A DNA stretch of 64,000 nucleotides from Asticcacaulis excentricus (GTDB lineage: Bacteria > Pseudomonadota > Alphaproteobacteria > Caulobacterales > Caulobacteraceae): contig NZ_AP018827.1 in the NCBI RefSeq assembly GCF_003966695.1, positions 310,001 to 374,000 of the forward strand. Direction: 5' to 3'. The notes under the pieces were generated by a model. That model was not told where the DNA came from. It made no database searches and worked only from the letters and a program-made list of their open reading frames with translations. This document shows, one piece after another, positions 1 to 64,000 of the stretch; the first letter of the stretch is position 1; every line of letters starts with the position of its first letter. The position numbers and the translations under genes were made by a program.

Positions 1-671
1 TCATGGCTGAGGGCAAGGTGGTGCTGGAGCGTCTGTTCACCTCGCCGGTGGCCGAAACGGTCAGTGTCCTGACGACGCCGGAGCGCCTGGGCGGTCTGGC
101 GTCCTTGCCCGACGCGCCGGTCTATGTGGTGCCGCAAGGCGTGATGGATCAGGTGGCGGGCTTCCCCATCCATCGCGGCTATCTGGCGCTGGGGCGCTAT
201 GCCCCGAAACAGTCGTTGGCCGAGCGGGTCAGTGGCGCCACGGCGCGCGTTCTGGCCCTGCACGGCATCGCCAATACCGACAATATGGGCGGGCTGATGC
301 GCAATGCGGCGGCCTTTGGCGTCGATGCGGTGCTGCTCGATACCACCTGCTGCGATCCCCTTTACCGCAAGGCGATCCGCGTCAGCGTCGGTGGTGCGCT
401 TGAGGTGCCGCATTATCGCACGGACGACATGGTGGGCACGCTGACGGGGCTGGGCCTGACGCCCTATGCCTTGAGCCCGTCCGGGGCCGTGACTTTGGAA
501 GAGGTGACCCCTGCGCCGCGCTCCGCCGTGCTGTTCGGTGCCGAGGGACCGGGCCTGCCGGCGGCGCTTATGGCGGCGTGTCAGACCGTGCGTATCGACA
601 TGCACGGCGGCTTCGACAGCCTCAATGTGGCGACGACCAGCGGCATTGTACTTTATCGCTTTCGCGTCTGA
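1..671 (+). CDS. TrmH/SpoU-family RNA 2'-O-methyltransferase, 5' end outside window
   Basis: C-terminal 222 residues of a SPOUT-class (SpoU/TrmH) methyltransferase that would 2'-O-methylate rRNA or tRNA using S-adenosylmethionine. The three SpoU motifs are visible: NTDNMGGLMRNAAAFG (motif 1), LFGAEGPGLP (motif 2) and DSLNVATTSGIVLY (motif 3), which form the knotted SAM site. The first methionine in the window (position 3) lies inside the usual N-terminal substrate-binding region, where family members read like 'FIAEGEVVL', so the true start is upstream. The specific RNA target cannot be told from this piece. Family assignment is secure. Confidence 0.9.
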   Translation, partial: MAEGKVVLERLFTSPVAETVSVLTTPERLGGLASLPDAPVYVVPQGVMDQVAGFPIHRGYLALGRYAPKQSLAERVSGATARVLALHGIANTDNMGGLMRNAAAFGVDAVLLDTTCCDPLYRKAIRVSVGGALEVPHYRTDDMVGTLTGLGLTPYALSPSGAVTLEEVTPAPRSAVLFGAEGPGLPAALMAACQTVRIDMHGGFDSLNVATTSGIVLYRFRV

Positions 672-697
672 TGTGATATTATCACACAAAAGCGCTT
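672..697. promoter_or_regulatory. Palindrome plus AAGCGCTT motif ahead of alpha-galactosidase gene
   Basis: A perfect 15-bp palindrome with a single central base, TGTGATA-T-TATCACA (672-686), starts right after the preceding stop codon. It is followed by AAGCGCTT (690-697), a CG-centred half-site style typical of LacI-family operators. Both lie 55-80 bp ahead of the GH27 start, so they are plausible sugar-responsive operators. The half-sites TGTGA/TCACA are CRP-like, but the spacing is 5 rather than 6. Inference only. Confidence 0.4.
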
Positions 698-750
698 GAT
701 TAAATAAAATTGATATATTTAATGGGCGAAAACAATAGAGGGAGCTGAAA

Positions 751-1965
751 ATGAAAACGACCGCTTGGTTGCTGGCCGCTGGCCTGAGTGTGAGTCTGTG
801 TCTGGGGGGCGGTGTGGCCACCGCACAGGCGCACGAGACGCTGAAGTTGGAGGCCCCGAAGCCCAACCTGCTGCCCACCCCGCCGATGGGGTGGAATTCG
901 TGGAACAAATACGCCTGCAACATCACTGAGGACATTGTGCGCAAGCAGGCCGATGCCATGGCGGCGTCGGGCCTCAAGGACGCGGGCTATCAGTATATCG
1001 TCATCGACGATTGCTGGCAGAAAAGCCGCGATGCCGACGGCAATATTCAGGTCGATCTGGAGCGCTTTCCGTCCGGCATGAAGGCCCTGATCGACTATGT
1101 GCACAGCAAGGGATTGAAGTTTGGTCTCTATTCCGACGCGGGTTCGCTGACCTGCGGCGGCCGTCCGGGCAGTGCCGGGCATGAGTTTCAGGACGCCCGC
1201 CAATACGCCCGATGGGGCGTCGATTATCTGAAATACGACTGGTGCTACACCGGCACGCGCGATGCCGAAGCGGCCTATACCATCATGGCCAAGGCGCTGC
1301 GCGAGTCCGGACGCGATATCGTCCTGTCGATCTGTGAGTGGGGCGACAACTACCCGCAGCGCTGGGCCGCGCCCATCGGCCACCTGTGGCGCACCACCGG
1401 CGACATCTACGATGCCTGGGAAGGCAAGAAGGGCTATTCGATCGGCATGCTCAATATCCTCGACAAGCAGGTGGACCTGTGGCGCTATTCCGGCCCCAAC
1501 CGCTGGAACGATCCCGACATGCTCGAAGTCGGCAATGGCGGCATGACAACGACCGAATACGAGTCGCACTTCTCGCTGTGGGCCATGCTGGCCGCGCCGC
1601 TGATCGCCGGCAACGACCTGTCCGCTATGGACGCCGATACGCTGCGCATCCTGACCAATAAAGACGTCATCGCCGTTGATCAGGACCCGCTGGGGCAGCA
1701 GGCCAAGCGCATCTGGAAAGAGGGCGACCTCGAAATCTGGGCGCGTCCGCTGAAAGGCGGCGATCAGGCGGTGGTGCTGTTCAACCGCGGAGCCGCGCCG
1801 GCGGAGATGAGCGTCACCTGGGAACAGCTCAACCTGCCGGCCGGTCTGAAGGTTCAGGTCAAGGATCTGTGGTCCAAAAAGGTGACGAAAAACGTCAAGG
1901 CGCGCTTTGGCGGCACCGTGGCGTCGCACGGCGTGATCATGGTGCGCTTGACGCCGATCATTTGA
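751..1965 (+). CDS. Secreted alpha-galactosidase, glycoside hydrolase family 27
   Basis: Hydrolyses terminal alpha-1,6-galactosyl residues from oligosaccharides or galactomannan. Residues 1-27 form a signal peptide ending ATAQA. The GH27 barrel starts at PPMGWNSWNKYAC (45-56). The nucleophile is Asp163 in YLKYDWC, and the acid/base is Asp218 in WRTTGDIYD, by analogy with plant GH27 enzymes. A C-terminal beta-sandwich follows residue about 320. Length (404 aa) is normal for the family. The ATG at 751 has a strong Shine-Dalgarno (GGGAG at 740-744). The gene stands alone, with possible operators just upstream. The enzyme is expected in the periplasm or outside the cell, supplying galactose with the GH3 enzymes elsewhere in the window. 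Confidence 0.95.
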   Translation: MKTTAWLLAAGLSVSLCLGGGVATAQAHETLKLEAPKPNLLPTPPMGWNSWNKYACNITEDIVRKQADAMAASGLKDAGYQYIVIDDCWQKSRDADGNIQVDLERFPSGMKALIDYVHSKGLKFGLYSDAGSLTCGGRPGSAGHEFQDARQYARWGVDYLKYDWCYTGTRDAEAAYTIMAKALRESGRDIVLSICEWGDNYPQRWAAPIGHLWRTTGDIYDAWEGKKGYSIGMLNILDKQVDLWRYSGPNRWNDPDMLEVGNGGMTTTEYESHFSLWAMLAAPLIAGNDLSAMDADTLRILTNKDVIAVDQDPLGQQAKRIWKEGDLEIWARPLKGGDQAVVLFNRGAAPAEMSVTWEQLNLPAGLKVQVKDLWSKKVTKNVKARFGGTVASHGVIMVRLTPII

Positions 1966-1988
1966 TCACGCCTTTGTGAACGATCGGA

Positions 1989-2756
1989 TCAGGCGCTTTC
2001 GCCCTCGGTTTCATCGGACATGCTGCCAAAACCTGTCACCATGTTGCGATTGGACTGTTCCGGCATCATAACCTCGCCCTCGCGCAGCGTGTCGCGCCAC
2101 GCCTTCAAGAGCGCGGCGCGGCGGCGCGGGAAGGGGATGTCGAGCGGCTTCCAGCTCAGTATGCGTTCGGTGCGGAAGTGCCGAAAGGCCTGTTTCAGTT
2201 CGCACCACACCACCAGGATGCGCAGGTGGTCGAAGAAGCCGAGCGCGATGGGCCAGACGGTGCGTTCGCTGACCGTGCCCTTGAGGTCGATATAGCTCAT
2301 ATAGACGCAGCGTTCCGAACGGATGGCCGATCGGATCAGGGCCGGGTCGATATGGGCTTCGGGCACGGCCAGACCGCGCCCGACCAGCAGGCCGCGCTGC
2401 GTCAGGTCGTCACGGATGGCGGCGGGCAGGTGCGGGCTTAGGGCCTGAATCAGGCCTTGTGCCGCTTCGCCTAAGCGCGGTTCGGCGCGATCGGCGACCC
2501 ACAAGGCTCCGGTGATCAGGGCTTCGATCTCTTCCGGCGACAGCATCAGCGGCGGCAGGCGATAGGCCGGTTTCAGCACATAGCCGATGCCCGGCGCGCC
2601 TTCGATAGGGGCCCCTTGCGCCTGCAAAGCGGCGATGTCGCGGTAAAGCGTGCGCAGCGACGTCCCCAGCTTGGCGGACAGGGCGCGTCCGCTGATGGGG
2701 GCGCTGTGTTCGCGCAAGGCTTCGAGCAGGGCGGCGTGGCGGTCGGCGGTCTTCAT
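1989..2756 (-). CDS. YafY-type transcriptional regulator (HTH + WYL domain)
   Basis: DNA-binding regulator of the YafY/DeoR-like WYL class, 255 aa. The N-terminal winged helix spans about residues 1-60 (RALSAKLGTSLRTLYRDIAA). The WYL domain follows at about 130-205, with the characteristic ligand-binding core replaced here by VYMSYIDLKG and a C-terminal WCX-like part. WYL domains usually sense small ligands or nucleic acids. The reading frame stays open to 2864, but MKTADRHAALLEALR at 2756 matches the usual family start. No clear Shine-Dalgarno precedes it; a 27-bp inverted repeat lies 13 bp upstream and probably serves autoregulation. It converges on the alpha-galactosidase gene. The target genes are unknown. 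Confidence 0.85.
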   Translation of the reverse strand: MKTADRHAALLEALREHSAPISGRALSAKLGTSLRTLYRDIAALQAQGAPIEGAPGIGYVLKPAYRLPPLMLSPEEIEALITGALWVADRAEPRLGEAAQGLIQALSPHLPAAIRDDLTQRGLLVGRGLAVPEAHIDPALIRSAIRSERCVYMSYIDLKGTVSERTVWPIALGFFDHLRILVVWCELKQAFRHFRTERILSWKPLDIPFPRRRAALLKAWRDTLREGEVMMPEQSNRNMVTGFGSMSDETEGESA

Positions 2757-2768
2757 GCGGCGAGTGTA

Positions 2769-2795
2769 ACATGCTGCCAAAAAATTGCAGCATGT
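2769..2795. promoter_or_regulatory. Inverted repeat, probable autoregulatory operator of the WYL regulator
   Basis: ACATGCTGC (2769-2777) and GCAGCATGT (2787-2795) are exact inverted arms around a 9-bp AT-rich spacer. The repeat is 13 bp upstream of the regulator start, in the position of its promoter. A dimeric HTH protein binding here would repress its own gene. The 14-mer ACATGCTGCCAAAA also occurs inside the 3' end of the regulator gene (2019-2032). Confidence 0.5.
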
Positions 2796-2885
2796 ATCGG
2801 CGACTGGGTGATGTTTCAGTCCCGAAAACGTGTCCGGCGCCTGCATTGACTCCCGTTGCGGCAAGGAGTTAGGCCTTGTCTCAAA

Positions 2886-2910
2886 CGCAACCGACGCAGA
2901 AGCGGTTGCG
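2886..2910. promoter_or_regulatory. Inverted repeat upstream of the propionate operon
   Basis: CGCAACCG (2886-2893) and CGGTTGCG (2903-2910) are exact 8-bp arms separated by 9 bp, 22 bp ahead of the thiolase start. This fits an operator for an operon-specific repressor or a leader hairpin. No regulator gene of the PrpR type lies next to it. Confidence 0.4.
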
Positions 2911-2932
2911 ACCTAAATAGGGAGCCCACACT

Positions 2933-4093
2933 ATGCACGCAGCGGCCATTGTCGGCTGGGGTCATACGGCGTTCGGACGGCTGGACCTGTCGCTCGAAGC
3001 GCTCATTCAGACGGCGGCGCGTGAGGCGCTCAGCGACGCCGGGATCACCGGTACGGACGTCGATGCGGTGTTTCTGGGCCTATACAATGCCGGTCTGACT
3101 CCCGATGGGTTTTGCGCCTCTATGGTGCTGGGGGCCGATGAGGGCCTGCGCTACACACCCGCCACGCGGCTGGAAAACGCCTGCGCGTCGGGATCAGCGG
3201 CGCTCTATGCGGCGATGGATGCCATTGCCTCGGGGCGCATCGACACGGCGCTGGTCGTTGGTGCCGAAAAAATGACGGCGCTCGACGGGGCGGGCGTCAC
3301 CCGCGCTCTGGGGGCCGCCAGCTATCAGGCCGAAGAGGCTGGCCTGTCCTTCCCCGACATCTTTGCCCGCTTTGCCCGCGCCTATGGCGAACGCTACGGC
3401 GATCCGACCCTGGCCATGGCGCACATCGCCGCCAAGAACCACGCCGCCGCGATGAATAATCCTCTGGCGCAGCTCAAAAAACCGCTGTCGGTCGAGTTCT
3501 GCGCCACGGTGTCCGAGAAGAACCCGCCGATTTCCGATCCGCTGAAGATGACCGATTGTTCGCTGGTGTCGGACGGGGCGGCGGCCATCGTTCTGACCCG
3601 CGCCGACCGGGCCAGTGATTTCCGCCGCGCCGTCGGGTTCCGCGCGTCGGTTCAGGTCAATGACCTGCTGCCTTTGTCGGCCAAGGACATGACCGACTTT
3701 ACCGGCCCGCGTCTGGCCTTTGAGCGGGCCTATGCGCAGGCGGGCGTTTCGGTGTCTGACCTCAGCTTTGCCGAGGTCCACGACTGTTTCACTATCGCCG
3801 AGCTTCTGGTGGCCGAAGCCATGGGGCTGGCCCCCAAGGGCCAAGGGGCAGAGTTTATCATCGCCGGAGGCACGGGTCGTCAGGGACTTTGCCCCACCAA
3901 CATGTCCGGCGGTCTGAAGGCCAAGGGCCATCCGGTCGGGGCCACGGGCGTTTCTATGCACGTCATCGCCGCGCGGCAACTGTGTGGTGAGGCGGGTGAG
4001 ATGCAACTGCCTGACCCGAAGCTCGGTCTGGCCTTCAATATGGGCGGCGGTGCCGTCGCCAACTATGCGAGTATTCTGGAGAGACTGTCATGA
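2933..4093 (+). CDS. Thiolase-family protein (SCP2-type acyl-CoA thiolase)
   Basis: Acyl-CoA acyltransferase of the SCP2-thiolase branch, 386 aa. The acylated cysteine is Cys84 in [11 protein letters not shown]. The second catalytic block is EVHDCFT (about 281-287) and the third is [14 protein letters not shown] (about 325-338). There is no membrane or signal segment, so it is cytoplasmic. Its stop overlaps the prpB start by 4 nt (ATGA), so it is translationally coupled to the methylcitrate-cycle genes. It may release propionyl-CoA by thiolysis of a 2-methyl-3-ketoacyl-CoA, feeding PrpC directly; that role is inferred from context. SCP2-type thiolases can also act on sterol side chains. Confidence 0.88.
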
Positions 4094-4968
4094 CCTCACC
4101 CGGTGCCATATTCCGTACGGCGCTCAAGGACGAAAGCCCGTTGCAGGTCATCGGTGCGATCAATGCCAATCACGCGCTTTTGGCCAAACGCGCCGGTTAC
4201 CGCGCCATCTACCTCAGCGGCGGTGGCGTAGCGGCAGGGTCGCTGGGGATGCCCGATCTGGGGATCAGCGGCCTTGAGGACGTGCTGATCGACGTGCGGC
4301 GCATCACCGATGTGTGCGACCTGCCGCTGATGGTCGATATCGACACGGGCTTTGGCCCGTCGGCCTTCAATATCGAGCGCACGGTCAAGGCCCTGATCAA
4401 GGCGGGGGCCGCCGCCTGCCATATCGAGGATCAGGTAGGGGCCAAGCGCTGCGGTCACCGGCCGGGCAAGGAGATCGTGTCGGTCGCGGAAATGGTCGAT
4501 CGCGTCAAGGCCGCCGCCAGTGCCAAGACCGATCCGGACTTCTTCCTGATTGCCCGCACCGACGCCATTGCGGTGGACGGCGTTGATGCGGCGATTGAGC
4601 GGGCGCTGGCCTGCGTCGAAGCCGGGGCGGACGGGATATTTGCCGAAGCCGCCTATGACCTCGACACCTATCGCCGCTTTACCGCCGCCGTAAAGGTGCC
4701 GGTGCTGGCTAATATCACCGAGTTCGGCAAGACGCCGCTGTTTACGCGCGAGGAACTGGCCTCTGCCGGCGTGGCCATTCAGCTTTATCCGCTGTCGGCC
4801 TTCCGCGCCATGAACAAGGCCGCCGAGACCGTCTATGAGGCCATCCGCCGCGACGGCCATCAGAAGACTGTGCTCGACCTGATGCAGACGCGCGACGAGC
4901 TGTATCAGCGCATCGACTATTACGACTACGAACAGCGCCTCGATGCGATGTTCAATAAAAACAAATAA
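4090..4968 (+). CDS. prpB: 2-methylisocitrate lyase
   Basis: Cleaves 2-methylisocitrate to pyruvate and succinate, the last step of the 2-methylcitrate cycle for propionyl-CoA. It belongs to the isocitrate lyase/PEP mutase superfamily. The signature KRCGH with the catalytic Cys121 and the Mg-binding run DIDTGFG (about 80-86) are present. Length (292 aa) is typical. It starts inside the thiolase stop (ATGA overlap) and is followed 18 bp later by prpC with a good ribosome site, so all belong to one transcript. Confident call. Confidence 0.95.
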
Positions 4969-4986
4969 CAAGCGGAGAGAACACCC

Positions 4987-6162
4987 ATGAATGCCGTCAG
5001 CGAGCTGCCCAAAGGGGAGGCGACCACCGCCTTCAAACCCAAAAAGTCGGTCGCCCTGTCGGGTATGGCGGCGGGTAATACCGCCCTGTGCACCGTGGGG
5101 CGGACGGGGAATGATCTGGCCTATCGCGGCTACGATATTCTCGACCTGGCCCAGACGTGCGAGTTCGAGGAGGTGGCGTACCTGCTGGTGCACGGCATCC
5201 TGCCGACCGTTGCGGAGCTGGCGGCCTATAAGAGCAAGCTGCGCGCCTTACGTGGCCTGCCGGTCAGCCTGAAGTCGGTGCTGGAGCAGATACCGCCCTC
5301 GGCGCACCCGATGGATGTGATGCGCACCGGCGTGTCGCTGCTGGGCTGCCTGGCGCCGGAAAAGGACGACCACAATGCGCCCTCGGCCCGCGACATTGCC
5401 GACAAGCTGATGGCGTCTCTGGGGTCGATGCTGCTCTACTGGTATCACTACAGCCACAATGGCAAGCGCATCGAGGTCGAGACGGACGACGACTCCATCG
5501 GCGGGCACTTCCTGCACCTGCTGCACGGTGAAAAACCGCGCGAAAGCTGGGTGAAGGCCATGCACATTTCGCTGATCCTCTATGCCGAGCATGAGTTCAA
5601 CGCCTCGACCTTTGCCGGGCGCGTGATCGCCGGGACGGGCTCGGACATGTATTCGTGCATTGCCGGGGCCATTGGCGCGCTGCGCGGACCCAAGCACGGC
5701 GGGGCCAATGAGGTGGCCTTTGAAATACAGAAGCGCTACGCCACCCCGGACGAGGCCGAGGCTGACATCCGCGCCCGCGTCGAGCGTAAAGAGGTGGTGA
5801 TCGGCTTTGGCCACCCGGTCTATACGGTCTCCGATCCGCGCAATGTGGTGATCAAACAGGTCGCCCACGACCTCAGCGTCGAGCAGAGTTCGCTGAAAAT
5901 GTACGCCATTGCCGAGCGGCTGGAGCGCGTGATGTGGGAGGTCAAAAAGATGTTCCCCAATCTCGACTGGTTCTCCGCCGTCTCCTACCACCGCATGGGG
6001 GTGCCGACGGCCATGTTCACGCCGCTGTTTGCCATAGCGCGCACCGCCGGCTGGTCGGCGCACGTGATTGAGCAGCGCATCGACGGCAAGATCATCCGCC
6101 CCAGCGCCAACTATACCGGCCCCGAAGACCGCGCCTTCGTCAGGATCGAAGACCGTATCTGA
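4987..6162 (+). CDS. prpC: 2-methylcitrate synthase
   Basis: Condenses propionyl-CoA with oxaloacetate to 2-methylcitrate; a citrate-synthase-fold enzyme of 391 aa. Catalytic His276 sits in GFGHPVY, the oxaloacetate-binding loop includes [10 protein letters not shown], and the C-terminal Asp region is DWFSAVSYH. The operon position between prpB and prpD separates it from the TCA citrate synthase. The start at 4987 has a GGAGAG ribosome site. No prpE (propionyl-CoA synthetase) is present in the window, so propionyl-CoA must come from elsewhere or via the upstream thiolase. Confidence 0.95.
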
Positions 6163-6267
6163 TCCCTTCTCCCTTGAGGGAGAAGGTGCCGCAAAGCGGC
6201 GGATGAGGGGGCTTTTCCCCTTCGATCTTCCCCCTCACCCCAGCCCTCTCCCTCAAGGGAGAGGGGG
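6163..6267. repeat. Palindromic intergenic repeat between prpC and prpD
   Basis: Two imperfectly complementary halves built from CTCCCTTGAGGGAGAAGG and its partner CTCTCCCTCAAGGGAGAGGG, with GATGAGGGGG/CCCCCTCACC inside, fold into one long stem of about 100 nt. This mosaic is a common dispersed intergenic repeat type in GC-rich proteobacteria. It fills the gap between two genes of one operon and may affect the relative mRNA stability of prpBC and prpD. Confidence 0.75.
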
Positions 6268-6280
6268 CAAGAGGTAAACC

Positions 6281-7732
6281 ATGTCCACACATATCCCCAA
6301 TATCCGCCCTGAACCCGACAGCGTGTTTGTCGATATCGCCGACTATGTGCTGAATTATAAAATCCACTCCGACCTCGCCTATGAGACGGCGCGCAACTGC
6401 CTGATCGACACGCTGGGCTGCGGGCTGGAGGCGCTGGACTATCCCGCCTGCACCAAGCTTTTGGGCCCTATCGTGCCGGGCACCACCGTGCCCAATGGTG
6501 CCAAAGTCCCCGGCACCCAGTTTCAGCTTGATCCCATACAGGCGGCCTTCACTATCGGCGCTATGATCCGCTGGCTTGATTTCAACGACACCTGGCTGGC
6601 GGCGGAATGGGGGCACCCGTCGGATAATCTGGGCGGCATCCTCGCCGTTGCCGACTGGATATCGCGCAATCGTGTGGCGGCGGGCAAGGCACCGCTAACC
6701 ATGCGCGACGTCCTGACCGCCATGATCAAGGCGCACGAGATTCAGGGCGTACTGGCGCTGGACAACAGCTTCAATCGCGTGGGCCTCGATCACGTCATCC
6801 TCGTCAAGGTCGCCTCGACGGCGGTGGTGGCGGGGATGTTGGGCCTCAGTCGCGATGAGATCATCGACGCCGTGTCGCTGGCCTTTGTCGATGGACAGTC
6901 TTTGCGTACCTATCGCCACGCCCCCAATACCGGTTCGCGCAAGTCGTGGGCGGCGGGCGACGCCACCAGCCGTGCCGTGCGACTGGCTTTGATGGTGCAG
7001 AAGGGTGAGATGGGCTACCCCTCGGCCCTGACCGCGCCAGTGTGGGGCTTTTACGACGTCTCCTTCAAGGGCAAGCCGTTCAGCTTCCAGCGCCCCTACG
7101 GCAGCTATGTGATGGAGCACGTGCTGTTCAAGATCAGCTACCCGGCGGAGTTCCATTCGCAGACCGCGGTCGAAGCCGCCATGCGCGTGCATCAGGAACT
7201 GCGGGCCAAAGGCGTGTCTGCGGACGATATCGCGCGTATCGACGTGCGCACCCATGAGGCCTGCGTGCGCATCATCGACAAGAAGGGGCCGTTGCATAAC
7301 CCGGCCGACCGTGACCACTGCATCCAGTACATGATGGCCGTGCCCATCCTGTTCGGTCGTCTGACGGCGGCTGACTATGAGGATGAGGTGGCGCAGGACG
7401 CGCGTATCGACGCCCTGCGCGACAAGATCATCTGCACCGAAGACCCGCAGTTCACCAAAGACTATCACGACCCGGACAAACGCTCGATCGCCAATGCGGT
7501 GACCGTCACGCTTAACGACGGCACGGTGTGGGAGGAGATCGTGGTCGAATACCCCATCGGTCACAAACGCCGTCGCAAGGAAGGCATCCCGCTGCTAGAG
7601 GCCAAGTTCCGCACCAATCTCAACCGCCGCTTCCCCAAAAAGCAGCAGCAGGCCATTTTCGATCTCAGCCTTGATCAGCAGGCGCTGGAGGCCACGCCGG
7701 TGCATGAGTACGTCGATATGTATGTGATCTGA
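6281..7732 (+). CDS. prpD: 2-methylcitrate dehydratase (MmgE/PrpD family)
   Basis: Dehydrates 2-methylcitrate to 2-methyl-cis-aconitate; 483 aa, the normal PrpD length. The family shows as an all-helical N-terminal domain with [19 protein letters not shown] and the conserved [19 protein letters not shown] active-site stretch (about 87-105). PrpD is iron-independent. AcnD and PrpF are absent, so this operon uses the PrpD route, with aconitase presumably doing the hydration. It is the last gene of the operon and is followed by a strong terminator. A GAGGT ribosome site precedes the ATG. Confidence 0.95.
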
Positions 7733-7757
7733 CCCGGCTCAGTTGGATTTAAAAAAC

Positions 7758-7790
7758 AACGCCGCCCGGTGAGGGGCGGCGTTCTTCATT
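7758..7790 (+). terminator. Terminator of the thiolase-prpBCD operon
   Basis: Perfect 10-bp stem AACGCCGCCC/GGGCGGCGTT with a 6-nt loop, followed by a short T-rich tract (TTCTTCATT). It lies between prpD and the convergent DUF4142 gene and could act in both directions. Confidence 0.85.
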
Positions 7791-7806
7791 ACCGGCGAAG
7801 GTCCGA

Positions 7807-8394
7807 TCAATACTTTTCGTCGAGCTTTTCGATATCGGCCTTGTGCGTCTTGAGCGTCGGCAGTGTCTTGGCGGCAAAATCCTTGACCGGACCGGCCTGA
7901 CCATCCTTGGCTTCCTTTTCAAACAGGTCGATCGTCTTGTCGTGCGCCTTTTGCTGAGCGTCGATATATTTGGCGTCGAAATCCTCAGCCGAGGCGTTCT
8001 TCAGGTCGTTCAGCATGTCCTGATGCTCCGAATCGAGCCCTTCGGTCGGCGGCGTTAGCCCGGCAGCGGTGATGGCGGCCTTCAGTTCGGTGGCGGCCTT
8101 GGTGTGGTCGGTCACCATCTTCTGCGCAAAGGCCTTCAGATCGGCCTTCTTGGTGCGCTCGATGGCCAGCTTGCTCGACTCGATTTCAAAGACACCGGCG
8201 ACCGTGGCGCGACCCGCAAAGTCGATATTCTCCGAGGCGCTGGAAGAGGCGCTGTCAAAGACGCTCGACGAGCTTTCAGATGCGCTCTCGGCGGCCTCTT
8301 CGGCGGCGTTTTCCTGCGGCGATCCGCAGGCGGCCAGCGGCAGGATGAGCACGCCAGCCAGCGTAGCGGCAGTAAAGGCTTTCTTAGAAAACAT
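7807..8394 (-). CDS. DUF4142 lipoprotein (ferritin-like fold)
   Basis: Exported lipoprotein of 195 aa. The lipobox is LPLAAC with the lipidated Cys23, followed by a serine- and acid-rich linker (about 25-55) and a DUF4142 domain (about 58-190). The His residues expected of the family are visible in TDHTKA, DSEHQDML, KAHDKTI and LKTHKADI, consistent with a four-helix ferritin-like bundle. DUF4142 proteins are often stress-induced and their function is not established. The frame is open far upstream, but the lipoprotein signal and a GGAGAG ribosome site fix the start at 8394. It is divergent from the histidine kinase gene. Confidence 0.88.
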   Translation of the reverse strand: MFSKKAFTAATLAGVLILPLAACGSPQENAAEEAAESASESSSSVFDSASSSASENIDFAGRATVAGVFEIESSKLAIERTKKADLKAFAQKMVTDHTKAATELKAAITAAGLTPPTEGLDSEHQDMLNDLKNASAEDFDAKYIDAQQKAHDKTIDLFEKEAKDGQAGPVKDFAAKTLPTLKTHKADIEKLDEKY

Positions 8395-8589
8395 CAGTCT
8401 CTCCAATGTGATAACGGAACTGTGATGGCTCAGGACCGTATCAGCGCGGATGTAAGAAGGTTGCGCCGCTTTTGCCGCAACACATGAAAAAGCCATAAAG
8501 TACCGCCCGCCCCAGGATCGTATTGTTCGGTTACAGGCTTTGGGGTTAGCATCGCCGCGATTTGCAGATTCCCGTACGGCAGGTGCTTC

Positions 8590-10164
8590 ATGGACACTGG
8601 CCGACCCACTTCCGGAGCCTCGGTTTTGACGGACGACACCCTCTCTGAGGCGCAGCACCACAGCGCGCTGCTGGCGGCGATTGTCGCCTCGTCGGATGAT
8701 GCCATCGTCTCCAAGACGCTCGACGGCATCATCACCACCTGGAATGCCGGGGCCGAGCGCATTTTCGGCTACACAGCGGCCGAAGCGGTCGGGCAACACA
8801 TCACCCTGATCATTCCTAAGGATATGCACGATGAGGAATACGTCATCATCGGCAAGGTGCGCAGCGGTCAGCGGGTCGAACACTTTCAAACCGTGCGCCG
8901 CACCAAATCCGGGGCCCTGATCGACATTTCGCTGACCGTGTCGCCGGTGCGCGATGAGGCCGGGCGCATCATCGGCGCCTCCAAGATCGCCCGCGACATC
9001 ACACGCCAAAAGGCCATCGCGGCGCAACTGGCCGAAGCCAACCGCCGCCGCGACGAATTCATGGCCAATATGAGCCACGAACTGCGCACCCCCATGAACG
9101 CTGTCATCGGTCTGGCCCATATCCTCAGCCTGTCGCCCAACCTTTCCGAGCGCGAACAGAGCTATGTCAGTGTGCTGAAACAAAGCGGCGAAAACCTGCT
9201 GCACCTGATCAACAACCTGCTGGACGTGTCGAAGATCGAGGCCGGGGCCATCGAGCTGGAGACGCGCGATTTCAACCTGCCCGAACTGATCGAACAGACG
9301 GTGGCCGCGCCGCGCGTCCATGCCGCGGAAAAGGGTGTCGGCTTTGGCGTCACCTATGGCGCGCAACTGCGCGAATACTACCGCGGCGATCCGCTGAGGG
9401 TGCAGCAGATACTGAGCAACCTGCTGGCCAACGCCGTGAAATTTACCGATACCGGCCGTATCGACCTGCGCCTGTCGGTGGTGCACGCCGAAGCCGACAG
9501 CGCGCGTGTGCGCTTTGAGGTGATGGATACCGGCGTCGGTATCCCGCCGGACAAGCTGGACGCCATCTTCGAAAAGTTCACGCAGGCCGATGCCTCGATG
9601 ACGCGGCGCTATGGCGGCACGGGTCTGGGCCTGTCGATTGCCCGCGCCCTGGCCGAACAGATGGGGGGCACGCTGAGCGCCGCCAGCACGCCAGGGCAGG
9701 GGGCGATCTTCACCGCCGAACTGCCCTTAACGCACGATCCGGCCCGTCCGCAGACGCTTGAGGCCGCACAACCGCTCTCGGAAGGCCGGCGTCAGGTGCT
9801 GATCGTCGAAGACTATGAGCCGAACATCGTGGTGGTCTCCACGCTGCTCGATCAGATGGGGCTCAATTACGACGTAGCGCGCACCGGCACCGAGGCCCTG
9901 CGCCGCGCCGAAATGCGCGCTTACGACCTGATCCTGATGGACGTGCAGATGCCCGGCATGGACGGTTTTGAAAGCACGCGCCGCATCCGCCAGATGGAAA
10001 CGCAGCGCGCCCTGCCGGCCACGCCGGTGGTTGCCATGACCGCGCACGTGCGCGATTCCGACCGCCGCCGCTGCTTCGAAGCGGGCATGACGGGCTTCAT
10101 CCCCAAACCCTTCGAACCCCAAACCTTCATGCAGGTGGTGGGCGAAGCCATCGCTGCCGCCTGA
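8590..10164 (+). CDS. PAS-containing hybrid sensor histidine kinase
   Basis: Soluble hybrid kinase of 524 aa. The PAS domain (about 20-140) contains GAERIFGYTAAEAVGQ and the typical PAC tail. The HisKA dimerisation helix carries His163 in MSHELRTPMNAVIG. The HATPase domain has N, G1 (DTGVGIPPDK) and G2 (GGTGLGLSI) boxes. A C-terminal receiver domain holds the phosphoacceptor Asp451 in LILMDVQMPGMDG. There is no membrane segment, so the signal is intracellular (redox, light or ligand; no flavin Cys motif is obvious). The hybrid layout implies a phosphotransfer partner elsewhere. Divergent neighbour: the DUF4142 lipoprotein. Confidence 0.93.
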   Translation: MDTGRPTSGASVLTDDTLSEAQHHSALLAAIVASSDDAIVSKTLDGIITTWNAGAERIFGYTAAEAVGQHITLIIPKDMHDEEYVIIGKVRSGQRVEHFQTVRRTKSGALIDISLTVSPVRDEAGRIIGASKIARDITRQKAIAAQLAEANRRRDEFMANMSHELRTPMNAVIGLAHILSLSPNLSEREQSYVSVLKQSGENLLHLINNLLDVSKIEAGAIELETRDFNLPELIEQTVAAPRVHAAEKGVGFGVTYGAQLREYYRGDPLRVQQILSNLLANAVKFTDTGRIDLRLSVVHAEADSARVRFEVMDTGVGIPPDKLDAIFEKFTQADASMTRRYGGTGLGLSIARALAEQMGGTLSAASTPGQGAIFTAELPLTHDPARPQTLEAAQPLSEGRRQVLIVEDYEPNIVVVSTLLDQMGLNYDVARTGTEALRRAEMRAYDLILMDVQMPGMDGFESTRRIRQMETQRALPATPVVAMTAHVRDSDRRRCFEAGMTGFIPKPFEPQTFMQVVGEAIAAA

Positions 10165-10230
10165 GCGACGAGGTGAGGGGGCGGTTTGTGACCGTCCACA
10201 GGCTTTGTGCGCAAAAAGCAAAATTAGCGC

Positions 10231-10258
10231 TTGCAAGGGCGGAAAAAATTCGTATGTT
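10231..10258 (+). promoter_or_regulatory. Promoter of tRNA-Lys
   Basis: TTGCAA (10231-10236) and TATGTT (10253-10258) with a 16-bp spacer sit 55 bp before the tRNA. Confidence 0.5.
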
Positions 10259-10313
10259 CCGCGCCTCACCGCCGGGGCTCGCCAACAGCCCCACCTTGAA
10301 AGCGGTGAAAAGT

Positions 10314-10389
<76 letters not shown>

Positions 10390-10504
10390 TTCCTCCTTCC
10401 GCCAGCGTCCGGCGAAGTTGAAAAAATCCTTATTTTGTGGTGCTTTAGCGCTCGTGACATCCATGAGGGTACGCCCTGTCCGCGCGCATCCGGGTAATTT
10501 GGTT

Positions 10505-10548
10505 GTCACGCTGGGGGTCACGCTCAAACACTGCAAAATGGTGACCCC
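10505..10548. promoter_or_regulatory. Repeated GGTCAC motifs upstream of integrase remnant
   Basis: GTCACGCT occurs twice in tandem (10505-10512 and 10517-10524). GGGGTCAC (10514-10521) is matched by the inverted copy GTGACCCC (10541-10548), directly ahead of the integrase start. Clustered short direct and inverted copies are what arm-type integrase binding sites look like. Inference from position. Confidence 0.45.
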
Positions 10549-10549
10549 A

Positions 10550-10680
10550 ATGGCCATGACTGATACGGCGATCCGGGCGGCCAAGCCCTTGGATAAACAG
10601 TATAAGCTTTACGACTCAGGCGGCCTGTTCATGATAGTGAGGCCTTCCGGGCAAAAGCTCTGGCGGTTCAAGTATCCTCC
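10550..10680 (+). pseudogene. Tyrosine integrase, N-terminal fragment (P4/DUF4102 type)
   Basis: The frame beginning MAMTDTAIRAAKP and continuing through KLYDSGGLFMIVRPSG and KLWRFKY matches the arm-binding N-terminus (DUF4102) of P4-type site-specific integrases. Homology stops abruptly at about 10680, after about 43 codons; the rest of the frame is unrelated. Such integrases (about 400 aa) lie next to the tRNA they use as target, exactly the position seen here, 160 bp from tRNA-Lys. An in-frame ATG at 10538 is an alternative start. Truncated by deletion. Confidence 0.8.
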
Positions 10681-10864
10681 TGAAACGCCAAGACCGCCAC
10701 CTCGTAGGCATGCGTCATCCAGGGTATGACGGGCAGGGCGACCGCAGGACGGTTTGCCCGTCGTGGGGACGCTTCTTCGTTGTCAGAGGCCCGGCTTTCC
10801 CCGCCGGTTCTGGCGCTTGTACTGCGTCCATCACCCTCCATCGGCATCCTCTGGTGTGCACGCC

Positions 10865-11071
10865 TGATGCGGTGGAGTATCTGAACCCTTGAGAGGAACA
10901 TAACGGCCATTCCTGTACGAGCGTATGGCTGATGGCTCGCTCAAGTCCGTCAAGATCGGCGGACGCAGGCTGATACTGAGGGACGATCTGGTGGCGTTTC
11001 TGACATCTGACACGCCAGTTTCGCTGACGTTCCCCGTCTGCTCCGGCGGCGCAAAGCGTGAAGGTGGTTGA
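10865..11071 (+). pseudogene. Excisionase/AlpA-type HTH remnant, frameshifted
   Basis: The frame RPFLYERMADGSLKSVKIGG (10904 on), continuing RRLILRDDLVAFL, reads as the helix-turn-helix DNA-binding domain of excisionase/AlpA-like proteins (HTH_17). The expected preceding helix (DAVEYLN, 10870-10890) is in a different frame, and a TAA at 10901 interrupts the domain, so the gene is broken. Position between two integrase fragments supports origin from the same integrative element. Confidence 0.65.
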
Positions 11072-11329
11072 AAGCAAAAGGCGCAAGTTCGCTCGGTAAC
11101 AAGGCCCGTCCGTCAGATGATTTTGCCACCCGAATAACGTTCAAATCAGGTTTTTTGATTCGCGTTTTTTGCAGGGCAAGTGCGCTGCGTTTTTTGCCGA
11201 TAAATTTCCCGAGATTCAAAATCTGGGTTCTATGTGACCGGTGTGTTCAACCTCACTCCGCCCAAGTCTCCGATAATCTACACATAGGCGGGCGTAATGC
11301 TCACCCACAGTCTGACCGTTCATTGCACG

Positions 11330-11546
11330 CAATCCACGAAACGCATGACAATTCTATCTGCCTGCGCTTGATGGAAGGTGCGGACATCTATCAGATTGCC
11401 AAAATTGCCGCACCAGCGTTGATATGATTGAGCAGTTCTATGCGGCTCACATCAAGGACCGCATCGACGCGCAAGCTGTCAATGTTCGAAAGGAGAAGAA
11501 GCTGGTCCGTGGTCGATCTGTTCCGGAAACGGATATTCAGAATTAG
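11330..11546 (+). pseudogene. Tyrosine integrase, C-terminal fragment with frameshift
   Basis: LRLMEGADIYQIAK (about 11360-11402) continues, after a one-base deletion in the AAAA run near 11400, as CRTSVDMIEQFYAAHIKDRI and on to a TAG at 11546. This is the catalytic C-terminus of a phage-type integrase; the Tyr in EQFYAAH would be the nucleophile. The same strand as the N-terminal fragment at 10550 suggests one or two decayed integrases with the middle deleted. The HxxR part upstream is already unrecognisable. Confidence 0.75.
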
Positions 11547-11567
11547 GGGATAGCCAGATAATCATAC

Positions 11568-11596
11568 TCGACGCGGCGGTTTTGCCTCTTTATAAT
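11568..11596 (+). promoter_or_regulatory. Promoter of tRNA-Leu
   Basis: TCGACG (11568-11573) and a perfect TATAAT (11591-11596), spacer 17 bp, ending 14 bp before the tRNA. Confidence 0.65.
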
Positions 11597-11610
11597 TCAA
11601 CGCGGTTTAA

Positions 11611-11907
11611 GCGGGCATGGCGGAATCGGTAGACGCAACGGACTTAAGCCAGGGATTGAGTGCCTTCGGGGAAACCCGAAGCGTAGAACTGCTCAAATTC
11701 GGGGAAGCCTTCGCTGGTAATCCCGAGCCAAGCCGGTCATCGATCGGAAGGTGTAGAGACTAGACGGGCAGCACCTAACCCCGCTCCGGGTATGGTGAAG
11801 GGATAGTCCAGACCACGAACGCGAAAAGCGCGGCGGCGAAAGCCGAAGTGGTAAGAAAATCCGTCGGCCGCATGGCCATGCCGGTTCGAGTCCGGCTGCC
11901 CGCACCA
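11611..11907 (+). tRNA. tRNA-Leu (anticodon TAA) interrupted by a group I intron
   Basis: Exon 1 is 11611-11645 and exon 2 is 11856-11907; joined they give an 87-nt class II tRNA with an encoded CCA. Acceptor GCGGGCA pairs perfectly with TGCCCGC. Anticodon stem ACGGA (11638-11642) pairs with TCCGT (11860-11864). The loop becomes CTTAAAA with anticodon UAA, a long variable arm follows, and the T arm is GCCGG-TTCGAGT-CCGGC. The intron separates U34 from A35, the same place as in cyanobacterial and plastid tRNA-Leu(UAA) introns. Confidence 0.93.
11646..11855 (+). ncRNA. Group I intron (IC3-like, 210 nt, no ORF)
   Basis: Self-splicing intron core recognisable by eye against the cyanobacterial tRNA-Leu intron. 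P1 pairs exon CTT with intron GAG (U-G at the splice site). P2 is CTTCGGG-GAAA-CCCGAAG (11664-11681). P4 pairs TTCGGG with CCCGAG (around 11698-11704 and 11722-11727). The conserved runs ATCCCGAGCCAAGCC (11720-11734) and GGAAGGTGTAGAGACTAG (11746-11763) mark J/P6 and P3-P7, with AGTCC near 11806 closing P7. It ends with G11855 as the terminal guanosine. No homing endonuclease is encoded. Confidence 0.9.
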
Positions 11908-11919
11908 CGCATCTGGTTT

Positions 11920-12044
11920 TAGAGCGAAATGATTTTAGGTGGAAACGGCTTATCGCTATAGCGCCTCCCCTGAAACGAAGTTCGGCGAAGCCAAATCAGG
12001 GGAGGCGCTTTAATTATGCTTCCGTTTAAAATCATCTCGCTCTA
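11920..12044. repeat. Nested palindromic repeat running into the VOC gene
   Basis: Outer arms TAGAGCGAAATGATTTTA (11920-11937) and TAAAATCATCTCGCTCTA (12027-12044) differ at one position. Inner arms AGCGCCTCCCCTGA (11960-11973) and TCAGGGGAGGCGCT (11996-12009) are exact. Together they form a cruciform-like element of 125 bp. Its right outer arm encodes the last residues and the stop of the minus-strand VOC protein. Confidence 0.8.
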
Positions 12045-12429
12045 GGGGGGCTTCGTCGCTCACGCGGCCGAATTTAAGCAAATTCCCATGCGGGTCATGG
12101 ATGTAAAATTCGGTCATGCCCCACGGCCTCGGCAGGATCGGCGACAGGTGCAAAAGTTCCTTTTGCCGGAACTCTTCGTGCAGCCTGTCTATGCTGCCGC
12201 CGCGAATATAGACCGCACTCTGTTCGCACAGGTCGCGGCGATTTGTCAGCCAGAAGTGCAGTTCAATCGGTGAACCGAAGGCATCGCGTCTGAGGATCAG
12301 ATAGTTGTGATCCTCAAACACGGTGGCGTCGAAACCCAGAAACTCGCTGTAGAAGCTCCGGGTTTCGCTTAGCGACAGGCTGGGCAGGATAGGCAGAACC
12401 TCAAGGCGATCGTCCTCTGCCGCCGCCAT
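12010..12429 (-). CDS. VOC-superfamily (glyoxalase/bleomycin-resistance-like) protein
   Basis: 139-aa protein with the vicinal-oxygen-chelate pattern: ILPSLSLSETRSFYSEFLGF (first beta-alpha module), IELHFWLT, and the C-terminal WGMTEFYIHDPHGNLLKFGR module. Possible metal ligands are His58 of ELHFW and Glu of TEFYI. Members are dioxygenases, glyoxalases or drug-binding proteins; no substrate can be assigned. The start follows the GH3 stop by one base (TAA-C-ATG), so it is probably co-transcribed with that gene. The last 10 or so residues (RDDFKRKHN) are encoded by a palindromic repeat, so the native C-terminus was likely altered. Confidence 0.82.
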   Translation of the reverse strand: MAAAEDDRLEVLPILPSLSLSETRSFYSEFLGFDATVFEDHNYLILRRDAFGSPIELHFWLTNRRDLCEQSAVYIRGGSIDRLHEEFRQKELLHLSPILPRPWGMTEFYIHDPHGNLLKFGRVSDEAPLERDDFKRKHN

Positions 12430-12430
12430 G

Positions 12431-14713
12431 TTACTTCCCTCTCACATCGTACTTTTGCGCGCTCAGCGTGACCGTGGTCTTGCTGACGGCATCGGTGGCC
12501 GAGCGGGCGAGGATCACGTCGTAAGCCCCGGCGGCGACGTTCCACGTCTTTGACGCGCTGTCGAAAGTGGCCAGCAGGCGTGGATCGACCGTTACCGTCA
12601 CGGTCTTCGACTCGCCGGGCTTCAGCGCCACCTTGTCCCAGCCGCCGAGGCGCTTGGGCGCCTCCCAGCCGGCCGAGGCGGGGGCCGAAACATAGACCTG
12701 CGGCACGTCCGAAGCGGCGACCTTGCCCGTATTGGTCACGGTGAAGCTGACGCTCAGCTTGTCGCCGGTCGTTGAGGTCTTCAGGTCGCTGTAGCCGAAG
12801 GTGGAATAGGTCAGGCCGTGGCCGAAGGCGAAGAGCGGCTTCAGGCCCTTCTTGTCGAACCACTTGTAACCGATGGCTGCGCCTTCGATGTCGTAATTGA
12901 CCTGGGTGCGGATCGTCTCACTCTTGGGGTCACCGTCCAGCTTCGGGCGCGGCAGCTGATCGAGCGAAGCGGCAAAGGTCACCGGCAGGCGGCCGGACGG
13001 CGAGACTTCACCGGTCAGGACGCGCGCAATGGCCGTGCCGCCCTTGGTGCCGGGATACCAAGCTTCGACCACGGCCCCGACCTTCGAAAGCCACGGCATG
13101 AAGACCGGCCCGCCCGTTTGCAGCACGACGACGGTCCTTTTATTGGCCTTGGCCACCGCGTCGATCAGGGCGTCGGCGTTTTCATCGAGTTTCAGTTCGG
13201 CATCCAGCGATTCGCCTGTCCACTGGGTGCCGAACACGATCACCACGTCCGCGCCTTTTGCCGCCTTCACCGCCGCCTTGATGTCCTTGCCGTCATGATA
13301 GACGACCTCGGCCTTGGTGCGGGCTTTCAGCGCTTCGACCGGCGAGTCCGGATAGTAGGTGAGGGGGCCGGGGAAGGCCTTGGGGCCAAGGCCCAGATCC
13401 TTGACCGGGTTGCCGCCCTGACCATAGACCTGAGACGAGCCGCCACCGGAAATGACGCCCTTATCCGCATAGCCGCCGATGACGACGATCTTTTTGGCGG
13501 TGGTCACCAGCGGCAGCAGGCCGGTGTTTTTCAGCAGCACAATGCCACCTTCGGCATCGGCCTGAGTGACGGCGGCGTGCGCCTTGAAGTCGATCTGGTC
13601 TTCGGCCACCGGCACGGGCTTGTCGAAGGCACTGGTCGAGAACAGGCCCCACAGGATGCGGCGCGCCATATCGTCGAGGCGCTCTTGCTTCACAAAGCCG
13701 TTTTCCACCGCTTCTTTCAGCGGCCCGGCGAAGTAGTTGCTCTTGTCGAACGGATAGCCTGACTGCTGATCCAGTCCGGCATTGGCGGCCGGGATGGTCG
13801 AATGGGTGGCGCCCCAGTCCGACATCACATAGCCCTTATAGCCCCAGTCTTTCTTCAGGACTTCGTTCAGCAGATAGTCGCTTTCGCAAGCATAGACATT
13901 GTTGACGCGGTTATAGGCGCACATCACCGAGGCCGGATTGCCGGTTTCGATGGCGAACTGAAACGCCAGCAGGTCGGACTCGCGCCCGGCCTTGTCCGAA
14001 ATGTTGGAAGAGACAGTGAAGCGATTGGTTTCCTGCGCATTATAGGCATAGTGCTTGACGGTCGAGATAATGTGGTTCGACTGAATGCCGCGGATCTGCT
14101 CACCGACGATGATCCCGGCCAGCAGCGGGTCTTCGCCGCCATATTCGAAGTTGCGGCCATTGCGCGGCTCGCGCATCAGGTTGACGCCCCCGGCCAGTTG
14201 CACGTTAAAGCCCGACAGGCGCGCTTCGCGGCCGATCATCGCGCCGCCCTTGAAGGCCAGATCGCGGTCCCAGGTCGCCGCCGTGGCCATGCCCGATGGC
14301 AGGGCGGTGCGCAGGCGCGGCTTGTCACCGACCTGCGAGGCGACGCCGACGCCCGCGTCGGTTTGCCACTGATTGGGAATGCCAAGACGCGGCACGCCGA
14401 AGACAAAGCCCGCCGATTGGTGGTGGCTTTCGACCGGCGGCTTCCAGTTCAGCCCGGCAATGTCGCCACGCGCATTGAGCCAGTCGGCGGCCGTGGCGAA
14501 ATGACCGAAGACGAGTTTCAGCTTCTCGTCCTGCGTCATTTCCTTCAGTAGCAGTTCCGTCCGCGTGTCGGCATCCAGCCGGGTGTCGGTCCAGGGCGTC
14601 GCCTTGGGGGCCTCAGCGGCGGCGGCCTGGGCCTGAGCATAGGCGGGTGCGGTGGAGACGAAGGCGAGCCCAAGGGCGGCGGTCGCCAGCAGGCTGAGCT
14701 TGAAAGTGCGCAT
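12431..14713 (-). CDS. Secreted GH3 beta-glucosidase-type glycosidase
   Basis: Three-domain glycoside hydrolase family 3 enzyme, 760 aa, removing terminal beta-linked glucosyl or related units. A signal peptide (1-26, ending TAPAYAQ) implies export. The catalytic nucleophile is Asp299 in GYVMSDWGATHS. Other GH3 marks are VKHYAYNAQETNR, the C-terminal sandwich and a fibronectin-III-like end with VTNTGKVAASDVPQVYV. The frame is open to 14755, but MRTFKLSLLATAALG at 14713 carries the signal peptide and follows AGGGA at a suitable distance. It is followed by the VOC gene. It belongs with the GH27 and second GH3 genes in a scavenging lifestyle on plant polysaccharides. Confidence 0.93.
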   Translation of the reverse strand: MRTFKLSLLATAALGLAFVSTAPAYAQAQAAAAEAPKATPWTDTRLDADTRTELLLKEMTQDEKLKLVFGHFATAADWLNARGDIAGLNWKPPVESHHQSAGFVFGVPRLGIPNQWQTDAGVGVASQVGDKPRLRTALPSGMATAATWDRDLAFKGGAMIGREARLSGFNVQLAGGVNLMREPRNGRNFEYGGEDPLLAGIIVGEQIRGIQSNHIISTVKHYAYNAQETNRFTVSSNISDKAGRESDLLAFQFAIETGNPASVMCAYNRVNNVYACESDYLLNEVLKKDWGYKGYVMSDWGATHSTIPAANAGLDQQSGYPFDKSNYFAGPLKEAVENGFVKQERLDDMARRILWGLFSTSAFDKPVPVAEDQIDFKAHAAVTQADAEGGIVLLKNTGLLPLVTTAKKIVVIGGYADKGVISGGGSSQVYGQGGNPVKDLGLGPKAFPGPLTYYPDSPVEALKARTKAEVVYHDGKDIKAAVKAAKGADVVIVFGTQWTGESLDAELKLDENADALIDAVAKANKRTVVVLQTGGPVFMPWLSKVGAVVEAWYPGTKGGTAIARVLTGEVSPSGRLPVTFAASLDQLPRPKLDGDPKSETIRTQVNYDIEGAAIGYKWFDKKGLKPLFAFGHGLTYSTFGYSDLKTSTTGDKLSVSFTVTNTGKVAASDVPQVYVSAPASAGWEAPKRLGGWDKVALKPGESKTVTVTVDPRLLATFDSASKTWNVAAGAYDVILARSATDAVSKTTVTLSAQKYDVRGK

Positions 14714-14779
14714 GATCAGTGTCCCTGGAATGATTTTGTCGTTGGGAGATTTCATAAGCCGGGATCGAATGTCTGTGAA

Positions 14780-14803
14780 GTCATTTCTTATGACATCGAT
14801 GTC
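14780..14803. promoter_or_regulatory. Overlapping palindromes in the GH3 promoter region
   Basis: GACATCGATGTC (14792-14803) is a perfect 12-bp palindrome with a central CG, as in LacI-family operators. It overlaps GTCAT-N5-ATGAC (14780-14794). Both lie about 70-90 bp upstream of the minus-strand GH3 start. Confidence 0.4.
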
Positions 14804-15193
14804 TTTTTTGGAATGGCTCAGGACAAATCGCCGCTTTATGAGGTATTTACAAAAGCCTGTGGTCGTCCCCCCTTGTAAGGGGGCAGCGTTGCGCCTAGAT
14901 TGTGAGATGGCGGGTCGTGCTGCGGCTCACGTCAGCGAACACCTAATCCTTCTGACCTTAATCTCTTAGAACGGGGGCTGTCCCTGACTGGGACCGTGGT
15001 CCCTATCATATGGCTCCCACCTGATACGTCAGGTCTGAGTGGATTTAAACGCTTCGCAACGGTTCCCGTGGCGCCGCCACCCCTTTGGGGTGGCGAAGCC
15101 ACATTTTTAAGTTTCTAGGGGCGCCGCCACCCCTTTTTTTACTGCACGATGTGCCTGTGGGGATTTAAACCGCGCAATCGTTACAATCCCAAC
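14804..15193. other. Intergenic region with duplicated GC-rich and AT-rich motifs
   Basis: No convincing gene. GCGCCGCCACCCC occurs at 15071-15083 and 15121-15133, the first copy as a hairpin with GGGGTGGCG. GGATTTAAAC occurs at 15041-15050 and 15161-15170, framing the pair. This looks like remnants of small dispersed repeats. Confidence 0.5.
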
Positions 15194-15228
15194 TTGACAG
15201 TCACCGCCTTCGTCTGAAATAAGGCGGT
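15194..15228 (+). promoter_or_regulatory. TerC promoter with overlapping inverted repeat
   Basis: TTGACA (15194-15199) is a perfect -35, with an AAATAA-type -10 around 15217-15222. ACCGCCTT (15203-15210) and AAGGCGGT (15221-15228) are exact inverted arms around 10 bp, covering spacer and -10, so a repressor bound here would block the promoter. A metalloregulator is an obvious candidate, but this is inference. Confidence 0.55.
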
Positions 15229-15345
15229 TAACCTCAGGGAGTAGCCAGATCGCCGCGTGCGATCGTTTGATGTCGTCAACACGAGCCTAGCTCCGGCATC
15301 AGACACCGTTTCGGCGGAGTGGCGAGACTGAGGGCGGGTCTGACC
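15229..15345 (+). promoter_or_regulatory. yybP-ykoY (manganese) riboswitch
   Basis: Conserved pieces are in the right order: AGGGAGTAGCC (15236-15246), CGTCAACA (15274-15281) and GGCGAGACTG (15321-15330). CCTCAG (15232-15237) pairs with CTGAGG (15328-15333) as the closing P1 stem. This family binds Mn2+ and typically sits ahead of mntP or alx/TerC genes, as here, 40 bp before a TerC start. It would turn on expression when Mn is high. Confidence 0.85.
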
Positions 15346-15384
15346 GACCTGTCCTAGCCAACCCTTAGAGATTGAGTCTCACCT

Positions 15385-16401
15385 ATGGATACGATTGCAA
15401 CGCCCCTGATGTGGGGGACGTTCGCGGCCTTTGTTGTTGTCGCGCTGTTTATTGATTTTTTTGCTCTGAATAAACAAGGGGCCCACAAGGTCTCGATGAA
15501 GGAAGCGGCCATCTGGTCGCTGATTTGGGTCGCCACCTCCTTCGTCTTCCTCGGCATTATGTGGTGGGAAATGGGTGGGCTTTCGGGCGATGCGGCCGCC
15601 AAGGCTCTGGCCAATACTAAGGCGCTGGAATTCACCACCGGCTATCTGGTCGAAAAGGCGCTGGCGGTCGATAATATCTTCGTCTTCCTGATGCTGTTCA
15701 CCTATTTCGCCGTGCCGGCGGAGTATCAGAAGCGCGTGCTGATGATCGGCATTCTGATGGCGCTGGTCCTGCGCGCCGGCATGATCGTGGTCGGTGCGTG
15801 GCTGGTGGCGCAGTTCCACTGGGTGCTCTACGTGTTCGGCGCGTTTCTGGTGTTCACGGGCTTCAAGATGTGGCTGGCCGCCGGTCAGGAGCCTGATCTG
15901 GAGAGCAATCCGGCCCTGAAATGGGTGCGCAAGACCTTCACCATCTCGCCCAACTACGACGGAGAGAAGTTCTTTACCCGCATTGATGGCAAGCGCATCG
16001 CCACGCCGCTGCTGATCGTGGTCATCTTGATCGGTATTATCGACGTGGTGTTTGCGGTGGACTCGATCCCGGCCATCTTCGCCATCACCACCGATCCGTT
16101 TATCGTCCTGACCTCCAACGTCTTCGCTATTCTGGGCCTGCGCGCCATGTACTTCCTGCTGGCCGGGATGCACGAAAAGTTCCATCTGCTGCCCTATGGT
16201 CTGGCGCTGGTGCTGGTCTTTGTTGGTACCAAGATGCTGCTGATCGACATCTATAAGATCCCGATTGTGTGGTCGCTTACTGCCACGGCCTCGGTACTGG
16301 TCCTGACCATGATCCTGTCTATCCTGATCAAACCGAAGGGCGACGCCCATCCGACCGGGGCCTTCCCGTTCGATTCGAAGAAGAAAAACGACGAAGGCTA
16401 A
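15385..16401 (+). CDS. TerC/Alx-family membrane protein, probable Mn2+ exporter
   Basis: Integral inner-membrane protein of 338 aa with about nine hydrophobic segments. The TerC signature shows in the paired acidic motifs LVEKALAVDNIFVFLMLF (about 88-105) and IIDVVFAVDSIPAIFAIT (about 216-233), whose Asp and Glu residues are thought to coordinate the metal. E. coli Alx and related TerC proteins export manganese and load secreted metalloenzymes. The yybP-ykoY element directly upstream strongly supports Mn control. The C-terminus is short and charged (FDSKKKNDEG). A terminator follows within 10 bp. Confidence 0.92.
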   Translation: MDTIATPLMWGTFAAFVVVALFIDFFALNKQGAHKVSMKEAAIWSLIWVATSFVFLGIMWWEMGGLSGDAAAKALANTKALEFTTGYLVEKALAVDNIFVFLMLFTYFAVPAEYQKRVLMIGILMALVLRAGMIVVGAWLVAQFHWVLYVFGAFLVFTGFKMWLAAGQEPDLESNPALKWVRKTFTISPNYDGEKFFTRIDGKRIATPLLIVVILIGIIDVVFAVDSIPAIFAITTDPFIVLTSNVFAILGLRAMYFLLAGMHEKFHLLPYGLALVLVFVGTKMLLIDIYKIPIVWSLTATASVLVLTMILSILIKPKGDAHPTGAFPFDSKKKNDEG

Positions 16402-16407
16402 CCTTTT

Positions 16408-16445
16408 GCCCCCTTCGGTCCCTCCGGAGGGGGCTCTTGCTTTTT
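16408..16445 (+). terminator. Terminator of the TerC gene
   Basis: Stem GCCCCCT (16408-16414)/AGGGGGC (16428-16434) followed by TCTTGCTTTTT. Confidence 0.8.
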
Positions 16446-16461
16446 GTGGTGTGACATGGCC

Positions 16462-16567
16462 TTAGAGCGTGTTTCTTTCAGATTGAATCGAAGCCACGCT
16501 CTAAATTTTTGGTTTAACGCGCTTTTTTATCCGAAAAGTGCGTCCCACTTTTCGGAAAGCGCTCTAA
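16462..16567. repeat. Composite palindromic repeat
   Basis: First unit: TTAGAGCGTG ... CACGCTCTAA (16462-16505). Second unit: TCCGAAAAGTG (16530-16540) against CACTTTTCGGA (16546-16556), flanked by GCGC and AGCGCT. The second unit is the dispersed alphaproteobacterial palindrome type and reappears at 34302-34344. It ends just before the cyclo-ligase start. Confidence 0.75.
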
Positions 16568-16573
16568 ACGCTC

Positions 16574-17161
16574 ATGTCAGACGCCAAATCCGCCTTGCGC
16601 CGAGAGATGAAGGGCCGACGGGCCGCGCTGGTCGCCGCATCGCCGGATGCGGGCGAACGGCTGGCCGAGGCCTTTGTGGCGCGCGGGGTTTGGCCTAGGG
16701 CGGCGGTCGTGGCCGGGTTTTACCCCATTAAAGATGAGATCGACCCCCGGCCCCTGATGCGGCACTTGCAGGCGCGCGGCTATGCTCTGGCCTTGCCCCG
16801 TATCGAAGCGGAGGGGCACATGAGCTTCTGCGTCTGTACCCTCGACGCGCCGCTTACGGCAGGGCCGTTTGGCACACAGCAGCCCGGCCCCGACGCGCCG
16901 GAAGTGTTCCCCGATCTCATTCTCGCCCCGCTTCTGGCCTTTGATTGCCAAGGGGGGCGGCTGGGCTATGGCGGCGGCTTTTACGACCGCGCTTTGGACT
17001 ATCTTCGTTCCGTAAATCAGAGTAATGAAAATCCATTGCAAGTGTGGGGCGTGGCCTTTTCCGCTCAGGCGGTCGCCCGCGTGCCCACCGAACCCCACGA
17101 TCAGCGTCTCGATGCCGTCCTCACCGAACAGGGCGTAATCGAGATTAGAAAGAACACCTGA
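16574..17161 (+). CDS. 5-formyltetrahydrofolate cyclo-ligase
   Basis: Converts 5-formyl-THF to 5,10-methenyl-THF with ATP (MTHFS/YgfA family), 195 aa, cytoplasmic. The N-terminal KSALRREMKGRR helix, GFYPIKDEIDPRPL, and the signature LLAFDCQGGRLGYGGGFYDR (about 117-136) for nucleotide and folate binding are all present. The stop overlaps the start of the next gene by one base, so the two are coupled. The start lies a few bases after a palindromic repeat and lacks a clear ribosome site. No 6S RNA, a frequent neighbour of this gene, is recognisable here. Confidence 0.92.
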   Translation: MSDAKSALRREMKGRRAALVAASPDAGERLAEAFVARGVWPRAAVVAGFYPIKDEIDPRPLMRHLQARGYALALPRIEAEGHMSFCVCTLDAPLTAGPFGTQQPGPDAPEVFPDLILAPLLAFDCQGGRLGYGGGFYDRALDYLRSVNQSNENPLQVWGVAFSAQAVARVPTEPHDQRLDAVLTEQGVIEIRKNT

Positions 17162-17994
17162 TGCGTTTTGCTTTTTTCGGTGATGTGGTCGGCCGGGCCG
17201 GCCGCGACGCCGTGTCCGAACATCTGCCCTTTGTGCGCCGGGCGCTTGACCTCGAATTCGTCATCATCAATGCCGAAAACGCCGCTTCTGGTTTTGGCGT
17301 GTCAGAAAACACCGCCAATCAGTTATTTGAGGCGGGGGCGGACTGCCTGACGCTCGGCAATCACTCCTGGGATCAGAAAGAGGCCCTGACCTATATTGTG
17401 CGTGAGCCGCGCCTGATCCGCCCGCTCAACTATCCGCCTCTGGCCGATGTGCCGGGGCGGGGGGTCAATCTGTTTGAAACCGCATCAGGCAAGCGGATTC
17501 TGGTGATGAACGCGCTGGGCCTGGTGCACATGGCGTCGATGGACGACCCCTTCGCGGCGGTGGACAAGGCACTGGAAAGCGCGCCGCTGGGGCTGGTGGC
17601 CGACGCGGTAGTGGTTGATATCCATGCCGAAGCCACCTCCGAAAAGATGGCGATGGGTCATTTCTGCGACGGGCGCGCTTCACTGGTGGTGGGCACCCAC
17701 ACCCATGTGCCGACTGCCGATGCGCAGATCCTGCCCGGCGGCACCGCCTATCAGACCGATGCCGGGGCCTGTGCCGATTACGACAGCGTCATCGGCATGG
17801 ACAAGGAGGAGCCGCTGCGTCGCTTCACCACGCGCATCGGCAAGGAGCGCTATAAGCCCGCCTCCGGCCCCGCGACCCTGTGCGGCGTCTTTGTTGAAAC
17901 GGATGACAAGACGGGGCTGGCCACCCGCATCGAGCCCATCCGCCTGGGCGGACGGCTCAAGACGGTGTTGCCAGAACTTCAGGTTTCGGTTTAG
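17161..17994 (+). CDS. YmdB-family metallophosphoesterase
   Basis: 277-aa calcineurin-like phosphoesterase of the TIGR00282/YmdB group. Metal ligands are in FFGDVVGRAGRD (about 5-16), INAENAASGFG (Asn/Glu), LGNHSWDQKE (about 61-70) and VGTHTHVPTAD (about 178-188). B. subtilis YmdB hydrolyses 2',3'- and 3',5'-cyclic nucleotides and influences RNA turnover. Cytoplasmic. Starts within the TGA of the cyclo-ligase gene (17159-17161). Confidence 0.92.
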   Translation: MRFAFFGDVVGRAGRDAVSEHLPFVRRALDLEFVIINAENAASGFGVSENTANQLFEAGADCLTLGNHSWDQKEALTYIVREPRLIRPLNYPPLADVPGRGVNLFETASGKRILVMNALGLVHMASMDDPFAAVDKALESAPLGLVADAVVVDIHAEATSEKMAMGHFCDGRASLVVGTHTHVPTADAQILPGGTAYQTDAGACADYDSVIGMDKEEPLRRFTTRIGKERYKPASGPATLCGVFVETDDKTGLATRIEPIRLGGRLKTVLPELQVSV

Positions 17995-18059
17995 AAGCTG
18001 GCGCATTCCGGTGATGTAAGGCTCTGACGAAGGGCCAAACTCCCGCCAAACAATCATGT

Positions 18060-18094
18060 GAAAAATCTCGACGGGCCGCCCCGAGAGATTTTTC
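18060..18094 (+). terminator. Terminator after ymdB homologue
   Basis: Perfect 10-bp stem GAAAAATCTC (18060-18069)/GAGATTTTTC (18085-18094); the 3' arm includes the T-run. Confidence 0.7.
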
Positions 18095-18106
18095 GCCTTA
18101 TGGAGC

Positions 18107-18142
18107 CACGTAAAAGATTCGGCTCCGCCGAACTTTTACGTG
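18107..18142 (+). promoter_or_regulatory. Long leader hairpin immediately ahead of yebC
   Basis: CACGTAAAAG (18107-18116) pairs with CTTTTACGTG (18133-18142), and TTCGGC with GCCGAA inside, giving a 16-bp stem with one bulge and a 3-nt loop. It ends 9 nt before the ATG at 18152 and would include or abut the ribosome-binding region. It could modulate yebC translation or act as a second terminator. Confidence 0.55.
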
Positions 18143-18151
18143 AGTGAATCC

Positions 18152-18910
18152 ATGGCTGGCCATAGTAAATTCAAGAACATCATGCACAAGAAGGGCCGCG
18201 CCGATGCGGCCCGTTCCAAGCTGTTTTCCAAGCTGGCGCGCGACATCACCGTGGCCGCCAAGTCGGGTATGCCTGACCCGGCCATGAACCCGCGCCTGCG
18301 TCTGGCGGTCAACAACGCCAAGGCCGAGTCCATGCCGAAGGACAATATCGACCGCGCCATCAAGAAGGGGGCGGCCGGTGAATCCGACAATATGGAAGAA
18401 ATCCGCTACGAAGGTTTCGGGCCGCAAGGCATCGGCATCATCGTCGAAACCCTGACCGATAACCGCAACCGTACCGGCGGCAATGTGCGCTCTTACTTTA
18501 CCAAGTTCGGCGGCAATCTGGGCGAAACCGGTTCGGTCAGCTTCATGTGGGACCGCATGGGCCAGATCGAGTACCCGCTGAAGGCCGGGTCGGCTGATGC
18601 CATCATGGAAGCGGCGATCGAAGCCGGGGCGGCCGATGTCGAAACCGATGAGGACGAGGAAGATGGCGGCCACCTTATCTTCACAGCTTACGAAGACCTC
18701 AACGCCGTGACCGAAGCCGTGGCCAAGTTTTTGGGCGATCCCAAGTCCACCAAGTTCATCTGGAAGCCGCAGACCCTGTCGCCCATTACTGGCGAGCCGG
18801 CCAAGACGCTGATGAAGCTGATCGATGCGCTTAATGATGATGACGACGTGCAGGCGGTCTATGCCAATTTCGACATCTCGGACGAAGAGATGGAAGCGCT
18901 CAGCGCCTGA
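18152..18910 (+). CDS. yebC: YebC/PmpR-family protein
   Basis: Three-domain YebC/TACO1-type protein, 252 aa, cytoplasmic. It opens with the invariant [18 protein letters not shown], followed by [20 protein letters not shown] and [14 protein letters not shown]. The family was long annotated as a transcriptional regulator; recent work ties it to translation of difficult (proline-rich) sequences by the ribosome. An in-frame ATG at 18140 exists, but MAGHSKF at 18152 is the family start. The acidic stretch ETDEDEED (around 170) is usual. A strong hairpin sits directly upstream and a terminator follows. Confidence 0.95.
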
Positions 18911-18917
18911 TCATCAG

Positions 18918-18945
18918 CCCCTCCGGAAACGGAGGGGTTTTTGTT
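18918..18945 (+). terminator. Terminator of yebC
   Basis: Stem CCCCTCCG/CGGAGGGG with a GAAA tetraloop, then TTTTTGTTT. Confidence 0.92.
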
Positions 18946-19042
18946 TGAATAAGGCCACGCCAGAAATTTTGAGCGTAGAGTTTGCCCTAACTTTGCCTCT
19001 TCATATTGATTTCGATTGCGCGCCGTCGCACATAGGCACCTC

Positions 19043-19843
19043 ATGACTGAAACGCCTGATCCTTCCAAACCGGGGCGCGATGCCGCCAACAGCCCGCTGC
19101 CTCTGTGGCGGCGCTGCTGCCAGTTCCTGTTTGAGATGGATGCCAAGACGGTGCGCGCCATTTGGGTGACGTTGGCTCTGTTTGCCATGATTGGCGTGGT
19201 TTTCCTGATCGGCAAGACCGACTTCGGCCATGAGGTGACGCACGAATTCGAGCTATGGATGGCCGAATACAGGGATTCCCCCTGGGGTATCTTTATCGTC
19301 ATCGCCGTATTTACGCTGTCGGCCTATATCGGCGCGCCGCAGTTTGTGCTGATCGCGGCCTGTGTGGTGGCCTTCGGGCCGTGGCTGGGTTTCTTCTATT
19401 CGTGGGTGGCGACTGTCGTGTCCGGGGCCATCACCTTCTATACGGGCCGGATTATCGGGGCGGATACGTTCAACCGCATCGGCGGCGGGCATCTGGGGCG
19501 GCTGTCGGACTATATCGGCCGAAACGCCTTTTCGGCCTCTTTTATCGTGCGCAACGTCCCTTCGGCGCCGTTCATCATTGTCAACATGGCCTTTGGCGTG
19601 TCCAAAGCCCCGTTCACCGGGTTCATACTCGGGCTGGCGCTGGGCTCGATACCCAAGACGGCGCTGGTGGCGCTGTTTGGCAATGTCTTTACGCGCATCG
19701 TCGAGGGCGACGAATGGAAGGGCACCGCCTTGATCGCGCTGATCGGGCTGGCCTGGCTTGGCGTTGTCATTCTGGCCAGACACCTGATCACCAAATGGCG
19801 CGAAGGCCGCAGCGCCGCGGGAGAGACTGACCAAAATCAATAG
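19043..19843 (+). CDS. TVP38/TMEM64 (VTT/DedA-like) membrane protein
   Basis: 266-aa inner-membrane protein of the SNARE-associated/VTT superfamily, probable lipid scramblase or flippase. A hydrophilic N-terminus is followed by helices at about 38-58 and 85-105, then the VTT core with a re-entrant region, GAITFYTGRIIG, and FIVRNVPSAPFIIVNMAFGVS, where the conserved Arg and Pro sit. Start chosen at the ATG 19043; a further in-frame ATG exists at 19016. The ribosome site is weak in both cases. Likely transcribed on its own. Confidence 0.85.
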   Translation: MTETPDPSKPGRDAANSPLPLWRRCCQFLFEMDAKTVRAIWVTLALFAMIGVVFLIGKTDFGHEVTHEFELWMAEYRDSPWGIFIVIAVFTLSAYIGAPQFVLIAACVVAFGPWLGFFYSWVATVVSGAITFYTGRIIGADTFNRIGGGHLGRLSDYIGRNAFSASFIVRNVPSAPFIIVNMAFGVSKAPFTGFILGLALGSIPKTALVALFGNVFTRIVEGDEWKGTALIALIGLAWLGVVILARHLITKWREGRSAAGETDQNQ

Positions 19844-20026
19844 TTTACCGTTATGCGTTTCAAGGTGATTCGAAGTTTTTTTTTGAAAGCCTTGAAATTG
19901 ACGCGAGATAAGGGCAAGGGAGTTTTCCCCTTGCGGACGGCGCGTGTTTTCGCGGCGCGACGCCCTTAACGGGGCGTACGCGCCGCCGGTATCCCGGCCA
20001 CCTCCCAGACAAATTTCTCGTGGTAG

Positions 20027-21076
<1,050 letters not shown>

Positions 21077-21095
21077 GCCTGAACAGGTGAGGGCG

Positions 21096-21162
21096 GGGCC
21101 GAAAAATTGTCGGCCCTGTCATCAGACCGTCTACTATTTCCTTGATAGTTTCGGACCGAAAC
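21096..21162 (+). promoter_or_regulatory. Hairpin and palindrome between mreB and mreC
   Basis: GGGCCGA (21096-21102) pairs with TCGGCCC (21110-21116), an attenuator-like stem after mreB. GTTTCGG-A-CCGAAAC (21148-21162) is a perfect 15-bp palindrome 55 bp before mreC. Together they suggest that mreB levels are set separately from mreCD. Confidence 0.5.
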
Positions 21163-21216
21163 TTGCAGTATCTGTCCTCTGAGTGAGGGTCCGGGTGGGC
21201 CCGGAGGGAAGTCAGC

Positions 21217-22350
21217 GTGCGATACGGGGATAACCAGCCTTTTGAACATCTGAAACTGCCCATTACGTGGGGAGTGATGATCCTTGTCGCCGCCATTTGC
21301 GTGGTCGCGGCATTGCTGTTTCTGGGTGACCGGCGCGGGGGGCTGGATGCGGCGGCCTATGGCAACAGGGCCGGCTTCGACCGGGCGGCTGCCAAAAGCA
21401 ACAATCTTCTGTCCTCCCCGGCGCACTTCGTCAGCGACCGCACCAATGGCATCGAGGACTATTTCTTCGCCGTCAGCGAAAACCGCGTCCTGAAACAGAA
21501 GATTGTCGAGCTGGAGCGCTATCGCGACGAGTATCGCAAGGCCAGGGAACTGAACCGCCGCTATGAGGTTCTGCTCAATCTGCGTACCGAACCCGAAGTC
21601 GAAAGCGTCTCGGCGCGTTCGGTGTCGGTATCGCGCGGTCCGTTCAACAACAATCGCTTGATTGATGCGGGGTCATCCAGAGGCCTCGCCTTTGGTAATC
21701 CGGTGATTAATGAACACGGGCTGGTTGGCCGTGTGGTGGGCGTGAGCCCGGACGTCAGCCGCGTGCTGATGGTCACCGATGTCGTCAGCCGTGTGCCGGT
21801 CATGGTGGCGCGCACCGACGCACGCGCCATGATGGTGGGCGACGGGGGCGGGTTTCCGCGTCTGGAGTTTGTGCGTGGCGGGCCGGACGTGCTCAAAAAA
21901 GGCGATCAGATACTGACGTCAGGTGACGGCGGCATCTTCCCGCGTGGCCTGCCGGTAGGGGAGGCCCGTCGCGGCGTCGATGGCGTCTGGCGCGTTGACC
22001 TTTATACCAATCGCGGACCCGTTGATCTGGTCAAGGTCATGAAGTTCAAGGATTTCAGCCAGCTTCCGCGTGCCGAAGAGGTGCTGCGCACGCCGCTGGT
22101 CACCGACGTGCTGCCGCCACCGCCCCCGACGGCGGCCGCGACCACGCACAGCGCCAGCGCCTCAAGCGCTACCGTGTCCGCAAGCGGAGCCGCCGTCAGC
22201 TCTGCCGCTTCCAGCGCCAATCCGGTCAGTGTTGCGCGGCCACGCCCGACGCCGGTGTCGTCCCCCGCCGCACAGACGCCACGTCCGCAACCCGTTCCGG
22301 CCCCTGAGGCGCCGGCGTCGGCCTCGTCCGCCAGCGTCAGCGGAGGCTGA
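21217..22350 (+). CDS. mreC: Rod-shape-determining protein MreC
   Basis: Bitopic protein of 377 aa that couples MreB to periplasmic wall synthases. One N-terminal TM helix (about 16-36), a coiled coil (about 80-110, LKQKIVELERYRDEYRKARE), the two beta-barrel periplasmic core (about 115-275), then a long Ala/Ser/Pro-rich tail (about 295-377) that is probably disordered. GTG start with a strong GGAGGG ribosome site at 21202-21207. Confidence 0.95.
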   Translation: MRYGDNQPFEHLKLPITWGVMILVAAICVVAALLFLGDRRGGLDAAAYGNRAGFDRAAAKSNNLLSSPAHFVSDRTNGIEDYFFAVSENRVLKQKIVELERYRDEYRKARELNRRYEVLLNLRTEPEVESVSARSVSVSRGPFNNNRLIDAGSSRGLAFGNPVINEHGLVGRVVGVSPDVSRVLMVTDVVSRVPVMVARTDARAMMVGDGGGFPRLEFVRGGPDVLKKGDQILTSGDGGIFPRGLPVGEARRGVDGVWRVDLYTNRGPVDLVKVMKFKDFSQLPRAEEVLRTPLVTDVLPPPPPTAAATTHSASASSATVSASGAAVSSAASSANPVSVARPRPTPVSSPAAQTPRPQPVPAPEAPASASSASVSGG

Positions 22351-22354
22351 GGCC

Positions 22355-22978
22355 ATGCTGGCTCCGCAACGCCGTCCCCGCTCATCGTCCACCCGCAGCA
22401 TGACGCCGTCGGCCAGCCGCCGCGCGCGCCTGTACAAGGCGCTGTTTGAAAACCGCACACCGCGTCGCGGATCCGGGGGCATAGTCGGGCCGCAGGACTG
22501 GTTGCTCTATCCGGCCCTGTTGGCGGTTCTGGCGACGCTGGTGCTGGCCACCGACCTGCCTTTGCCGTTTGGGCTCGATCTGCCGGAACCGGTGTGGCCT
22601 GTGGCGCTGGCCTTTGCTTGGCCGCTGATCCGCCCCAGCTTTATCGCGCCGGTCCTGCTGGGCCTGATGGGCTTGTTTCTCGACTATTTCTGGGGCGCGC
22701 CACTCGGCTTCTACGTCATTGGCCTGATGGCGGTCCACGCGGCGACGCTGATCATCCGCAGCTATATTGTGGGGCAGGACACTTGGGTGGTCATTGGGGC
22801 CTATACCCTTGCTGTTCTGTTGTTTTTTACGCTCGGCGTGATCATGACCACGCTCGATTCCGGTGTTGTGCCGCGCCTGATCAGCGTGTTTGAACAGATG
22901 CTGGCCACCTGGTGTCTGGTGGTCGTGGTGCTGATCCTGCTTGAGCGCTTTCTCAACAGCGATGTGAGGTTCAATTGA
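22355..22978 (+). CDS. mreD: Rod-shape-determining protein MreD
   Basis: Polytopic inner-membrane component of the elongasome, 207 aa. A basic N-terminus rich in Arg/Ser is followed by about five TM helices including the typical LLGLMGLFLDYFWGAPLG segment. Start set at the ATG 22355 after GGAGGCTGAGG; the longer open frame upstream overlaps mreC and is not the gene. Its last codons overlap the PBP2 start by 4 nt. Confidence 0.92.
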   Translation: MLAPQRRPRSSSTRSMTPSASRRARLYKALFENRTPRRGSGGIVGPQDWLLYPALLAVLATLVLATDLPLPFGLDLPEPVWPVALAFAWPLIRPSFIAPVLLGLMGLFLDYFWGAPLGFYVIGLMAVHAATLIIRSYIVGQDTWVVIGAYTLAVLLFFTLGVIMTTLDSGVVPRLISVFEQMLATWCLVVVVLILLERFLNSDVRFN

Positions 22979-24954
22979 GCGAACCTTCCATCTTTTTTGA
23001 GGACGTTAACGAGAAGCAGGGGACGTTCCATCGCCGCATCTTTCTGATGGGCGGCGTGACAGCGCTGGGTATCTTTGCGCTGGGCGGGCAACTGGCGCTG
23101 CTTCAGATCGTGCAGGGCGGCAAGTACAAGCGCCTGTCGGCAGCCAATCAGTTCAATTTTCGCGTCGTGCCGCCACCGCGTGGCAAGATTCTGGACCGCA
23201 ATGGCAATGTTATTGCCGGGAACCGTCCGTCGTTTCGCGTGCTGATCATCCGCAATGAAATCGACGATCTCGACGACACGCTGGATCAGATTTCCTACGT
23301 CCTGCCGCAGGTGCAGGACAACCGCCGCCGCATCGTGCGCGATATCAACCAGTCGCAGCGTTTTGTGCCCACTGTGGTGGCGGCTGACCTCACCTGGGAG
23401 GAGTTTTCGCGGGTCAATCTGTTTGCCGCCGAAATCCCCGGCGTGCAGGCAGTGATGGACGAAATCCGCGTCTATCACTATGGCGGGGCCTTTTCGCACG
23501 TCGTGGGCTATGTCTCGAAAATTTCCGAAAAGGACCTTGAGGCCGAAGGAGAAAACCCCGATCCGCTTCTGCTGCATCCGGGCTTTCGCATCGGCAAGCA
23601 GGGGGTGGAAAAGGCCTTTGACAAGCAGCTTCGCGGCGTGGCGGGGGCCCAGAAGATCGAGGTTAATGCGCGCGGTAACATCGTTGCCGAAGACCCAGAT
23701 GGCACGCGCCCGCCCACACCGGGCGAAGACATTACGCTGACGCTGGATGCCGAGGTGCAGGCGCGCGCGCTTGAGGTGTTCGAACAGGATTCTGGCAGTG
23801 CGGTGCTGCTCAACATCCACACGGGCGAAATCCTGTGCATGGTGTCGGCGCCGTCCTTCGATCCCAACCTGTTCGTGTCGGGTATCTCGTCCAAGGCCTA
23901 TAAGCTGCTGAACGAGTATGAGCGGCGTCCTCTGCTGGACAAGGCGATTGGCTCGACCTTTGCGCCGGGTTCGACCTTCAAGATGGCGACGGCCCTGTCC
24001 TTCCTCGACTACGGTATCGACCCGACCGAGAAGGTGGTCTGCCGCGGCTCCTACCGTTACGGTAACCGCACCTTCCGTTGCCACGGCGTGCATGGGGCTG
24101 TCGATATGCGCCATGCGCTGAAATTTTCGTGCGACACCTATTTCTACCACATGTGCAACCGCCCCGGTGTGGATCGCATCGCGGCTATGGCTCACAAGCT
24201 GGGTCTGGGCGAGCTGTTCGATCTGGAGATCGAGGGGCAGAAGTCCGGTCTTGTGCCAACGACCGAATGGAAACGGAACTATTTCGATGGCACCCGTAAC
24301 CGTCCCAAGGACCCCAAATGGCATCTCGGTGAAACCCTGTCGGTGGCCATCGGGCAGGGCTATACGACGGTGTCTGCCCTGCAACTGGCCGTCTATGTGT
24401 CGCGCATCGCCAATGGTGGCAAGGCCGTCACGCCGCACCTGATCAAGAAGATCGGGGCGGTAGATAAGGATTTTGATTTCAAGCCGCTGGGTATCCCGCC
24501 GGAGCATATTCAGATCGTGCGCGACGGCATGGAGATGGTGTCCAACGACGCGGACGGCACGGCGTTTCGTAACTCTCAGCTCAATCTGGGTGACATGAAG
24601 ATGGCCGGCAAGACGGGTACGGCGCAGGTCATCAACTATGACCGCGCCGGCACGCGCAAGGCGACGCAGTGGAAGAACAAGGACCACGGCCTTTTCGTCT
24701 GCTACGCGCCGGTCGATAATCCACGCTACGCCATGGCGGTCATCGTGCAGCACGGTATCGCCGGGGGTCGCTTCGCCGCTCCGAAGGCGCGTGAGATCAT
24801 GAAGGTGGCCCTGCTCAAAGACCCTGAGCTTCAGGCGCGTATCGTCGCGCCGCCGCCGCCGGAGCCGGTCGAAGCCGCCGAAACCGCGCCGCCTGAGGTC
24901 GAAAGCACCGAAGTCGCGCCGGAAAGCAACGAATACATCCCTCCCGTACCCTGA
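22975..24954 (+). CDS. mrdA: Penicillin-binding protein 2 (elongation transpeptidase)
   Basis: Class B PBP that cross-links peptidoglycan in lateral wall growth, 659 aa. N-terminal TM anchor (about 20-45), pedestal domain, then the transpeptidase domain with the active-site Ser333 in PGSTFK and Lys546 in KTGT. TTG start overlapping the mreD stop (TTGA), so translation is coupled. A short Pro/Glu-rich C-terminal tail (about 615-659). Works with RodA, encoded next. Confidence 0.95.
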   Translation: MSEPSIFFEDVNEKQGTFHRRIFLMGGVTALGIFALGGQLALLQIVQGGKYKRLSAANQFNFRVVPPPRGKILDRNGNVIAGNRPSFRVLIIRNEIDDLDDTLDQISYVLPQVQDNRRRIVRDINQSQRFVPTVVAADLTWEEFSRVNLFAAEIPGVQAVMDEIRVYHYGGAFSHVVGYVSKISEKDLEAEGENPDPLLLHPGFRIGKQGVEKAFDKQLRGVAGAQKIEVNARGNIVAEDPDGTRPPTPGEDITLTLDAEVQARALEVFEQDSGSAVLLNIHTGEILCMVSAPSFDPNLFVSGISSKAYKLLNEYERRPLLDKAIGSTFAPGSTFKMATALSFLDYGIDPTEKVVCRGSYRYGNRTFRCHGVHGAVDMRHALKFSCDTYFYHMCNRPGVDRIAAMAHKLGLGELFDLEIEGQKSGLVPTTEWKRNYFDGTRNRPKDPKWHLGETLSVAIGQGYTTVSALQLAVYVSRIANGGKAVTPHLIKKIGAVDKDFDFKPLGIPPEHIQIVRDGMEMVSNDADGTAFRNSQLNLGDMKMAGKTGTAQVINYDRAGTRKATQWKNKDHGLFVCYAPVDNPRYAMAVIVQHGIAGGRFAAPKAREIMKVALLKDPELQARIVAPPPPEPVEAAETAPPEVESTEVAPESNEYIPPVP

Positions 24955-24961
24955 GGATTCC

Positions 24962-26125
24962 ATGGCCGAAAGCGCAATGACCCGGCGGGGCGAACGCGAA
25001 CGTTATGACATCAAGCTGCTTCAGGTGGACTGGGGCTTTGCGCTGGTGCTGTCGCTGATTGCCGGCATCGGCGTGCTGGTCCTCTATTCGGTAGGCGGCA
25101 TGTCGTGGGAGCCGTGGGCCTACAATCACGTTCTGCGTTTTGGCCTGTGTTTCCTCTTCATGATCGTGCTGGCCCTGGTCGATCTGCGCTGGTGGATGTT
25201 GCTGGCCTATCCGGCCTATGGGGTATCGCTGCTGCTGCTGGTGGCCGTGGAACTGGTCGGGGATGTGCGTATGGGGGCGCAGCGCTGGCTGGAAATCGGG
25301 TCCTTCTCCATGCAGCCGTCTGAATTCATGAAGCTGTCTATCGTGATGGCTCTGGCGCGCTGGTATCATGAAGCGGGGACCAAGGACGCGGTGCTGTCGT
25401 GGAAGCTGCTGATCCCCTTTACCATGATCATGGCCCCTGTGCTGCTGGTGGCGCACCAGCCCGATCTGGGCACGGCCATGCTGATCCTTCTGACCGGGAT
25501 TACGGTGATGATCGTGGCCGGGCTCGACTGGCGCATTATCGGCACCGCAGCCGTGGGCGGCGCGGTCGCCATTCCGTTCTTCGTGCTGTTCGTGATGCAC
25601 GACTATCAGCGCAAACGCGTCCTGACCTTCCTCAATCCCGAAGCCGACCCGTCCGGCGACGGTTACCACATCCTGCAATCCAAGATCGCCATTGGCTCTG
25701 GTGGTTTGCTGGGTAAGGGGCTGGGGCTGGGGTCGCAGTCGCAACTGAGCTTCCTGCCGGAAAAACACACCGACTTTATTCTGGCGGCAGTGGGTGAGGA
25801 GCTAGGGTTCCTTGGGGCGTTTACGGTGTTTGCCCTCTATGCGCTGGCTATCTTTATGGCCTTGCGTATTGCCTCCTTATCGCATTCGCACTTCGGGCGG
25901 TTGGCGGCGGCGGGGGTGACGGCGACCTTCGCGCTCTATGTGCTGATCAACGGCGCCATGGTGATGGGGCTGGCCCCTGTGGTGGGTGTGCCGCAACCGC
26001 TTCTGTCCTATGGCGGCTCGGTCATGACCACGGTGATGATTGGCTTTGGCTTGGTTATGGGGGTAAAGGTGCATCGTTATCAGGAGTTGCCGCGCACCCA
26101 GTCCTTCCTGTCGCATTTTGAATAA
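24962..26125 (+). CDS. rodA: SEDS glycosyltransferase RodA
   Basis: Polytopic (about 10 TM) peptidoglycan polymerase of 387 aa that partners PBP2. SEDS hallmarks are visible: GAQRWLEIGSFSMQPSEFMK (about 100-119), HQPDLGTAMLIL with the catalytic Asp, and LPEKHTDFILAAVGEELGFLG (about 264-284). Starts 7 bp after the PBP2 stop. Completes the elongasome operon. Confidence 0.96.
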   Translation: MAESAMTRRGERERYDIKLLQVDWGFALVLSLIAGIGVLVLYSVGGMSWEPWAYNHVLRFGLCFLFMIVLALVDLRWWMLLAYPAYGVSLLLLVAVELVGDVRMGAQRWLEIGSFSMQPSEFMKLSIVMALARWYHEAGTKDAVLSWKLLIPFTMIMAPVLLVAHQPDLGTAMLILLTGITVMIVAGLDWRIIGTAAVGGAVAIPFFVLFVMHDYQRKRVLTFLNPEADPSGDGYHILQSKIAIGSGGLLGKGLGLGSQSQLSFLPEKHTDFILAAVGEELGFLGAFTVFALYALAIFMALRIASLSHSHFGRLAAAGVTATFALYVLINGAMVMGLAPVVGVPQPLLSYGGSVMTTVMIGFGLVMGVKVHRYQELPRTQSFLSHFE

Positions 26126-26158
26126 AAGCGCTTCCGGCAGGCGCGAAAGAAACAGACT

Positions 26159-26698
26159 ATGGATTTTGAAGAACTGATCGAACTGGCGCGCGACTCCTAT
26201 GTGGGGCAATTTGCGCACTTTGCCGATGTGCAAGCCAAGGCCCATCCCGGCGGCGTGGCCGAGGTCAAGCTGGAGGTTTCGGTCGAGGCCGGACTTTACC
26301 GGTCGCTTTACTGCGCCGACTATATGACCGGCCCGGCGGAGGACGACGCGCCGCAGATCGTCGAACTGTCGCCCGATGAAGAGGTGGCTTTTGACCCCAT
26401 AGTGGTGACGCTGAATGAGCTGGAAATGACGGTCGAAGCGCTCGACTGGCACGAGATGAACCTGACCCTGACCGGTGCGCCGGAAACGCTTCAGGGATTG
26501 GAGGCGTGGTTTGAAACCTGGTTCGATCCGGAAGACCGCAATGTCGATCTGGACTCGCGCTTTTCCGGCCATATCCATTCGCTGCTGGTCGATGCCGACC
26601 ACCTGCACGTCGATTTTGGTACCGCCCCGGTGCAGGCCCTGATCGATCTGCTGCTGCTGATCGAGATGAACGGCTGCACGGCAGTGCGGGTGTTTTAA
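26159..26698 (+). CDS. Uncharacterised acidic protein downstream of rodA
   Basis: 179-aa cytoplasmic protein with no motif I recognise. It is strongly acidic (many Glu/Asp, for example PAEDDAPQIVELSPDEEV at about 59-76), with an alternating beta/alpha character and a hydrophobic C-terminal helix (VQALIDLLLLIEMNG). It lies 33 bp after rodA on the same strand and reads directly into the next gene, so it may be co-transcribed with the cell-shape operon. Ribosome site weak. Codon use matches its neighbours, so it is probably a true gene. Confidence 0.75.
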   Translation: MDFEELIELARDSYVGQFAHFADVQAKAHPGGVAEVKLEVSVEAGLYRSLYCADYMTGPAEDDAPQIVELSPDEEVAFDPIVVTLNELEMTVEALDWHEMNLTLTGAPETLQGLEAWFETWFDPEDRNVDLDSRFSGHIHSLLVDADHLHVDFGTAPVQALIDLLLLIEMNGCTAVRVF

Positions 26699-26723
26699 GG
26701 GGGCAGCATTGGGGGAGGGGGAA

Positions 26724-27920
26724 GTGACGGTGTCTTACCCGCGGATCTACCGCTATCGCGGTTCGACGCGTCTTGCGATTATTGGGCTTGGCCTGATCTT
26801 CCTCGGTATGGCGGCCGGAGGGTTTTATCTTGGCCTGATCGAATGGCGAGAGCCGGATGGCGATTGGTTCACCCGGTTTGCGTGGCCTGCGATTTCCACG
26901 TTCTTCCTGATCTCCGGTGTGATCTGGCTCGTGGAAACTCTGCGCGCCAGCCTCGCGCTTTATCCCGACCGGCTTGTCTGTCAGACCGCGTGGAGTCGTT
27001 ACGAGGTGCGCAGGGACGACATAAGCGGCATAAAAATCGCGAGCGGGTCAGCGAAACACATCCATCTCCCGATAGTCCTGAAGGATGGCCGGACCTGCAC
27101 CGTAGAGATATTTGGGGCTCGCGATGATGTTCTGGACGGCTGGTTTGCCGGCATAGAAAATCTCGACAGAAACGAGGCGAAAGAAGTCGCCGAGCGCCTG
27201 TTTGAAAATTCCGCCTATGGCCCTGCGCGCGACATCCGTGAACGGCGCGCGCGCCGGGACCAAACCTGTGTTCAATGGGCATATTGCCTTACATCAGGAC
27301 TGACGTTGTGGGGGATGCTCTGGCCCCGGCCCTTGCCGTGGTGCATGGGCGCATTGGCAGGTGTGTGCCTGCTGATCGTCGTCCTTGCGATCCTGAACCG
27401 CCGCCGGTGGGCCTTGCACGACATTGCCCAGGATAATCGGGTGCATGTCGGCGGTCTGGCCATCGCACCTTCAGTGATTCTGGCGTTGCGAGCGTGTGCG
27501 GAGGGTGACTTTGTCGACTGGACGGCCTTTTTGGTGACCGCAGGACTGGCCGGAATGGTGGCGTTTCTAGTGATCAGACGCCTTGAGCATCCGTCTTTTA
27601 AAGCCGTTGATCTGTTCGCCTGGCCCCTCTATGCCGCGTGGTTTGCCGGTGTGTTGAGCTTCGGCAACTGGTATTTCGACGATGCCAGACCGAAGATCAT
27701 CCCCGTGGAGGTCGTGGCGCGCGGCGAAGGTTCCGACTACACCCTGACCATCGGTGCGTGGGGACCCAAGACGGGCACCGAAGACGTCGATGTCCCAAAG
27801 GCGCTTTACGACAAAACGCCCGTCGGGGGTCGTCTGTGCGTTCATCTCCATCCGGGGCGGCTGGGCTGGGAATGGTACGAGGTCTGCCCCTGTCAGGCCG
27901 AGAGTAAACCTTCGACATAG
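26724..27920 (+). CDS. Uncharacterised polytopic membrane protein with PH-like insert
   Basis: About 398 aa. Two TM helices at the N-terminus (about 15-75) are followed by a soluble stretch of about 80 residues ([20 protein letters not shown] and on) resembling bacterial PH-like domains of membrane proteins. Then come four to five more TM helices (about 185-315) and a C-terminal globular part containing [17 protein letters not shown] and a Cys pair at the end (VCPC). The GTG at 26724 follows GGAGGGGGAA at ideal spacing; an upstream TTG (26709) is less likely. The end overlaps the convergent sirtuin gene by 28 bp. Function unknown. Confidence 0.75.
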
Positions 27921-28606
27921 GCCGGGACGACTTCGGTAGCGGGGCCGTAGATGTGTTCGCTGAACAGGTTGCCGCCCATCGACGGCTCAAGGTTCAGTTC
28001 CACCGTATGCGCCCCGGCGCGCGTGGCCTCTTGCACAAACCCCGCTGCCGGATAGACATTGCCCGACGTGCCGATGGAGATAAACAGGCCGCAGCCTGAC
28101 AGGGCGTCGTAGATGCGCTCCATCTGAAACGGCATTTCTCCGAACCACACAATGTCCGGGCGCAGGCCCAGCGTACCAAACGGCGAGGGGGTATCGATAT
28201 GGATGTCGCCGCTCCAGTCACACGTCTTGCCCGTTTCGACGCAGCGCGCCCGCAGCAGTTCACCGTGCATGTGGATCAGGCCAAAGCCCCGTTTCGGTGT
28301 GACGCCTCGGTGCGCCCGGTCGTGCAGGTCATCGACATTCTGCGTCACCAGAAGCACGTCGCCGTCATAGGCCGCCGAGAGCCGCGCCAAAGCCTGATGC
28401 GCCGCATTGGGAGCCACGTCCTTTAACTGCGCGCGGCGATGATTATAAAAGTCGTGGACCAACACCGGATTGGCTTCAAAGCCTTCGGGGGTGGCGACGG
28501 CTTCGACGCGGTGCCCGCACCACAGCCCGTCGGAGGCACGAAAGGTCGGCACGCCCGACTCTGCCGAAATGCCGGCACCGGTGAGGATGACGATTGAGGG
28601 CCGCAC
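27893..28606 (-). CDS. cobB: Sirtuin-family NAD-dependent protein deacylase
   Basis: 237-aa Sir2 enzyme removing acyl groups from lysines using NAD. The Rossmann motifs [14 protein letters not shown] and [12 protein letters not shown] are present, with the catalytic His in HMHGEL and VWFGEMPF near the active site. FYNHRR provides the Tyr-x-x-Arg pair of class III sirtuins (desuccinylase/demalonylase activity). Odd point: the zinc ribbon has only the first two Cys (RCVETGKTC region); the second CxxC pair present in E. coli CobB is missing, replaced by [10 protein letters not shown]. It overlaps the convergent membrane-protein gene. Confidence 0.92.
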
Positions 28607-28610
28607 GGCC

Positions 28611-30311
28611 TTATTGCCCTTTCAGCACCACGCCTTCGCGGCGCGGATCGGCTCCGCCGTCGATGCCGCCGTTGCGGAACATGACGCCGTGCAGGCCGGA
28701 GTTTTCGCCCTGCACCTCCTGAATCGTATAGCCCATGTCTTTCAGCCCTTGCAGAACCTCCGGTTTGAGGCCCGCCTCGATGCGGATGGCCGTCGGGTTG
28801 GCCACGACGTTGGGCAGGGCGACGGCCTCCTGCACGCTGAGATTCCAGTCGAGCATCCCCACCAGCGCCTTGAGATTATAGGACAGGATGGACGAACCGC
28901 CGGGTGATCCGATCATGCCGATCAGGCGCTTGTCCTTATCGAAAATCAGCACCGGCGACATGGAGGAGCGCGGGCGCTTACCGCCTTCGACCGCATTGGC
29001 GACCTTCTGACCGGTCTTCGTCACCGGGGTGAAAGAGAAGTCGGTAAGTTGATTGTTCAGGAAAAACCCGCCGACCATACGACCCGTGCCGAAGAGGCTT
29101 TCGACCGTTGTGGTCATGGATACGGCATTGCCGTAGCGGTCACGGATGACGAAATGCGTGGTCCCGGCGGGCTCCTGCGTCGCGTCTTTCGCCCAGGCCA
29201 CGGCGGTGGGCGGCGTGCCATAGGTGGGGGCGGGCGACGCCTTGCCGATGGTGATGGTGGCCGCACGGCTGCGCACATAGGCCGGGTCACGCAAGCCTTT
29301 TATCGGGACGCTGACGAAATCGCTGTCGGCCACATACTGATCGCGGTCGGCATACATCAGCCGCTCGGCCTCAATAATCACCTGCCAACCGCGCGCATCA
29401 TTGACCCCGTAGTCGTTCATCGGGAAGGCTTCAACGATCTTCAGCGCCTGAAGCAGCGATACTCCCGACGAGGGCGGAGCCGGAACGCAGATAATATAAA
29501 CCCGATAGGTGTCGCAGACCGGTGCCCCGGCCTTCGGGAAATACGTCTTGAAATCCAACGCTTGCAGATCGCCGGGCAGGGGGCCTTCGTGGGTTTTGGC
29601 GATCATGGCCTCGACCAGCGGCCCTTCGCGGAAGATGACCGCGCCCTTGTCGGCCAGGGTGCGCAGGGTCTGCGCATAGGCCGGGTTTTTCAGCACATCG
29701 CCGGTCTTTTTAATGCCACCCCTGCCGTCACCAAAATAGGCCTTCACGTCGGGCGTCTGGCTTTGCGGGAAGCGGCTGCTGGCCAGATAGTTCCCCAGAC
29801 GCGGCGAAATGACAAAACCCTCCTCGGCCAGTTTTTTCGGCGTGTGGAACAGGTCCTTCCACGCCAGCTTGCCGTGCTGGGCATGAGCCATGTCGAGCAT
29901 CAGCACCGCCCCCGGCACGCCGGTGGCGCGGCCCGACACCACCGCTTCGCCAAAGGGCAGGGGTGTCCCATCGGGCTTGAGGAACAGGGTGCCGTCGGCG
30001 GACTTCGGCGCGGTTTCGCGGCCATTATAGGCCGTGGTTTGACCCGTCTTATGGTCGTAATAGACCATGAAGGCCCCGCCGCCGAGGCCGGAGCTTTGCG
30101 GCTCGACCAGAGACAGGGTGGCCTGAACGGCGATGGCGGCATCGACCGCCGTGCCGCCGCGCTCCAGTATCTCCATGCCCGCCTTGGCTGCCAGCGGATT
30201 GGCCGCCGCCACAACCGGAGTGAAGCGCTCAGCAGGCCGGGGGGCAAAGGTGGCGCAACCGCTCAGACCAAAGGCCAGTGTGGCGGCGAGGACAAGGCGG
30301 CGTGACAGCAT
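28611..30311 (-). CDS. ggt: Gamma-glutamyltransferase, lipoprotein form
   Basis: 566-aa Ntn-hydrolase that cleaves gamma-glutamyl bonds (glutathione and others). A lipoprotein signal (LSGC) would anchor it in the envelope. It should self-process at Thr384 of [10 protein letters not shown] to give the two subunits. Other GGT marks: [10 protein letters not shown] (glutamate-binding Arg), [15 protein letters not shown] and GSPGGSSIL. The start is taken at 30311 rather than 30374 because the lipobox follows. Four bases separate its stop from the sirtuin start, so the two may form an operon. Confidence 0.92.
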
Positions 30312-30452
30312 GGGGAGGCTTCCGCGAAATGAAACACACAGACCTGCACTATAGGAGGGCATTACCGCAGCCACCAGAGCTTTACAGACGCGCGCTCAAT
30401 TTTTGCCTCTGATAGCGCGTGAAACAAAGGCAGCGAGTCAGCCTCAAAGATG

Positions 30453-30492
30453 CTTGAGCGGAATGATTTCTATTGGAATCATACCGCTCAAG
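30453..30492. repeat. Palindromic repeat (GCGGAATGATT type)
   Basis: 16-bp arms CTTGAGCGGAATGATT and AATCATACCGCTCAAG with one mismatch and an 8-bp loop. Lies between the divergent GGT and LRR-kinase genes. Confidence 0.75.
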
Positions 30493-30554
30493 CCGCCATT
30501 GAGGCGGCGGCCAAGGTGGCGGAGACCGCACCCGGCGAGGGGCTAAACAAAATC

Positions 30555-30592
30555 TAAATCATTATGTTTCTACCAGAAATCATAATGATTTA
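30555..30592. repeat. AT-rich palindrome ahead of LRR-kinase gene
   Basis: TAAATCATTATG (30555-30566) and CATAATGATTTA (30581-30592) are perfect; the stem continues with TTTCT/AGAAA to a 3-nt loop. It ends 26 bp before the start codon, so it could be an operator or a leader hairpin. Confidence 0.7.
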
Positions 30593-30618
30593 GGAGACCT
30601 CTCGGTTAGGGTTTCAGG

Positions 30619-31923
30619 ATGACTTTTATGTACACGCTCGACGCTCTCCGTTCTGGCGCGCTTGCAGGCGCAAAACACGTAAGGCTCAGCGGGCTGACGG
30701 CCTTTCCCGAAGCGCTGTACGATCTGGCCGACACGCTGGAAGTGCTCGATCTGGGCGGCAGTCAGTTAACGCACCTGCCTGACGATTTTGCGCGTCTGAA
30801 ACGCCTGAAAATCCTTTTCGGCTCGAACAATCCGTTTGAGACCTTGCCGCCGGTGCTGGGGCGTTGCGAGGCGCTGGAAATGGTCGGGTTTAAATCCTGC
30901 CGCATCCGTGAGGTGCCGTCCGAAGCCCTGCCGCCGCGCCTGCGCTGGCTCATCCTGACAGATAATCGCCTCGAAAGCCTGCCGCAGAGTCTGGGGGACT
31001 GCGTGGCTCTGCAAAAGCTGATGCTGGCCGGAAACCGGCTCACGGCTTTACCGGAAGCCATGCAAAACTGTCGCGCGCTCGAACTGGTGCGTCTGGCGGC
31101 CAATCAATTTGAAACCCTGCCGGTGTGGCTGAGCCAGTTGCCGCGCCTGTCCTGGCTGGCCTTGGCTGGCAATCCGTTCGCCGCGAGGGCTGAGGCGGCT
31201 CTTACCCATGTGCCGGTAGCGGACATCGCGTGGTCTGACCTGTCGCTGGGTGACGTGCTGGGCGAGGGGGCGTCGGGCACCACGCATCTGGCGCAATTGT
31301 CGGCTGGTGACCTCTCTCGCCCGGTCGCCGTCAAGATATTCAAGGGGGCCATGACCAGCGATGGCCTGCCCCAAAGCGAGATGGCCGCCTGTGTCGCCGC
31401 CGGGCGTCATGAGGGCCTGATACCCGTGTTGGGCAGGGTGCGCGGTCATCCGGACGGACGCGACGCGCTGGTGATGGAGCGCATTGATCCCGACTGGCGC
31501 GTGTTGGCGGGGCCGCCGAACTTTGAGACCTGCACGCGCGACGTCTATGCGGACGGGGTGCGATTTGATGTCGGAACGGCGTTAGGCATCGCTCAGCAGA
31601 TCGCGAGCGCCGCCGCTCATCTGCACAGTCGGGGTATCCTGCACGGCGACCTTTACGCGCATAATATTCTCCATGACGGTCGCGGTCGTGCCTGTCTGGG
31701 GGATTTCGGCGCCGCGTCGGCCTATGACCCGGCGGACCGCACGCAGGCGGAGGCGCTTCAGCGTCTGGAGGTGCGCGCCTTCGGCTGCCTGCTGGACGAA
31801 CTGACGCGGCTATGCGACGCACCTGAGGCCTTGAAACGCTTGACGGCGGCCTGTGTCGATGTGCCGCGAAACCGCCCTCTGTTCCCTGAAATTGTTGAAA
31901 GTCTGGCAGCGATTGCGGGCTGA
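30619..31923 (+). CDS. Leucine-rich-repeat protein fused to a protein kinase-like domain
   Basis: 434-aa cytoplasmic fusion. About residues 20-190 hold seven to eight bacterial-type LRRs (LEVLDLGGSQLTHLPDDFAR, LRWLILTDNRLESLPQSLGD and so on). About 205-430 is a eukaryotic-like kinase: glycine loop LGEGASGTTHLA, VAVKIFK (ATP Lys), HGDLYAHNIL with catalytic Asp344, and DFGAAS for Mg. The activation loop is short, as in compact bacterial kinases. The LRR part probably recognises a partner protein. Starts at ATG 30619 with AGGG 7 nt upstream; ATG 30628 is an alternative. The substrate is unknown. Confidence 0.9.
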   Translation: MTFMYTLDALRSGALAGAKHVRLSGLTAFPEALYDLADTLEVLDLGGSQLTHLPDDFARLKRLKILFGSNNPFETLPPVLGRCEALEMVGFKSCRIREVPSEALPPRLRWLILTDNRLESLPQSLGDCVALQKLMLAGNRLTALPEAMQNCRALELVRLAANQFETLPVWLSQLPRLSWLALAGNPFAARAEAALTHVPVADIAWSDLSLGDVLGEGASGTTHLAQLSAGDLSRPVAVKIFKGAMTSDGLPQSEMAACVAAGRHEGLIPVLGRVRGHPDGRDALVMERIDPDWRVLAGPPNFETCTRDVYADGVRFDVGTALGIAQQIASAAAHLHSRGILHGDLYAHNILHDGRGRACLGDFGAASAYDPADRTQAEALQRLEVRAFGCLLDELTRLCDAPEALKRLTAACVDVPRNRPLFPEIVESLAAIAG

Positions 31924-32089
31924 TCTAAGAGGGAGCCGGTCCTTTGAAATATGGTCGGCTTTCCAATTGATCGCATGAATTGAGTAGGCGTCTTTATGAG
32001 AAACGCTGCCACCTGTTACCACTTGTTAACCTTAATGGGTGACTCCTTGTAACGCTGTTTTATTAGCGTAACTATAACCGGGGTCACCA

Positions 32090-33775
32090 ATGCTGAACAA
32101 CTTATCCATGCAAATCAAGGTGATAGTGCTTCTGGCACTGATCGCCATCGTCGGTGTAGGGGCTGTGCTCTACACCGACGCCTCGCTGGGGGGCAATATT
32201 GACAAATACGACGAAGCCCTGACCGGGCCGGCGCCGGGTACGGTGGCGCTGGCGCGCTCCGGCCGTCACGCGGCGTGGACCTCGCGCTCGATCCTCAAGG
32301 CCGTTATCGCCTCTGACGCAGATAAATTGGAAAAGGCCCAGCACGATATCGAAGACGGTAAGACCAAGTTCAACGCCGAAATGGACAAGGCCGAAAAGTT
32401 CCTGCCCAGCAAGGTCTCCGAGTTCAAACCCCTGCGCGAAAAATACAATACGGTGATGAGCACGGCCTGCGCCGAGGTGGTCAGCCTGGCGCAAGCCGGT
32501 CAGAAAGACGCCGCGATCGCCTCTATGGATAATGGCTGTGGCCCTGAACTGCTGGAGGTCATGACCGGCGTTGCCGGAATCGTGGACCGCACGATTGAAG
32601 AGAATAACGCTCTGGCGGCCAGCCTTCAGAAAAGCGCCGATGATGCCGTGCGCAATGCCAATATCATCGGTCTTATCGGCCTGCTGGTGGCCGGCAGCTT
32701 CGCCGTATGGCTGACGCGCAGCGGCATTTCGGCCCCTGTGGTTCGCCTCGATGGCCTGATGGGGCAGATGGCCAAGGGCAAGCTCGACGTCGTTATCCCC
32801 GGACAGGAGCGTCGCGACGAGATCGGCTCGATGTCGCGCACCGCCGAAGCCTTCCGTCAGGGCCTGATGGAGGCTGAAACTCTGCGCGCCTCCGCCGAAC
32901 AGCAAAAGGCCATAGCCGAGGCCGAACGCCGCACGGCCATGCTCAAGCTGGCTGATGATTTCGAAAAGTCGGTGGGCGGTATCGTGTCGCTGGTGTCCTC
33001 TGCGGCCACCGAGATGCAGGCCGCTGCCGCGCAACTGAGCGCCACGGCGCAGGAGGCTTCGGCGCAGTCGGTCGCCGTATCTGCCGCCGCTGAGGAGGCC
33101 GGGGCCAATGTGACCTCGGTGGCCGCTTCTACGGAGGAACTGGGGGCTTCGGTTGGTGAAATCGGCCGTCAGGTCGAAACCTCATCCTCGGTCGCTGCCA
33201 ATGCTGTGCGGGAAGCCGAAGAAGCGCAGATCGTGGTCAGCGAACTGAACGAAACCGCTGCCTCTATCGGGGGCGTGGTCGATCTGATCGCCGGTCTGGC
33301 CAACCAGACCAACCTGCTGGCGCTCAACGCTACAATCGAGTCGGCCCGCGCCGGTGAAGCGGGTAAGGGCTTTGCGGTAGTGGCTGCTGAGGTTAAGGCG
33401 CTGGCCTCGCAAACCGCCAAGGCCACGACCGACATCTCCGAAAAGATCGCCAAGATTCAGGACGCCACCAACCGGGCGGCGACGACCATGCGCAACATCG
33501 CCGGGACGATCCAGAGCCTCAACCATTCCAGCACGGCCATCGCTTCGGCGGTCGAGCAACAGAGTGCGGCGACGCAGGAGATCATTCAGGCGGTTAATCA
33601 GGCCTCGGTCGGCACGCAGGAGGTCACCTCCAACATGTCCGGCGTCGCACAGGCTGCGGAACAGACCGGTGAGGCCGCCGTGCAGGTACAAAGCTCGTCC
33701 GCTGAACTGGCCACCCAGGCTGAACGCCTGCATCACGAGATGGACAAGTTCCTGCAAACGGTCCGCGCGGCCTGA
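32090..33775 (+). CDS. Methyl-accepting chemotaxis protein
   Basis: 561-aa transmembrane chemoreceptor. TM1 about 8-28, periplasmic helical sensor about 30-185 (four-helix-bundle type, with Cys125 and Cys145), TM2 about 190-210, HAMP about 211-265, and the cytoplasmic signalling hairpin about 300-550. The hairpin tip carries the CheW/CheA contact sequence [31 protein letters not shown]. Methylation-type Glu/Gln pairs flank the tip. No CheB/CheR-tethering pentapeptide is seen at the C-terminus. Monocistronic with its own terminator. Confidence 0.93.
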
Positions 33776-33799
33776 TTGCGGTCACACTGCCAACAGAGC

Positions 33800-33832
33800 A
33801 AGCCCCGTCAGAAATGGCGGGGCTTTGTTTTG
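33800..33832 (+). terminator. Terminator of the chemoreceptor gene
   Basis: Stem AAGCCCCG (33800-33807)/CGGGGCTT (33818-33825) followed by TGTTTTG. Confidence 0.88.
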
Positions 33833-33851
33833 TGGATTTGACAAATGCGCA

Positions 33852-33878
33852 AGAGAAAAGGCTCCCCGTGGGGAGCCT
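33852..33878 (-). terminator. Terminator of tRNA-Arg (minus strand)
   Basis: Stem AGGCTCCCC (33859-33867)/GGGGAGCCT (33870-33878); on the minus strand it is followed by TTTTCTCTTG. Confidence 0.8.
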
Positions 33879-33892
33879 GTCTTTGAAACAAA

Positions 33893-33969
33893 TGGCGCAC
33901 TCGAAGAGATTCGAACTCCTGACCCTCAGATTCGTAGTCTGATGCTCTATCCAGCTGAGCTACGAGTGC
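33893..33969 (-). tRNA. tRNA-Arg (anticodon ACG)
   Basis: 77-nt cloverleaf read on the minus strand with encoded CCA. Acceptor GCACTCG/CGAGTGC, D arm GCTC...GAGC, anticodon stem TCAGA/TCTGA with loop CTACGAA (ACG, presumably edited to ICG), T arm with loop TTCGAAT. Followed by a terminator 15 bp downstream. Confidence 0.96.
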
Positions 33970-34166
33970 GTGTCCATTTCGTGTTCCCGCCTCAGCGGCG
34001 AGGGCCGGACAATTAGTCTCTTGGAATTTTAAACGCAAGCGCTTTTAAAAAGTTTTCCCCTGATTTTGTGATTTTTTTGAAAAGAGCGGGTGTGTGCCTC
34101 TTTTCGAAACGCAGGCACGGCTCTTGCTGATCTCAGCGGGCCTTGACTCATTTCGGGACAATAACC

Positions 34167-34301
34167 GTGGCGATCAAACACAATTACGCCTTTCGGCGGG
34201 AGACCGCTGACAAGCCGCTCAAACCGTCTCTGGTGCGTCCGCTCGACATCATTGTGGGCCTGAGCATCGGTATGGCGCTGGCGGCGTTTCTGATTTTCTA
34301 A
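34167..34301 (+). CDS. Possible 44-aa single-span membrane protein
   Basis: GTG-initiated frame: a basic soluble part (MAIKHNYAFRRETADKP) is followed by a hydrophobic helix (LDIIVGLSIGMALAAFLIF) running to the stop. Positive residues precede the helix, as expected for an N-in single-span protein. The ribosome site (CGGGAC) is poor. It lies in an otherwise empty gap and ends on a palindromic repeat. Function unknown; reality moderately likely. Confidence 0.5.
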   Translation: MAIKHNYAFRRETADKPLKPSLVRPLDIIVGLSIGMALAAFLIF

Positions 34302-34344
34302 GCGCATTCCGAAAAGTGGGTACCGGTTTTCGGATCAAATGCGC
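34302..34344. repeat. Palindromic repeat (CCGAAAAGTG type)
   Basis: GCGCATT-CCGAAAA with matching TTTTCGG-ATCA-AATGCGC around GTGGGTACCGG. Same family as 16530-16556. It starts directly after the stop of the small membrane frame. Confidence 0.8.
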
Positions 34345-34358
34345 GACCCGCTAAAAGC

Positions 34359-35657
34359 TTATCCGGCATTCAACCGGCGTTCGACCTGCGACACACGCAG
34401 GGCCAGCAGGGCGGCGGTAAAGCACATGAGAGCGCAGAACCACAGCGGGCCATCGGCCCCCATCTGACTGAACAGGAAGCCTGCCACCACCGGCCCGGCA
34501 ATGCGCGCAATCGCCCCCGTCGATTGATTGAGGCCCAGCATGGCCCCCTGACGGTCGGTGGCCGTCGATTTTGAGATGATGGCCGAGATAGAGGCGAAGA
34601 TGACCGCCTGCCCCAGAGCGGCCAGCATGACCAGCGGCGTAACCAGCCACGGGACCTGATTGATCCCCTGAAGGAAGAAGCCCATGCCGAACACCGTCAG
34701 GCCCAGCACCAGAATGCGCGCTTCGCCATAGCGGCGCACCAGCGGGCGGGTAAAGACCATCTGCATCAGGGCGGCGGTGACGCCGATAAACAGGAAGACC
34801 AGGCTGACTTCGCGCGGGCCCCAGTCGTAGCGCGCCTTAGCCCACAGGCCGAAGGTGGCCTCAAGCCCGGCCAGTGCGGCCATGTAGAACAAGGTCGAGA
34901 GGATCAGGCGGCTGATGATCGGATGGCGGCGGGCTTCGGCGAAGGTGGCGCGGAAATTTTGCGGAGCCGCATGGGTACGCACGCGGCTTTCGCGCACATA
35001 GAAGAGAATGCCCAGCGTCGCCACGGCGGAAAGGCCTGCGGCGAGGAACAGCGGCAGGCGGAATCCGGCGGCCCCGGCTTCTTCGTGAGCCAGAAACCCG
35101 CCCATGACCGGGCCGATCACGAATCCCAGCGAAAAGGCCGCGCCGATCAGGCTCATGCGGCCGGCCCGCTGATGCGGTTCGGACATGTCTGACACATAGG
35201 ACTGGATGCACGACACATTGCCGGAGCCTATGCCGTTCAGGAAACGGATCGCGATGGCCCACCACACATTGGGCGCAAAGGCCAGCAGCACATAAAAGAG
35301 GATGTTGGAGGCGGTGGTGATCAGCAGAACCGGCTTGCGTCCCCACTTGTCCGACAGGCTGCCCCACAGGGGTTCGGCAAAAAACTGGCCCAGCGAATAG
35401 GCGGCAAACATCAGCGTCACCTGCCACGGCCCGGCATTCAACGTCTGAGCGAAAAAGGGCATCAGGGGCACCAGCAGGCCAAACCCGACGAGATTGATGA
35501 AGACGACAGCGAACATGACGCTGAGCGCGCCATTGTCCATGATGGCGCGTCTGAGCGTCGGCTTGCCGCCTTTTGTGTCGGGTGGGGTGGCGGTCTCGGC
35601 GTCGGGCCCTGAGACGGACGGTTCCGGTCGGGGCGGCTGGGGCTTCGTCACTGACAT
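34359..35657 (-). CDS. MFS transporter, TetA-like (DHA1 family)
   Basis: 432-aa inner-membrane drug/proton antiporter type. A hydrophilic Pro-rich N-terminus (about 1-40) precedes 12 TM helices. The MFS motif A between TM2 and TM3 is GSLSDKWGRKPVLLIT, and motif C in TM5 is GFVIGPVMGG, the antiporter signature. The substrate is not predictable. Start taken at ATG 35657; ATG 35675 is in frame but less likely. Divergent from the SOS polymerase gene. Confidence 0.9.
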   Translation of the reverse strand: MSVTKPQPPRPEPSVSGPDAETATPPDTKGGKPTLRRAIMDNGALSVMFAVVFINLVGFGLLVPLMPFFAQTLNAGPWQVTLMFAAYSLGQFFAEPLWGSLSDKWGRKPVLLITTASNILFYVLLAFAPNVWWAIAIRFLNGIGSGNVSCIQSYVSDMSEPHQRAGRMSLIGAAFSLGFVIGPVMGGFLAHEEAGAAGFRLPLFLAAGLSAVATLGILFYVRESRVRTHAAPQNFRATFAEARRHPIISRLILSTLFYMAALAGLEATFGLWAKARYDWGPREVSLVFLFIGVTAALMQMVFTRPLVRRYGEARILVLGLTVFGMGFFLQGINQVPWLVTPLVMLAALGQAVIFASISAIISKSTATDRQGAMLGLNQSTGAIARIAGPVVAGFLFSQMGADGPLWFCALMCFTAALLALRVSQVERRLNAG

Positions 35658-35737
35658 TGACCTTCTATAGGGCATTTGGGTGCAGGTGCGAAAGCCCCGC
35701 CTTTCGCCTTCGCACGGTTTTTGAAACAGGGGCGTCT

Positions 35738-35767
35738 TGACTCGCTCAATATGTTCTTGTTATGTTC
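35738..35767 (+). promoter_or_regulatory. SOS (LexA) box overlapping the -10 of the polymerase promoter
   Basis: GTTC-TTGTTAT-GTTC (35753-35767) is an exact alphaproteobacterial LexA box (GTTC-N7-GTTC). The promoter reads TTGACT (35738-35743), 17 bp, TATGTT (35761-35766), so LexA would cover the -10. Transcription would begin at about 35773, the A of the ATG. Confidence 0.85.
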
Positions 35768-35772
35768 TTTTT

Positions 35773-37050
35773 ATGCAGGCGACGCAGACCAGACAGTGGG
35801 ACGACGGGAGTGGGCTGAAATGGCTCTATCTCGACATGAACAGCTTCTTTGCCAGTTGCGAACAGCAGGCGCGGCCGCACATGCGCGGGCAGCCGGTAAT
35901 CGTGGTGCCGGTGAAAAGCGATTATACCTGCGCCATCGCCGCCAGTCAGGAAGCCAAAAAGCTGGGGATCAAGACGGGGACTTCGGTCGCCGTGGCGCGG
36001 CAGCTCTGTCCCAACCTGCACGTCGTCGAAGCGCGTCCGGATGACTATGTACGGATTCATCATCGCATCCTTGAGGAGGTCGATCACGTCATCCCGGTCG
36101 AAAAGGTCTGTTCGATTGATGAGGTGGCCTGCCGCCTGATGGGGCCGGAGACGGTGGAGGCGGCGGCGCGCGCTTTGGGCCATCGTATCCAGAGACGCAT
36201 CCTGTCCAATATCGGCGAGTGTCTGACGGCCTCGATCGGGCTGGCCCCCTCGCGGATGCTGGCCAAGACGGCGGCGGACATGCAAAAGCCGCTGGGGATG
36301 ACGGTGCTGCGCCGCGATCAGTTGCCGGGGGCCTTGCTCGACATCGACATCGGCGATTTTCCCGGCATAGGTCCGGCGATGAAGGCGCGGCTGCATAAGG
36401 CCGGCATCAGCGATCCGCGTCAGCTCTGGCACCTCAGCGCCAGCCGGATGCGCCAGTTATGGGGCGGTATCGGCGGGGATCAGTTCTGGTACGCCCTGCA
36501 CGGCATCGACCCGCCGGAGATCGAAACCGAGCGCGGCAGCATCAGCCATTCGCACGTTCTGGCGGCTGAGTTGCGCCCGGTGGACGCTGCGCGCGCCGTG
36601 GCCCGGCGACTGACGGCCAAGTGCGGGTCGCGGCTGCGGCGCATGGGCTATAAGTGCGGCGGCCTGCACCTGTCTATCCGCGGCACACAGGAGGGGCGGG
36701 CGCAGGCCGAGCGCCTGTTTATGGCCACGGCCGACAGTTTCCGTATGCTGGCGGCGGCGGATGCGTTGTGGGACGTCTGCGTGCGCACTCTCAACCAGAC
36801 GCGCATCAAGAAGGTGTCGGTCACCTGTCTGCGCCTCATTCCCGCCGATACGGCTCCCGACCTGTTCGGCTACAGCCCGGCGGCGGCGGAAGACCCGCGT
36901 CATATGCGCCTGCTGGAGGCGATGGACGCCCTCAATCAGCGCTTCGGCAAGGATCGCATCAGCATCGGGCCAAAGCCCAAACTGCATGAGTTTGTAGGTG
37001 CCAAGATCGCCTTTAACCGGGTGCCTGAAACGCCAGAGTTCTGGGAGTGA
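35773..37050 (+). CDS. Y-family (DinB/UmuC-type) translesion DNA polymerase
   Basis: 425-aa error-prone polymerase. The catalytic metal ligands are Asp21 in YLDMNSFFASCE (with the Phe steric gate) and Asp116-Glu117 in SIDEVACRL. The HhH region DIGDFPGIGPAMKARL and the little-finger domain follow. The C-terminal part (LLEAMDALNQRFGKD) recalls UmuC, so it is intermediate between DinB and UmuC. Expected to be induced by DNA damage through the overlapping LexA box, and probably translated from a leaderless mRNA. It lies outside any imuABC cassette. An upstream ATG at 35737 would precede the promoter and is excluded. Confidence 0.9.
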   Translation: MQATQTRQWDDGSGLKWLYLDMNSFFASCEQQARPHMRGQPVIVVPVKSDYTCAIAASQEAKKLGIKTGTSVAVARQLCPNLHVVEARPDDYVRIHHRILEEVDHVIPVEKVCSIDEVACRLMGPETVEAAARALGHRIQRRILSNIGECLTASIGLAPSRMLAKTAADMQKPLGMTVLRRDQLPGALLDIDIGDFPGIGPAMKARLHKAGISDPRQLWHLSASRMRQLWGGIGGDQFWYALHGIDPPEIETERGSISHSHVLAAELRPVDAARAVARRLTAKCGSRLRRMGYKCGGLHLSIRGTQEGRAQAERLFMATADSFRMLAAADALWDVCVRTLNQTRIKKVSVTCLRLIPADTAPDLFGYSPAAAEDPRHMRLLEAMDALNQRFGKDRISIGPKPKLHEFVGAKIAFNRVPETPEFWE

Positions 37051-37119
37051 GGTTGTGCGCTTACGCAGTGCAGCAATTTTGGGTTCTCAAACGCGCAAGG
37101 GAGGGGTATAGCTTAGGCC

Positions 37120-37386
37120 ATGAATGACAAGGTCTTCTATACCAGCGCGGCCGTGGTCGCCCTTCTGATGATTGCGCTCAGCCTTGTCTGGCCGCAGGGG
37201 CTGGGGGCGCGCTCGCCGGCGCCATTCGGCCACGACATCGTGCTGCCCGATGTCGTGCGGGCTCAGCGTGAGAAGGCCGAGCGCGACGCCAAGCGCAAGG
37301 CCGAGCAGGCCGCTGAGCGTGCCGCCAAGGCACAGGCGGCCACTGAGGCCTCAGCCTCTTCGACCGCTTCGGCTTCGGCACAATAA
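37120..37386 (+). CDS. Small membrane-anchored protein with Ala/Lys-rich helix
   Basis: 88 aa. TM helix about 7-24 (FYTSAAVVALLMIALSLVW) is followed by a short periplasmic-looking segment and a charged helix of Lys/Glu/Ala repeats (REKAERDAKRKAEQAAERAA), ending in Ser/Ala. The ribosome site is distant (GGGAGG). It sits 5 bp before the epimerase gene and is probably co-transcribed. No known family recognised. Confidence 0.7.
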   Translation: MNDKVFYTSAAVVALLMIALSLVWPQGLGARSPAPFGHDIVLPDVVRAQREKAERDAKRKAEQAAERAAKAQAATEASASSTASASAQ

Positions 37387-37391
37387 AACCC

Positions 37392-38246
37392 ATGACGCGC
37401 GTTCTGGTGTTCGGCTACGGCTTTATCGGCGCGGCCTTTGCCGATCTGTGCCGGGCGCGCGGCTACCGCGTGTCGGCTACGGCCCGTACGGCGGAAAAGC
37501 GAAAGTGGCTGGCCGGGCAGGGGATCGACGCCGTGGACCCACTGAGCCCGCAACTGAGCGATTTCGCGGCAGCCGCTGACCTTATCCTGATCACGCCCGC
37601 GCCGGATGACGCGGGCTGTCCGGCCTTTGCGGCGCTGGGGGCGGCCCTGCGGGATGTGCCGCGCAAATGGCTGGGCTATCTTTCGACCACCGGGGTCTAT
37701 GGCGATCGGGGCGGCGGCTGGGCCTTTGAGGATCAGGCCCTCACGCCCCTGTCCACCGAAGGCCGCCGCCGCGTGCAGGCCGAAACCCAGTGGCAGTCCT
37801 TAAGCGGGCAGCACGATGTGGCGGTGTTTCGTCTGCCCGGCCTGTATGGCGTAGGACGCAGCGTCATCGAACGTCTGCGTGATGGGACGGCGCGACGCAT
37901 CCACAAGCCGGGTCAGGTCTTTTCGCGCCTTTATGATACCGACTGCGCCGACGCCCTGATGCGTAGCGCCGAGCGTCGGCGCGCCGGGGCGGTCTATAAT
38001 CTGTGCGACGATGAACCAGCCCCGGCAGATGCGGTGCTGGTGTGGGCGGCCCAGACCTTTGGTTTCGCGGTGCCACCCGAAATCCCGTTTGACGCACCGG
38101 ATCTGAGCCCCGGCATGCGGCGCTTTTACGCCGAAAACAAGCGCGTTTCCAATGCCCTGGCCAAGGCCGAACTGGGCTGGCGACCGCAATTTCCGACCTA
38201 TCGCGAAGGTCTCCGCGAAGTCGAGCGCTTAATAGGCCAGAGCTAG
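37392..38246 (+). CDS. NAD(P)-dependent epimerase/dehydratase-like protein (YeeZ type)
   Basis: 284-aa Rossmann-fold extended SDR. Nucleotide-binding GYGFIGAAFADLC (about 8-20) and STTGVYGDRGG (about 98-108) in place of the usual catalytic TyrXXXLys region, as in the YeeZ-like atypical SDRs; RLPGLYG marks the substrate side. Cytoplasmic, substrate unknown. Its end overlaps the convergent GGT gene by 18 bp. Confidence 0.85.
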   Translation: MTRVLVFGYGFIGAAFADLCRARGYRVSATARTAEKRKWLAGQGIDAVDPLSPQLSDFAAAADLILITPAPDDAGCPAFAALGAALRDVPRKWLGYLSTTGVYGDRGGGWAFEDQALTPLSTEGRRRVQAETQWQSLSGQHDVAVFRLPGLYGVGRSVIERLRDGTARRIHKPGQVFSRLYDTDCADALMRSAERRRAGAVYNLCDDEPAPADAVLVWAAQTFGFAVPPEIPFDAPDLSPGMRRFYAENKRVSNALAKAELGWRPQFPTYREGLREVERLIGQS

Positions 38247-39971
38247 ACCATCCTTACGCATTTCGGTCGCCGCCCCGTAGGCACGGCCCAAAGGATCGGC
38301 CTGCGTCACGATGGCCTGATAACCGCCATAATTGCCGGGCGACGGCTTGATCGACCAGCCAAGCTTTTCCAAACCAGCACGAGTTTCCGGCGGCACGCCG
38401 CTTTCCAGATTGAGCGTCCCGGTGCCTTGCGCCGCTTCGCCCGTGGGTTCCGAAGACCCCTCGTGGTGCCAGCGCGGCGCGTCGCCCGCCTCCTGTAAAC
38501 CCAGACCGTAATCGATCAGGTTGACGAGAATCTGCGCCTGACCCTGCGGCTGCATATCGCCCCCCATGACGCCGAAGCTGAGCCACGGCTGACCGTCCTT
38601 GCAGGCAAAGCCGGGGATGATGGTGTGGAACGGTCGTTTGCCCGGCGCATAGACATTGGGCGAGCCGTCGCGCAGCGAGAACAGTTCGCCGCGGTCCTGA
38701 AGCATAAAGCCCAGACCGTCAGGAATCAGGCCTGACCCCATGCCGCGATAGTTTGACTGAATCCAGCTCACCATCATGCCGTTTTTGTCCGAGACGGTGA
38801 AGTAGGTGGTATCGCCGCGCGCCGGGGCCTCATACGGGACGATGCGCGGCAGGATGGCATCGGGACGGATTTTCGCCGCCTGTTCCTTCGCATAGGCTTT
38901 TGACAACAGGGCCTCGACCGGGATTTTCGAGAAGGCGGGATCGCCAAAGAATTTGGCCCGGTCCTCAAAGGCCAGACGCTTGGCCTCGATCTGGGTGTGC
39001 AGCGAGGCGGTGGTCTGAAACCCCATGCCTTTCAGATCAAACGTCTCCAGAATGTTCATCATCTGAAGCGTGGACAGGCCTTGCGTATTGGCCCCCAGCC
39101 CCAGCACCTCGACGCCGCGATAGGTGGTTTTCAGCGGTGTCGTGTCTTCACCGTGATGCGCCATCAGGTCTGATTTGCGCAGGTGCCCGCCGATGCGGCG
39201 GAAATAGGCGTCGATGGTGTCGGCGATCTGCCCCTCATAGAAGCTGCGCGCGCCGTTTTCGGCAATAGAGCGATAGGTGCGGCCAAGGTCCGGATTGCGG
39301 AAGATTTCGCCTTCGCGCGGGGTGCGCCCGTTCGGTGCGTAAACTTTCAGGAAGTTCTGCACCTCCTCAATGCCCGTGTCGGGGTTGGTAAAGCGCCGGT
39401 AGCTGGCGTTGAGATAAAAGGCGATGGTCTGGGCCACCGGCACACCGCGTTCACACAGGGCGATGGCCGGCGCCAGCACATCGGCGAATTTCAGCTTGCC
39501 ATAGCGGGCGTGCATCTGCCCCCAGGTGTCCACCGCGCCGGGCACGGAGACCGAGACGCTGCCCCACGACGGGATGTGGCCGTTCTTCGCTTTTGAGCGG
39601 ACATAGTCGAGGCTCATGCCCTTGGGCGAGCGGCCCGACCCGTTAAAGCCCACCACCGTCTTCTGCGCCGGGTCCCACAGCATCACGTAGGCATCCCCAC
39701 CGATGCCGCAGGCAATGGGCTCAAGGAAGCCGAGCGCCGCATTGATGGCGATGGCGGCGTCGATGGCTGAGCCGCCCTGGCGCAGGATATCTATGCCAAT
39801 CAGGCTGGCCAGCGGGTGTGCCGTGGCGGCGGCCCCTTGCGTGCCCCAGACGGTCGAACGCCCGGCGAATTTGGCGCCGGTGATGCGGTCGCCGCCGTGC
39901 AGCGGGTCCAGCGCCAGAGCCGGGCTGGCGGCGAGGGCGGGCAGGGCGGCAAAGAAGGATCGGCGGTGCAT
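38229..39971 (-). CDS. Gamma-glutamyltransferase family protein, Tat-type signal
   Basis: 580-aa second GGT paralogue. The N-terminus MHRRSFFAALPALA has a twin-arginine (RRSFF) motif and an AxA cleavage site (SPALA), so export of a folded protein is likely. Self-processing Thr388 in RGDTTYFTVSD, plus GSGRSPKG and GVMGGDMQPQGQ typical of the GGT-like subgroup found in cephalosporin-acylase-type annotations. Upstream in-frame ATG 40004 is less likely. The alpha/beta hydrolase gene lies 36 bp upstream in the same direction. Confidence 0.9.
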   Translation of the reverse strand: MHRRSFFAALPALAASPALALDPLHGGDRITGAKFAGRSTVWGTQGAAATAHPLASLIGIDILRQGGSAIDAAIAINAALGFLEPIACGIGGDAYVMLWDPAQKTVVGFNGSGRSPKGMSLDYVRSKAKNGHIPSWGSVSVSVPGAVDTWGQMHARYGKLKFADVLAPAIALCERGVPVAQTIAFYLNASYRRFTNPDTGIEEVQNFLKVYAPNGRTPREGEIFRNPDLGRTYRSIAENGARSFYEGQIADTIDAYFRRIGGHLRKSDLMAHHGEDTTPLKTTYRGVEVLGLGANTQGLSTLQMMNILETFDLKGMGFQTTASLHTQIEAKRLAFEDRAKFFGDPAFSKIPVEALLSKAYAKEQAAKIRPDAILPRIVPYEAPARGDTTYFTVSDKNGMMVSWIQSNYRGMGSGLIPDGLGFMLQDRGELFSLRDGSPNVYAPGKRPFHTIIPGFACKDGQPWLSFGVMGGDMQPQGQAQILVNLIDYGLGLQEAGDAPRWHHEGSSEPTGEAAQGTGTLNLESGVPPETRAGLEKLGWSIKPSPGNYGGYQAIVTQADPLGRAYGAATEMRKDGLALAY

Positions 39972-40007
39972 GGGCGAACTCCGGTTCGCCACATGTGGTA
40001 TCAAATT

Positions 40008-40766
40008 TTACGGTTTGGCAAGGGGGCGCAGGGCACGCACCGTATCGATCAGCCGCCGCAGATCGGCCGGGCTGGACAGGCGGTGATCACCGCCCTTGAT
40101 CAGTTCCAGCGTCACGTCTTTTGACGATATGTGCTTCGCCAGCCTCAGGCCGTGCGGCCACGGTACGACCTCGTCCTCAAGGCCGTGCAGGATACGCACC
40201 GGGCCGTCGAAGACGAGCGGCTGATCCAGCACCTTGTGGGCGCGTGCCTCATCGAAAAAGGCCTGCGACATGGGCACATCGTAATCGTAACCGCGCAGGT
40301 GGAAAAAGCCTGAGACCTCCAGCGCGCGCCGGTCTTCGGGCGATAGCGACGGCAGCATCAGTTCTGTGGCAAAATCGGGGGCGGGAGCGATCAGGACGGC
40401 GGCCTTCACCCGTTCAGGCCGGTCACGCATCAAAAGCGACGCCATCCAGCCGCCCATACTGGAGCCGATAACCAGCAGAGGCCCGGCGGTCAGGTGATCG
40501 ACGACATCCCGCACATTCTGTCGCCACTGACCGATGCGGGCCTCTTCCCAGCGACCGGCGCTTTCGCCATGCGCCGCATAGTCAAAGCGCAGAAAATCCC
40601 AGCCTTCAGCTCGGGCTGTCTGCGCCAGCGCTTCGGCTTTTGAACCGGTCATGTCCGACTTGAAGCCGCCCAGCCACAGGACCGTTGGCCCAACGCCTCT
40701 GACGTGGCGGTAAGCGATCGTCTGGTTGAGAAACTGCGTGCTGTCTTGATTTGGCTCGGTGCTCAT
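40008..40766 (-). CDS. Alpha/beta hydrolase
   Basis: 252-aa serine hydrolase. Nucleophile elbow GSSMGGW (Ser about 98), acid and base toward the C-terminus in LHGLEDEVVPW and GGDHRLS. FDYAAHGES and WLGGFKSDM are typical of the ABHD10/palmitoyl-thioesterase-like group. Cytoplasmic. Upstream of, and probably co-transcribed with, the GGT-like gene. Two neighbouring ATGs (40766, 40772) are possible starts. It overlaps nothing, but its promoter region is shared with the divergent glycosyltransferase. Confidence 0.85.
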   Translation of the reverse strand: MSTEPNQDSTQFLNQTIAYRHVRGVGPTVLWLGGFKSDMTGSKAEALAQTARAEGWDFLRFDYAAHGESAGRWEEARIGQWRQNVRDVVDHLTAGPLLVIGSSMGGWMASLLMRDRPERVKAAVLIAPAPDFATELMLPSLSPEDRRALEVSGFFHLRGYDYDVPMSQAFFDEARAHKVLDQPLVFDGPVRILHGLEDEVVPWPHGLRLAKHISSKDVTLELIKGGDHRLSSPADLRRLIDTVRALRPLAKP

Positions 40767-40809
40767 GCGCATAAGCCTTAATTGCCCGGAGCCTCTCGAA
40801 CAAGCGCTT

Positions 40810-41985
40810 ATGCCCCCAATATCCTCTCCTTTATCCTTCCCCTATACCGTGATCCAGGTCGTGCCAGAGCTGGATACCGGCGGCGTGGAACAGACCGTAG
40901 TGGATGTGGCGCGCGCGGTGATCGAGGCCGGGGGCCGCGCCATAGTGGTCTCGAAGGGTGGACGGCTTGAGGCCTATCTGAAGCAGATCGGCGCGGTGGT
41001 CGTGCTGCTGCCTGTGCATTCCAAAAACCCCTATGTGCAGTTCAAGAACTACTACGCGCTGCGGGCGCTGATCCGCAAAGAGAAGCCGGACATCGTGCAC
41101 GTGCGTTCGCGCGCCCCGGCCCTGTCGGCCCTGCCCGCCGCGAAGGCCGAGGGGGTAAAGACCGTCACCACCTATCACGGCATCTATAAGGCCGGGTCGG
41201 CGCTCAAGCGCTGGTACAACGGGCGTATGACCACGGCGGACGTGGTAATCGCCAATTCTGATTATACTCGCGACCACGTGCTGCGCGAATACGACCTAAA
41301 CCCGGCAAAGGTGGTCGCCGTGCCGCGCGGCGTGGACCTCAAAAAGTTTGATCCGGGGGCGGTGGATGAGGCGCGCAAGGATAAGCTGGCGCAAGCCTGG
41401 GGTGTTGACCGCAGCGATGGACGCACGCGCTTTCTGCTGGCCGGACGCCTGACGCGGTGGAAGGGGCAGACGCTCGTCATTGAGGCGCTTTGGGCCAAAA
41501 GGGATGAATTGGTCGATACGGCTAATGTCGAAGTCATTATGGCGGGAGACGATCAAGGACGTACTGAATATCGGCGAGAATTGGAAAATCTGATATCCCT
41601 TTATGCGCTTGAAGATACAGTAAAACTGGTCGGGCACTGTTCCGACATGCCCGCCGCCTACAGCCTGTGCGATTTCGCTCTGGCCCCGTCGCTGGAACCG
41701 GAGGCCTTCGGGCGCACGGCGGTCGAGCCGCAGGCCATGGGCCGTCCGGTGCTGGCGGCTAAGCATGGCGCCACAGCGGAAACGGTCGAAGACGCGGTGA
41801 GCGGCTGGCTGGTGACGTCCGGCGATGTCACGGCCTGGGCTGACGCCATGCGGGTGGCGGCCCTGACCTCCGCCCCGGCGCGCGCCGTCATGGGGGCTGC
41901 CGGTCGGGCGCGGGTGCATGAGCGTTTCAGCCTGGAAACCATGTGCGCGGCAACCCTTGATATCTACCGCTCTCTGCTTACATGA
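40810..41985 (+). CDS. Glycosyltransferase family 4 protein
   Basis: 391-aa GT-B fold retaining glycosyltransferase. N-terminal acceptor domain with VVPELDTGGVEQTVVDVA; C-terminal nucleotide-sugar domain with LLAGRLTRWKGQ and LEPEAFGRTAVEPQAMGRPV (the E-x7-E type motif). Probably acts in lipopolysaccharide core or exopolysaccharide assembly on the cytoplasmic face. Start taken at 40810 because the longer frame to 40759 runs into the divergent hydrolase gene. Followed by infC on its own promoter. Confidence 0.9.
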   Translation: MPPISSPLSFPYTVIQVVPELDTGGVEQTVVDVARAVIEAGGRAIVVSKGGRLEAYLKQIGAVVVLLPVHSKNPYVQFKNYYALRALIRKEKPDIVHVRSRAPALSALPAAKAEGVKTVTTYHGIYKAGSALKRWYNGRMTTADVVIANSDYTRDHVLREYDLNPAKVVAVPRGVDLKKFDPGAVDEARKDKLAQAWGVDRSDGRTRFLLAGRLTRWKGQTLVIEALWAKRDELVDTANVEVIMAGDDQGRTEYRRELENLISLYALEDTVKLVGHCSDMPAAYSLCDFALAPSLEPEAFGRTAVEPQAMGRPVLAAKHGATAETVEDAVSGWLVTSGDVTAWADAMRVAALTSAPARAVMGAAGRARVHERFSLETMCAATLDIYRSLLT

Positions 41986-42037
41986 GGCGACGCGACAACG
42001 GGCTGAAAAATTAACCCCTTGTGCGCCATAAAGGGGA

Positions 42038-42065
42038 TTGATCACCCCTAGGCCCTTCCTATAAT
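42038..42065 (+). promoter_or_regulatory. Promoter of infC
   Basis: TTGATC (42038-42043) and a perfect TATAAT (42060-42065) with a 16-bp spacer, 60 bp before the start codon. Confidence 0.7.
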
Positions 42066-42125
42066 TAGGCCCCGATCCCGGACAGGTGAGTCCGATCCGT
42101 TTAAACAGTCCATGGAGACATCCCT

Positions 42126-42659
42126 ATTCGTCGCCCAATGCAAGCTCCGCCCGCGAAAGACGGCCCCCGTATCAATCAGGACATCAAGGTTCCGCGCGTC
42201 CTTTTGATCGACCAGAACGGTGAGAAACAGGGCATCATGCCAACTTCCGCCGCGCTCGAAGCCGCCGAGGAAGCTGGTCTTGATCTGGTCGAAGTCTCCC
42301 CGACCGCCGATCCCCCCGTCTGCAAAATTCTCGATTACGGCAAGTACCGCTTCCAGGAGCAGAAGAAGAAGGCCGAAGCCCGCAAGAAGCAGAAGGTCGT
42401 CGAAATCAAGGAAATCAAGCTTCGCCCCAATATCGACAAGCACGATTATGAGGTGAAGGCCAAGGCCATGACGCGCTTCTTCGAAGAAGGCGATAAGGTT
42501 AAGGTGACGCTGCGCTTCCGTGGCCGCGAAATGGCCCACCCGGAACTGGGCATGAAGCTGCTCAATCAGGTCAAGGCCGATTTCGAGGCGACCACCAAGG
42601 TGGAATATGAGCCCAAGATGGAAGGCCGCCAGATGATTATGATTCTGGCCCCGAAATAG
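42126..42659 (+). CDS. infC: Translation initiation factor IF-3, AUU start
   Basis: 177-aa IF-3, which keeps the 30S subunit free and proofreads initiator tRNA and start codon. N-domain [15 protein letters not shown], linker [21 protein letters not shown]-domain [16 protein letters not shown]. The true start is ATT at 42126 (MRRPMQAPP): GGAGA at 42114-42118 is 7 nt away, while the first ATG (42138) is 19 nt away. IF-3 discriminates against AUU, so this start provides the well-known autogenous repression. Monocistronic with its own promoter and terminator. Confidence 0.95.
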
Positions 42660-42684
42660 GCTTTCGGCTTATTCGATGGAATTG

Positions 42685-42718
42685 AAACTGGCTCCGATGT
42701 TTAATCGGGGCCGGTTTT
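42685..42718 (+). terminator. Terminator of infC
   Basis: 14-bp stem (AAACTGGCTCCGAT with ATCGGGGCCGGTTT, three G-U pairs) and short loop, then TTGCTTCT. Confidence 0.8.
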
Positions 42719-42733
42719 GCTTCTGAGGTGTGT

Positions 42734-43081
42734 ATGTCCTTAATTCTGTTCGATCGCAACGCCCTGCCTGAGCCCGAAGCGGGCGCGCCAGCTCCGGAGC
42801 GTATCGTATCGGGTGATCCGCGCTTTCTGACGTGGAACCTCGACACCTCTGAGGATGAAAAGACATATGCCGGTTTCTGGCAGGCGACGCCGGGCGCGTG
42901 GCGCGTCGTCTATGACGAATGGGAATATTGTGAAATCCTCGAAGGCGTCTCGATCCTGCACGAGGACGGCAAGGCCCCGCTACGGCTGGAGGCCGGGACA
43001 CGCTTCGTCATCCCGCCGGGCTTCACCGGCGTGTGGGAGGTGGTCGAGACCACGTTGAAGACCTATGTCATCCGGCTTTAG
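42734..43081 (+). CDS. Cupin-domain protein (DUF861/Cupin_3 type)
   Basis: 115-aa single-domain beta-barrel. WEYCEILEGVSILHEDGK and FVIPPGFTGVWEVVETTLK are the two cupin motifs; metal-binding His are mostly absent, as in many Cupin_3 (ureidoglycine aminohydrolase-like) proteins, so it may bind a small ligand without catalysis. ATG 42734 follows GAGG; a GTG 2 codons upstream is also possible. Stand-alone gene, function unknown. Confidence 0.82.
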   Translation: MSLILFDRNALPEPEAGAPAPERIVSGDPRFLTWNLDTSEDEKTYAGFWQATPGAWRVVYDEWEYCEILEGVSILHEDGKAPLRLEAGTRFVIPPGFTGVWEVVETTLKTYVIRL

Positions 43082-43110
43082 CTGCGACAATAATTCCCCT
43101 GTGAATCCCC

Positions 43111-43138
43111 CTTGTGTGGCGCGAAGATCACACCATAT
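43111..43138 (+). promoter_or_regulatory. Sigma-32-like heat-shock promoter of clpB
   Basis: CTTGTGT (43111-43117), 13 bp, CACCATAT (43131-43138) resembles the RpoH consensus CTTGAAA-N11-16-CCCCATNT. It lies 73 bp before clpB, the position expected for a heat-shock chaperone. Confidence 0.6.
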
Positions 43139-43210
43139 CGGAGAGCATGAGCGGTTGCTTCCGTCGAAGGGCCGATCACATCCATCCGCCTCTAAAGGGG
43201 AAGCCAGACG

Positions 43211-45790
43211 ATGAATATCGAAAAATACTCTGAGAAAACTCAGAAGCTTATACAAAGCGCGCAGGCCATTGCCCAAAGCCGCAACCATCAGTATTTCACC
43301 CCGCTGCATCTGCTTAAGGCGCTGACCGAGGACCGCGAGTCCGTGGCGCGGCCTTTGATCGAGCGCGCAGGCGGACGCCCGGAAGCCTTTGTCGGTGCGG
43401 TCGATACGGCGCTGAACAAGCTGCCGTCCGTTACCGGTGGCACGCAGCAGCTTTACATGCACAATGATACCGCCAAGGCCTTCACCGAAGCGGAAAACGA
43501 TGCCAACAAGGCGGGCGATGCCTTCGTCACCGCCGACCGCCTGTTGGTCGCTGCGCTGAACAACAGCGACGGGGCGGCCCTGCTCAAGGCGACCGGCACG
43601 TCGCTGGGGGCGTTGAAAGACGCGCAGAAAGAGTTTCGCAAGGGCAAGCCCGCCAACTCCGCCAATGCCGAGGCCGGGTTCGACGCGCTGAACAAATATG
43701 CGCGCGACCTCACGCAGGCCGCGCTGGATGGCAAGATCGACCCGGTCATCGGCCGCGACGAGGAAATTCGCCGCACCATTCAGGTGCTGGCCCGCCGCAC
43801 CAAAAACAACCCCGTCCTGATCGGTGAGCCGGGCGTGGGTAAGACCGCCATTGTCGAAGGGCTGGCGCAACGCATCATTAATGGTGACGTGCCGGAGTCA
43901 CTGAAAGACAAAAAACTGTTGTCGCTCGACATGGGCGCGCTGATCGCCGGGGCCAAGTACCGCGGTGAGTTCGAGGAGCGGCTGAAGGCGGTGCTCAACG
44001 AAGTCACGCAGGCCGAAGGTCAGATCGTCCTGTTTATCGACGAGATGCACACCCTAGTTGGTGCGGGCAAGTCAGACGGGGCGATGGATGCGTCGAACCT
44101 GCTGAAACCGGCTCTGGCGCGCGGTGAATTGCACTGCGTCGGTGCGACGACTCTCGATGAATACCAGAAGCACGTCGAAAAGGACCCGGCTCTGGCCCGG
44201 CGCTTTCAGCCGGTCTTTGTGCAGGAACCGACGGTCGAAGACACCATCTCGATCCTGCGCGGCCTGAAGGAAAAGTACGAGGTCCACCACGGCGTCAAGA
44301 TTTCCGACAGCGCCATCGTGGCGGCGGCCACCCTGTCGAACCGCTACATTGCCGACCGCTTCCTGCCGGACAAGGCCATCGACCTGATCGACGAGGCCGG
44401 TTCGCGCGTGCGCATGGCCGTCGATTCCAAGCCGGAAGAACTGGATGAACTGGACCGCCGCATCGTCCAGCTCAAGATCGAGCGCGAGGCTTTGCAGAAG
44501 GAAAGCGATCAGGGCTCAAAAACACGCCTTGAAAAGCTCAATGAGGAGCTGGGTGATCTGGAGGGCAAGTCGGCGCAACTGACCGCCCGCTGGCAGTCGG
44601 AAAAGGACAAGGTCGGGGCCGCCTCACGCGCCCGCGAAGCGCTCGACCGCGCGCGTATTGAGCTTCAGTCGGCGCAGCGTTCGGGTGATTTGCAACGGGC
44701 GTCGGAAATCCTCTATGGCCAGATTCCGCAACTGGAAAAAAGGGTTTCCGAAGCCGAAACCAAGTCGGAAGAAGCGCCGCTGACGCCGGAGGTGGTCGAT
44801 TCAGCGCAGATCGCTCAGGTGGTGTCGCGCTGGACCGGTATTCCGGTGGACAAGATGCTGGAAGGTGAGCGTGACAAGCTGCTGCGCATGGAGGATGAAC
44901 TGCGCAAGCGCGTAGTCGGTCAGGACGAGGCCCTTGAGGCCGTATCCGATGCCGTGCGCCGGGCGCGGGCGGGGCTCAAAGACCCCAACCGTCCGATCGG
45001 CTCCTTCCTGTTTCTGGGGCCGACGGGGGTTGGCAAGACCGAGCTGAACAAGGCTTTGGCCGAGTTCCTGTTCGATGACGAGACCGCCATTACGCGCCTC
45101 GACATGTCCGAATATATGGAAAAGCACGCGGTTTCGCGCATGATCGGCGCGCCTCCGGGCTATGTCGGCTATGACGAGGGCGGGGCGCTGACCGAAGCCG
45201 TGCGGCGTCGGCCCTATCAGGTCGTGCTGTTTGACGAAGTCGAAAAGGCACATCCGGACGTATTCAATGTCCTGCTTCAGGTGCTGGACGACGGACGGCT
45301 GACGGACGGGCAGGGGCGTGTGGTCGATTTCCGCAACACCCTGATCGTCATGACCTCCAATCTGGGGTCGCAGTATCTCGTGAATATGACTGATGACGCG
45401 GATATCGAGCAGGTCCGCCCGCTTGTCATGGATGAGGTCAAACGCCACTTCCGGCCGGAATTCCTCAACCGCATCGACGAAACTATCCTCTTCCACCGAC
45501 TCGGCCGGGCGCAGATGGGCAATATCGTGCGTATCCAGCTCAAGGGTCTGGAAAAGCTGCTGAAGGATCGTCAGATGACCCTCGCCATTGACGACGCAGC
45601 GCTCAACCATCTCGCCGAACTGGGCTACGAACCGGCCTATGGCGCTAGGCCTTTGAAGCGGGTGATCCAGAAGCAACTGGTCGATGCCATCGCCAAACGC
45701 ATCCTTGTGGGTGAGTTCGCCGATGGCGACGTGATCAGCGTCAGCTTTGATGGCGATCATCTGGTGATCGGCAAACCGACGGTGAACTGA
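43211..45790 (+). CDS. clpB: Disaggregating chaperone ClpB
   Basis: 859-aa hexameric AAA+ chaperone that pulls proteins out of aggregates with DnaK. N-domain about 1-145 (two Clp_N repeats), NBD1 with Walker A GEPGVGKT (205-212) and pore Tyr loop [12 protein letters not shown], coiled-coil middle domain about 405-525, NBD2 with Walker A GPTGVGKT (603-610), and a D2 small domain. It lacks the ClpP-binding tripeptide, as expected. Behind a probable sigma-32 promoter. Confidence 0.97.
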
Positions 45791-45817
45791 GCAGGGGCTC
45801 GCCCCTGCACCCGTTAT
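45791..45817 (+). terminator. Possible terminator of clpB
   Basis: GCAGGGGC/GCCCCTGC stem with a 2-nt loop (45791-45808) directly at the stop; only a short T-run follows. Confidence 0.55.
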
Positions 45818-45858
45818 TTGGAGCAGAAGGTCCCGCCGCGGTTCACGCGGTGGGGTCT

Positions 45859-46695
45859 TTACCACCCCAATTCCGCCTCGCCTCTCAGTATCGCTTCGAC
45901 CTCTGGTGTGTGTTTGCGCTCGCCTTCGTCGTGCAGGATCAGCGGCGGCAGGAGGCGCAACGGGGCCTTGCCCAGCCGTTTGGCGCGCACCAGTACGCGC
46001 TTGGCCGCCTTATCGGCAAAGGGCTGGATCGGGCGGATGACGAACGACCCGCACTTGGGCAGGCCGCTTAAGATATCCCCCAGCCGGTCGGCGCGGTGGA
46101 TGAACACAATCTCCCCGCCATCGACCACGGCGGCCTGCGCGAAGTCGAGCCACGCCTGAAGCCCGTCATCGGCGATCCACGCCGGGCGCTTTAACTCATG
46201 CGGGGCGCGCAGCGTTTCCGGGTCGTCGAAATAGGGCGGATTACTCAGGACAAGGTCAAATCGCGGCAGGTCGAAAGCGCGATACCCGGCACCAATATCG
46301 CCGTGAATCGCACGATGGTCACCGCCCGCTTGCACCAGATTGACCTCCGTCAGGGCAAAAGTCGCCGTGTCACGCTCGATACCCACGGCGCGCACCTGAG
46401 GGCAGCGCGCCGCCAGCGACAAAATGACGCCCCCCACACCGCAGCCTAACTCTAAAGCGCTTACGGCTACTTCGCTGCGCTCAGGCCCCAGATTTTTAAA
46501 CTCTGAGAGCGGCGGAGGGTCGCCGGGGCCCGCTTGGGCCCTGTTGGAGGGCTGGGCTACGGAGGATGAGCGAGGCTTCTTTTCGTGAATGATACCCGCC
46601 GCGCCCGCCGCCAGCAGGGCGCCGTCCATACCGATTCGATAGCCCTTCGCCGGTTGCCACAGCCGCACCCGCCCCCCCAATAGGGTGGTGGGCAT
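45859..46695 (-). CDS. TrmN6-like tRNA adenine-N6 methyltransferase with insertion
   Basis: 278-aa class I SAM methyltransferase of the TrmN6/YfiC group (methylates A37 of tRNA-Val in E. coli). N-terminal LLGGRVRLWQPAKGYRIGMD, motif I LELGCGVGGVILSL, and the catalytic NPPY motif in VLSNPPYFDDPE. Between the first helix and motif I there are about 40 extra Ser/Pro/Glu-rich residues that relatives lack; they are encoded by a repeat-like segment (46452-46590). The start codon is uncertain: ATG 46695 lacks a good ribosome site. Converges on clpB and is divergent from the prenyl synthase. Confidence 0.85.
   Translation of the reverse strand: MPTTLLGGRVRLWQPAKGYRIGMDGALLAAGAAGIIHEKKPRSSSVAQPSNRAQAGPGDPPPLSEFKNLGPERSEVAVSALELGCGVGGVILSLAARCPQVRAVGIERDTATFALTEVNLVQAGGDHRAIHGDIGAGYRAFDLPRFDLVLSNPPYFDDPETLRAPHELKRPAWIADDGLQAWLDFAQAAVVDGGEIVFIHRADRLGDILSGLPKCGSFVIRPIQPFADKAAKRVLVRAKRLGKAPLRLLPPLILHDEGERKHTPEVEAILRGEAELGW
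46452..46590. repeat. In-frame inserted palindromic element inside TrmN6-like gene
   Basis: Encodes the Pro/Ser/Arg-rich block (including GPGDPPPLSEFKNLGPERSE) found between the N-terminal segment and motif I of the methyltransferase. The DNA has two GGGCCC palindromes 4 bp apart (46525-46530, 46535-46540) and flanking partial complementarity, the look of a dispersed palindromic repeat that entered in a translatable frame. Confidence 0.55.
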
Positions 46696-46860
46696 CGCAT
46701 CGGCAGGGAGGGGTAAGGCGGTCTCTGGCAAGGGGTGTGTATCCGGGACTGTAGCAATTTTATCGGGATATAGCACAAACTCGCCGCGCGGGGCATGGAC
46801 TAAGCCGTAAAGGAAGTTTAAGGGGTTTAACACTTTCCAAGTGTGCCGGAGTAGTGGGTT

Positions 46861-47892
46861 TTGGATACGGCCAATATCGAGAAAACGCACACATCCGCCC
46901 CCGCTGAGACGGCGGGTAAGGCGGATGTCGAGGCGCTGGTGCGTCTGTGCGCCGACGACATGGCGGCGGTCAACGCCATCATCACCGAGCGTATGCAAAG
47001 TGATGTCGCGGTGATTCCGGCCCTGGCCGAACACCTGATCAGCGCCGGCGGCAAACGTTTGCGTCCCTTGTTGTGCGTGGCGGCGGCGCGTCTGGCCGGG
47101 ACGACGAATGTTCACCATCAGAAGCTGTCGGCGGCCGTCGAATTCATCCACACAGCGACCCTGCTGCACGACGACGTGGTCGATTCCAGCCAGTTGCGCC
47201 GGGGCAAGGTGGCGGCGCATCTGATTTGGGGCGCGCCGTCTTCGGTGCTGGTCGGGGATTTTCTGTTTGCGCGGGCGTTTGAGCTGATGGTCGAAACCGA
47301 CTCGCTTCAGGCGCTGGGCATCCTGTCCAAGGCATCGGGGGTCATCGCCGAAGGCGAGGTCCTGCAACTGATGAAGGCCTATGACGTCAATCTGACCGAA
47401 GAGACCTATATCGACATCATCTCGGCCAAGACCGCAGCTCTGTTTGCCGCAGCGTCGGAAAGCGGTGCCGTGGCGGCGGGGGCGTCCCCGGCCCGTCAGC
47501 AGGCCTTGCGTGACTATGGTCTGAACCTCGGTCTGGCCTTTCAGATTCAGGACGATGCGCTCGACTACGGCGGCACGGCCCAGAGCCTTGGCAAGAATGC
47601 CGGTGACGACTTCGCCGAAGGTAAGGCGACCTTGCCATTGATTTTGGCCGTCAAGGCGACGCCGCAAGCGGCTGATTTCTGGCACCGCACGGTCTCGATG
47701 CGCGAGCAGACTGACGGCGATCTGGCGCAGGCTCAGGCCCTGATCGTCGAATCGGGGGCGATGGCCAAGACGATCGAGACGGCTCGCCATTATGCGCAAA
47801 AGGCCAAGGATGCGTTGAAAGGCTTTGAAGTCTCGGACTGGCGCACAGCACTGGAAGCGCTGGCCGATTACAGCGTCGAACGCACGAAGTAA
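46861..47892 (+). CDS. ispB: Long-chain polyprenyl diphosphate synthase
   Basis: 343-aa trans-prenyltransferase making the octa-/decaprenyl chain of ubiquinone. First aspartate-rich motif DDVVD (104-108), second DDALD (231-235), and GGKRLRPLL (IPP/allylic binding). Small residues before the first motif fit a long-chain product. TTG start with GGAG 9 nt upstream. Divergent from the TrmN6-like gene. Chain length (C50 expected in alphaproteobacteria) is not proven by sequence. Confidence 0.93.
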   Translation: MDTANIEKTHTSAPAETAGKADVEALVRLCADDMAAVNAIITERMQSDVAVIPALAEHLISAGGKRLRPLLCVAAARLAGTTNVHHQKLSAAVEFIHTATLLHDDVVDSSQLRRGKVAAHLIWGAPSSVLVGDFLFARAFELMVETDSLQALGILSKASGVIAEGEVLQLMKAYDVNLTEETYIDIISAKTAALFAAASESGAVAAGASPARQQALRDYGLNLGLAFQIQDDALDYGGTAQSLGKNAGDDFAEGKATLPLILAVKATPQAADFWHRTVSMREQTDGDLAQAQALIVESGAMAKTIETARHYAQKAKDALKGFEVSDWRTALEALADYSVERTK

Positions 47893-47901
47893 GCACACAC
47901 A

Positions 47902-47934
47902 TTACACCTCCCTACCCATGTAGAGGAGGTGTAA
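47902..47934. terminator. Bidirectional terminator between ispB and the SDR gene
   Basis: Perfect 10-bp stem TTACACCTCC/GGAGGTGTAA with a 13-nt loop. Confidence 0.7.
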
Positions 47935-47940
47935 GGAGAG

Positions 47941-48702
47941 CTACAACCCTTCCATATCCGGTGTCTTCCAGCCCAGATGCTGGCCCGAATCGACGCAGAT
48001 CATCTGACCGGTCACAGAAGGGGCTTCGGCCAGAAACACCACGGTCTCGGCGATCTCTTCGGGCGTGACCCGCTTTTGCAGCAGGGTCGAGGCGGCCTCG
48101 GCCTCGAAATCGGCCTCGGTCTGGTGAATGGAGGGCAGGGTGGGGCCCGGCCCGACGGCATTGACGCGGATACGCGGGGCCAGTCCCTGCGCCAGAGTGC
48201 GCGTGGCGTGCCACAGCCCGGCCTTTGACAAACCGTAGGAGAAGAAGGGCGGGGAGGGTTTCAGCACCCGCTGGTCGATCAGATTGACGATAGCCGCCCC
48301 ATCAGGCAGAGCGCCTTGCGCCGCAAACCCCTGCGCCAACAGGACGGGGGCCAGCAGATTGGTGTTCATGTGGGCGTGCCAGCGGTCCACCGTCAGCGTC
48401 CCGGCGCGGTCATCGAAAAAGACAGACGCATTGTTGATCAGCAGGCTGAGAGGGCCCAGAGCGGCCACGGCCGCGGGGATGAGCGCCTTGACGCTGTCGG
48501 CGTCCGACAGGTCGGCCTGAAGCGCTTCGGCCCGCACACCTGAGGCGCGCAGTTGCTCGACCAAACCCTGCGCATCGGCAGCGGAAGTGCCGTAATGGAC
48601 GCCGATATCGTAGCCCCGTTTTGCCAGCGCGAAGGCTACGGCCCTGCCGATGCGTTTGGCCGCACCGGTGACCAGAGCGATTTTGGGAGCCGGTTTAGTC
48701 AA
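47941..48702 (-). CDS. Short-chain dehydrogenase, pteridine-reductase-like
   Basis: 253-aa classical SDR. Cofactor motif TGAAKRIGRAVAFAL (about 11-25), the Arg of which suggests NADPH as in FolM/PTR1; NNASVFFDD, catalytic YGLSK (Tyr-x3-Lys) and VNAVGPGPTLPS. Likely a dihydrofolate/dihydromonapterin reductase, by similarity in pattern. Start: TTG at 48702, whose codon lies within the last codons of the upstream miniprotein gene, so translation is probably coupled. The frame extends to 48756, but the N-terminus there would be encoded by the miniprotein gene. Confidence 0.85.
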   Translation of the reverse strand: MTKPAPKIALVTGAAKRIGRAVAFALAKRGYDIGVHYGTSAADAQGLVEQLRASGVRAEALQADLSDADSVKALIPAAVAALGPLSLLINNASVFFDDRAGTLTVDRWHAHMNTNLLAPVLLAQGFAAQGALPDGAAIVNLIDQRVLKPSPPFFSYGLSKAGLWHATRTLAQGLAPRIRVNAVGPGPTLPSIHQTEADFEAEAASTLLQKRVTPEEIAETVVFLAEAPSVTGQMICVDSGQHLGWKTPDMEGL

Positions 48703-48775
48703 TACGGCCAAAGTCGATATAGTTGACGATGAAATAGAAGGCGATGAAGCCCGCAAAAATGCCGATGGCCAGCAT
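48695..48775 (-). CDS. 26-aa hydrophobic miniprotein overlapping the SDR start
   Basis: ATG at 48775 preceded by a strong GGGAG ribosome site 7 nt upstream. The product begins MLAIGIFAGFIAFYFIVNYI and ends DFGRID: one membrane helix with a short polar C-terminal end. Its TAA (48695-48697) overlaps the SDR TTG start (48700-48702) by 8 nt in another frame, the geometry of translational coupling. Such a short frame could arise by chance, but ribosome site, pure TM composition and coupling argue for a real gene. Function unknown; it could be only a leader peptide for the SDR. Confidence 0.7.
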   Translation of the reverse strand: MLAIGIFAGFIAFYFIVNYIDFGRID

Positions 48776-48832
48776 GTGAGATCTCCCGGTCAGTCCTGTT
48801 TTTATCTGATTAAGCGCCTCTTACGGCGAACT

Positions 48833-48879
48833 CAAGCCTTGTTGCGCGGCGCAGCGAGAAAAACCCGGCGCAAGGCTTG
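48833..48879. repeat. Inverted repeat upstream of Nudix gene
   Basis: CAAGCCTTG (48833-48841) and CAAGGCTTG (48871-48879) are exact inverted arms, each with GCGC beside it, 27 bp before the Nudix start. Confidence 0.5.
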
Positions 48880-48905
48880 CGCACAGCGTTATTTATCTTA
48901 TTTTT

Positions 48906-49385
48906 ATGAACATGGAAGACTGGAAGCGCCTCGTCGAGCCGTACACCCGGCCGTTGTTCTTTGCTCATTCGCGCATGACGCGGGGCAAGACTCTGGGTGT
49001 GCGCGGCCTTGTGGTCGAGGATGAGCGTCGCGTTCTGCTGATCGAGCACACCTATCTCGAAGGTTGGTGGCTGCCCGGTGGCGGCGTCGATGCCTTTGAG
49101 GCGGCGGGCGACGCCGTGGTGCGCGAACTGCGCGAAGAGGCGGGGATTATTGCTCGGGAAACACCGCGCCTTCTGTCGATCCATTCCAATGAACGCTTCT
49201 TCCCCGGCGATCACGTGCTGCTCTATCGCATTGACCGCTTCGAGCGCGGCGAGCTGACCTCGCAAGGGGAAATCAAGAATGTCGATTTCTTCGATATTGA
49301 TGCCCTGCCGGACAATATCAACGGCGGCTCTTTGCGGCGGATACAGGAAGCTCTGCAAGGTCTGCCGCCGGACCCGCTGTGGTAG
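48906..49385 (+). CDS. Nudix hydrolase
   Basis: 159-aa pyrophosphohydrolase. The Nudix box GGGVDAFEAAGDAVVRELRE-EAGI (about 58-81) fits G-x5-E-x7-REUxEExGU with all metal-binding Glu present. Substrate (nucleoside diphosphate-X) not predictable; the short form with WWLPGGG is a housecleaning type. The 3' end overlaps the convergent acyltransferase gene by 68 bp, unusually long. Confidence 0.9.
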   Translation: MNMEDWKRLVEPYTRPLFFAHSRMTRGKTLGVRGLVVEDERRVLLIEHTYLEGWWLPGGGVDAFEAAGDAVVRELREEAGIIARETPRLLSIHSNERFFPGDHVLLYRIDRFERGELTSQGEIKNVDFFDIDALPDNINGGSLRRIQEALQGLPPDPLW

Positions 49386-50517
49386 GAGAAGGTTCAGCCG
49401 GCAGGTCACCGGCGACGGCGTGCAGCTCCGGTTTGCGGGCCGTCCAGCGGCTGATCAGGCGGCGCAGCCCGTCGCGTGAAGGCTTCTCAAAGCCGTAATG
49501 GGCCAGTGCGGACAGCACGACCGTGATGGCAATCGCTGCCATCAGCCAGTGGACGCGCTCCCCCGGCAGGCTCAGGTCAAATTTTGGCAGGGTGCGGAAG
49601 GTGCCAAACAGCACAACATCGTGGATCAGATAGATGGCATAGGACCACACGCCGATCAGATAGACCGGTCGCCACGACAACATTCTGGCCACCGGGCCTT
49701 CGTCGTCGGACAGGGCCATGATCAGGCCGGTAAACAGACCGACCAGAATGAGGTCCGACGGCCGCCACGCGATCAGCAGGAGCGACGCCACCAGAAACAG
49801 AACCGCCGCGCGTGCCGGCACTAAAGCGCGGAAACGATAGGCCACCATACCGATGAAGAAGCTCAACAGGCAGCGCAGCAGGGTGCCGCTGGCGTAGGAG
49901 GCGGCGATGTCCAGCGGGCCTGAGCGGCGAATCGTCTGCCCGAACCACAGAGGGCCATAGGCGACAAAGGCCAGCAGACCAGCGGCCAGCCCGGTCCACA
50001 GAAGTGCGCGTTGCCACGAACCTTTTAAGGCTGCAATCACCAGCAGCGGAAAAACCAGATAGGCCGCCCATTCGGTCGAAATCGACCACGACGGGCGGAC
50101 AATGGAATTGGCCAGCCCCCAGGCCTGAGTCATGGTCAGATTGGGGAGAAGGCCGTGCCAGACGTCTTCGGCATAGTAGCGTGTGCCCAGAACGGTCGGG
50201 ATCAGGGCGGCGGTGATCAGCGTCATCAGGGCAAACAGCGGCCAGACGCGCGCCACGCGCATCAGGATGAACTTGCGGAAGTTCGGCCACTGAAAACCTG
50301 TGTCGAACAGCTTGCCATAGGTCATGGCCATGACGAAGCCGGACAGGACGAAGAACAGATCGACCGAAATATAGCCATGCCGCACATAGTGCTGCCACGG
50401 ATCGGGAAAGCGAAAATAGCCGGTGGCGTGATAAAGCACAACGAACAGGGCCGCGACGCCGCGCAAGCCCGTGAGGGCGCGGATTTCGGACGATCGGGCG
50501 GCGGGTGTGGCGGTCAT
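49318..50517 (-). CDS. Acyltransferase 3 (OafA/YrhL-type) membrane protein
   Basis: About 399 aa with ten TM helices. Signature RALTGLRGVAALFVVLYHATG (catalytic His in YHA) near the N-terminus, then DLFFVLSGFVMAMTYG. Transfers acetyl or other acyl groups onto envelope sugars. The C-terminal tail (about 360-399) is soluble and Ala/Pro-rich. Start uncertain: ATG 50517 fits the family N-terminus; ATG 50550 is also in frame. Confidence 0.88.
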   Translation of the reverse strand: MTATPAARSSEIRALTGLRGVAALFVVLYHATGYFRFPDPWQHYVRHGYISVDLFFVLSGFVMAMTYGKLFDTGFQWPNFRKFILMRVARVWPLFALMTLITAALIPTVLGTRYYAEDVWHGLLPNLTMTQAWGLANSIVRPSWSISTEWAAYLVFPLLVIAALKGSWQRALLWTGLAAGLLAFVAYGPLWFGQTIRRSGPLDIAASYASGTLLRCLLSFFIGMVAYRFRALVPARAAVLFLVASLLLIAWRPSDLILVGLFTGLIMALSDDEGPVARMLSWRPVYLIGVWSYAIYLIHDVVLFGTFRTLPKFDLSLPGERVHWLMAAIAITVVLSALAHYGFEKPSRDGLRRLISRWTARKPELHAVAGDLPAEPSPTTAGPAADLAELPVSAAKSRR

Positions 50518-50674
50518 GCGATCACGATTTTGTGTGCGGTGTCCCTCCATGACGCCATGCCCCGACGAAGGCAAGTCAATTCCTGTGGCGCACCTTTGCA
50601 ATTGTGTCATTTAAGCGGGGAAGGTAGGTGCGGATGTTCTTGCCCCGTTCCGGCCCTTCGCCTATATCGGGAGC

Positions 50675-52591
50675 ATGTCCGACCTGCCGACCGACGCCTT
50701 ATCCGAAACCCTCCCGACCGATGCGCCCCTGACGGGGGCGGCTCTGATCCTGCGTGAAGCGCGGCTGGCGGAAGACAAGCCCGGCGTCTATCGCATGATC
50801 GGCGAAAACGACGAGGTGCTCTATGTGGGCAAGGCCAAGTCGTTGAAAAAGCGCATCCTTCAGTACGCGCAGGGGCGCGTCCATGCCCAGCGTATCGCGC
50901 GCATGGTCTATCTGACGCGATCCATGGTCATTGTGCGCACCCAGACCGAGGGCGAGGCCCTGCTGCTGGAGGCGCGCCTGATCAAGGCGCTGAAGCCGCG
51001 CTACAATGTGCTGCTGCGCGACGATAAGTCCTTTGCGGAGATTCTGGTGCGCAAGGATCACGCGGCAGCTCAGATCACCAAGCACCGTGGAGCCCACGCC
51101 ATTCAGGGCGAATATTTCGGTCCCTTCGCCTCGACCCAGGCGGTGAACCGTACCCTCGATACGCTGCAACGCGCCTTCCTGCTGCGTACCTGCACCGACA
51201 GCGTCTATGCCTCGCGCACGCGGCCGTGCATGTTGCATCAGATTCGTCGCTGTTCGGCACCCTGCACTGGTGAGATCAGCCTTGAGGATTACGGCGCATT
51301 GGTGGGACAGGCCGAGGCCTTTTTGAAGGGGCGTTCGCGCGTCGTCATCGACGACCTGACCAAACGCATGATGAAGGCCTCCGACGATATGGACTTCGAG
51401 AAGGCGGCGCATCTGCGTGACCGCGTGCGAGCGCTCAACCACGTGTCCATGACGTCTTCCATCGGCATCGGTGAGGCCGAGGCGGACGTGTTTGCCGTGG
51501 TCAGCGAAGGCGGAGCGGCCTGCGTGCAGACCATCTTCTTCCGGGCGGGGCAGAACTGGGGCGACCGCGCCTACTTCCCGCGCGTGCCCGACAGCGGTGA
51601 AGAGACGGACAACGCTGAGGGCGAAATCCTCGATGCCTTTCTGGGGCAGTTCTATCAGGACCGCCCGGTGCCGAAGCTCATCCTTGTCTCGCACCCCCTG
51701 AGTGAACCGGACCTGATGATGGAAGCCCTGTCGCTGCGCGCCGGTCGTAAGGTCGATATCCATTGCCCGCGCCGGGGCGAAAAGGCCGACGCCGTGGCCC
51801 ATGCCCTCAACAACGCCAAGGCGGCGCTGGGCCGGCGCATGGCCGAACAGTCGGCGCAGACGCGCCTGCTGAAAGGCGTGGCGGAGGTGTTTGAGCTGCC
51901 CGTCCCGCCCAACCGCATCGAGGTCTATGACAACTCTCACCTCGGTGGCACGCACGCGGTGGGGGGCATGGTGGTGGCTGGCCCCGAAGGCTTTATGAAG
52001 GGGCAGTATCGCAAATTTACCATTCGCGACCTTGATAAGGTGACCGCCGGTGACGACTACGCCATGATGCGCGAAGTGTTCCGCCGACGGTTTTTACGTC
52101 TGAAGAACCGTGCGGAAGATGCGACGGAAGAGGAGGGCTTTGGCCGTCCCGATCTGGTGCTGGTCGATGGCGGGCAGGGGCAACTGGAGGCCGTTCTGGA
52201 CGTGATGCGCGAACTTGGCATGGAAGACATCCGCATTGTCGGCGTGGCCAAGGGGCCGGACCGCGACGCGGGTATGGAGCGCTTCTTCATGCCGGGACGT
52301 GCCCCCTTCATGATGGAGCCCAAATCGCCGGTCCTCTACTATCTTCAGCGCCTGCGCGACGAAGCGCACCGCTATGCCATCGGAGCCAACCGCCAGAAGC
52401 GCGACGCGGCGATTACCAAAAACCCGCTGGATGAGATCGAAGGCATCGGTCCCCGCAAAAAGCGCGCCCTGCTGGCCGCCTTCGGGTCGGGCCGTGAGGT
52501 GGGCAAGGCGCGTATCGAAGACCTGCGCAAGGTGGAGGGCATCAACGAGGCCCTAGCCCAGCGTATCTACGATTTTTTCCACGGCGCGTGA
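50675..52591 (+). CDS. uvrC: Excinuclease ABC subunit C
   Basis: 638-aa nuclease making both incisions in nucleotide excision repair. GIY-YIG domain about 30-120 (GVYRMIGENDEVLYVGKAKS), Cys-rich segment TRPCMLHQIRRCSAPC, UVR motif (IDDLTKRMMKASDDMDFEKA) for UvrB contact, endonuclease V-like domain with IEVYDNSHLGG and LVLVDGGQGQL, and C-terminal tandem HhH (IEGIGPRKKRALLAAFG). Monocistronic. Confidence 0.97.
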   Translation: MSDLPTDALSETLPTDAPLTGAALILREARLAEDKPGVYRMIGENDEVLYVGKAKSLKKRILQYAQGRVHAQRIARMVYLTRSMVIVRTQTEGEALLLEARLIKALKPRYNVLLRDDKSFAEILVRKDHAAAQITKHRGAHAIQGEYFGPFASTQAVNRTLDTLQRAFLLRTCTDSVYASRTRPCMLHQIRRCSAPCTGEISLEDYGALVGQAEAFLKGRSRVVIDDLTKRMMKASDDMDFEKAAHLRDRVRALNHVSMTSSIGIGEAEADVFAVVSEGGAACVQTIFFRAGQNWGDRAYFPRVPDSGEETDNAEGEILDAFLGQFYQDRPVPKLILVSHPLSEPDLMMEALSLRAGRKVDIHCPRRGEKADAVAHALNNAKAALGRRMAEQSAQTRLLKGVAEVFELPVPPNRIEVYDNSHLGGTHAVGGMVVAGPEGFMKGQYRKFTIRDLDKVTAGDDYAMMREVFRRRFLRLKNRAEDATEEEGFGRPDLVLVDGGQGQLEAVLDVMRELGMEDIRIVGVAKGPDRDAGMERFFMPGRAPFMMEPKSPVLYYLQRLRDEAHRYAIGANRQKRDAAITKNPLDEIEGIGPRKKRALLAAFGSGREVGKARIEDLRKVEGINEALAQRIYDFFHGA

Positions 52592-52903
52592 TCTAATTAA
52601 AACTGAACCATTTTGATTTTGAATTAGAATGGCTAAAGTAGGGCGGCATTACGGCGCTCCTGCGTTTCGTGCTTTTAGCGGGCGTAGGGGCGTGTACTTA
52701 CCGTGGCGATTTTGTGAAATTTAACAATAGGAATTTAATATCAATGCTTTAATTTGGCCCTTTCTGAGGTGATCGCTTCCGAAGCCTCCGGGTTGGTGGG
52801 CCGACACACAGGATGATTTCTAAACTCTGCCAGAATTCATTTGACGGAAACGGGCTTATAGACGACTTATTTGATAGTAATTAACGCCGCTGAGGAATAC
52901 ACC
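52592..52903 (+). promoter_or_regulatory. AT-rich 5' region of the yezD-TonB-receptor pair
   Basis: 312 bp without a gene. After uvrC comes an AT-rich hairpin (CTAATT ... AATTAG, 52593-52626), a likely terminator. The rest is clearly more AT-rich than its surroundings (for example around 52715-52765) and must hold the promoter for the small YezD-like gene; no known riboswitch or regulator box is recognisable. Confidence 0.4.
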
Positions 52904-53077
52904 ATGAGCCCTCTGCATCACCTGACCGCGCCGCGCGCCCTGTCCGAGGCGGAGCAGCACATCCTGAACGCCATCAGCCAGATCCGGTATGGATCGGTTG
53001 AAGTGGTCATCCATGACTCGCGTATCGTTCAGATCGAAAAGAGCGAAAAGGTCCGTTTCGAGACCCGCCGCGATTAG
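52904..53077 (+). CDS. YezD-family (DUF2292) small protein
   Basis: 57-aa protein. The DUF2292 core is clear: ILNAISQIRYGSVEVVIHDSRIVQIEKSEKVRF, that is, IRYGSVEIxIHdgxVvqIexxEKxR. ATG 52904 with GAGGA 8 nt upstream; a longer frame to 52871 lacks a site. Members are small cytoplasmic beta-proteins of unknown function; my recollection, unverified, is that they recur near sulfur-assimilation genes. Directly precedes a TonB-dependent receptor (88 bp), so probably co-regulated. Confidence 0.85.
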   Translation: MSPLHHLTAPRALSEAEQHILNAISQIRYGSVEVVIHDSRIVQIEKSEKVRFETRRD

Positions 53078-53165
53078 TTTTAGCGCATTTGCGCACACAA
53101 AAAAACACACGCGCCCTGACCGGACCGACCGGAAGCGACGCCTCTCACACACGAAGGTATCCTCC

Positions 53166-55538
53166 ATGTCCCATTCTCGCTCCGCTTTGCGGGCGGGGAA
53201 GATTTCGCTCGCCCTTCTGGCTGGTGTCTCTTCGCTCGCCCTTGCCGCTCCTGTGTTTGCCGCTGATGCGCCTGCCGCCGATGACGCGGCCTCTGGCGAT
53301 AACGCCATCACTGACGTCTATGTCACCGCCCGCCGTAAGAGCGAAAACCTGCAAAAGGTGCCGATCGCCGTCTCGGCTATCTCTGGTGAACAACTGGAAT
53401 CCGCCGGCATATACAATGTCGAGACCCTGCAAAAGGTGCAGCCCAGCCTGCAATTCATCTCGTCCAACCCGCGCAATACGGCCACGACCATTCGCGGTCT
53501 GGGGTCGGGTATCGGCCTGACCAATGACGGGCTTGAACAGGGTGTCGGCATCTATGTCGATGAAGTCTTTTATGCCCGCCCCGGCTCGGCCGTTGTTGAT
53601 CTGATCGACATTGAGCGCGTCGAAATCCTCCGTGGCCCGCAAGGCACCCTGTTTGGCAAGAACACGACGGCCGGTGCGCTCAACATCACCACCCGCGCCC
53701 CGATCTTCACGCCGGAAGGCCGCATCGAGGCCAGCGTCGGTGACTATGGCTTCCTGCAAACCAAGATCAGCCTGTCGGGCCCGCTCAGCGACACGGTGGC
53801 GGTGCGCGTCGCCTTTGGCGGCACCAGGCGCGATGGCCTGTTCAAGAACACCTATCTGAACGTCAAGCAGAACGATCTGAACAGTCAGGTCCTGCGCGCC
53901 CAACTGCTGTGGAAGCCATCGGATAAGCTCAATGTGCGTCTGTCCTACGACTTCGCCTATCAGGACCCGGAGGCCAATACCCAGACCTTCGTGCGCTATG
54001 GGGCGTCGCTGCGGGCCGCCAATCGTCAGTTCCCGGCCCTGGCTGCGGCGCTCAACTATGCACCGCCCTCGACCAACCCCTATGACCGTCTGGTCGATGT
54101 CAATTCGCCGCTGGAAGCCAAGCAGGTGATCAATGGCCTGTCGGGTACGGTCAACTGGGACCTGGGCGATGTCACCCTGACCTCGATCACAGCCTATCGC
54201 GACTGGGACTGGACGCCGCAGAACGACCGCGACTACACCTCTCTGTCGATCCGTACCAAGTCGAACAATCCTTCCGAACAGCAGCAAATCTCTCAGGAAT
54301 TCCGACTGGCTTCGAACGGCGAACGCAAGGTCAACTGGGTGGTCGGGGCCTATGGCTTCAATCAGCGCGTCGAAACCAATGGCGTGGAACAGTGGGGCAA
54401 GGACGGCGCCTTCTGGCTGATCGGTACCAATGTGCCCTCCAACCTGATCGATGGCCTGACCTCCAGAACCCACGTGGTGACCAAGGTGCGCTCCTATGCC
54501 CTGTTTGGGCAACTGACCTGGAATGTGACGGATCGTTTCCGCATCACGCCGGGCCTGCGCTACACCTATGAGGAAAAGGACGGCAGCTTCCGCCAGATCG
54601 TTACCGGCGGGCTGGCGACGACGGTCGCGTCCCAGATCACGGCCAAGAACAATATCGCCCCGACCTATGCCTATACGGCCGATTATCAGGACGACAGCCC
54701 GTCGGGTCAGATCAACTTCGCCTATGACCTGACGCCCACCGTGCTGGGCTATGTCAACCTGTCGAAGGGCTATAAGTCGGGCGGTATCAATGCTGCCGGT
54801 GTGCCGGTCGATGCCAACTTCCAGCCCTTCACCGCCTCCATCGTCGTCAAGCCGGAAGAGGTGGAGACCATCGAAGCGGGCCTGAAGACGCAGTTCTGGG
54901 ACAAGCGCGGCACGGTCAATGTCGCGATCTACAGCACGAACGTCAAAGACTATCAGGCGACCGTGGTGGACGGTAATCTGGGGGCCATTCGTCCTTATCT
55001 CGCCAATATCGAAAAGGTCGAGGTCCGCGGCGTCGAACTGGATGGCAAGTTCCGTGCGACGGATAACCTGCTGATCTATGGCTCGGTGAGCTATACCGAC
55101 GGCAAGTACGCCTCGTTCAAGAACGGTCCGGCCCCTCTGGAGCTTCAGACCTCCAGTTCCTCGGTGGCCGACCTCAGCGGTAAGGATCTGCCCGGTGTGT
55201 CGAAGTGGGCGGGCTCGATCGGTTGGGAATATAACCATCCGGCGACCATCGGCAAGCTGAGCGGCGACGCCTATTTCAGCGGTGACGTCTCCTACCGCTC
55301 GGACTGGAACTCCGATCCGTCGGTGTCGAAATATACGGTCGTCGAAGCCTCGACCATCGCCAACTTCCGCGTCGGCTACCGCGCCAGCGGCGGCACAGAG
55401 GTCTTCCTGTGGGCCAAAAACGCTTTCAACGAAGAGTATCTTCAGTTCCTCAGCCTTCAGGCCGGGAACTCCGGTGCCATCTACGGCCAGCCCGGCGACC
55501 CGCGCAGCTTCGGCGTCACCGTGCGTAAAGCGTTTTAA
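53166..55538 (+). CDS. TonB-dependent outer-membrane receptor
   Basis: 790-aa transporter. Signal peptide about 1-33 (ending PVFAADA), plug domain about 50-165 with the TonB box-like DVYVTARRKSENLQ and LRGPQGTLFGKNTTAGALNI, then a 22-strand barrel ending in aromatic Phe (VRKAF). It belongs to the large alphaproteobacterial group typified by sugar, siderophore or aromatic uptake; the substrate is not readable. The frame is open to 52989, but the signal peptide fixes the start. The gene lies behind the YezD-like protein, hinting at a sulfur compound, which is speculation. A terminator-like stem follows. Confidence 0.93.
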   Translation: MSHSRSALRAGKISLALLAGVSSLALAAPVFAADAPAADDAASGDNAITDVYVTARRKSENLQKVPIAVSAISGEQLESAGIYNVETLQKVQPSLQFISSNPRNTATTIRGLGSGIGLTNDGLEQGVGIYVDEVFYARPGSAVVDLIDIERVEILRGPQGTLFGKNTTAGALNITTRAPIFTPEGRIEASVGDYGFLQTKISLSGPLSDTVAVRVAFGGTRRDGLFKNTYLNVKQNDLNSQVLRAQLLWKPSDKLNVRLSYDFAYQDPEANTQTFVRYGASLRAANRQFPALAAALNYAPPSTNPYDRLVDVNSPLEAKQVINGLSGTVNWDLGDVTLTSITAYRDWDWTPQNDRDYTSLSIRTKSNNPSEQQQISQEFRLASNGERKVNWVVGAYGFNQRVETNGVEQWGKDGAFWLIGTNVPSNLIDGLTSRTHVVTKVRSYALFGQLTWNVTDRFRITPGLRYTYEEKDGSFRQIVTGGLATTVASQITAKNNIAPTYAYTADYQDDSPSGQINFAYDLTPTVLGYVNLSKGYKSGGINAAGVPVDANFQPFTASIVVKPEEVETIEAGLKTQFWDKRGTVNVAIYSTNVKDYQATVVDGNLGAIRPYLANIEKVEVRGVELDGKFRATDNLLIYGSVSYTDGKYASFKNGPAPLELQTSSSSVADLSGKDLPGVSKWAGSIGWEYNHPATIGKLSGDAYFSGDVSYRSDWNSDPSVSKYTVVEASTIANFRVGYRASGGTEVFLWAKNAFNEEYLQFLSLQAGNSGAIYGQPGDPRSFGVTVRKAF

Positions 55539-55548
55539 ATCTTGGGGT

Positions 55549-55584
55549 CCGGATCGCGCCACCTTTGCGGGTCACGCGATCCGG
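55549..55584 (+). terminator. Terminator-like stem after the TonB receptor
   Basis: Perfect 10-bp arms CCGGATCGCG (55549-55558)/CGCGATCCGG (55575-55584); no T-run. Confidence 0.55.
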
Positions 55585-55735
55585 TTCGCTGGATGCAGCG
55601 TCATTGACACAGAGGCCCGTTAACCGCGCAAAATTGATCGAAATAAATAGACATTGATCAAAAATTCGATCACATTCGCGCGGCTGCCCCGCCGCTGGCG
55701 AGGAATGCAGCGCATAATTCAGACGGGGAAAACAT

Positions 55736-56146
55736 ATGATCAAACGTCCGCATTTTATCGTGTTTGCGTGCTCTGCGCTGTTGACGACCATGGTGATGGG
55801 CACGACCGTATCGGCTCAGGCCTTGCCTGACCATCTGGCCAAGATGGACAAGGATGGCGATGGCAAGCTGAGCCCCGAAGAATGGGTGCGTGACAAGCCG
55901 TCCCTGTTCAAACGCATCGACGCCAATGGCGACAAGGCCCTGAGCAAGGATGAGATCGAAAAATTTTACGTGGCCATAGCGCCGGCCGACGACCCCAAGA
56001 CGATCAAGCGTATCGCTGATGTCTTGTCAGCAGATGCCAATGCGGACGGCAAGGTGACACTTGAGGAACTCACCGCCTATAATCTGGCGGGGTTCAAGAA
56101 GCGCGACAAAAACGCCGACGGGTTTATTACCGGCGCTGATCTGTAA
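55736..56146 (+). CDS. Exported EF-hand calcium-binding protein
   Basis: 136 aa. Signal peptide about 1-28 (ending VSAQA), then four EF-hand loops: DKDGDGKLSPEEW, DANGDKALSKDEI, DANADGKVTLEEL and DKNADGFITGADL. Each has the Asp/Asn-Gly-Ile/Leu-Glu pattern needed for Ca2+. Probably a periplasmic calcium sensor or buffer; such CREC-like proteins are common in this group. ATG 55736. Single gene with strong terminator. Confidence 0.92.
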   Translation: MIKRPHFIVFACSALLTTMVMGTTVSAQALPDHLAKMDKDGDGKLSPEEWVRDKPSLFKRIDANGDKALSKDEIEKFYVAIAPADDPKTIKRIADVLSADANADGKVTLEELTAYNLAGFKKRDKNADGFITGADL

Positions 56147-56154
56147 TTTTAAGG

Positions 56155-56184
56155 GGCCTTTTCCGACAAAATCGGAAAAGGCCT
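56155..56184. terminator. Bidirectional terminator
   Basis: Perfect 12-bp stem GGCCTTTTCCGA/TCGGAAAAGGCC with CAAAA loop, between convergent EF-hand and rhodanese genes. Confidence 0.92.
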
Positions 56185-56188
56185 TGCT

Positions 56189-56500
56189 TTATGCCACAAC
56201 CGGAAGGCCCGCGGCGATCCAGCCATTGATGCCGGGGGCCAGATGCGCGTCGGCAGTGAGACCGAACGCCTGCGCGGCTTCGATGGCGCGCAGCGACCGC
56301 ACACCCCCGGCGCACATGAAGATGATCTCCTTGCCGTCCTGGGGCAGTTCGGCCGGATGAAAGGTGGACAGCGGCAGGTTGAGACTGCCGGGCACGCGCA
56401 CGCGCTCATACTCATACACTTCGCGTACATCGATCAGGTGGATCGCACCGCTGTCGAGGGCGGCCTGAACTTCGGCGGGCGTAAGATTGCGAACGGACAT
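56189..56500 (-). CDS. Single-domain rhodanese-like protein
   Basis: 103-aa sulfurtransferase domain. HLIDVREVYEYERVRVPGSL (CH2A-like) and the active-site loop FMCAGGVRS, with Cys about 63 as the persulfide carrier; loop length fits sulfur rather than phosphate chemistry. Cytoplasmic. Stand-alone. Confidence 0.9.
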   Translation of the reverse strand: MSVRNLTPAEVQAALDSGAIHLIDVREVYEYERVRVPGSLNLPLSTFHPAELPQDGKEIIFMCAGGVRSLRAIEAAQAFGLTADAHLAPGINGWIAAGLPVVA

Positions 56501-56714
56501 GCGTGTGCCTTTAATGCGTTGCGGGTGTGAAGGTCATACAATCCCGGCACGATCGTCGCAATCGCCAAATATCCATAAAAAAAATGTGGTTATTTGTCGC
56601 GCGGCGTCTGGTCCCTGAGGCAGGCTGACGCGCGGCGGAATGCGCAGGTCACAGACGCGCGGCGGGCGGCTAAACCCACCTTCGAAGCGAAACGCACGAA
56701 GAGGAGTATTCGCC

Positions 56715-57362
56715 ATGAAAATCGCTTATCTGATCGGTGCCAGCCTGCTGGTTATGGGCCTTGCCAACGGCGCTTCGGCGCAGGAGTTCAAGCCCAAGGC
56801 CAAGGGGCAGTTCATCGTCGCCACCCGCATCACCAGCGTCGCCCCGGACGAAAAGGGCGACATCAAGACAGCCGCCGGCGTCGATAGCGGTCTGGATGTC
56901 AAGGTTAAGGACGACACCATCCCCAGCCTCGGCTTCACCTATTTCTTCACTGACCATATCGCCGTTGAGGCTATTCTGGGCACGTCCAAGCACGAAGTGC
57001 GCGCCGTGGGCGGCACGACCGATGTGAAGGTGCATACGACGCACGTCCTGCCGCCGGTCATTGCGGCTCAGTATCACTTCAACCCCAAGGGCCGCGTCAG
57101 CCCCTATGTGGGTGCGGGCGTCAACGCCATGATCTTCTACAACAGCAAGGACTATAACGGCTTCAAGGTGAAGCTGGATGATGGTCTGGGCTATGCGCTT
57201 CAGGGTGGTGTCGATATCGCCCTGAAAGGCAACTGGTCGCTGAACGCCGACGTGAAAAAGGTATGGTTCAACACCGATGCCAAGATCAATGACGGCGCGC
57301 TGAAGTCCAAGGTCGATCTCGACCCGGTCGTCGCCTCGGTCGGTCTGGCCTACCGTTTTTAG
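56715..57362 (+). CDS. OmpW-family outer-membrane protein
   Basis: 215-aa eight-stranded beta-barrel. Signal peptide about 1-22 (ending ASAQ), OmpW motifs including LGFTYFFTDHIAVEAILGTS and PPVIAAQYHFNPKGRVSPYVGAGVN, and C-terminal Phe (LAYRF) for BAM recognition. OmpW proteins form hydrophobic-molecule channels. The open frame begins at 56640, but the signal peptide and GAGGAG ribosome site place the start at 56715. Confidence 0.93.
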   Translation: MKIAYLIGASLLVMGLANGASAQEFKPKAKGQFIVATRITSVAPDEKGDIKTAAGVDSGLDVKVKDDTIPSLGFTYFFTDHIAVEAILGTSKHEVRAVGGTTDVKVHTTHVLPPVIAAQYHFNPKGRVSPYVGAGVNAMIFYNSKDYNGFKVKLDDGLGYALQGGVDIALKGNWSLNADVKKVWFNTDAKINDGALKSKVDLDPVVASVGLAYRF

Positions 57363-57415
57363 AATCTGGGACGCGGGGCTCGGTCTCCTCGGAGCGCACC
57401 CCGTGCTCAGGTAGC

Positions 57416-57456
57416 GGCGGACAGCCTTGCGGGTTGTGCTGTCCGCCGTTATTTTT
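57416..57456 (+). terminator. Terminator of ompW
   Basis: Perfect 10-bp stem GGCGGACAGC (57416-57425)/GCTGTCCGCC (57438-57447), then GTTATTTTTC. Confidence 0.88.
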
Positions 57457-57476
57457 CGTATGCGTAATTTAAGAGG

Positions 57477-57510
57477 CGACGTCGTTCCCTGTGAATGGCG
57501 TCGTTTTTTT
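57477..57510 (+). terminator. Second terminator-like element
   Basis: Short stem CGACG/CGTCG followed by seven T (57504-57510), 30 bp after the first terminator. Confidence 0.5.
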
Positions 57511-57561
57511 ATGGGCCGCGTCGGAGGCGCCGGCTGCAATCGATACCGCGCGCAAACTATC

Positions 57562-57575
57562 TGGTAGCGCTATCA
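57562..57575. promoter_or_regulatory. XylR/LacI-type operator upstream of GH3
   Basis: TGGTAGCGCTATCA is a 14-bp palindrome matched at 12 positions, with the AGCGCT core. It resembles the operator I recall for the Caulobacter xylose repressor (TGGTAGCGCTA-type). It lies 186 bp before the GH3 start, so the glycosidase may be xylose-inducible. Confidence 0.55.
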
Positions 57576-57760
57576 TTACCCCCTTTCCAAGCCCCGGTAT
57601 ATCGGTTATGCAAGTCGTCAATAAAGAGCGGCCGGCGGGGCGGAATCCTTGTGCGACGCAATAAATATAGCCGTGGTGTGGAACGTGTGCGGTCACACAA
57701 AACGGTCAATCAGAAATGTGAAACGGGATGCGTCCCGTGACGACCACAGGGAGACAAGTC

Positions 57761-60145
57761 ATGACCTTGCAACTGAACCGACGCCATTTTGCTGCCGGTG
57801 TGAGCGCTACCGCTCTGGCGGTTTCGGCCGCTTCGCACGCCGCGACGGACAAGCCGCTGTATAAGGACGCCTCGGCCCCGGTCGAAGCCCGCACCACGGA
57901 CCTGCTCAAGCGCATGACGCTGGAGGAAAAGGTCGCCCAGATGATGTGCATCTGGCTGCAGAAGGGTAAGATCCAGACCGAAAAGGGCGACTTCGACCCC
58001 AAAAAGGCCAGCGAAGCCTTCCCCAACGGCCTGGGCATGATTGCGCGCCCAAGCGACCGCCGCGGTGTTGAGGTGAAACAAACCAATGCCGGTGCCGATG
58101 TCGGCGTCATCAACCGCAATCCGCTGGAAACCGCCACCTATGTCAATGCCGCTCAGAAGTGGGCCGTGGAAAAGACCCGTCTCGGCATCCCGATGTTCAT
58201 GCACGAGGAAAGCCTGCACGGCTATGTGGCGCGTGACTCCACCTCCTTCCCGCAGGCCATTGGTCTGGCGTCGAGCTTCGATCCGCAACTGGTTGAGAAG
58301 GTGTTCTCCGTCTGCGCTAAGGAAATGCGCGCGCGCGGAGCCAATCTGGCGCTGGCACCGGTGGTCGATGTCTGCCGCGAACCGCGCTGGGGGCGTGTTG
58401 AAGAAACCTATGGCGAAGACACGCACCTGATGGGTGTGATGGGTAAGGCGGCGGTGCTGGGCTTCTCCGGTACGGACCGCAAGCTGGCCAAGGACAAGGT
58501 GTTTGCCACGCTCAAGCACATGACCGGCCACGGTCAGCCGGAAAACGGCACCAATGTCGGCCCGGCGCCGATTTCCGAGCGCACCCTGCGCGAAGTCTTC
58601 TTCCCGCCGTTTGAAAAGATCGTCAAGGAAACCCCCATCGCGGCGGTCATGCCGTCTTATAACGAAATCGATGGCGTGCCGTCGCACGCCAACAAGTGGC
58701 TGCTCGACACCGTATTGCGCGGTGAGTGGGGCTTCAAGGGCGTGCTGGTGTCCGACTATTTCGCCATCAAGGAAATGATCAGCCGTCACCATCTGGTGCC
58801 GGACATGACCGAGGCCGCCTATCGCGCCGTCAAGGCCGGGGTGGATATCGAGACGCCGGACGGCGAAGCCTATCCGAACCTGATCAAGCTGGTGCAATCC
58901 GGTCGCGTCTCGGAAGCCGAGATCGACGCCATCGTCCACCGTATTCTGGAGCTGAAATTCCTCGGTGGCCTGTTCGAAAACCCCTATGTCGATGCCAAGC
59001 AGGCCGACAAGCTGACGGCGACGCCCGATGCCATCGCTCTGGCCCGCGAAGCCGCTGTGCGTTCGGCGGTGCTACTGAAGAACAACGGCGTACTGCCGCT
59101 TGACGGCAAAAAGGTCGGCAAGCTGTTGCTGCTCGGCACGCACGCCAAGGACACGCCCATCGGCGGCTATTCGGAAGTCCCGCGTCACGTCGTCTCCATC
59201 CACGAAGGGCTGGAGAAAGAAGCCAGGGCGCAGGGCTTCACGCTGGAATATCGTGAGGCCATCCGTCTGACCGAAAAGCGCGACTGGGCGGCGGATGAGG
59301 TGAAGTTCGTCGATAAGGCGGTCAATGCGAAGCTAATCGCCGAGGCGGTTGAGGCAGCCAAATCTGCCGACACCATCGTCATGGTGCTGGGCGACAATGA
59401 GCAGACCTCGCGCGAAGCCTGGGCCGATAACCACCTCGGTGACCGCGAATCGCTGGACCTGATCGGACAGCAGAACGATCTGGCGGCCGCCATTTTTGCG
59501 CTGAAAAAACCGACCGTGGTCTTCCTGCTCAATGGCCGTCCGCTGTCGATCAACCTGCTTCAGGATAAGGCCGACGCCATTATCGAAGGCTGGTATCTGG
59601 GGCAGGAGACGGGCCACGCGGCCGCCGACCTGCTGTTCGGGCGCGCCAATCCGGGCGGCAAGCTGCCCATCACCTTCGCGCGTAGCGTCGGTCAGTTGCC
59701 GGTCTTCTATAACCACAAGCCGACGGCACGTCGCGGCTATCTGGATGGTGACGTCACGCCTCTCTATCCGTTCGGTTTCGGCCTCAGCTACACCACCTTC
59801 GACATCTCGGCCCCGCGCCTGTCGAAGGCTACCATTGCCGCCAGCGAAAGCCTGACCGTTTCGGTCGATGTGACCAATACGGGCAAGCTGAAGGGCGACG
59901 AAGTGGTGCAACTCTATATCCGCGACGACTATTCGTCGGTCACGCGCCCGATCAAGGAGCTTAAGGGCTTCAAGCGCGTGACCCTGGAACCGGGCGCGAA
60001 GACGACGGTAACGCTGGAGATCACCCCGGCCGATCTCGCCTTCTTCGACACCGATATGAAGCGCGTGGTCGAAGCCGGTACCTTCACCATCATGGTCGGG
60101 CCCAACAGCCGTGACCTGAAAACGACTACCCTGACCGTGGCGTGA
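57761..60145 (+). CDS. Tat-exported GH3 glycosidase (beta-xylosidase/beta-glucosidase type)
   Basis: 794-aa glycoside hydrolase family 3 protein. The N-terminus MTLQLNRRHFAAGVSATALA carries a twin-arginine RRHF motif and an Ala-rich cleavage region (SHAATDK), so Tat export is likely. Nucleophile Asp332 in GVLVSDYFAI; other GH3 marks FMHEESLHGYV, ATLKHMTGHG, and a C-terminal FnIII-like domain with VTNTGKLKGDEVVQLYI. The ATG 57761 follows AGGGAG. The upstream XylR-like palindrome favours beta-xylosidase, but sequence alone does not separate it from beta-glucosidase. Followed by a terminator. Confidence 0.92.
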   Translation: MTLQLNRRHFAAGVSATALAVSAASHAATDKPLYKDASAPVEARTTDLLKRMTLEEKVAQMMCIWLQKGKIQTEKGDFDPKKASEAFPNGLGMIARPSDRRGVEVKQTNAGADVGVINRNPLETATYVNAAQKWAVEKTRLGIPMFMHEESLHGYVARDSTSFPQAIGLASSFDPQLVEKVFSVCAKEMRARGANLALAPVVDVCREPRWGRVEETYGEDTHLMGVMGKAAVLGFSGTDRKLAKDKVFATLKHMTGHGQPENGTNVGPAPISERTLREVFFPPFEKIVKETPIAAVMPSYNEIDGVPSHANKWLLDTVLRGEWGFKGVLVSDYFAIKEMISRHHLVPDMTEAAYRAVKAGVDIETPDGEAYPNLIKLVQSGRVSEAEIDAIVHRILELKFLGGLFENPYVDAKQADKLTATPDAIALAREAAVRSAVLLKNNGVLPLDGKKVGKLLLLGTHAKDTPIGGYSEVPRHVVSIHEGLEKEARAQGFTLEYREAIRLTEKRDWAADEVKFVDKAVNAKLIAEAVEAAKSADTIVMVLGDNEQTSREAWADNHLGDRESLDLIGQQNDLAAAIFALKKPTVVFLLNGRPLSINLLQDKADAIIEGWYLGQETGHAAADLLFGRANPGGKLPITFARSVGQLPVFYNHKPTARRGYLDGDVTPLYPFGFGLSYTTFDISAPRLSKATIAASESLTVSVDVTNTGKLKGDEVVQLYIRDDYSSVTRPIKELKGFKRVTLEPGAKTTVTLEITPADLAFFDTDMKRVVEAGTFTIMVGPNSRDLKTTTLTVA

Positions 60146-60156
60146 CGGTCGGGTCT

Positions 60157-60196
60157 GGCGGATGCCGCCCGGTTGCGGTATCCGCCATTTTCCTGT
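60157..60196 (+). terminator. Terminator of the second GH3 gene
   Basis: Stem GGCGGATGCCG with CGGTATCCGCC (one bulge, 60157-60186) followed by ATTTTCCTGTTTT. Confidence 0.8.
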
Positions 60197-60304
60197 TTTG
60201 ACCTGCGGCTTGATAGGGCCGGGGCCTTCTGCTAGAGCGGCTTTCGGATGAAGGTCGCTCTGACTGCTTTTAAGCAGACGAGCGGCGAATAATGGAGTTT
60301 CCTC

Positions 60305-60541
60305 TTGACCACCCTGACCGTCGCTGAAGCGCTCGAAAACGTCTACACCTCGCTGATCGACGACAATGCGCAACTGGACACGCATATTGCGGCGCTGAAG
60401 GCCGCTCTGGCGGCTGAGGGTCAAAAAGAGGCGGTCGTGGAGCCGTCGCGACTGGCGCAGAACAACCGCGCGGGTCGCAAGCTGATGCAGTCCTATTTCA
60501 AGAAGCGCGGTGTCACCGTGACCTTTAAGGAACAGGCCTAA
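60305..60541 (+). CDS. Small uncharacterised helical protein
   Basis: 78 aa, TTG start with GGAG 7 nt upstream. N-terminal half is a probable coiled helix (VAEALENVYTSLIDDNAQLD), the C-terminal part is basic (RLAQNNRAGRKLMQSYFKKR). No known motif seen. Codon use fits the chromosome. It could be a nucleic-acid-binding or adaptor protein; unassigned. Confidence 0.65.
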   Translation: MTTLTVAEALENVYTSLIDDNAQLDTHIAALKAALAAEGQKEAVVEPSRLAQNNRAGRKLMQSYFKKRGVTVTFKEQA

Positions 60542-60569
60542 GTTTTTGAGAAGCATTCGCGGGCCCCGC

Positions 60570-60588
60570 ATTGCGAGTGACTTGCAAT
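60570..60588. promoter_or_regulatory. Fur-like iron box upstream of bfd-bfr
   Basis: ATTGCGAGTGACTTGCAAT is a 19-bp inverted repeat matching its reverse complement at 16 of 19 positions, the size and symmetry of a Fur box. It lies 72 bp before the bfd start. Confidence 0.55.
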
Positions 60589-60659
60589 TGAATGTGAGTG
60601 ATGCTATCTGAGACGCATTCTCAGATTTGGCTCGGTATGCCGGACTCACAGGTTCCCTC

Positions 60660-60845
60660 GTGTACGTTTGCAATTGTAACGCTATCCGCGAAAGAGACGC
60701 GCAAAAGGCCATTTTATCGGGGGCAACCACGGTAAAAGCCGTCTTCAACCATTGCCAGACCCGCCCGCAATGCGCCAAATGCGTCTGCGACATCCGGCAG
60801 ATGATCGAAGACGTCAGCGCCACCGTGCGACTGGCGGCTGAATAG
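60660..60845 (+). CDS. bfd: Bacterioferritin-associated ferredoxin
   Basis: 61-aa [2Fe-2S] protein that reduces bacterioferritin to release iron. CNC at residues 4-6 and the later QCAKCVC give the cluster ligands (C-x-C and C-x2-C). GTG start: [13 protein letters not shown] matches the family N-terminus; a longer frame from TTG 60627 is not needed. Followed 47 bp later by bfr, the natural partner. Confidence 0.9.
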
Positions 60846-60892
60846 ACGGCGCTTTCGGTCCTGCCGCCACCGTCAACCTCAGGAGTGCGGCC

Positions 60893-61378
60893 ATGCAGGG
60901 CAACCCGGCGATTATCAAGCTTCTCAACACCGTCCTCACCAATGAGCTGACGGCCATCAACCAGTACTTTCTCCATTCGCGTATGCTGGAAAACTGGGGC
61001 CTGACGCATCTGGGCCGCATCGTCTACCAGGAATCCATCGAGGAGATGAAGCACGCTGATCTGCTGATCAAGCGCATCTTCTTTCTGGAGGGGCTGCCCA
61101 ATCTTCAGGACCTGCACAAGCTGAAGATCGGTGAAACCATCACCGAGTGTCTGACCGCGGATCTGTCGGTGGAAACGCGCGGTCACGGCGTGCTGGTTGC
61201 CGGGATCAAGCAGTGCGAAGACGTACAGGACTACGTCAGCCGTGATCTGCTGCGTCAGATTTTGGCGGATACCGAACACCATATCGACTGGCTGGAAACG
61301 CAGATTGGTCTGATCCGTCTGATGGGTGAACCCAACTACCTGCAAAGCGCCATGAAGGAAATCGAAGGCGAAGCCTGA
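60893..61378 (+). CDS. bfr: Bacterioferritin
   Basis: 161-aa heme-containing iron-storage protein, forming 24-mers. All ferroxidase ligands are in place: Glu18, Glu51, His54 (EMKHAD), Glu94, Glu127 and His130 (TEHHIDW); Met52 of EMKHA is the axial heme ligand. Length and N-terminus ([15 protein letters not shown]) typical. Iron-controlled through the Fur-like box ahead of bfd. Confidence 0.96.
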
Positions 61379-61380
61379 TC

Positions 61381-61407
61381 AGCCCTTTGTCTCTTGTTGG
61401 GCTTTTG
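61381..61407 (+). terminator. Weak terminator after bfr
   Basis: AGCCC (61381-61385)/GGGCT (61399-61403) followed by TTTTGT. Confidence 0.5.
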
Positions 61408-61505
61408 TCCTGCAAGAGGCTTCACAGGGCGGGGAAACCGCTTTAGGTTTTCTCAGACTGAAACGAGTTCATCCGGGTAGCCTATTGGCGCGTGACCATT
61501 CCAAA

Positions 61506-62390
61506 ATGAGTTTCGACCGGCGCGGTATGATGCGTCTGGGGTTGGGTGCGTCGGCTCTGGCCGTCACGGGGCTTACCGCCTGTGGCCGCAAGAGCGAGTC
61601 CGCAGCGACCAATGGCGCGGCGCAGGAGGGCACTCTGCCGTGGGCCGTGGGGGGCAAGTGGCGCAACGACATCGACCGTCAACGGGACAAGTTCCGCCAC
61701 CCCATTGAAACGCTGGAATTTTTCGAGATCAAACCGCGCGATACGGTCATCGATATGTGGCCCGGTGCTGGCTATATGACCGACATTCTGGCACCGTGGC
61801 TGGCGCGCGGCAAAGGACGCTATGTCGCCGCCCTGATCGAGAACGAGGCGACGGCCCCCGAAGCGGCCACCCTGACCGCCGAATATCGCCGCCGCTTTAC
61901 CGCCGATCCCAAGCTCTATGGCGAACTGGGCTTTTCGGCCTTCGGGCCGCAGACCGGGGCGCTGGCCGATGCGGAAAGCGTCGATTCGGTTCTGTTCCTG
62001 CTGGTGCTGCACGACTGGATGGCGGCAGGCCTGGCCGAAAAGGCCTTCGCCGATGCCTTTGCGGCGCTCAAACCCGGCGGTCTGCTGGGCATTGAGCAGC
62101 ATCGCGCCGATGTCGGCAATGCGCAGGACCCGGCAGCGACCAATGGCTATGTGCAGGAACCCTTCGTCAAGCAACTGGCGGCTGAGGCCGGTTTTGAGTT
62201 CCTTGAGGCGTCGGAAATCAACGCCAACCCCAAGGATAATAAGGCGCATCCGTTCGGTGTGTGGACCCTGCCGCCCTATCGTTTGACGGCCCCCAGAGGA
62301 GAGCCGCCAAATCCGGATTTTGATGGTACACTGTATGAATCCATCGGCGAAAGCGACCGGATGACGTTGAAATTCCGCAAGCCTGCCTGA
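61506..62390 (+). CDS. Exported SAM-methyltransferase-like lipoprotein
   Basis: 294 aa. The N-terminus MSFDRRGMMRLGLG with LTAC is a combined twin-arginine and lipoprotein signal, so the protein would be lipidated and outside the cytoplasm. The body has a class I methyltransferase fold: motif I VIDMWPGAGYMTDIL, then VDSVLFLLVLHDWM and LKPGGLLGIEQHRAD. This matches a conserved predicted-methyltransferase family often found exported; SAM is not known in the periplasm, so the enzymatic role is unclear. An upstream TTG (61485) is less likely. Confidence 0.85.
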   Translation: MSFDRRGMMRLGLGASALAVTGLTACGRKSESAATNGAAQEGTLPWAVGGKWRNDIDRQRDKFRHPIETLEFFEIKPRDTVIDMWPGAGYMTDILAPWLARGKGRYVAALIENEATAPEAATLTAEYRRRFTADPKLYGELGFSAFGPQTGALADAESVDSVLFLLVLHDWMAAGLAEKAFADAFAALKPGGLLGIEQHRADVGNAQDPAATNGYVQEPFVKQLAAEAGFEFLEASEINANPKDNKAHPFGVWTLPPYRLTAPRGEPPNPDFDGTLYESIGESDRMTLKFRKPA

Positions 62391-62413
62391 TAACCCTGTT
62401 TGAGACTGCACCC

Positions 62414-63757
62414 GTGACACGCATCGCTTCCCTGTCCACCGCGGCCCCGCTGATGGCGATACCGGAATACCGGCCGCCCGAAGGGGGCGTGGGTGAATGG
62501 TTTCGCGGAGCGGGGGGGCTGCGTCTGCGACTGGGCTTCTGGCATCCGAAGGGACCGGCGCGCGGCACCGTCTTCGTCAGCCCCGGTCGGGCCGAACCGA
62601 TCGAGAAATATTACGAGGTCGTCGCCGATCTGCTGGAACGCCGTTTCTGCGTTGTCGTACACGACTGGCGCGGGCAGGGCCTGTCGGCGCGTTTGCTGCC
62701 GGATCGTCTGAAGGGGCACGCGCGTTCCGAAGACGAGTTTCTTGATGATTATCAACGCCTGCTCGACGGCTTTGAGGACCGGGCGCCCAAGCCGTGGGTG
62801 ATGCTGGGCCATTCGATGGGGGCAGCGCTCAATCTGGCGACCCTGACGCGCGGTGAGGAGCGTTTCAGCGCCGCCGTCTTCATCAATCCGATGCTGCGCA
62901 TCAAGACGGGCAAGCATTCCCTGTGGTCGGTGATGTTCCAGACCGACTGGAAGGTCAAACACGGTCAGGCCAGCGAGTACGTGCCGGAACTGTTTGACGA
63001 TCCGTTTGAGCACACCTTCGAAGACGACGCCCTGACCCACGATGCGGCGCGCTATAATCTGTGGCGCGAGCAACTGTTTGCCTGCCCGCATCTGGCGGTG
63101 GGGACGCCGACCTGGGGCTGGCTTTTGTTTGCGCTGCGCATCGGGGACACCCTGCTCAAGGACAAGGGCAAGGTGCTGAAAAAGGTGCGCACGCCGGTGT
63201 CGGTGGTGATCTCCAGCGACGATAGCCTGATGATGAAGCAGCCGACCAAGGCCTTCGTCAAGAAACTGGCCAAGGGGCGCTGCGTCGAAATCGCCGGTGC
63301 CGATCATGAAATCCTGATGGAGATGGACGAATATCGCCGTGTCTTCTGGGCCGAGTTCGACGAGCAGATCAGCTTCAACCTGCCGGCGGAGGCCCTGCCG
63401 AGCGCGCCGGTCGAGTCATCCCTGGCGCAGGTGACGGTAGCCGAGATCGAGGTCAGCGAACCCGTCGTGCCCGCCGCTACCGAGGTGTTCGATTCGCACG
63501 TCCCTGCTGAGGCGGTGGAGACGGTGGTTGTCGCGGAGCCAGCGGAGACGGAAGTGCGTCCGGCAACGGGGCAGCCGATCTTCTTTTCTTATGAATTGAA
63601 CGACATCCCCGTCTATGCGCCGCAACCGCCGCCGGAACGTCTGTCGGTGCCGGAAGGCCTGCGCGCGAAACGGGATGAGGTCGAGGTCGCGGACTGGGAA
63701 GAGACCCCAGCAGAAACCGCCGAAGGAACGTCAGCCGACGTTAGCGCCAAACCGTAA
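62414..63757 (+). CDS. Alpha/beta hydrolase (lysophospholipase/monoacylglycerol lipase type) with acidic tail
   Basis: 447 aa, GTG start. The hydrolase core about 20-325 has GRAEPIEKYYEVV, DWRGQGLSARL, nucleophile GHSMGAALNL (Ser about 136), and a C-terminal DDSLMMK and ADHEIL (Asp/His). This is the PldB-type pattern. The last 120 residues are rich in Glu, Ala, Val and Pro (for example VAEIEVSEPVVPAATEV) and probably disordered; relatives usually end near residue 325. It starts 24 bp after the methyltransferase-like lipoprotein, so the two may be co-transcribed. Confidence 0.88.
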   Translation: MTRIASLSTAAPLMAIPEYRPPEGGVGEWFRGAGGLRLRLGFWHPKGPARGTVFVSPGRAEPIEKYYEVVADLLERRFCVVVHDWRGQGLSARLLPDRLKGHARSEDEFLDDYQRLLDGFEDRAPKPWVMLGHSMGAALNLATLTRGEERFSAAVFINPMLRIKTGKHSLWSVMFQTDWKVKHGQASEYVPELFDDPFEHTFEDDALTHDAARYNLWREQLFACPHLAVGTPTWGWLLFALRIGDTLLKDKGKVLKKVRTPVSVVISSDDSLMMKQPTKAFVKKLAKGRCVEIAGADHEILMEMDEYRRVFWAEFDEQISFNLPAEALPSAPVESSLAQVTVAEIEVSEPVVPAATEVFDSHVPAEAVETVVVAEPAETEVRPATGQPIFFSYELNDIPVYAPQPPPERLSVPEGLRAKRDEVEVADWEETPAETAEGTSADVSAKP

Positions 63758-64000
63758 TCAGTGCGCCTCGGCGGCCTTTGCGGCGGGGGACAGGAGGCCG
63801 ACGGCGGCTTCAAGCACGGCGCGTGAACCGGCGGCCATGACCTGACCACCATAAGGACCAACGGGCGCACCCGCCCAGTCGGTCACCACGCCCCCGGCGT
63901 TTTCGATCACCGGAATGATGGCGTCGATGTCCCAGGCCTTGAGCCCGGTTTCCAGCGCACCGTCCATCGTGCCCTGCGCCACCATGGCAAAGGCATAGGC
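63758..64000 (-). CDS. Inositol-phosphatase/HisN-family protein, C-terminal part only
   Basis: The last 80 residues of a FIG-superfamily Mg-dependent phosphatase; the 5' end is beyond the window. LKAWDIDAIIPVIENAGGVV contains the WD-x-A-x-x-P metal-binding motif 2, followed by TDWAGAPVG. The short TDW-G form is typical of histidinol-phosphatases (HisN) rather than SuhB. It converges on the hydrolase gene with adjacent stops. Confidence 0.85.
   Translation of the reverse strand, partial: AYAFAMVAQGTMDGALETGLKAWDIDAIIPVIENAGGVVTDWAGAPVGPYGGQVMAAGSRAVLEAAVGLLSPAAKAAEAH

Follow-up and report, generated by a model that had tools for sequence, protein, structure and literature searches.

The window analysed here, a stretch of 64,000 nucleotides from Asticcacaulis excentricus (NZ_AP018827.1, positions 310,001 to 374,000), holds at 11611-11907 a tRNA-Leu(UAA) gene that is invisible to ARAGORN unless introns are allowed. 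With introns allowed, the program calls tRNA-Leu(taa) of 87 nt with a 210-nt intron, written gactt-Intron-aaaat, which places the insertion between U34 and A35; once spliced, the exons form a normal tRNA-Leu(UAA) cloverleaf with a long variable arm and the UAA anticodon. An earlier note, made from the letters of this DNA, had proposed the need to remove this insert, its boundaries, its insertion point and its group I nature, and on each of these our analysis agrees.

By its conserved core and covarying helices the insert belongs to the group I introns. The Rfam model RF00028 matches 11636-11825 at 50.7 bits (gathering score 50; E 2.5e-11), and this intron is the only match in the genome; the related gene L085 reaches 54.2 bits. 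Of the 84 pairs in the consensus of 36 related genes, 44 show compensatory changes; this consensus covers both the cloverleaf and P1-P9, P7 being partly a pseudoknot that lies outside the explicit fold of this alignment. A U.G pair at the 5' splice site is found in 36/36 of the aligned genes (columns 35-50), and the base before the 3' exon is a G.

Features of the tRNA-Leu(UAA) locus, in window coordinates
Feature	Position	Strand	Remarks and basis
Integrase C-terminal relic, frameshifted	11317..11555	+	72% and 62% identity to the intact G104 integrase
Promoter-like site of the tRNA gene	11568..11596	+	TCGACG-17-TATAAT; sequence
tRNA-Leu(UAA) 5' exon	11611..11645	+	ends at U34 (...GGACTT)
att core GACTT/AAAATCC, split here by the intron	11641..11862	+	attL/attR sequences of relatives
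Group I intron, 210 nt	11646..11855	+	last base G (omega G); RF00028, ARAGORN, covariation
tRNA-Leu(UAA) 3' exon	11856..11907	+	AAAATCC..., CCA encoded

The relic of a tyrosine integrase lies upstream of the tRNA gene at a distance of 56 bp. Promoter-like sites similar to that of the window gene stand upstream of the tRNA gene at loci L078 and L079 as well. Several further features of the neighbourhood were seen. An antisense ORF of 71 aa over the intron gene (11693-11908, minus strand) is probably a spurious gene call; directly 3' of the tRNA gene (11917-12045) there is a long imperfect inverted repeat, 69% identical over 131 nt to its own complement, which is perhaps a terminator or a repeat element. 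The N-terminal fragment of another integrase (10376-10726; Arm-DNA-bind_3, PF13356) adjoins a tRNA-Lys(CTT) at 10314-10389. A scan of viral contigs with an unrelated neighbour protein (ORF 15385-16401) gave no match.

The only tRNA-Leu(UAA) found, and a broken native copy

An intact second tRNA-Leu(UAA), which the earlier note had named as evidence against its reading, was sought in the genome; among the 44 tRNA genes detected none was found, the leucine set besides the window gene consisting of CAA, UAG, GAG and CAG. By standard wobble rules UUA is read by the UAA tRNA only, and UUA codons are present, if rare, in the window's genes. The window gene is therefore probably essential and would have to splice, and to read UUA the host appears to rely on this copy with its intron. 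The rarity of these codons would suit a non-functional tRNA pseudogene left by an island, with some unrecognised tRNA reading UUA, but against it stand the perfect fold of the exons, the intact group I core, the promoter-like site upstream and the failure to find any other Leu(UAA) gene, so that we give this reading almost no credence.

A DNA search of the organism's own genome recovered, as the one further trace, 37 bases of exon 1, 97% identical, at contig C1:1051311-1051275. Here a tRNA-Leu(UAA) without an intron is preserved as its 5' half, broken in the anticodon loop, where it runs into a fragment of an IS110-family transposase; it sits downstream of an M28 peptidase gene. No 3' half of the native tRNA-Leu(UAA) was found in the genome. 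In another genome of the genus (G137), the M28 locus carries an intact intronless tRNA-Leu(UAA) and represents the empty site, while the locus is split in G104 and G099 (the latter an Asticcacaulis sp.) and holds an intron-bearing gene in G145, G133 and G114. Because the window gene (at about 321 kb on C1) and the broken 5' half (at 1051 kb) are far apart, a rearrangement must be assumed.

Intact elements in relatives

The genome under study holds a 5' half and an integrase fragment rather than an intact integrative element; intact ones are found in its relatives. G104 has the M28 locus in common with this genome. The order there runs from a tRNA-Leu(UAA) 5' half through an intact tyrosine integrase of 425 aa, 53 bp, a complete intron-bearing tRNA-Leu(UAA) with 95% identity to the window gene and the cargo to the 3' half; the sequences at the two ends are GGACTTAAAATCC/TCATAG and TTCCAC/TTAAAATCC/GTCGG. 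Since the cargo includes a MobA/TraA relaxase-helicase and a conjugative coupling protein, along with Vsr and a C5 DNA methylase, the element, some 28 kb long, appears to be of the integrative mobilizable type. Both ends and the same order were found in G104 (28 kb), G116 (Caulobacter sp. Root655; 49 kb, with two tandem integrases), G028 (7 kb) and G087 (87 kb), and left ends only in G099, G147 and G078. A 5' half, a short gap and an intron gene with no integrase make G061 look like a further relic.

The attachment core of these elements is the anticodon loop (GACTTAAAATCC), and the intron of the replacement gene falls inside it; the same core borders the elements of the relatives without interruption. 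What attL and attR have in common is the anticodon loop and the 3' stem, and in the split stems GA nearly always precedes the loop. The native 5' half remains joined to element sequence, as in ...GGACTTAAAATCC/TCATAG at L078. A tyrosine integrase lies beside a tDNA att site, intact in the relatives and as a relic only in the window, and what the elements bring is a whole separate tRNA gene, not a tDNA fragment that restores the target.

These findings bear on an alternative in which an ordinary intron, vertically inherited or homed, sits at a resident tRNA-Leu(UAA) locus with an integrase fragment beside it by chance. The family does include resident intron-bearing copies without an integrase (L035-L037, L039, L040, L045-L051, L053-L055). 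The window gene, however, is off the native locus, which holds a broken intronless 5' half, and the neighbouring fragment belongs to the same integrase and lies at the same spacing as in intact elements (53-111 bp from integrase to tRNA), all of which makes this alternative very improbable. A resident, non-mobile origin of the window copy was accordingly rejected, as was a chance integrase neighbour, the latter by the repeated spacing across many genomes.

Some loci near this subject have other arrangements. The third replicon of the same genome encodes an intact integrase of the same broad family (C3:124793-126067, L188) with a tRNA-fMet-like 3' fragment upstream. In G028, two integrases about 30% identical (L083, L084) are followed by only the 3' half of the intron and exon 2, possibly as islands with a core inside the intron or as decayed copies. 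Conventional islands at tRNA-Leu(UAA) occur at L088 and L089/L090, with an intact intronless gene and a second 3' half some 10 kb or 41 kb downstream. On a plasmid of Bradyrhizobium sp. ISRA443 (L234), an intron-bearing tRNA-Leu directly follows a degenerate integrase of the same family, a relic like that in the window.

Survey of integrase loci

A scan with eight integrases gave 311 relatives in the genome collection, of which the best 80 were taken, and two viral contigs and 15 loci from a class-wide search were added; the loci, being picked by integrase similarity, are not a random sample. An intron-bearing tRNA-Leu(UAA) lies downstream of the integrase at 44 of the 101 loci (best 80 of 311 plus additions), mostly 40-180 bp after it. 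Of these 44, the split UAA 5' half was recognised at 39 by a fixed pattern and at L080, L133 and L183 on inspection; at L143, one of the 44, the split gene is a Leu(CAA) instead. Among the 101 loci (best 80 of 311 plus additions), none was seen to have a UAA replacement that both lacks the intron and keeps the core intact. The one intronless UAA replacement seen, at L125, has an altered anticodon stem (GCACTTAAAATGC, vs GACTTAAAATC in both cores of the locus), and L177 has a split UAA with no replacement within 2.2 kb.

Replacement of other tRNAs takes mostly another form. At 22 of the 101 loci (best 80 of 311 plus additions) the replacement is an intronless tRNA-Leu(CAA); at L105 (5463-5783) a Leu(CAA) replacement carries a divergent group I intron, apparently between U33 and C34. 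A split CAA without a replacement nearby was seen at 13 loci, mostly from Acidobacteriota (best 80 of 311 plus additions), which would fit a dispensable CAA. Other loci have UAG, Ser or Tyr replacement genes, and some members of the integrase family behave conventionally, restoring an fMet, Arg or Phe gene. That every replacement has an intron was considered and rejected, since most of those for CAA, UAG, Ser and Tyr lack one. At L192, an element of the fMet type, a second fMet gene with an altered anticodon stem lies downstream, followed by a degenerate intron-bearing Leu-like gene.

Core avoidance in replacement genes

A replacement that kept the core would itself be a target. Leu(CAA) replacements avoid the core GACTCAAAATC: at positions 30-32, only 1/22 has GAC (GAT 13, CAC 5, GGC 3), while resident CAA genes from 142 genomes of the class have GAC in 90/117 (GAT 26, CAY 1), a difference with a Fisher p of 1e-10. 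When near-duplicates are thinned, 1/17 CAA replacements keeps GAC (p 2e-8). At L106, L107 and L178, position 32 is the sole difference between the 5' half of the replacement and the split copy over 42-44 aligned bases. UAA replacements, for their part, leave both exons unchanged (GACTT and AAAATC) with the intron between them, so the core is broken in the DNA and would be whole in the spliced RNA. There are counter-cases: Ser(UGA) and Tyr(GUA) replacements (L140, L153, L157) share the loop of the split copy and differ in the stem alone, and the CAA replacements L128 and L169 keep positions 30-32.

Distribution and trees

The earlier note had treated a tRNA-Leu intron as exceptional in this group, the familiar proteobacterial cases being others, and this found no support. 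A core-model search found introns in 49/385 genomes of the class (Alphaproteobacteria). The tRNAs that carry them include Leu(UAA) and Arg(CCU) besides others, and at the loci inspected the two were hosts about equally often. The figure of 49/385 (~13%) is an upper bound for introns in resident genes of the class.

The integrases of the UAA-intron type do not form one clade, with 9 changes in a reduced tree, and a single origin of this type was rejected (p-AU 2.5e-52). In the tree of the intron genes, element and resident copies interleave with 17 changes, the window gene groups with the G104 and G099 elements and with L035-L037, and the Arg(CCU) introns are a separate clade. As the integrases are non-monophyletic and the intron genes interleaved, the association between intron and element was made more than once, or the module was exchanged.

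Related genes also turned up on plasmids and in phage. L233 (NC_004464.2:61823-62122) is a complete-looking intron-bearing tRNA-Leu with 72% identity to the window gene, and more than 1,200 other plasmids carry a gene like it; on plasmids of Enterobacterales and Acinetobacter it stands beside aac(3)-IId, the neighbourhood having been inspected in two records. The L233 gene resembles the resident lineage L053-L055, which may hint at the donor of the resistance module. Partial matches to the intron gene occur in the phage sequence LR756501.1:190287-190526 and in Gordonia phage Daredevil (41852-42011).

With these frequencies and trees in hand, one can ask whether the locus is a relic of the same element in which the intron is a mere passenger, the tRNA-Leu having been captured from intron-carrying hosts and the intron having no role in integration. 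Among Alphaproteobacteria it is not rare for a resident Leu(UAA) gene to have the intron, such genes are interleaved with the element copies in the tree, and a few replacements of other tRNAs retain the core loop, as this reading would have it. Yet at the loci surveyed every UAA replacement with an intact core has the intron, vs at most ~13% of the genomes of the class; there were several origins or exchanges of the UAA type; and CAA elements reach the same end through substitution. We thus consider a passenger role unlikely.

A replacement gene, proposed to be masked by its intron

We suggest that the window gene is quite probably what remains, domesticated, of an integrative element which supplies a substitute for the tRNA it destroys instead of repairing it, the intron masking the att site in the DNA while the mature tRNA is unchanged. 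On this model, built from DNA comparisons, the tyrosine integrase would target the host's intronless tRNA-Leu(UAA) and place the element in its anticodon loop, and the resulting split of the host gene would be permanent, because the element brings no matching 3' half. The element would instead supply, just downstream of int, a complete tRNA-Leu(UAA) with its own promoter, and with the intron inside the integrase core site this replacement gene would offer no att site at the DNA level; splicing, which we presume to occur in vivo, would restore the unchanged tRNA. The integrase would presumably be unable to use the interrupted core, and such immunity may have been selected for. In the Asticcacaulis genome, the element would then have decayed to the integrase fragment and the native 5' half, and a rearrangement would have separated the window gene from the native locus. 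The earlier note had thus been right to suppose a role for horizontal transfer and had missed the vehicle: an element that targets the anticodon loop, with an integrase relic adjacent and the split target elsewhere.

A family of this kind appears to destroy an essential tRNA gene and so to make the host depend on the element's copy, which an intron or substitutions in the core appear in turn to shield from being targeted again. Such a family would offer a route for the horizontal replacement of an essential tRNA gene. For group I introns of the anticodon loop that have no homing genes, it would provide both a vehicle and a function open to test. More widely, we speculate, tentatively and with more doubt than confidence, that the group I introns in tRNA anticodon loops of bacteria are kept and spread as DNA-level camouflage against integrases that target this loop; if true, this would account for where in the tRNA they sit as well as for a horizontal spread that involves no homing endonucleases. 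Genes of the kind described here will be overlooked in genome annotation, since ARAGORN without its intron option reports none of the intron-bearing copies.

Comparison with known systems

The intron itself is of a known kind. A group I intron in tRNA-Leu(UAA) has reportedly been seen in Pseudomonas SMCC D0715, a precedent in a proteobacterium, and the window intron resembles the proteobacterial introns of tRNA-Leu(UAA), tRNA-Arg(CCU) and tRNA-Ile(CAU) in being group I and in the anticodon loop; the Arg(CCU) introns differ in belonging to their own clade. We know of no link between proteobacterial tRNA group I introns and an integrase or a split target. In cyanobacteria and plastids, the group I intron of tRNA-Leu(UAA) is well known and is described as resident (PMC4476775, PMC5733544). 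By these descriptions the window intron is like it in tRNA, in the insertion between U34 and A35, and in being compact and ORF-less, and unlike it in belonging to the replacement gene of an integrative element.

In the open-licence literature, as far as our partial coverage of it goes, we found nothing on whole-gene replacement or on an intron as the disruption of an att site, and we regard the novelty of this combination as provisional. The closest comparison is with the Islander islands, in which a carried tDNA fragment regenerates the tRNA target (PMC4383910). The elements described here share with those islands a tyrosine integrase, crossover in the anticodon loop and pieces of tDNA at the borders; unlike them, they do not mend the split target and bring in its place a complete substitute gene whose core is disrupted.

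Follow-up and report, generated by a model that had tools for sequence, protein, structure and literature searches.

Upstream of an SDR oxidoreductase gene of Asticcacaulis excentricus lies a 26-codon open reading frame (ORF) whose last codons overlap the start of that gene. Does this ORF serve only to hand ribosomes on to the SDR, or does it encode a protein that acts in its own right? We analysed the ORF in the window, that is, the whole 64,000-nt stretch of DNA under study, and followed it through sampled genomes of the genus, family, order (Caulobacterales), class and phylum.

Organization of the miniprotein locus

The ORF (positions 48695–48775, minus strand) runs from ATG to TAA and encodes MLAIGIFAGFIAFYFIVNYIDFGRID. 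A Shine–Dalgarno (SD) sequence, GGGAG (48783–48787, minus strand), lies 7 nt before the ATG, and the final 8 nt (48695–48702, minus strand; TTGACTAA) contain both the TTG start of the SDR gene and the TAA stop of the miniprotein. These features agree with the preliminary description, which had given the coordinates, minus strand, length, start, stop and composition of the ORF, its ribosome site and its 8-nt overlap with a downstream TTG start. The SDR gene (47941–48702, minus strand), of the NF006597/PRK09134 family and pteridine-reductase-like, has no SD sequence of its own. A Nudix hydrolase gene (48906–49385, plus strand) diverges from the miniprotein at a distance of 130 bp and is kept as a neighbour across much of the order; the miniprotein promoter must lie within this gap, and a promoter scan upstream of the miniprotein was uninformative, returning nothing on the minus strand. 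The uvrC gene (50675–52591) is also close to the locus.

The product consists of 26 residues, with a mean Kyte–Doolittle hydropathy of 2.5 over residues 2–17. It has the hallmarks of a single-span membrane miniprotein: a length below 50 residues, a single hydrophobic helix and conservation as an amino acid sequence. The ribosome site recurs in relatives: of 151 distinct family members, 125 have an SD sequence of 4 nt or longer before the ATG, compared with 48 of 302 control windows.

Distribution and sequence constraint

Full-length homologues occur in all 25 sampled genomes of the same genus (E values down to 1e-11). A profile of 19 members matched 197 of 199 sampled genomes of the window's family (E ≤ 1), and a profile of 87 members matched 114 of 120 sampled genomes of the order (E ≤ 0.01), usually as a single copy. 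Across the class, sampled evenly, 31 of 389 genomes matched (E ≤ 0.01), and in a 299-genome sample of the phylum all full-length matches fell inside the order; the two remaining matches were helices within long ORFs. Weak matches inside long ORFs at L046, L058–L061 and L142–L144 (locus numbers of this analysis) were likewise discarded as unrelated membrane helices. A DNA pattern designed to exclude the window's family matched 38 named contigs, against about one estimated by chance, from Rhodobiaceae metagenome-assembled genomes (MAGs), the PS1 clade, the OCS116 cluster, IMCC14465, Mf 1.05b.01, Euryhalocaulis and others. The family therefore reaches beyond Caulobacterales into several alphaproteobacterial lineages of the Rhodobiaceae/PS1/OCS116 type. 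The preliminary description had looked to Caulobacterales for conservation; the peptide is indeed kept across that order, but its range is wider.

A frame not kept in relatives had been named as grounds for refutation; the reading frame is conserved in these relatives. Nearly all homologues have exactly 26 codons, an ATG start and a stop directly after Asp26, and the few members with 28–32 codons owe their length to an N-terminal extension. Among 87 distinct 26-residue sequences, Met1, Asn18 and Asp26 are invariant and Gly23 (82/87) and Arg24 (80/87) nearly so; Phe10 is present in 77 of 87. Equal frequencies of synonymous and nonsynonymous changes had been named as evidence against a real protein; in 35 non-overlapping close pairs we counted 305 changes, 175 synonymous and 130 nonsynonymous, where 86 synonymous changes would be expected without selection (p about 1e-26, treating changes as independent). 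Synonymous changes are thus twice the neutral expectation. The excess is smaller in more divergent pairs, as expected of a helix in which one hydrophobic residue can stand in for another. At the level of sequence comparison, these counts establish that the peptide is conserved and its ORF under purifying selection, with a near-invariant length. The invariant Asn at the helix end, like the G-R-x-D tail, points to a specific contact.

Scans of 36–87 family members against Pfam, NCBIfam and PHROG gave scattered chance matches only, none convincing, and a profile search of the PDB with the family gave no match. Rfam had no hit on the miniprotein locus at the gathering threshold, and a plasmid search with the miniprotein, for which the peptide was doubled to reach a usable length, found none. 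The earlier proposal of a real miniprotein missed by standard annotation is thus strongly supported, with no match in any family library searched: this is an unnamed, widely conserved family of a known kind, the single-span membrane miniproteins. Size and composition resemble those of SidA, and the peptide might accordingly be a SidA-like stress-induced division inhibitor or a toxin-like peptide. However, no LexA/SOS box of the GTTC-N7-GTTC type was found within 250 bp upstream at any locus of the window's family, so that identity with SidA is unlikely, and a gene that is near-universal in the order and usually single-copy also speaks against this reading, which we regard as scarcely credible.

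Overlap with the SDR gene

The conserved start of the SDR is the TTG at 48702, within codons 25–26 of the miniprotein ORF; a second in-frame TTG at 48711, 9 nt further upstream, is not conserved. This overlap places the TTG under a constraint that can be read from a synonymous position. Where the SDR is in frame with the TTG at −8 and there is no start downstream of that TTG, codon 25 ends in T, and so makes the TTG, in 26 of 26 distinct loci. It does so in only 3 of 11 loci that have an alternative SDR start (p = 4e-6), and other Ile/Val codons of the same 26 ORFs end in T in 21 of 160 cases (13%; p = 3e-19); both p values treat related genomes as independent, and the pattern probably has few origins, in the window's genus and genus g3. 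All three genomes of the window's genus that are free of the constraint, one in which the SDR start has moved (L010) and two in which folB comes next (L018 and L024), use ATC at codon 25. A seeming exception, L136, has ATT with folB next, and there folB is in frame with that TTG. Given the T-ending codon 25 and the ATC in the constraint-free genomes, the TTG at −8 is very probably a start in use. The locus offers a clean natural experiment on overlapping starts, in which a synonymous position is fixed only where it forms the start of the next gene.

The geometry of the overlap shifts among relatives. Two other family members have GAT at codon 26, giving a TTG at −4 instead, and elsewhere the start is an ATG at −1 or an ATG at +1; in most miniprotein–SDR pairs it falls within −8 to +14 of the miniprotein stop. 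In all 29 genomes with the overlap the SDR lacks an SD sequence. RNA folding of the junction was weak (z = −1.8), with no convincing sequestering structure. Termination–reinitiation is common for overlapping gene pairs (PMC6728339, PMC10666635); here, an 8-nt overlap of stop and start is combined with a start codon whose use is indicated by the synonymous-codon constraint (26/26 versus 21/160), and this mode of coupling is the likely one. Since the SDR has no ribosome site and its TTG lies inside the last codons of the miniprotein, reinitiating ribosomes would translate it: in the window's genome and its close relatives, the SDR would be read by ribosomes that terminate on the miniprotein. The codon pattern supports the coupling through an overlapping TTG that had been put forward for this locus, a coupling that is probably real but local.

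Could the miniprotein be a membrane anchor or regulator of the SDR itself? Adjacency of the two genes is common in the window's family, and genes that overlap by a short stretch are over-represented among those for subunits of heteromeric complexes (PMC10666635), but many genomes have the miniprotein without an adjacent SDR and outside the order the two are unlinked, making this role quite improbable.

Gene neighbourhoods in other lineages

The genes beside the miniprotein change between lineages. Most of the order's other families have a Na/Ca antiporter gene (PF01699) behind the miniprotein and then the SDR, and the divergent Nudix gene often lies upstream; this arrangement holds in most f2 and f5 genomes, and miniprotein–antiporter in f4 and also in f95, which lies outside the order. 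In the window's family the antiporter is mostly gone from this position, so that the order is miniprotein–SDR, sometimes with folB between. A gene for dihydroneopterin aldolase (folB) lies between miniprotein and SDR in L018, L024, L118 and L136, and its position beside a pteridine-reductase-like SDR points to a folate/pterin operon. In L129, an ORF at about +90 to +1008, counted from the start of the miniprotein, separates miniprotein and SDR; hydrophobic and of the same length and place, it looks like a diverged Na/Ca antiporter, with no Pfam match over its first 200 residues. The gap between miniprotein and SDR in L125 is similar. The antiporter suggests a further reading, in which the miniprotein acts on a transporter as a modulator; the original target would be the antiporter of the Na/Ca exchanger family whose gene follows it in the majority of the order's other families. 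A single-helix miniprotein that regulates a transporter is known (AcrZ with AcrB; PMC7267776), and the shared gene order in f2, f5, f4 and f95 fits. Yet of eight tested genomes of the window's family, four (two of genus g32 and two of g3) carry the miniprotein but lack any PF01699 protein, and we consider this reading improbable.

Other neighbours are convergent. In another family of the order (L154 and L160) the next gene is a convergent pgsA (PF01066). In these two loci uvrC follows pgsA, and elsewhere in that family (also L159, L169 and L188) the miniprotein faces either pgsA or a gene directly preceding pgsA, again in convergent orientation. Outside the order, the arrangement is often tRNA-Pro(GGG), miniprotein, convergent DUF2842 (as in L042 and L079) and then COX15; in another arrangement, the miniprotein lies downstream of DUF2842 and COX15 is divergent. 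The tRNA-Pro(GGG) stands shortly upstream on the same strand in L039, L042, L043, L047, L079, L092, L098 and L110, and is possibly co-transcribed with the miniprotein. A glycosyltransferase-like gene adjoins the miniprotein in some loci, and in L038 a tandem 8-base repeat (GGTCAGTT), in about ten or more copies, comes right after the miniprotein stop.

These contexts bear directly on our opening question. If the ORF were only a cis-acting leader for coupling, its purpose would be to deliver ribosomes to the SDR and any 26 codons would serve. The overlap is real and kept in the genus and part of the family, and none of the 29 overlap genomes has an SD sequence on the SDR, as such a leader would have it. 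Its amino acid sequence, however, is under selection, and it persists before convergent genes to which it cannot be coupled (pgsA in L154 and L160, DUF2842 in L042 and L079), so it is not always upstream of, and co-directed with, a target. The leader peptide proposed as an alternative in the preliminary description does not survive this comparison: the same 26-residue protein is kept where the SDR is not next, before an antiporter, a convergent pgsA, a convergent DUF2842 followed by COX15, or a glycosyltransferase-like gene. Being kept in convergent contexts, the peptide is therefore not an SDR leader, and we judge the leader-only reading very improbable.

DUF2842 and COX15 (heme A synthase) raise the possibility that the miniprotein belongs to a respiratory complex as a small subunit, or helps to assemble one, the heme A/cytochrome oxidase pathway being the first candidate. 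Outside Caulobacterales it adjoins both genes in differing arrangements, and single-helix miniproteins that serve as oxidase subunits are known in several cases (CydX; PMC4325964). COX15 is present in 30 of 30 miniprotein-positive genomes checked, which is weakly compatible with a link to oxidase biogenesis, because COX15 is widespread and the genomes compared were all miniprotein-positive. In Caulobacterales, however, the two genes are widely separated (in the window's genome they are on different contigs), and the neighbourhood may reflect inheritance and not function; a respiratory role is a possibility of the lesser sort. In one single-contig Caulobacter-type genome (G208:C1:1781127-1782088) the COX15 match is split over two reading frames, a frameshift or sequencing error. 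A Maricaulis-type genome with the miniprotein had no DUF2842 match. Neither the antiporter nor DUF2842 was retained as an obligatory partner, some miniprotein genomes having no copy of one or the other; the miniprotein can do without any one of SDR, antiporter and DUF2842 as its neighbour.

Proposed role of the miniprotein

Taken together, we have good confidence that the ORF encodes a real single-span inner-membrane miniprotein, likely a subunit or regulator, from whose end the SDR reinitiates at this locus. The miniprotein would be made from its own SD site and act as a protein. Its predicted layout is a hydrophobic helix of about residues 2–17, with the invariant Asn18 near the helix end, followed by a short polar tail, (D/E/Q/T)-F-G-R-x-D, that is probably cytoplasmic. 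Translation, membrane insertion and orientation, as well as the efficiency of the coupling, are what we infer from these features. By analogy with known miniproteins, its most likely role is that of a small subunit or regulator in a membrane complex, packed against a larger protein of the membrane. More tentatively, it may be an ancient component of a core membrane complex in one alphaproteobacterial branch, one that escaped notice on account of its length of only 26 residues; it would then occur in Caulobacter-type model bacteria and be required for a central function of the membrane, for instance respiration. The branch would, just as tentatively, comprise Caulobacterales, Parvibaculales-type and allied lineages.

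This 26-residue protein keeps invariant positions throughout an order and has no entry in Pfam or NCBIfam, which makes it a clear target for experiments. Ribosome profiling of Caulobacter crescentus identified 94 previously unidentified coding sequences, mostly small (PMC4117421), so translation of the miniprotein can be checked in existing data from that species. Ribosome-profiling and proteomic data exist for Caulobacter, and a partner could be sought there by pull-down.

Comparison with known miniproteins and overlapping genes

SidA, a 29-residue inner-membrane protein of C. crescentus (PMC4211646), is a miniprotein from the same bacterial family. SidA is SOS-induced, whereas no SOS box was found upstream of the miniprotein at the loci of the window's family. 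As in other overlapping coupled pairs, the second start lies inside the end of the first gene and the second gene has no SD sequence (PMC6728339, PMC10666635), but the usual overlap is 4 or 1 nt, whereas here it is 8 nt with a TTG. CydX, CydY and CydZ are miniprotein subunits of cytochrome bd (PMC4325964), and the CydX type shares with our family a single hydrophobic helix, a short length, few conserved residues and conservation over long distances. CydX-type genes stand in cydAB operons, whereas the miniprotein is never beside cydAB in any locus read, and with no convincing Pfam or NCBIfam match it was not assigned to CydX. AcrZ, the single-helix partner of the AcrB transporter (PMC7267776), is a single-span protein shown to pack against a large membrane protein, as is proposed for the miniprotein, which differs in matching no family by sequence and in having a dispensable transporter neighbour. 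By analogy with these two single-helix partners, we propose that the miniprotein may work as CydX or AcrZ does.
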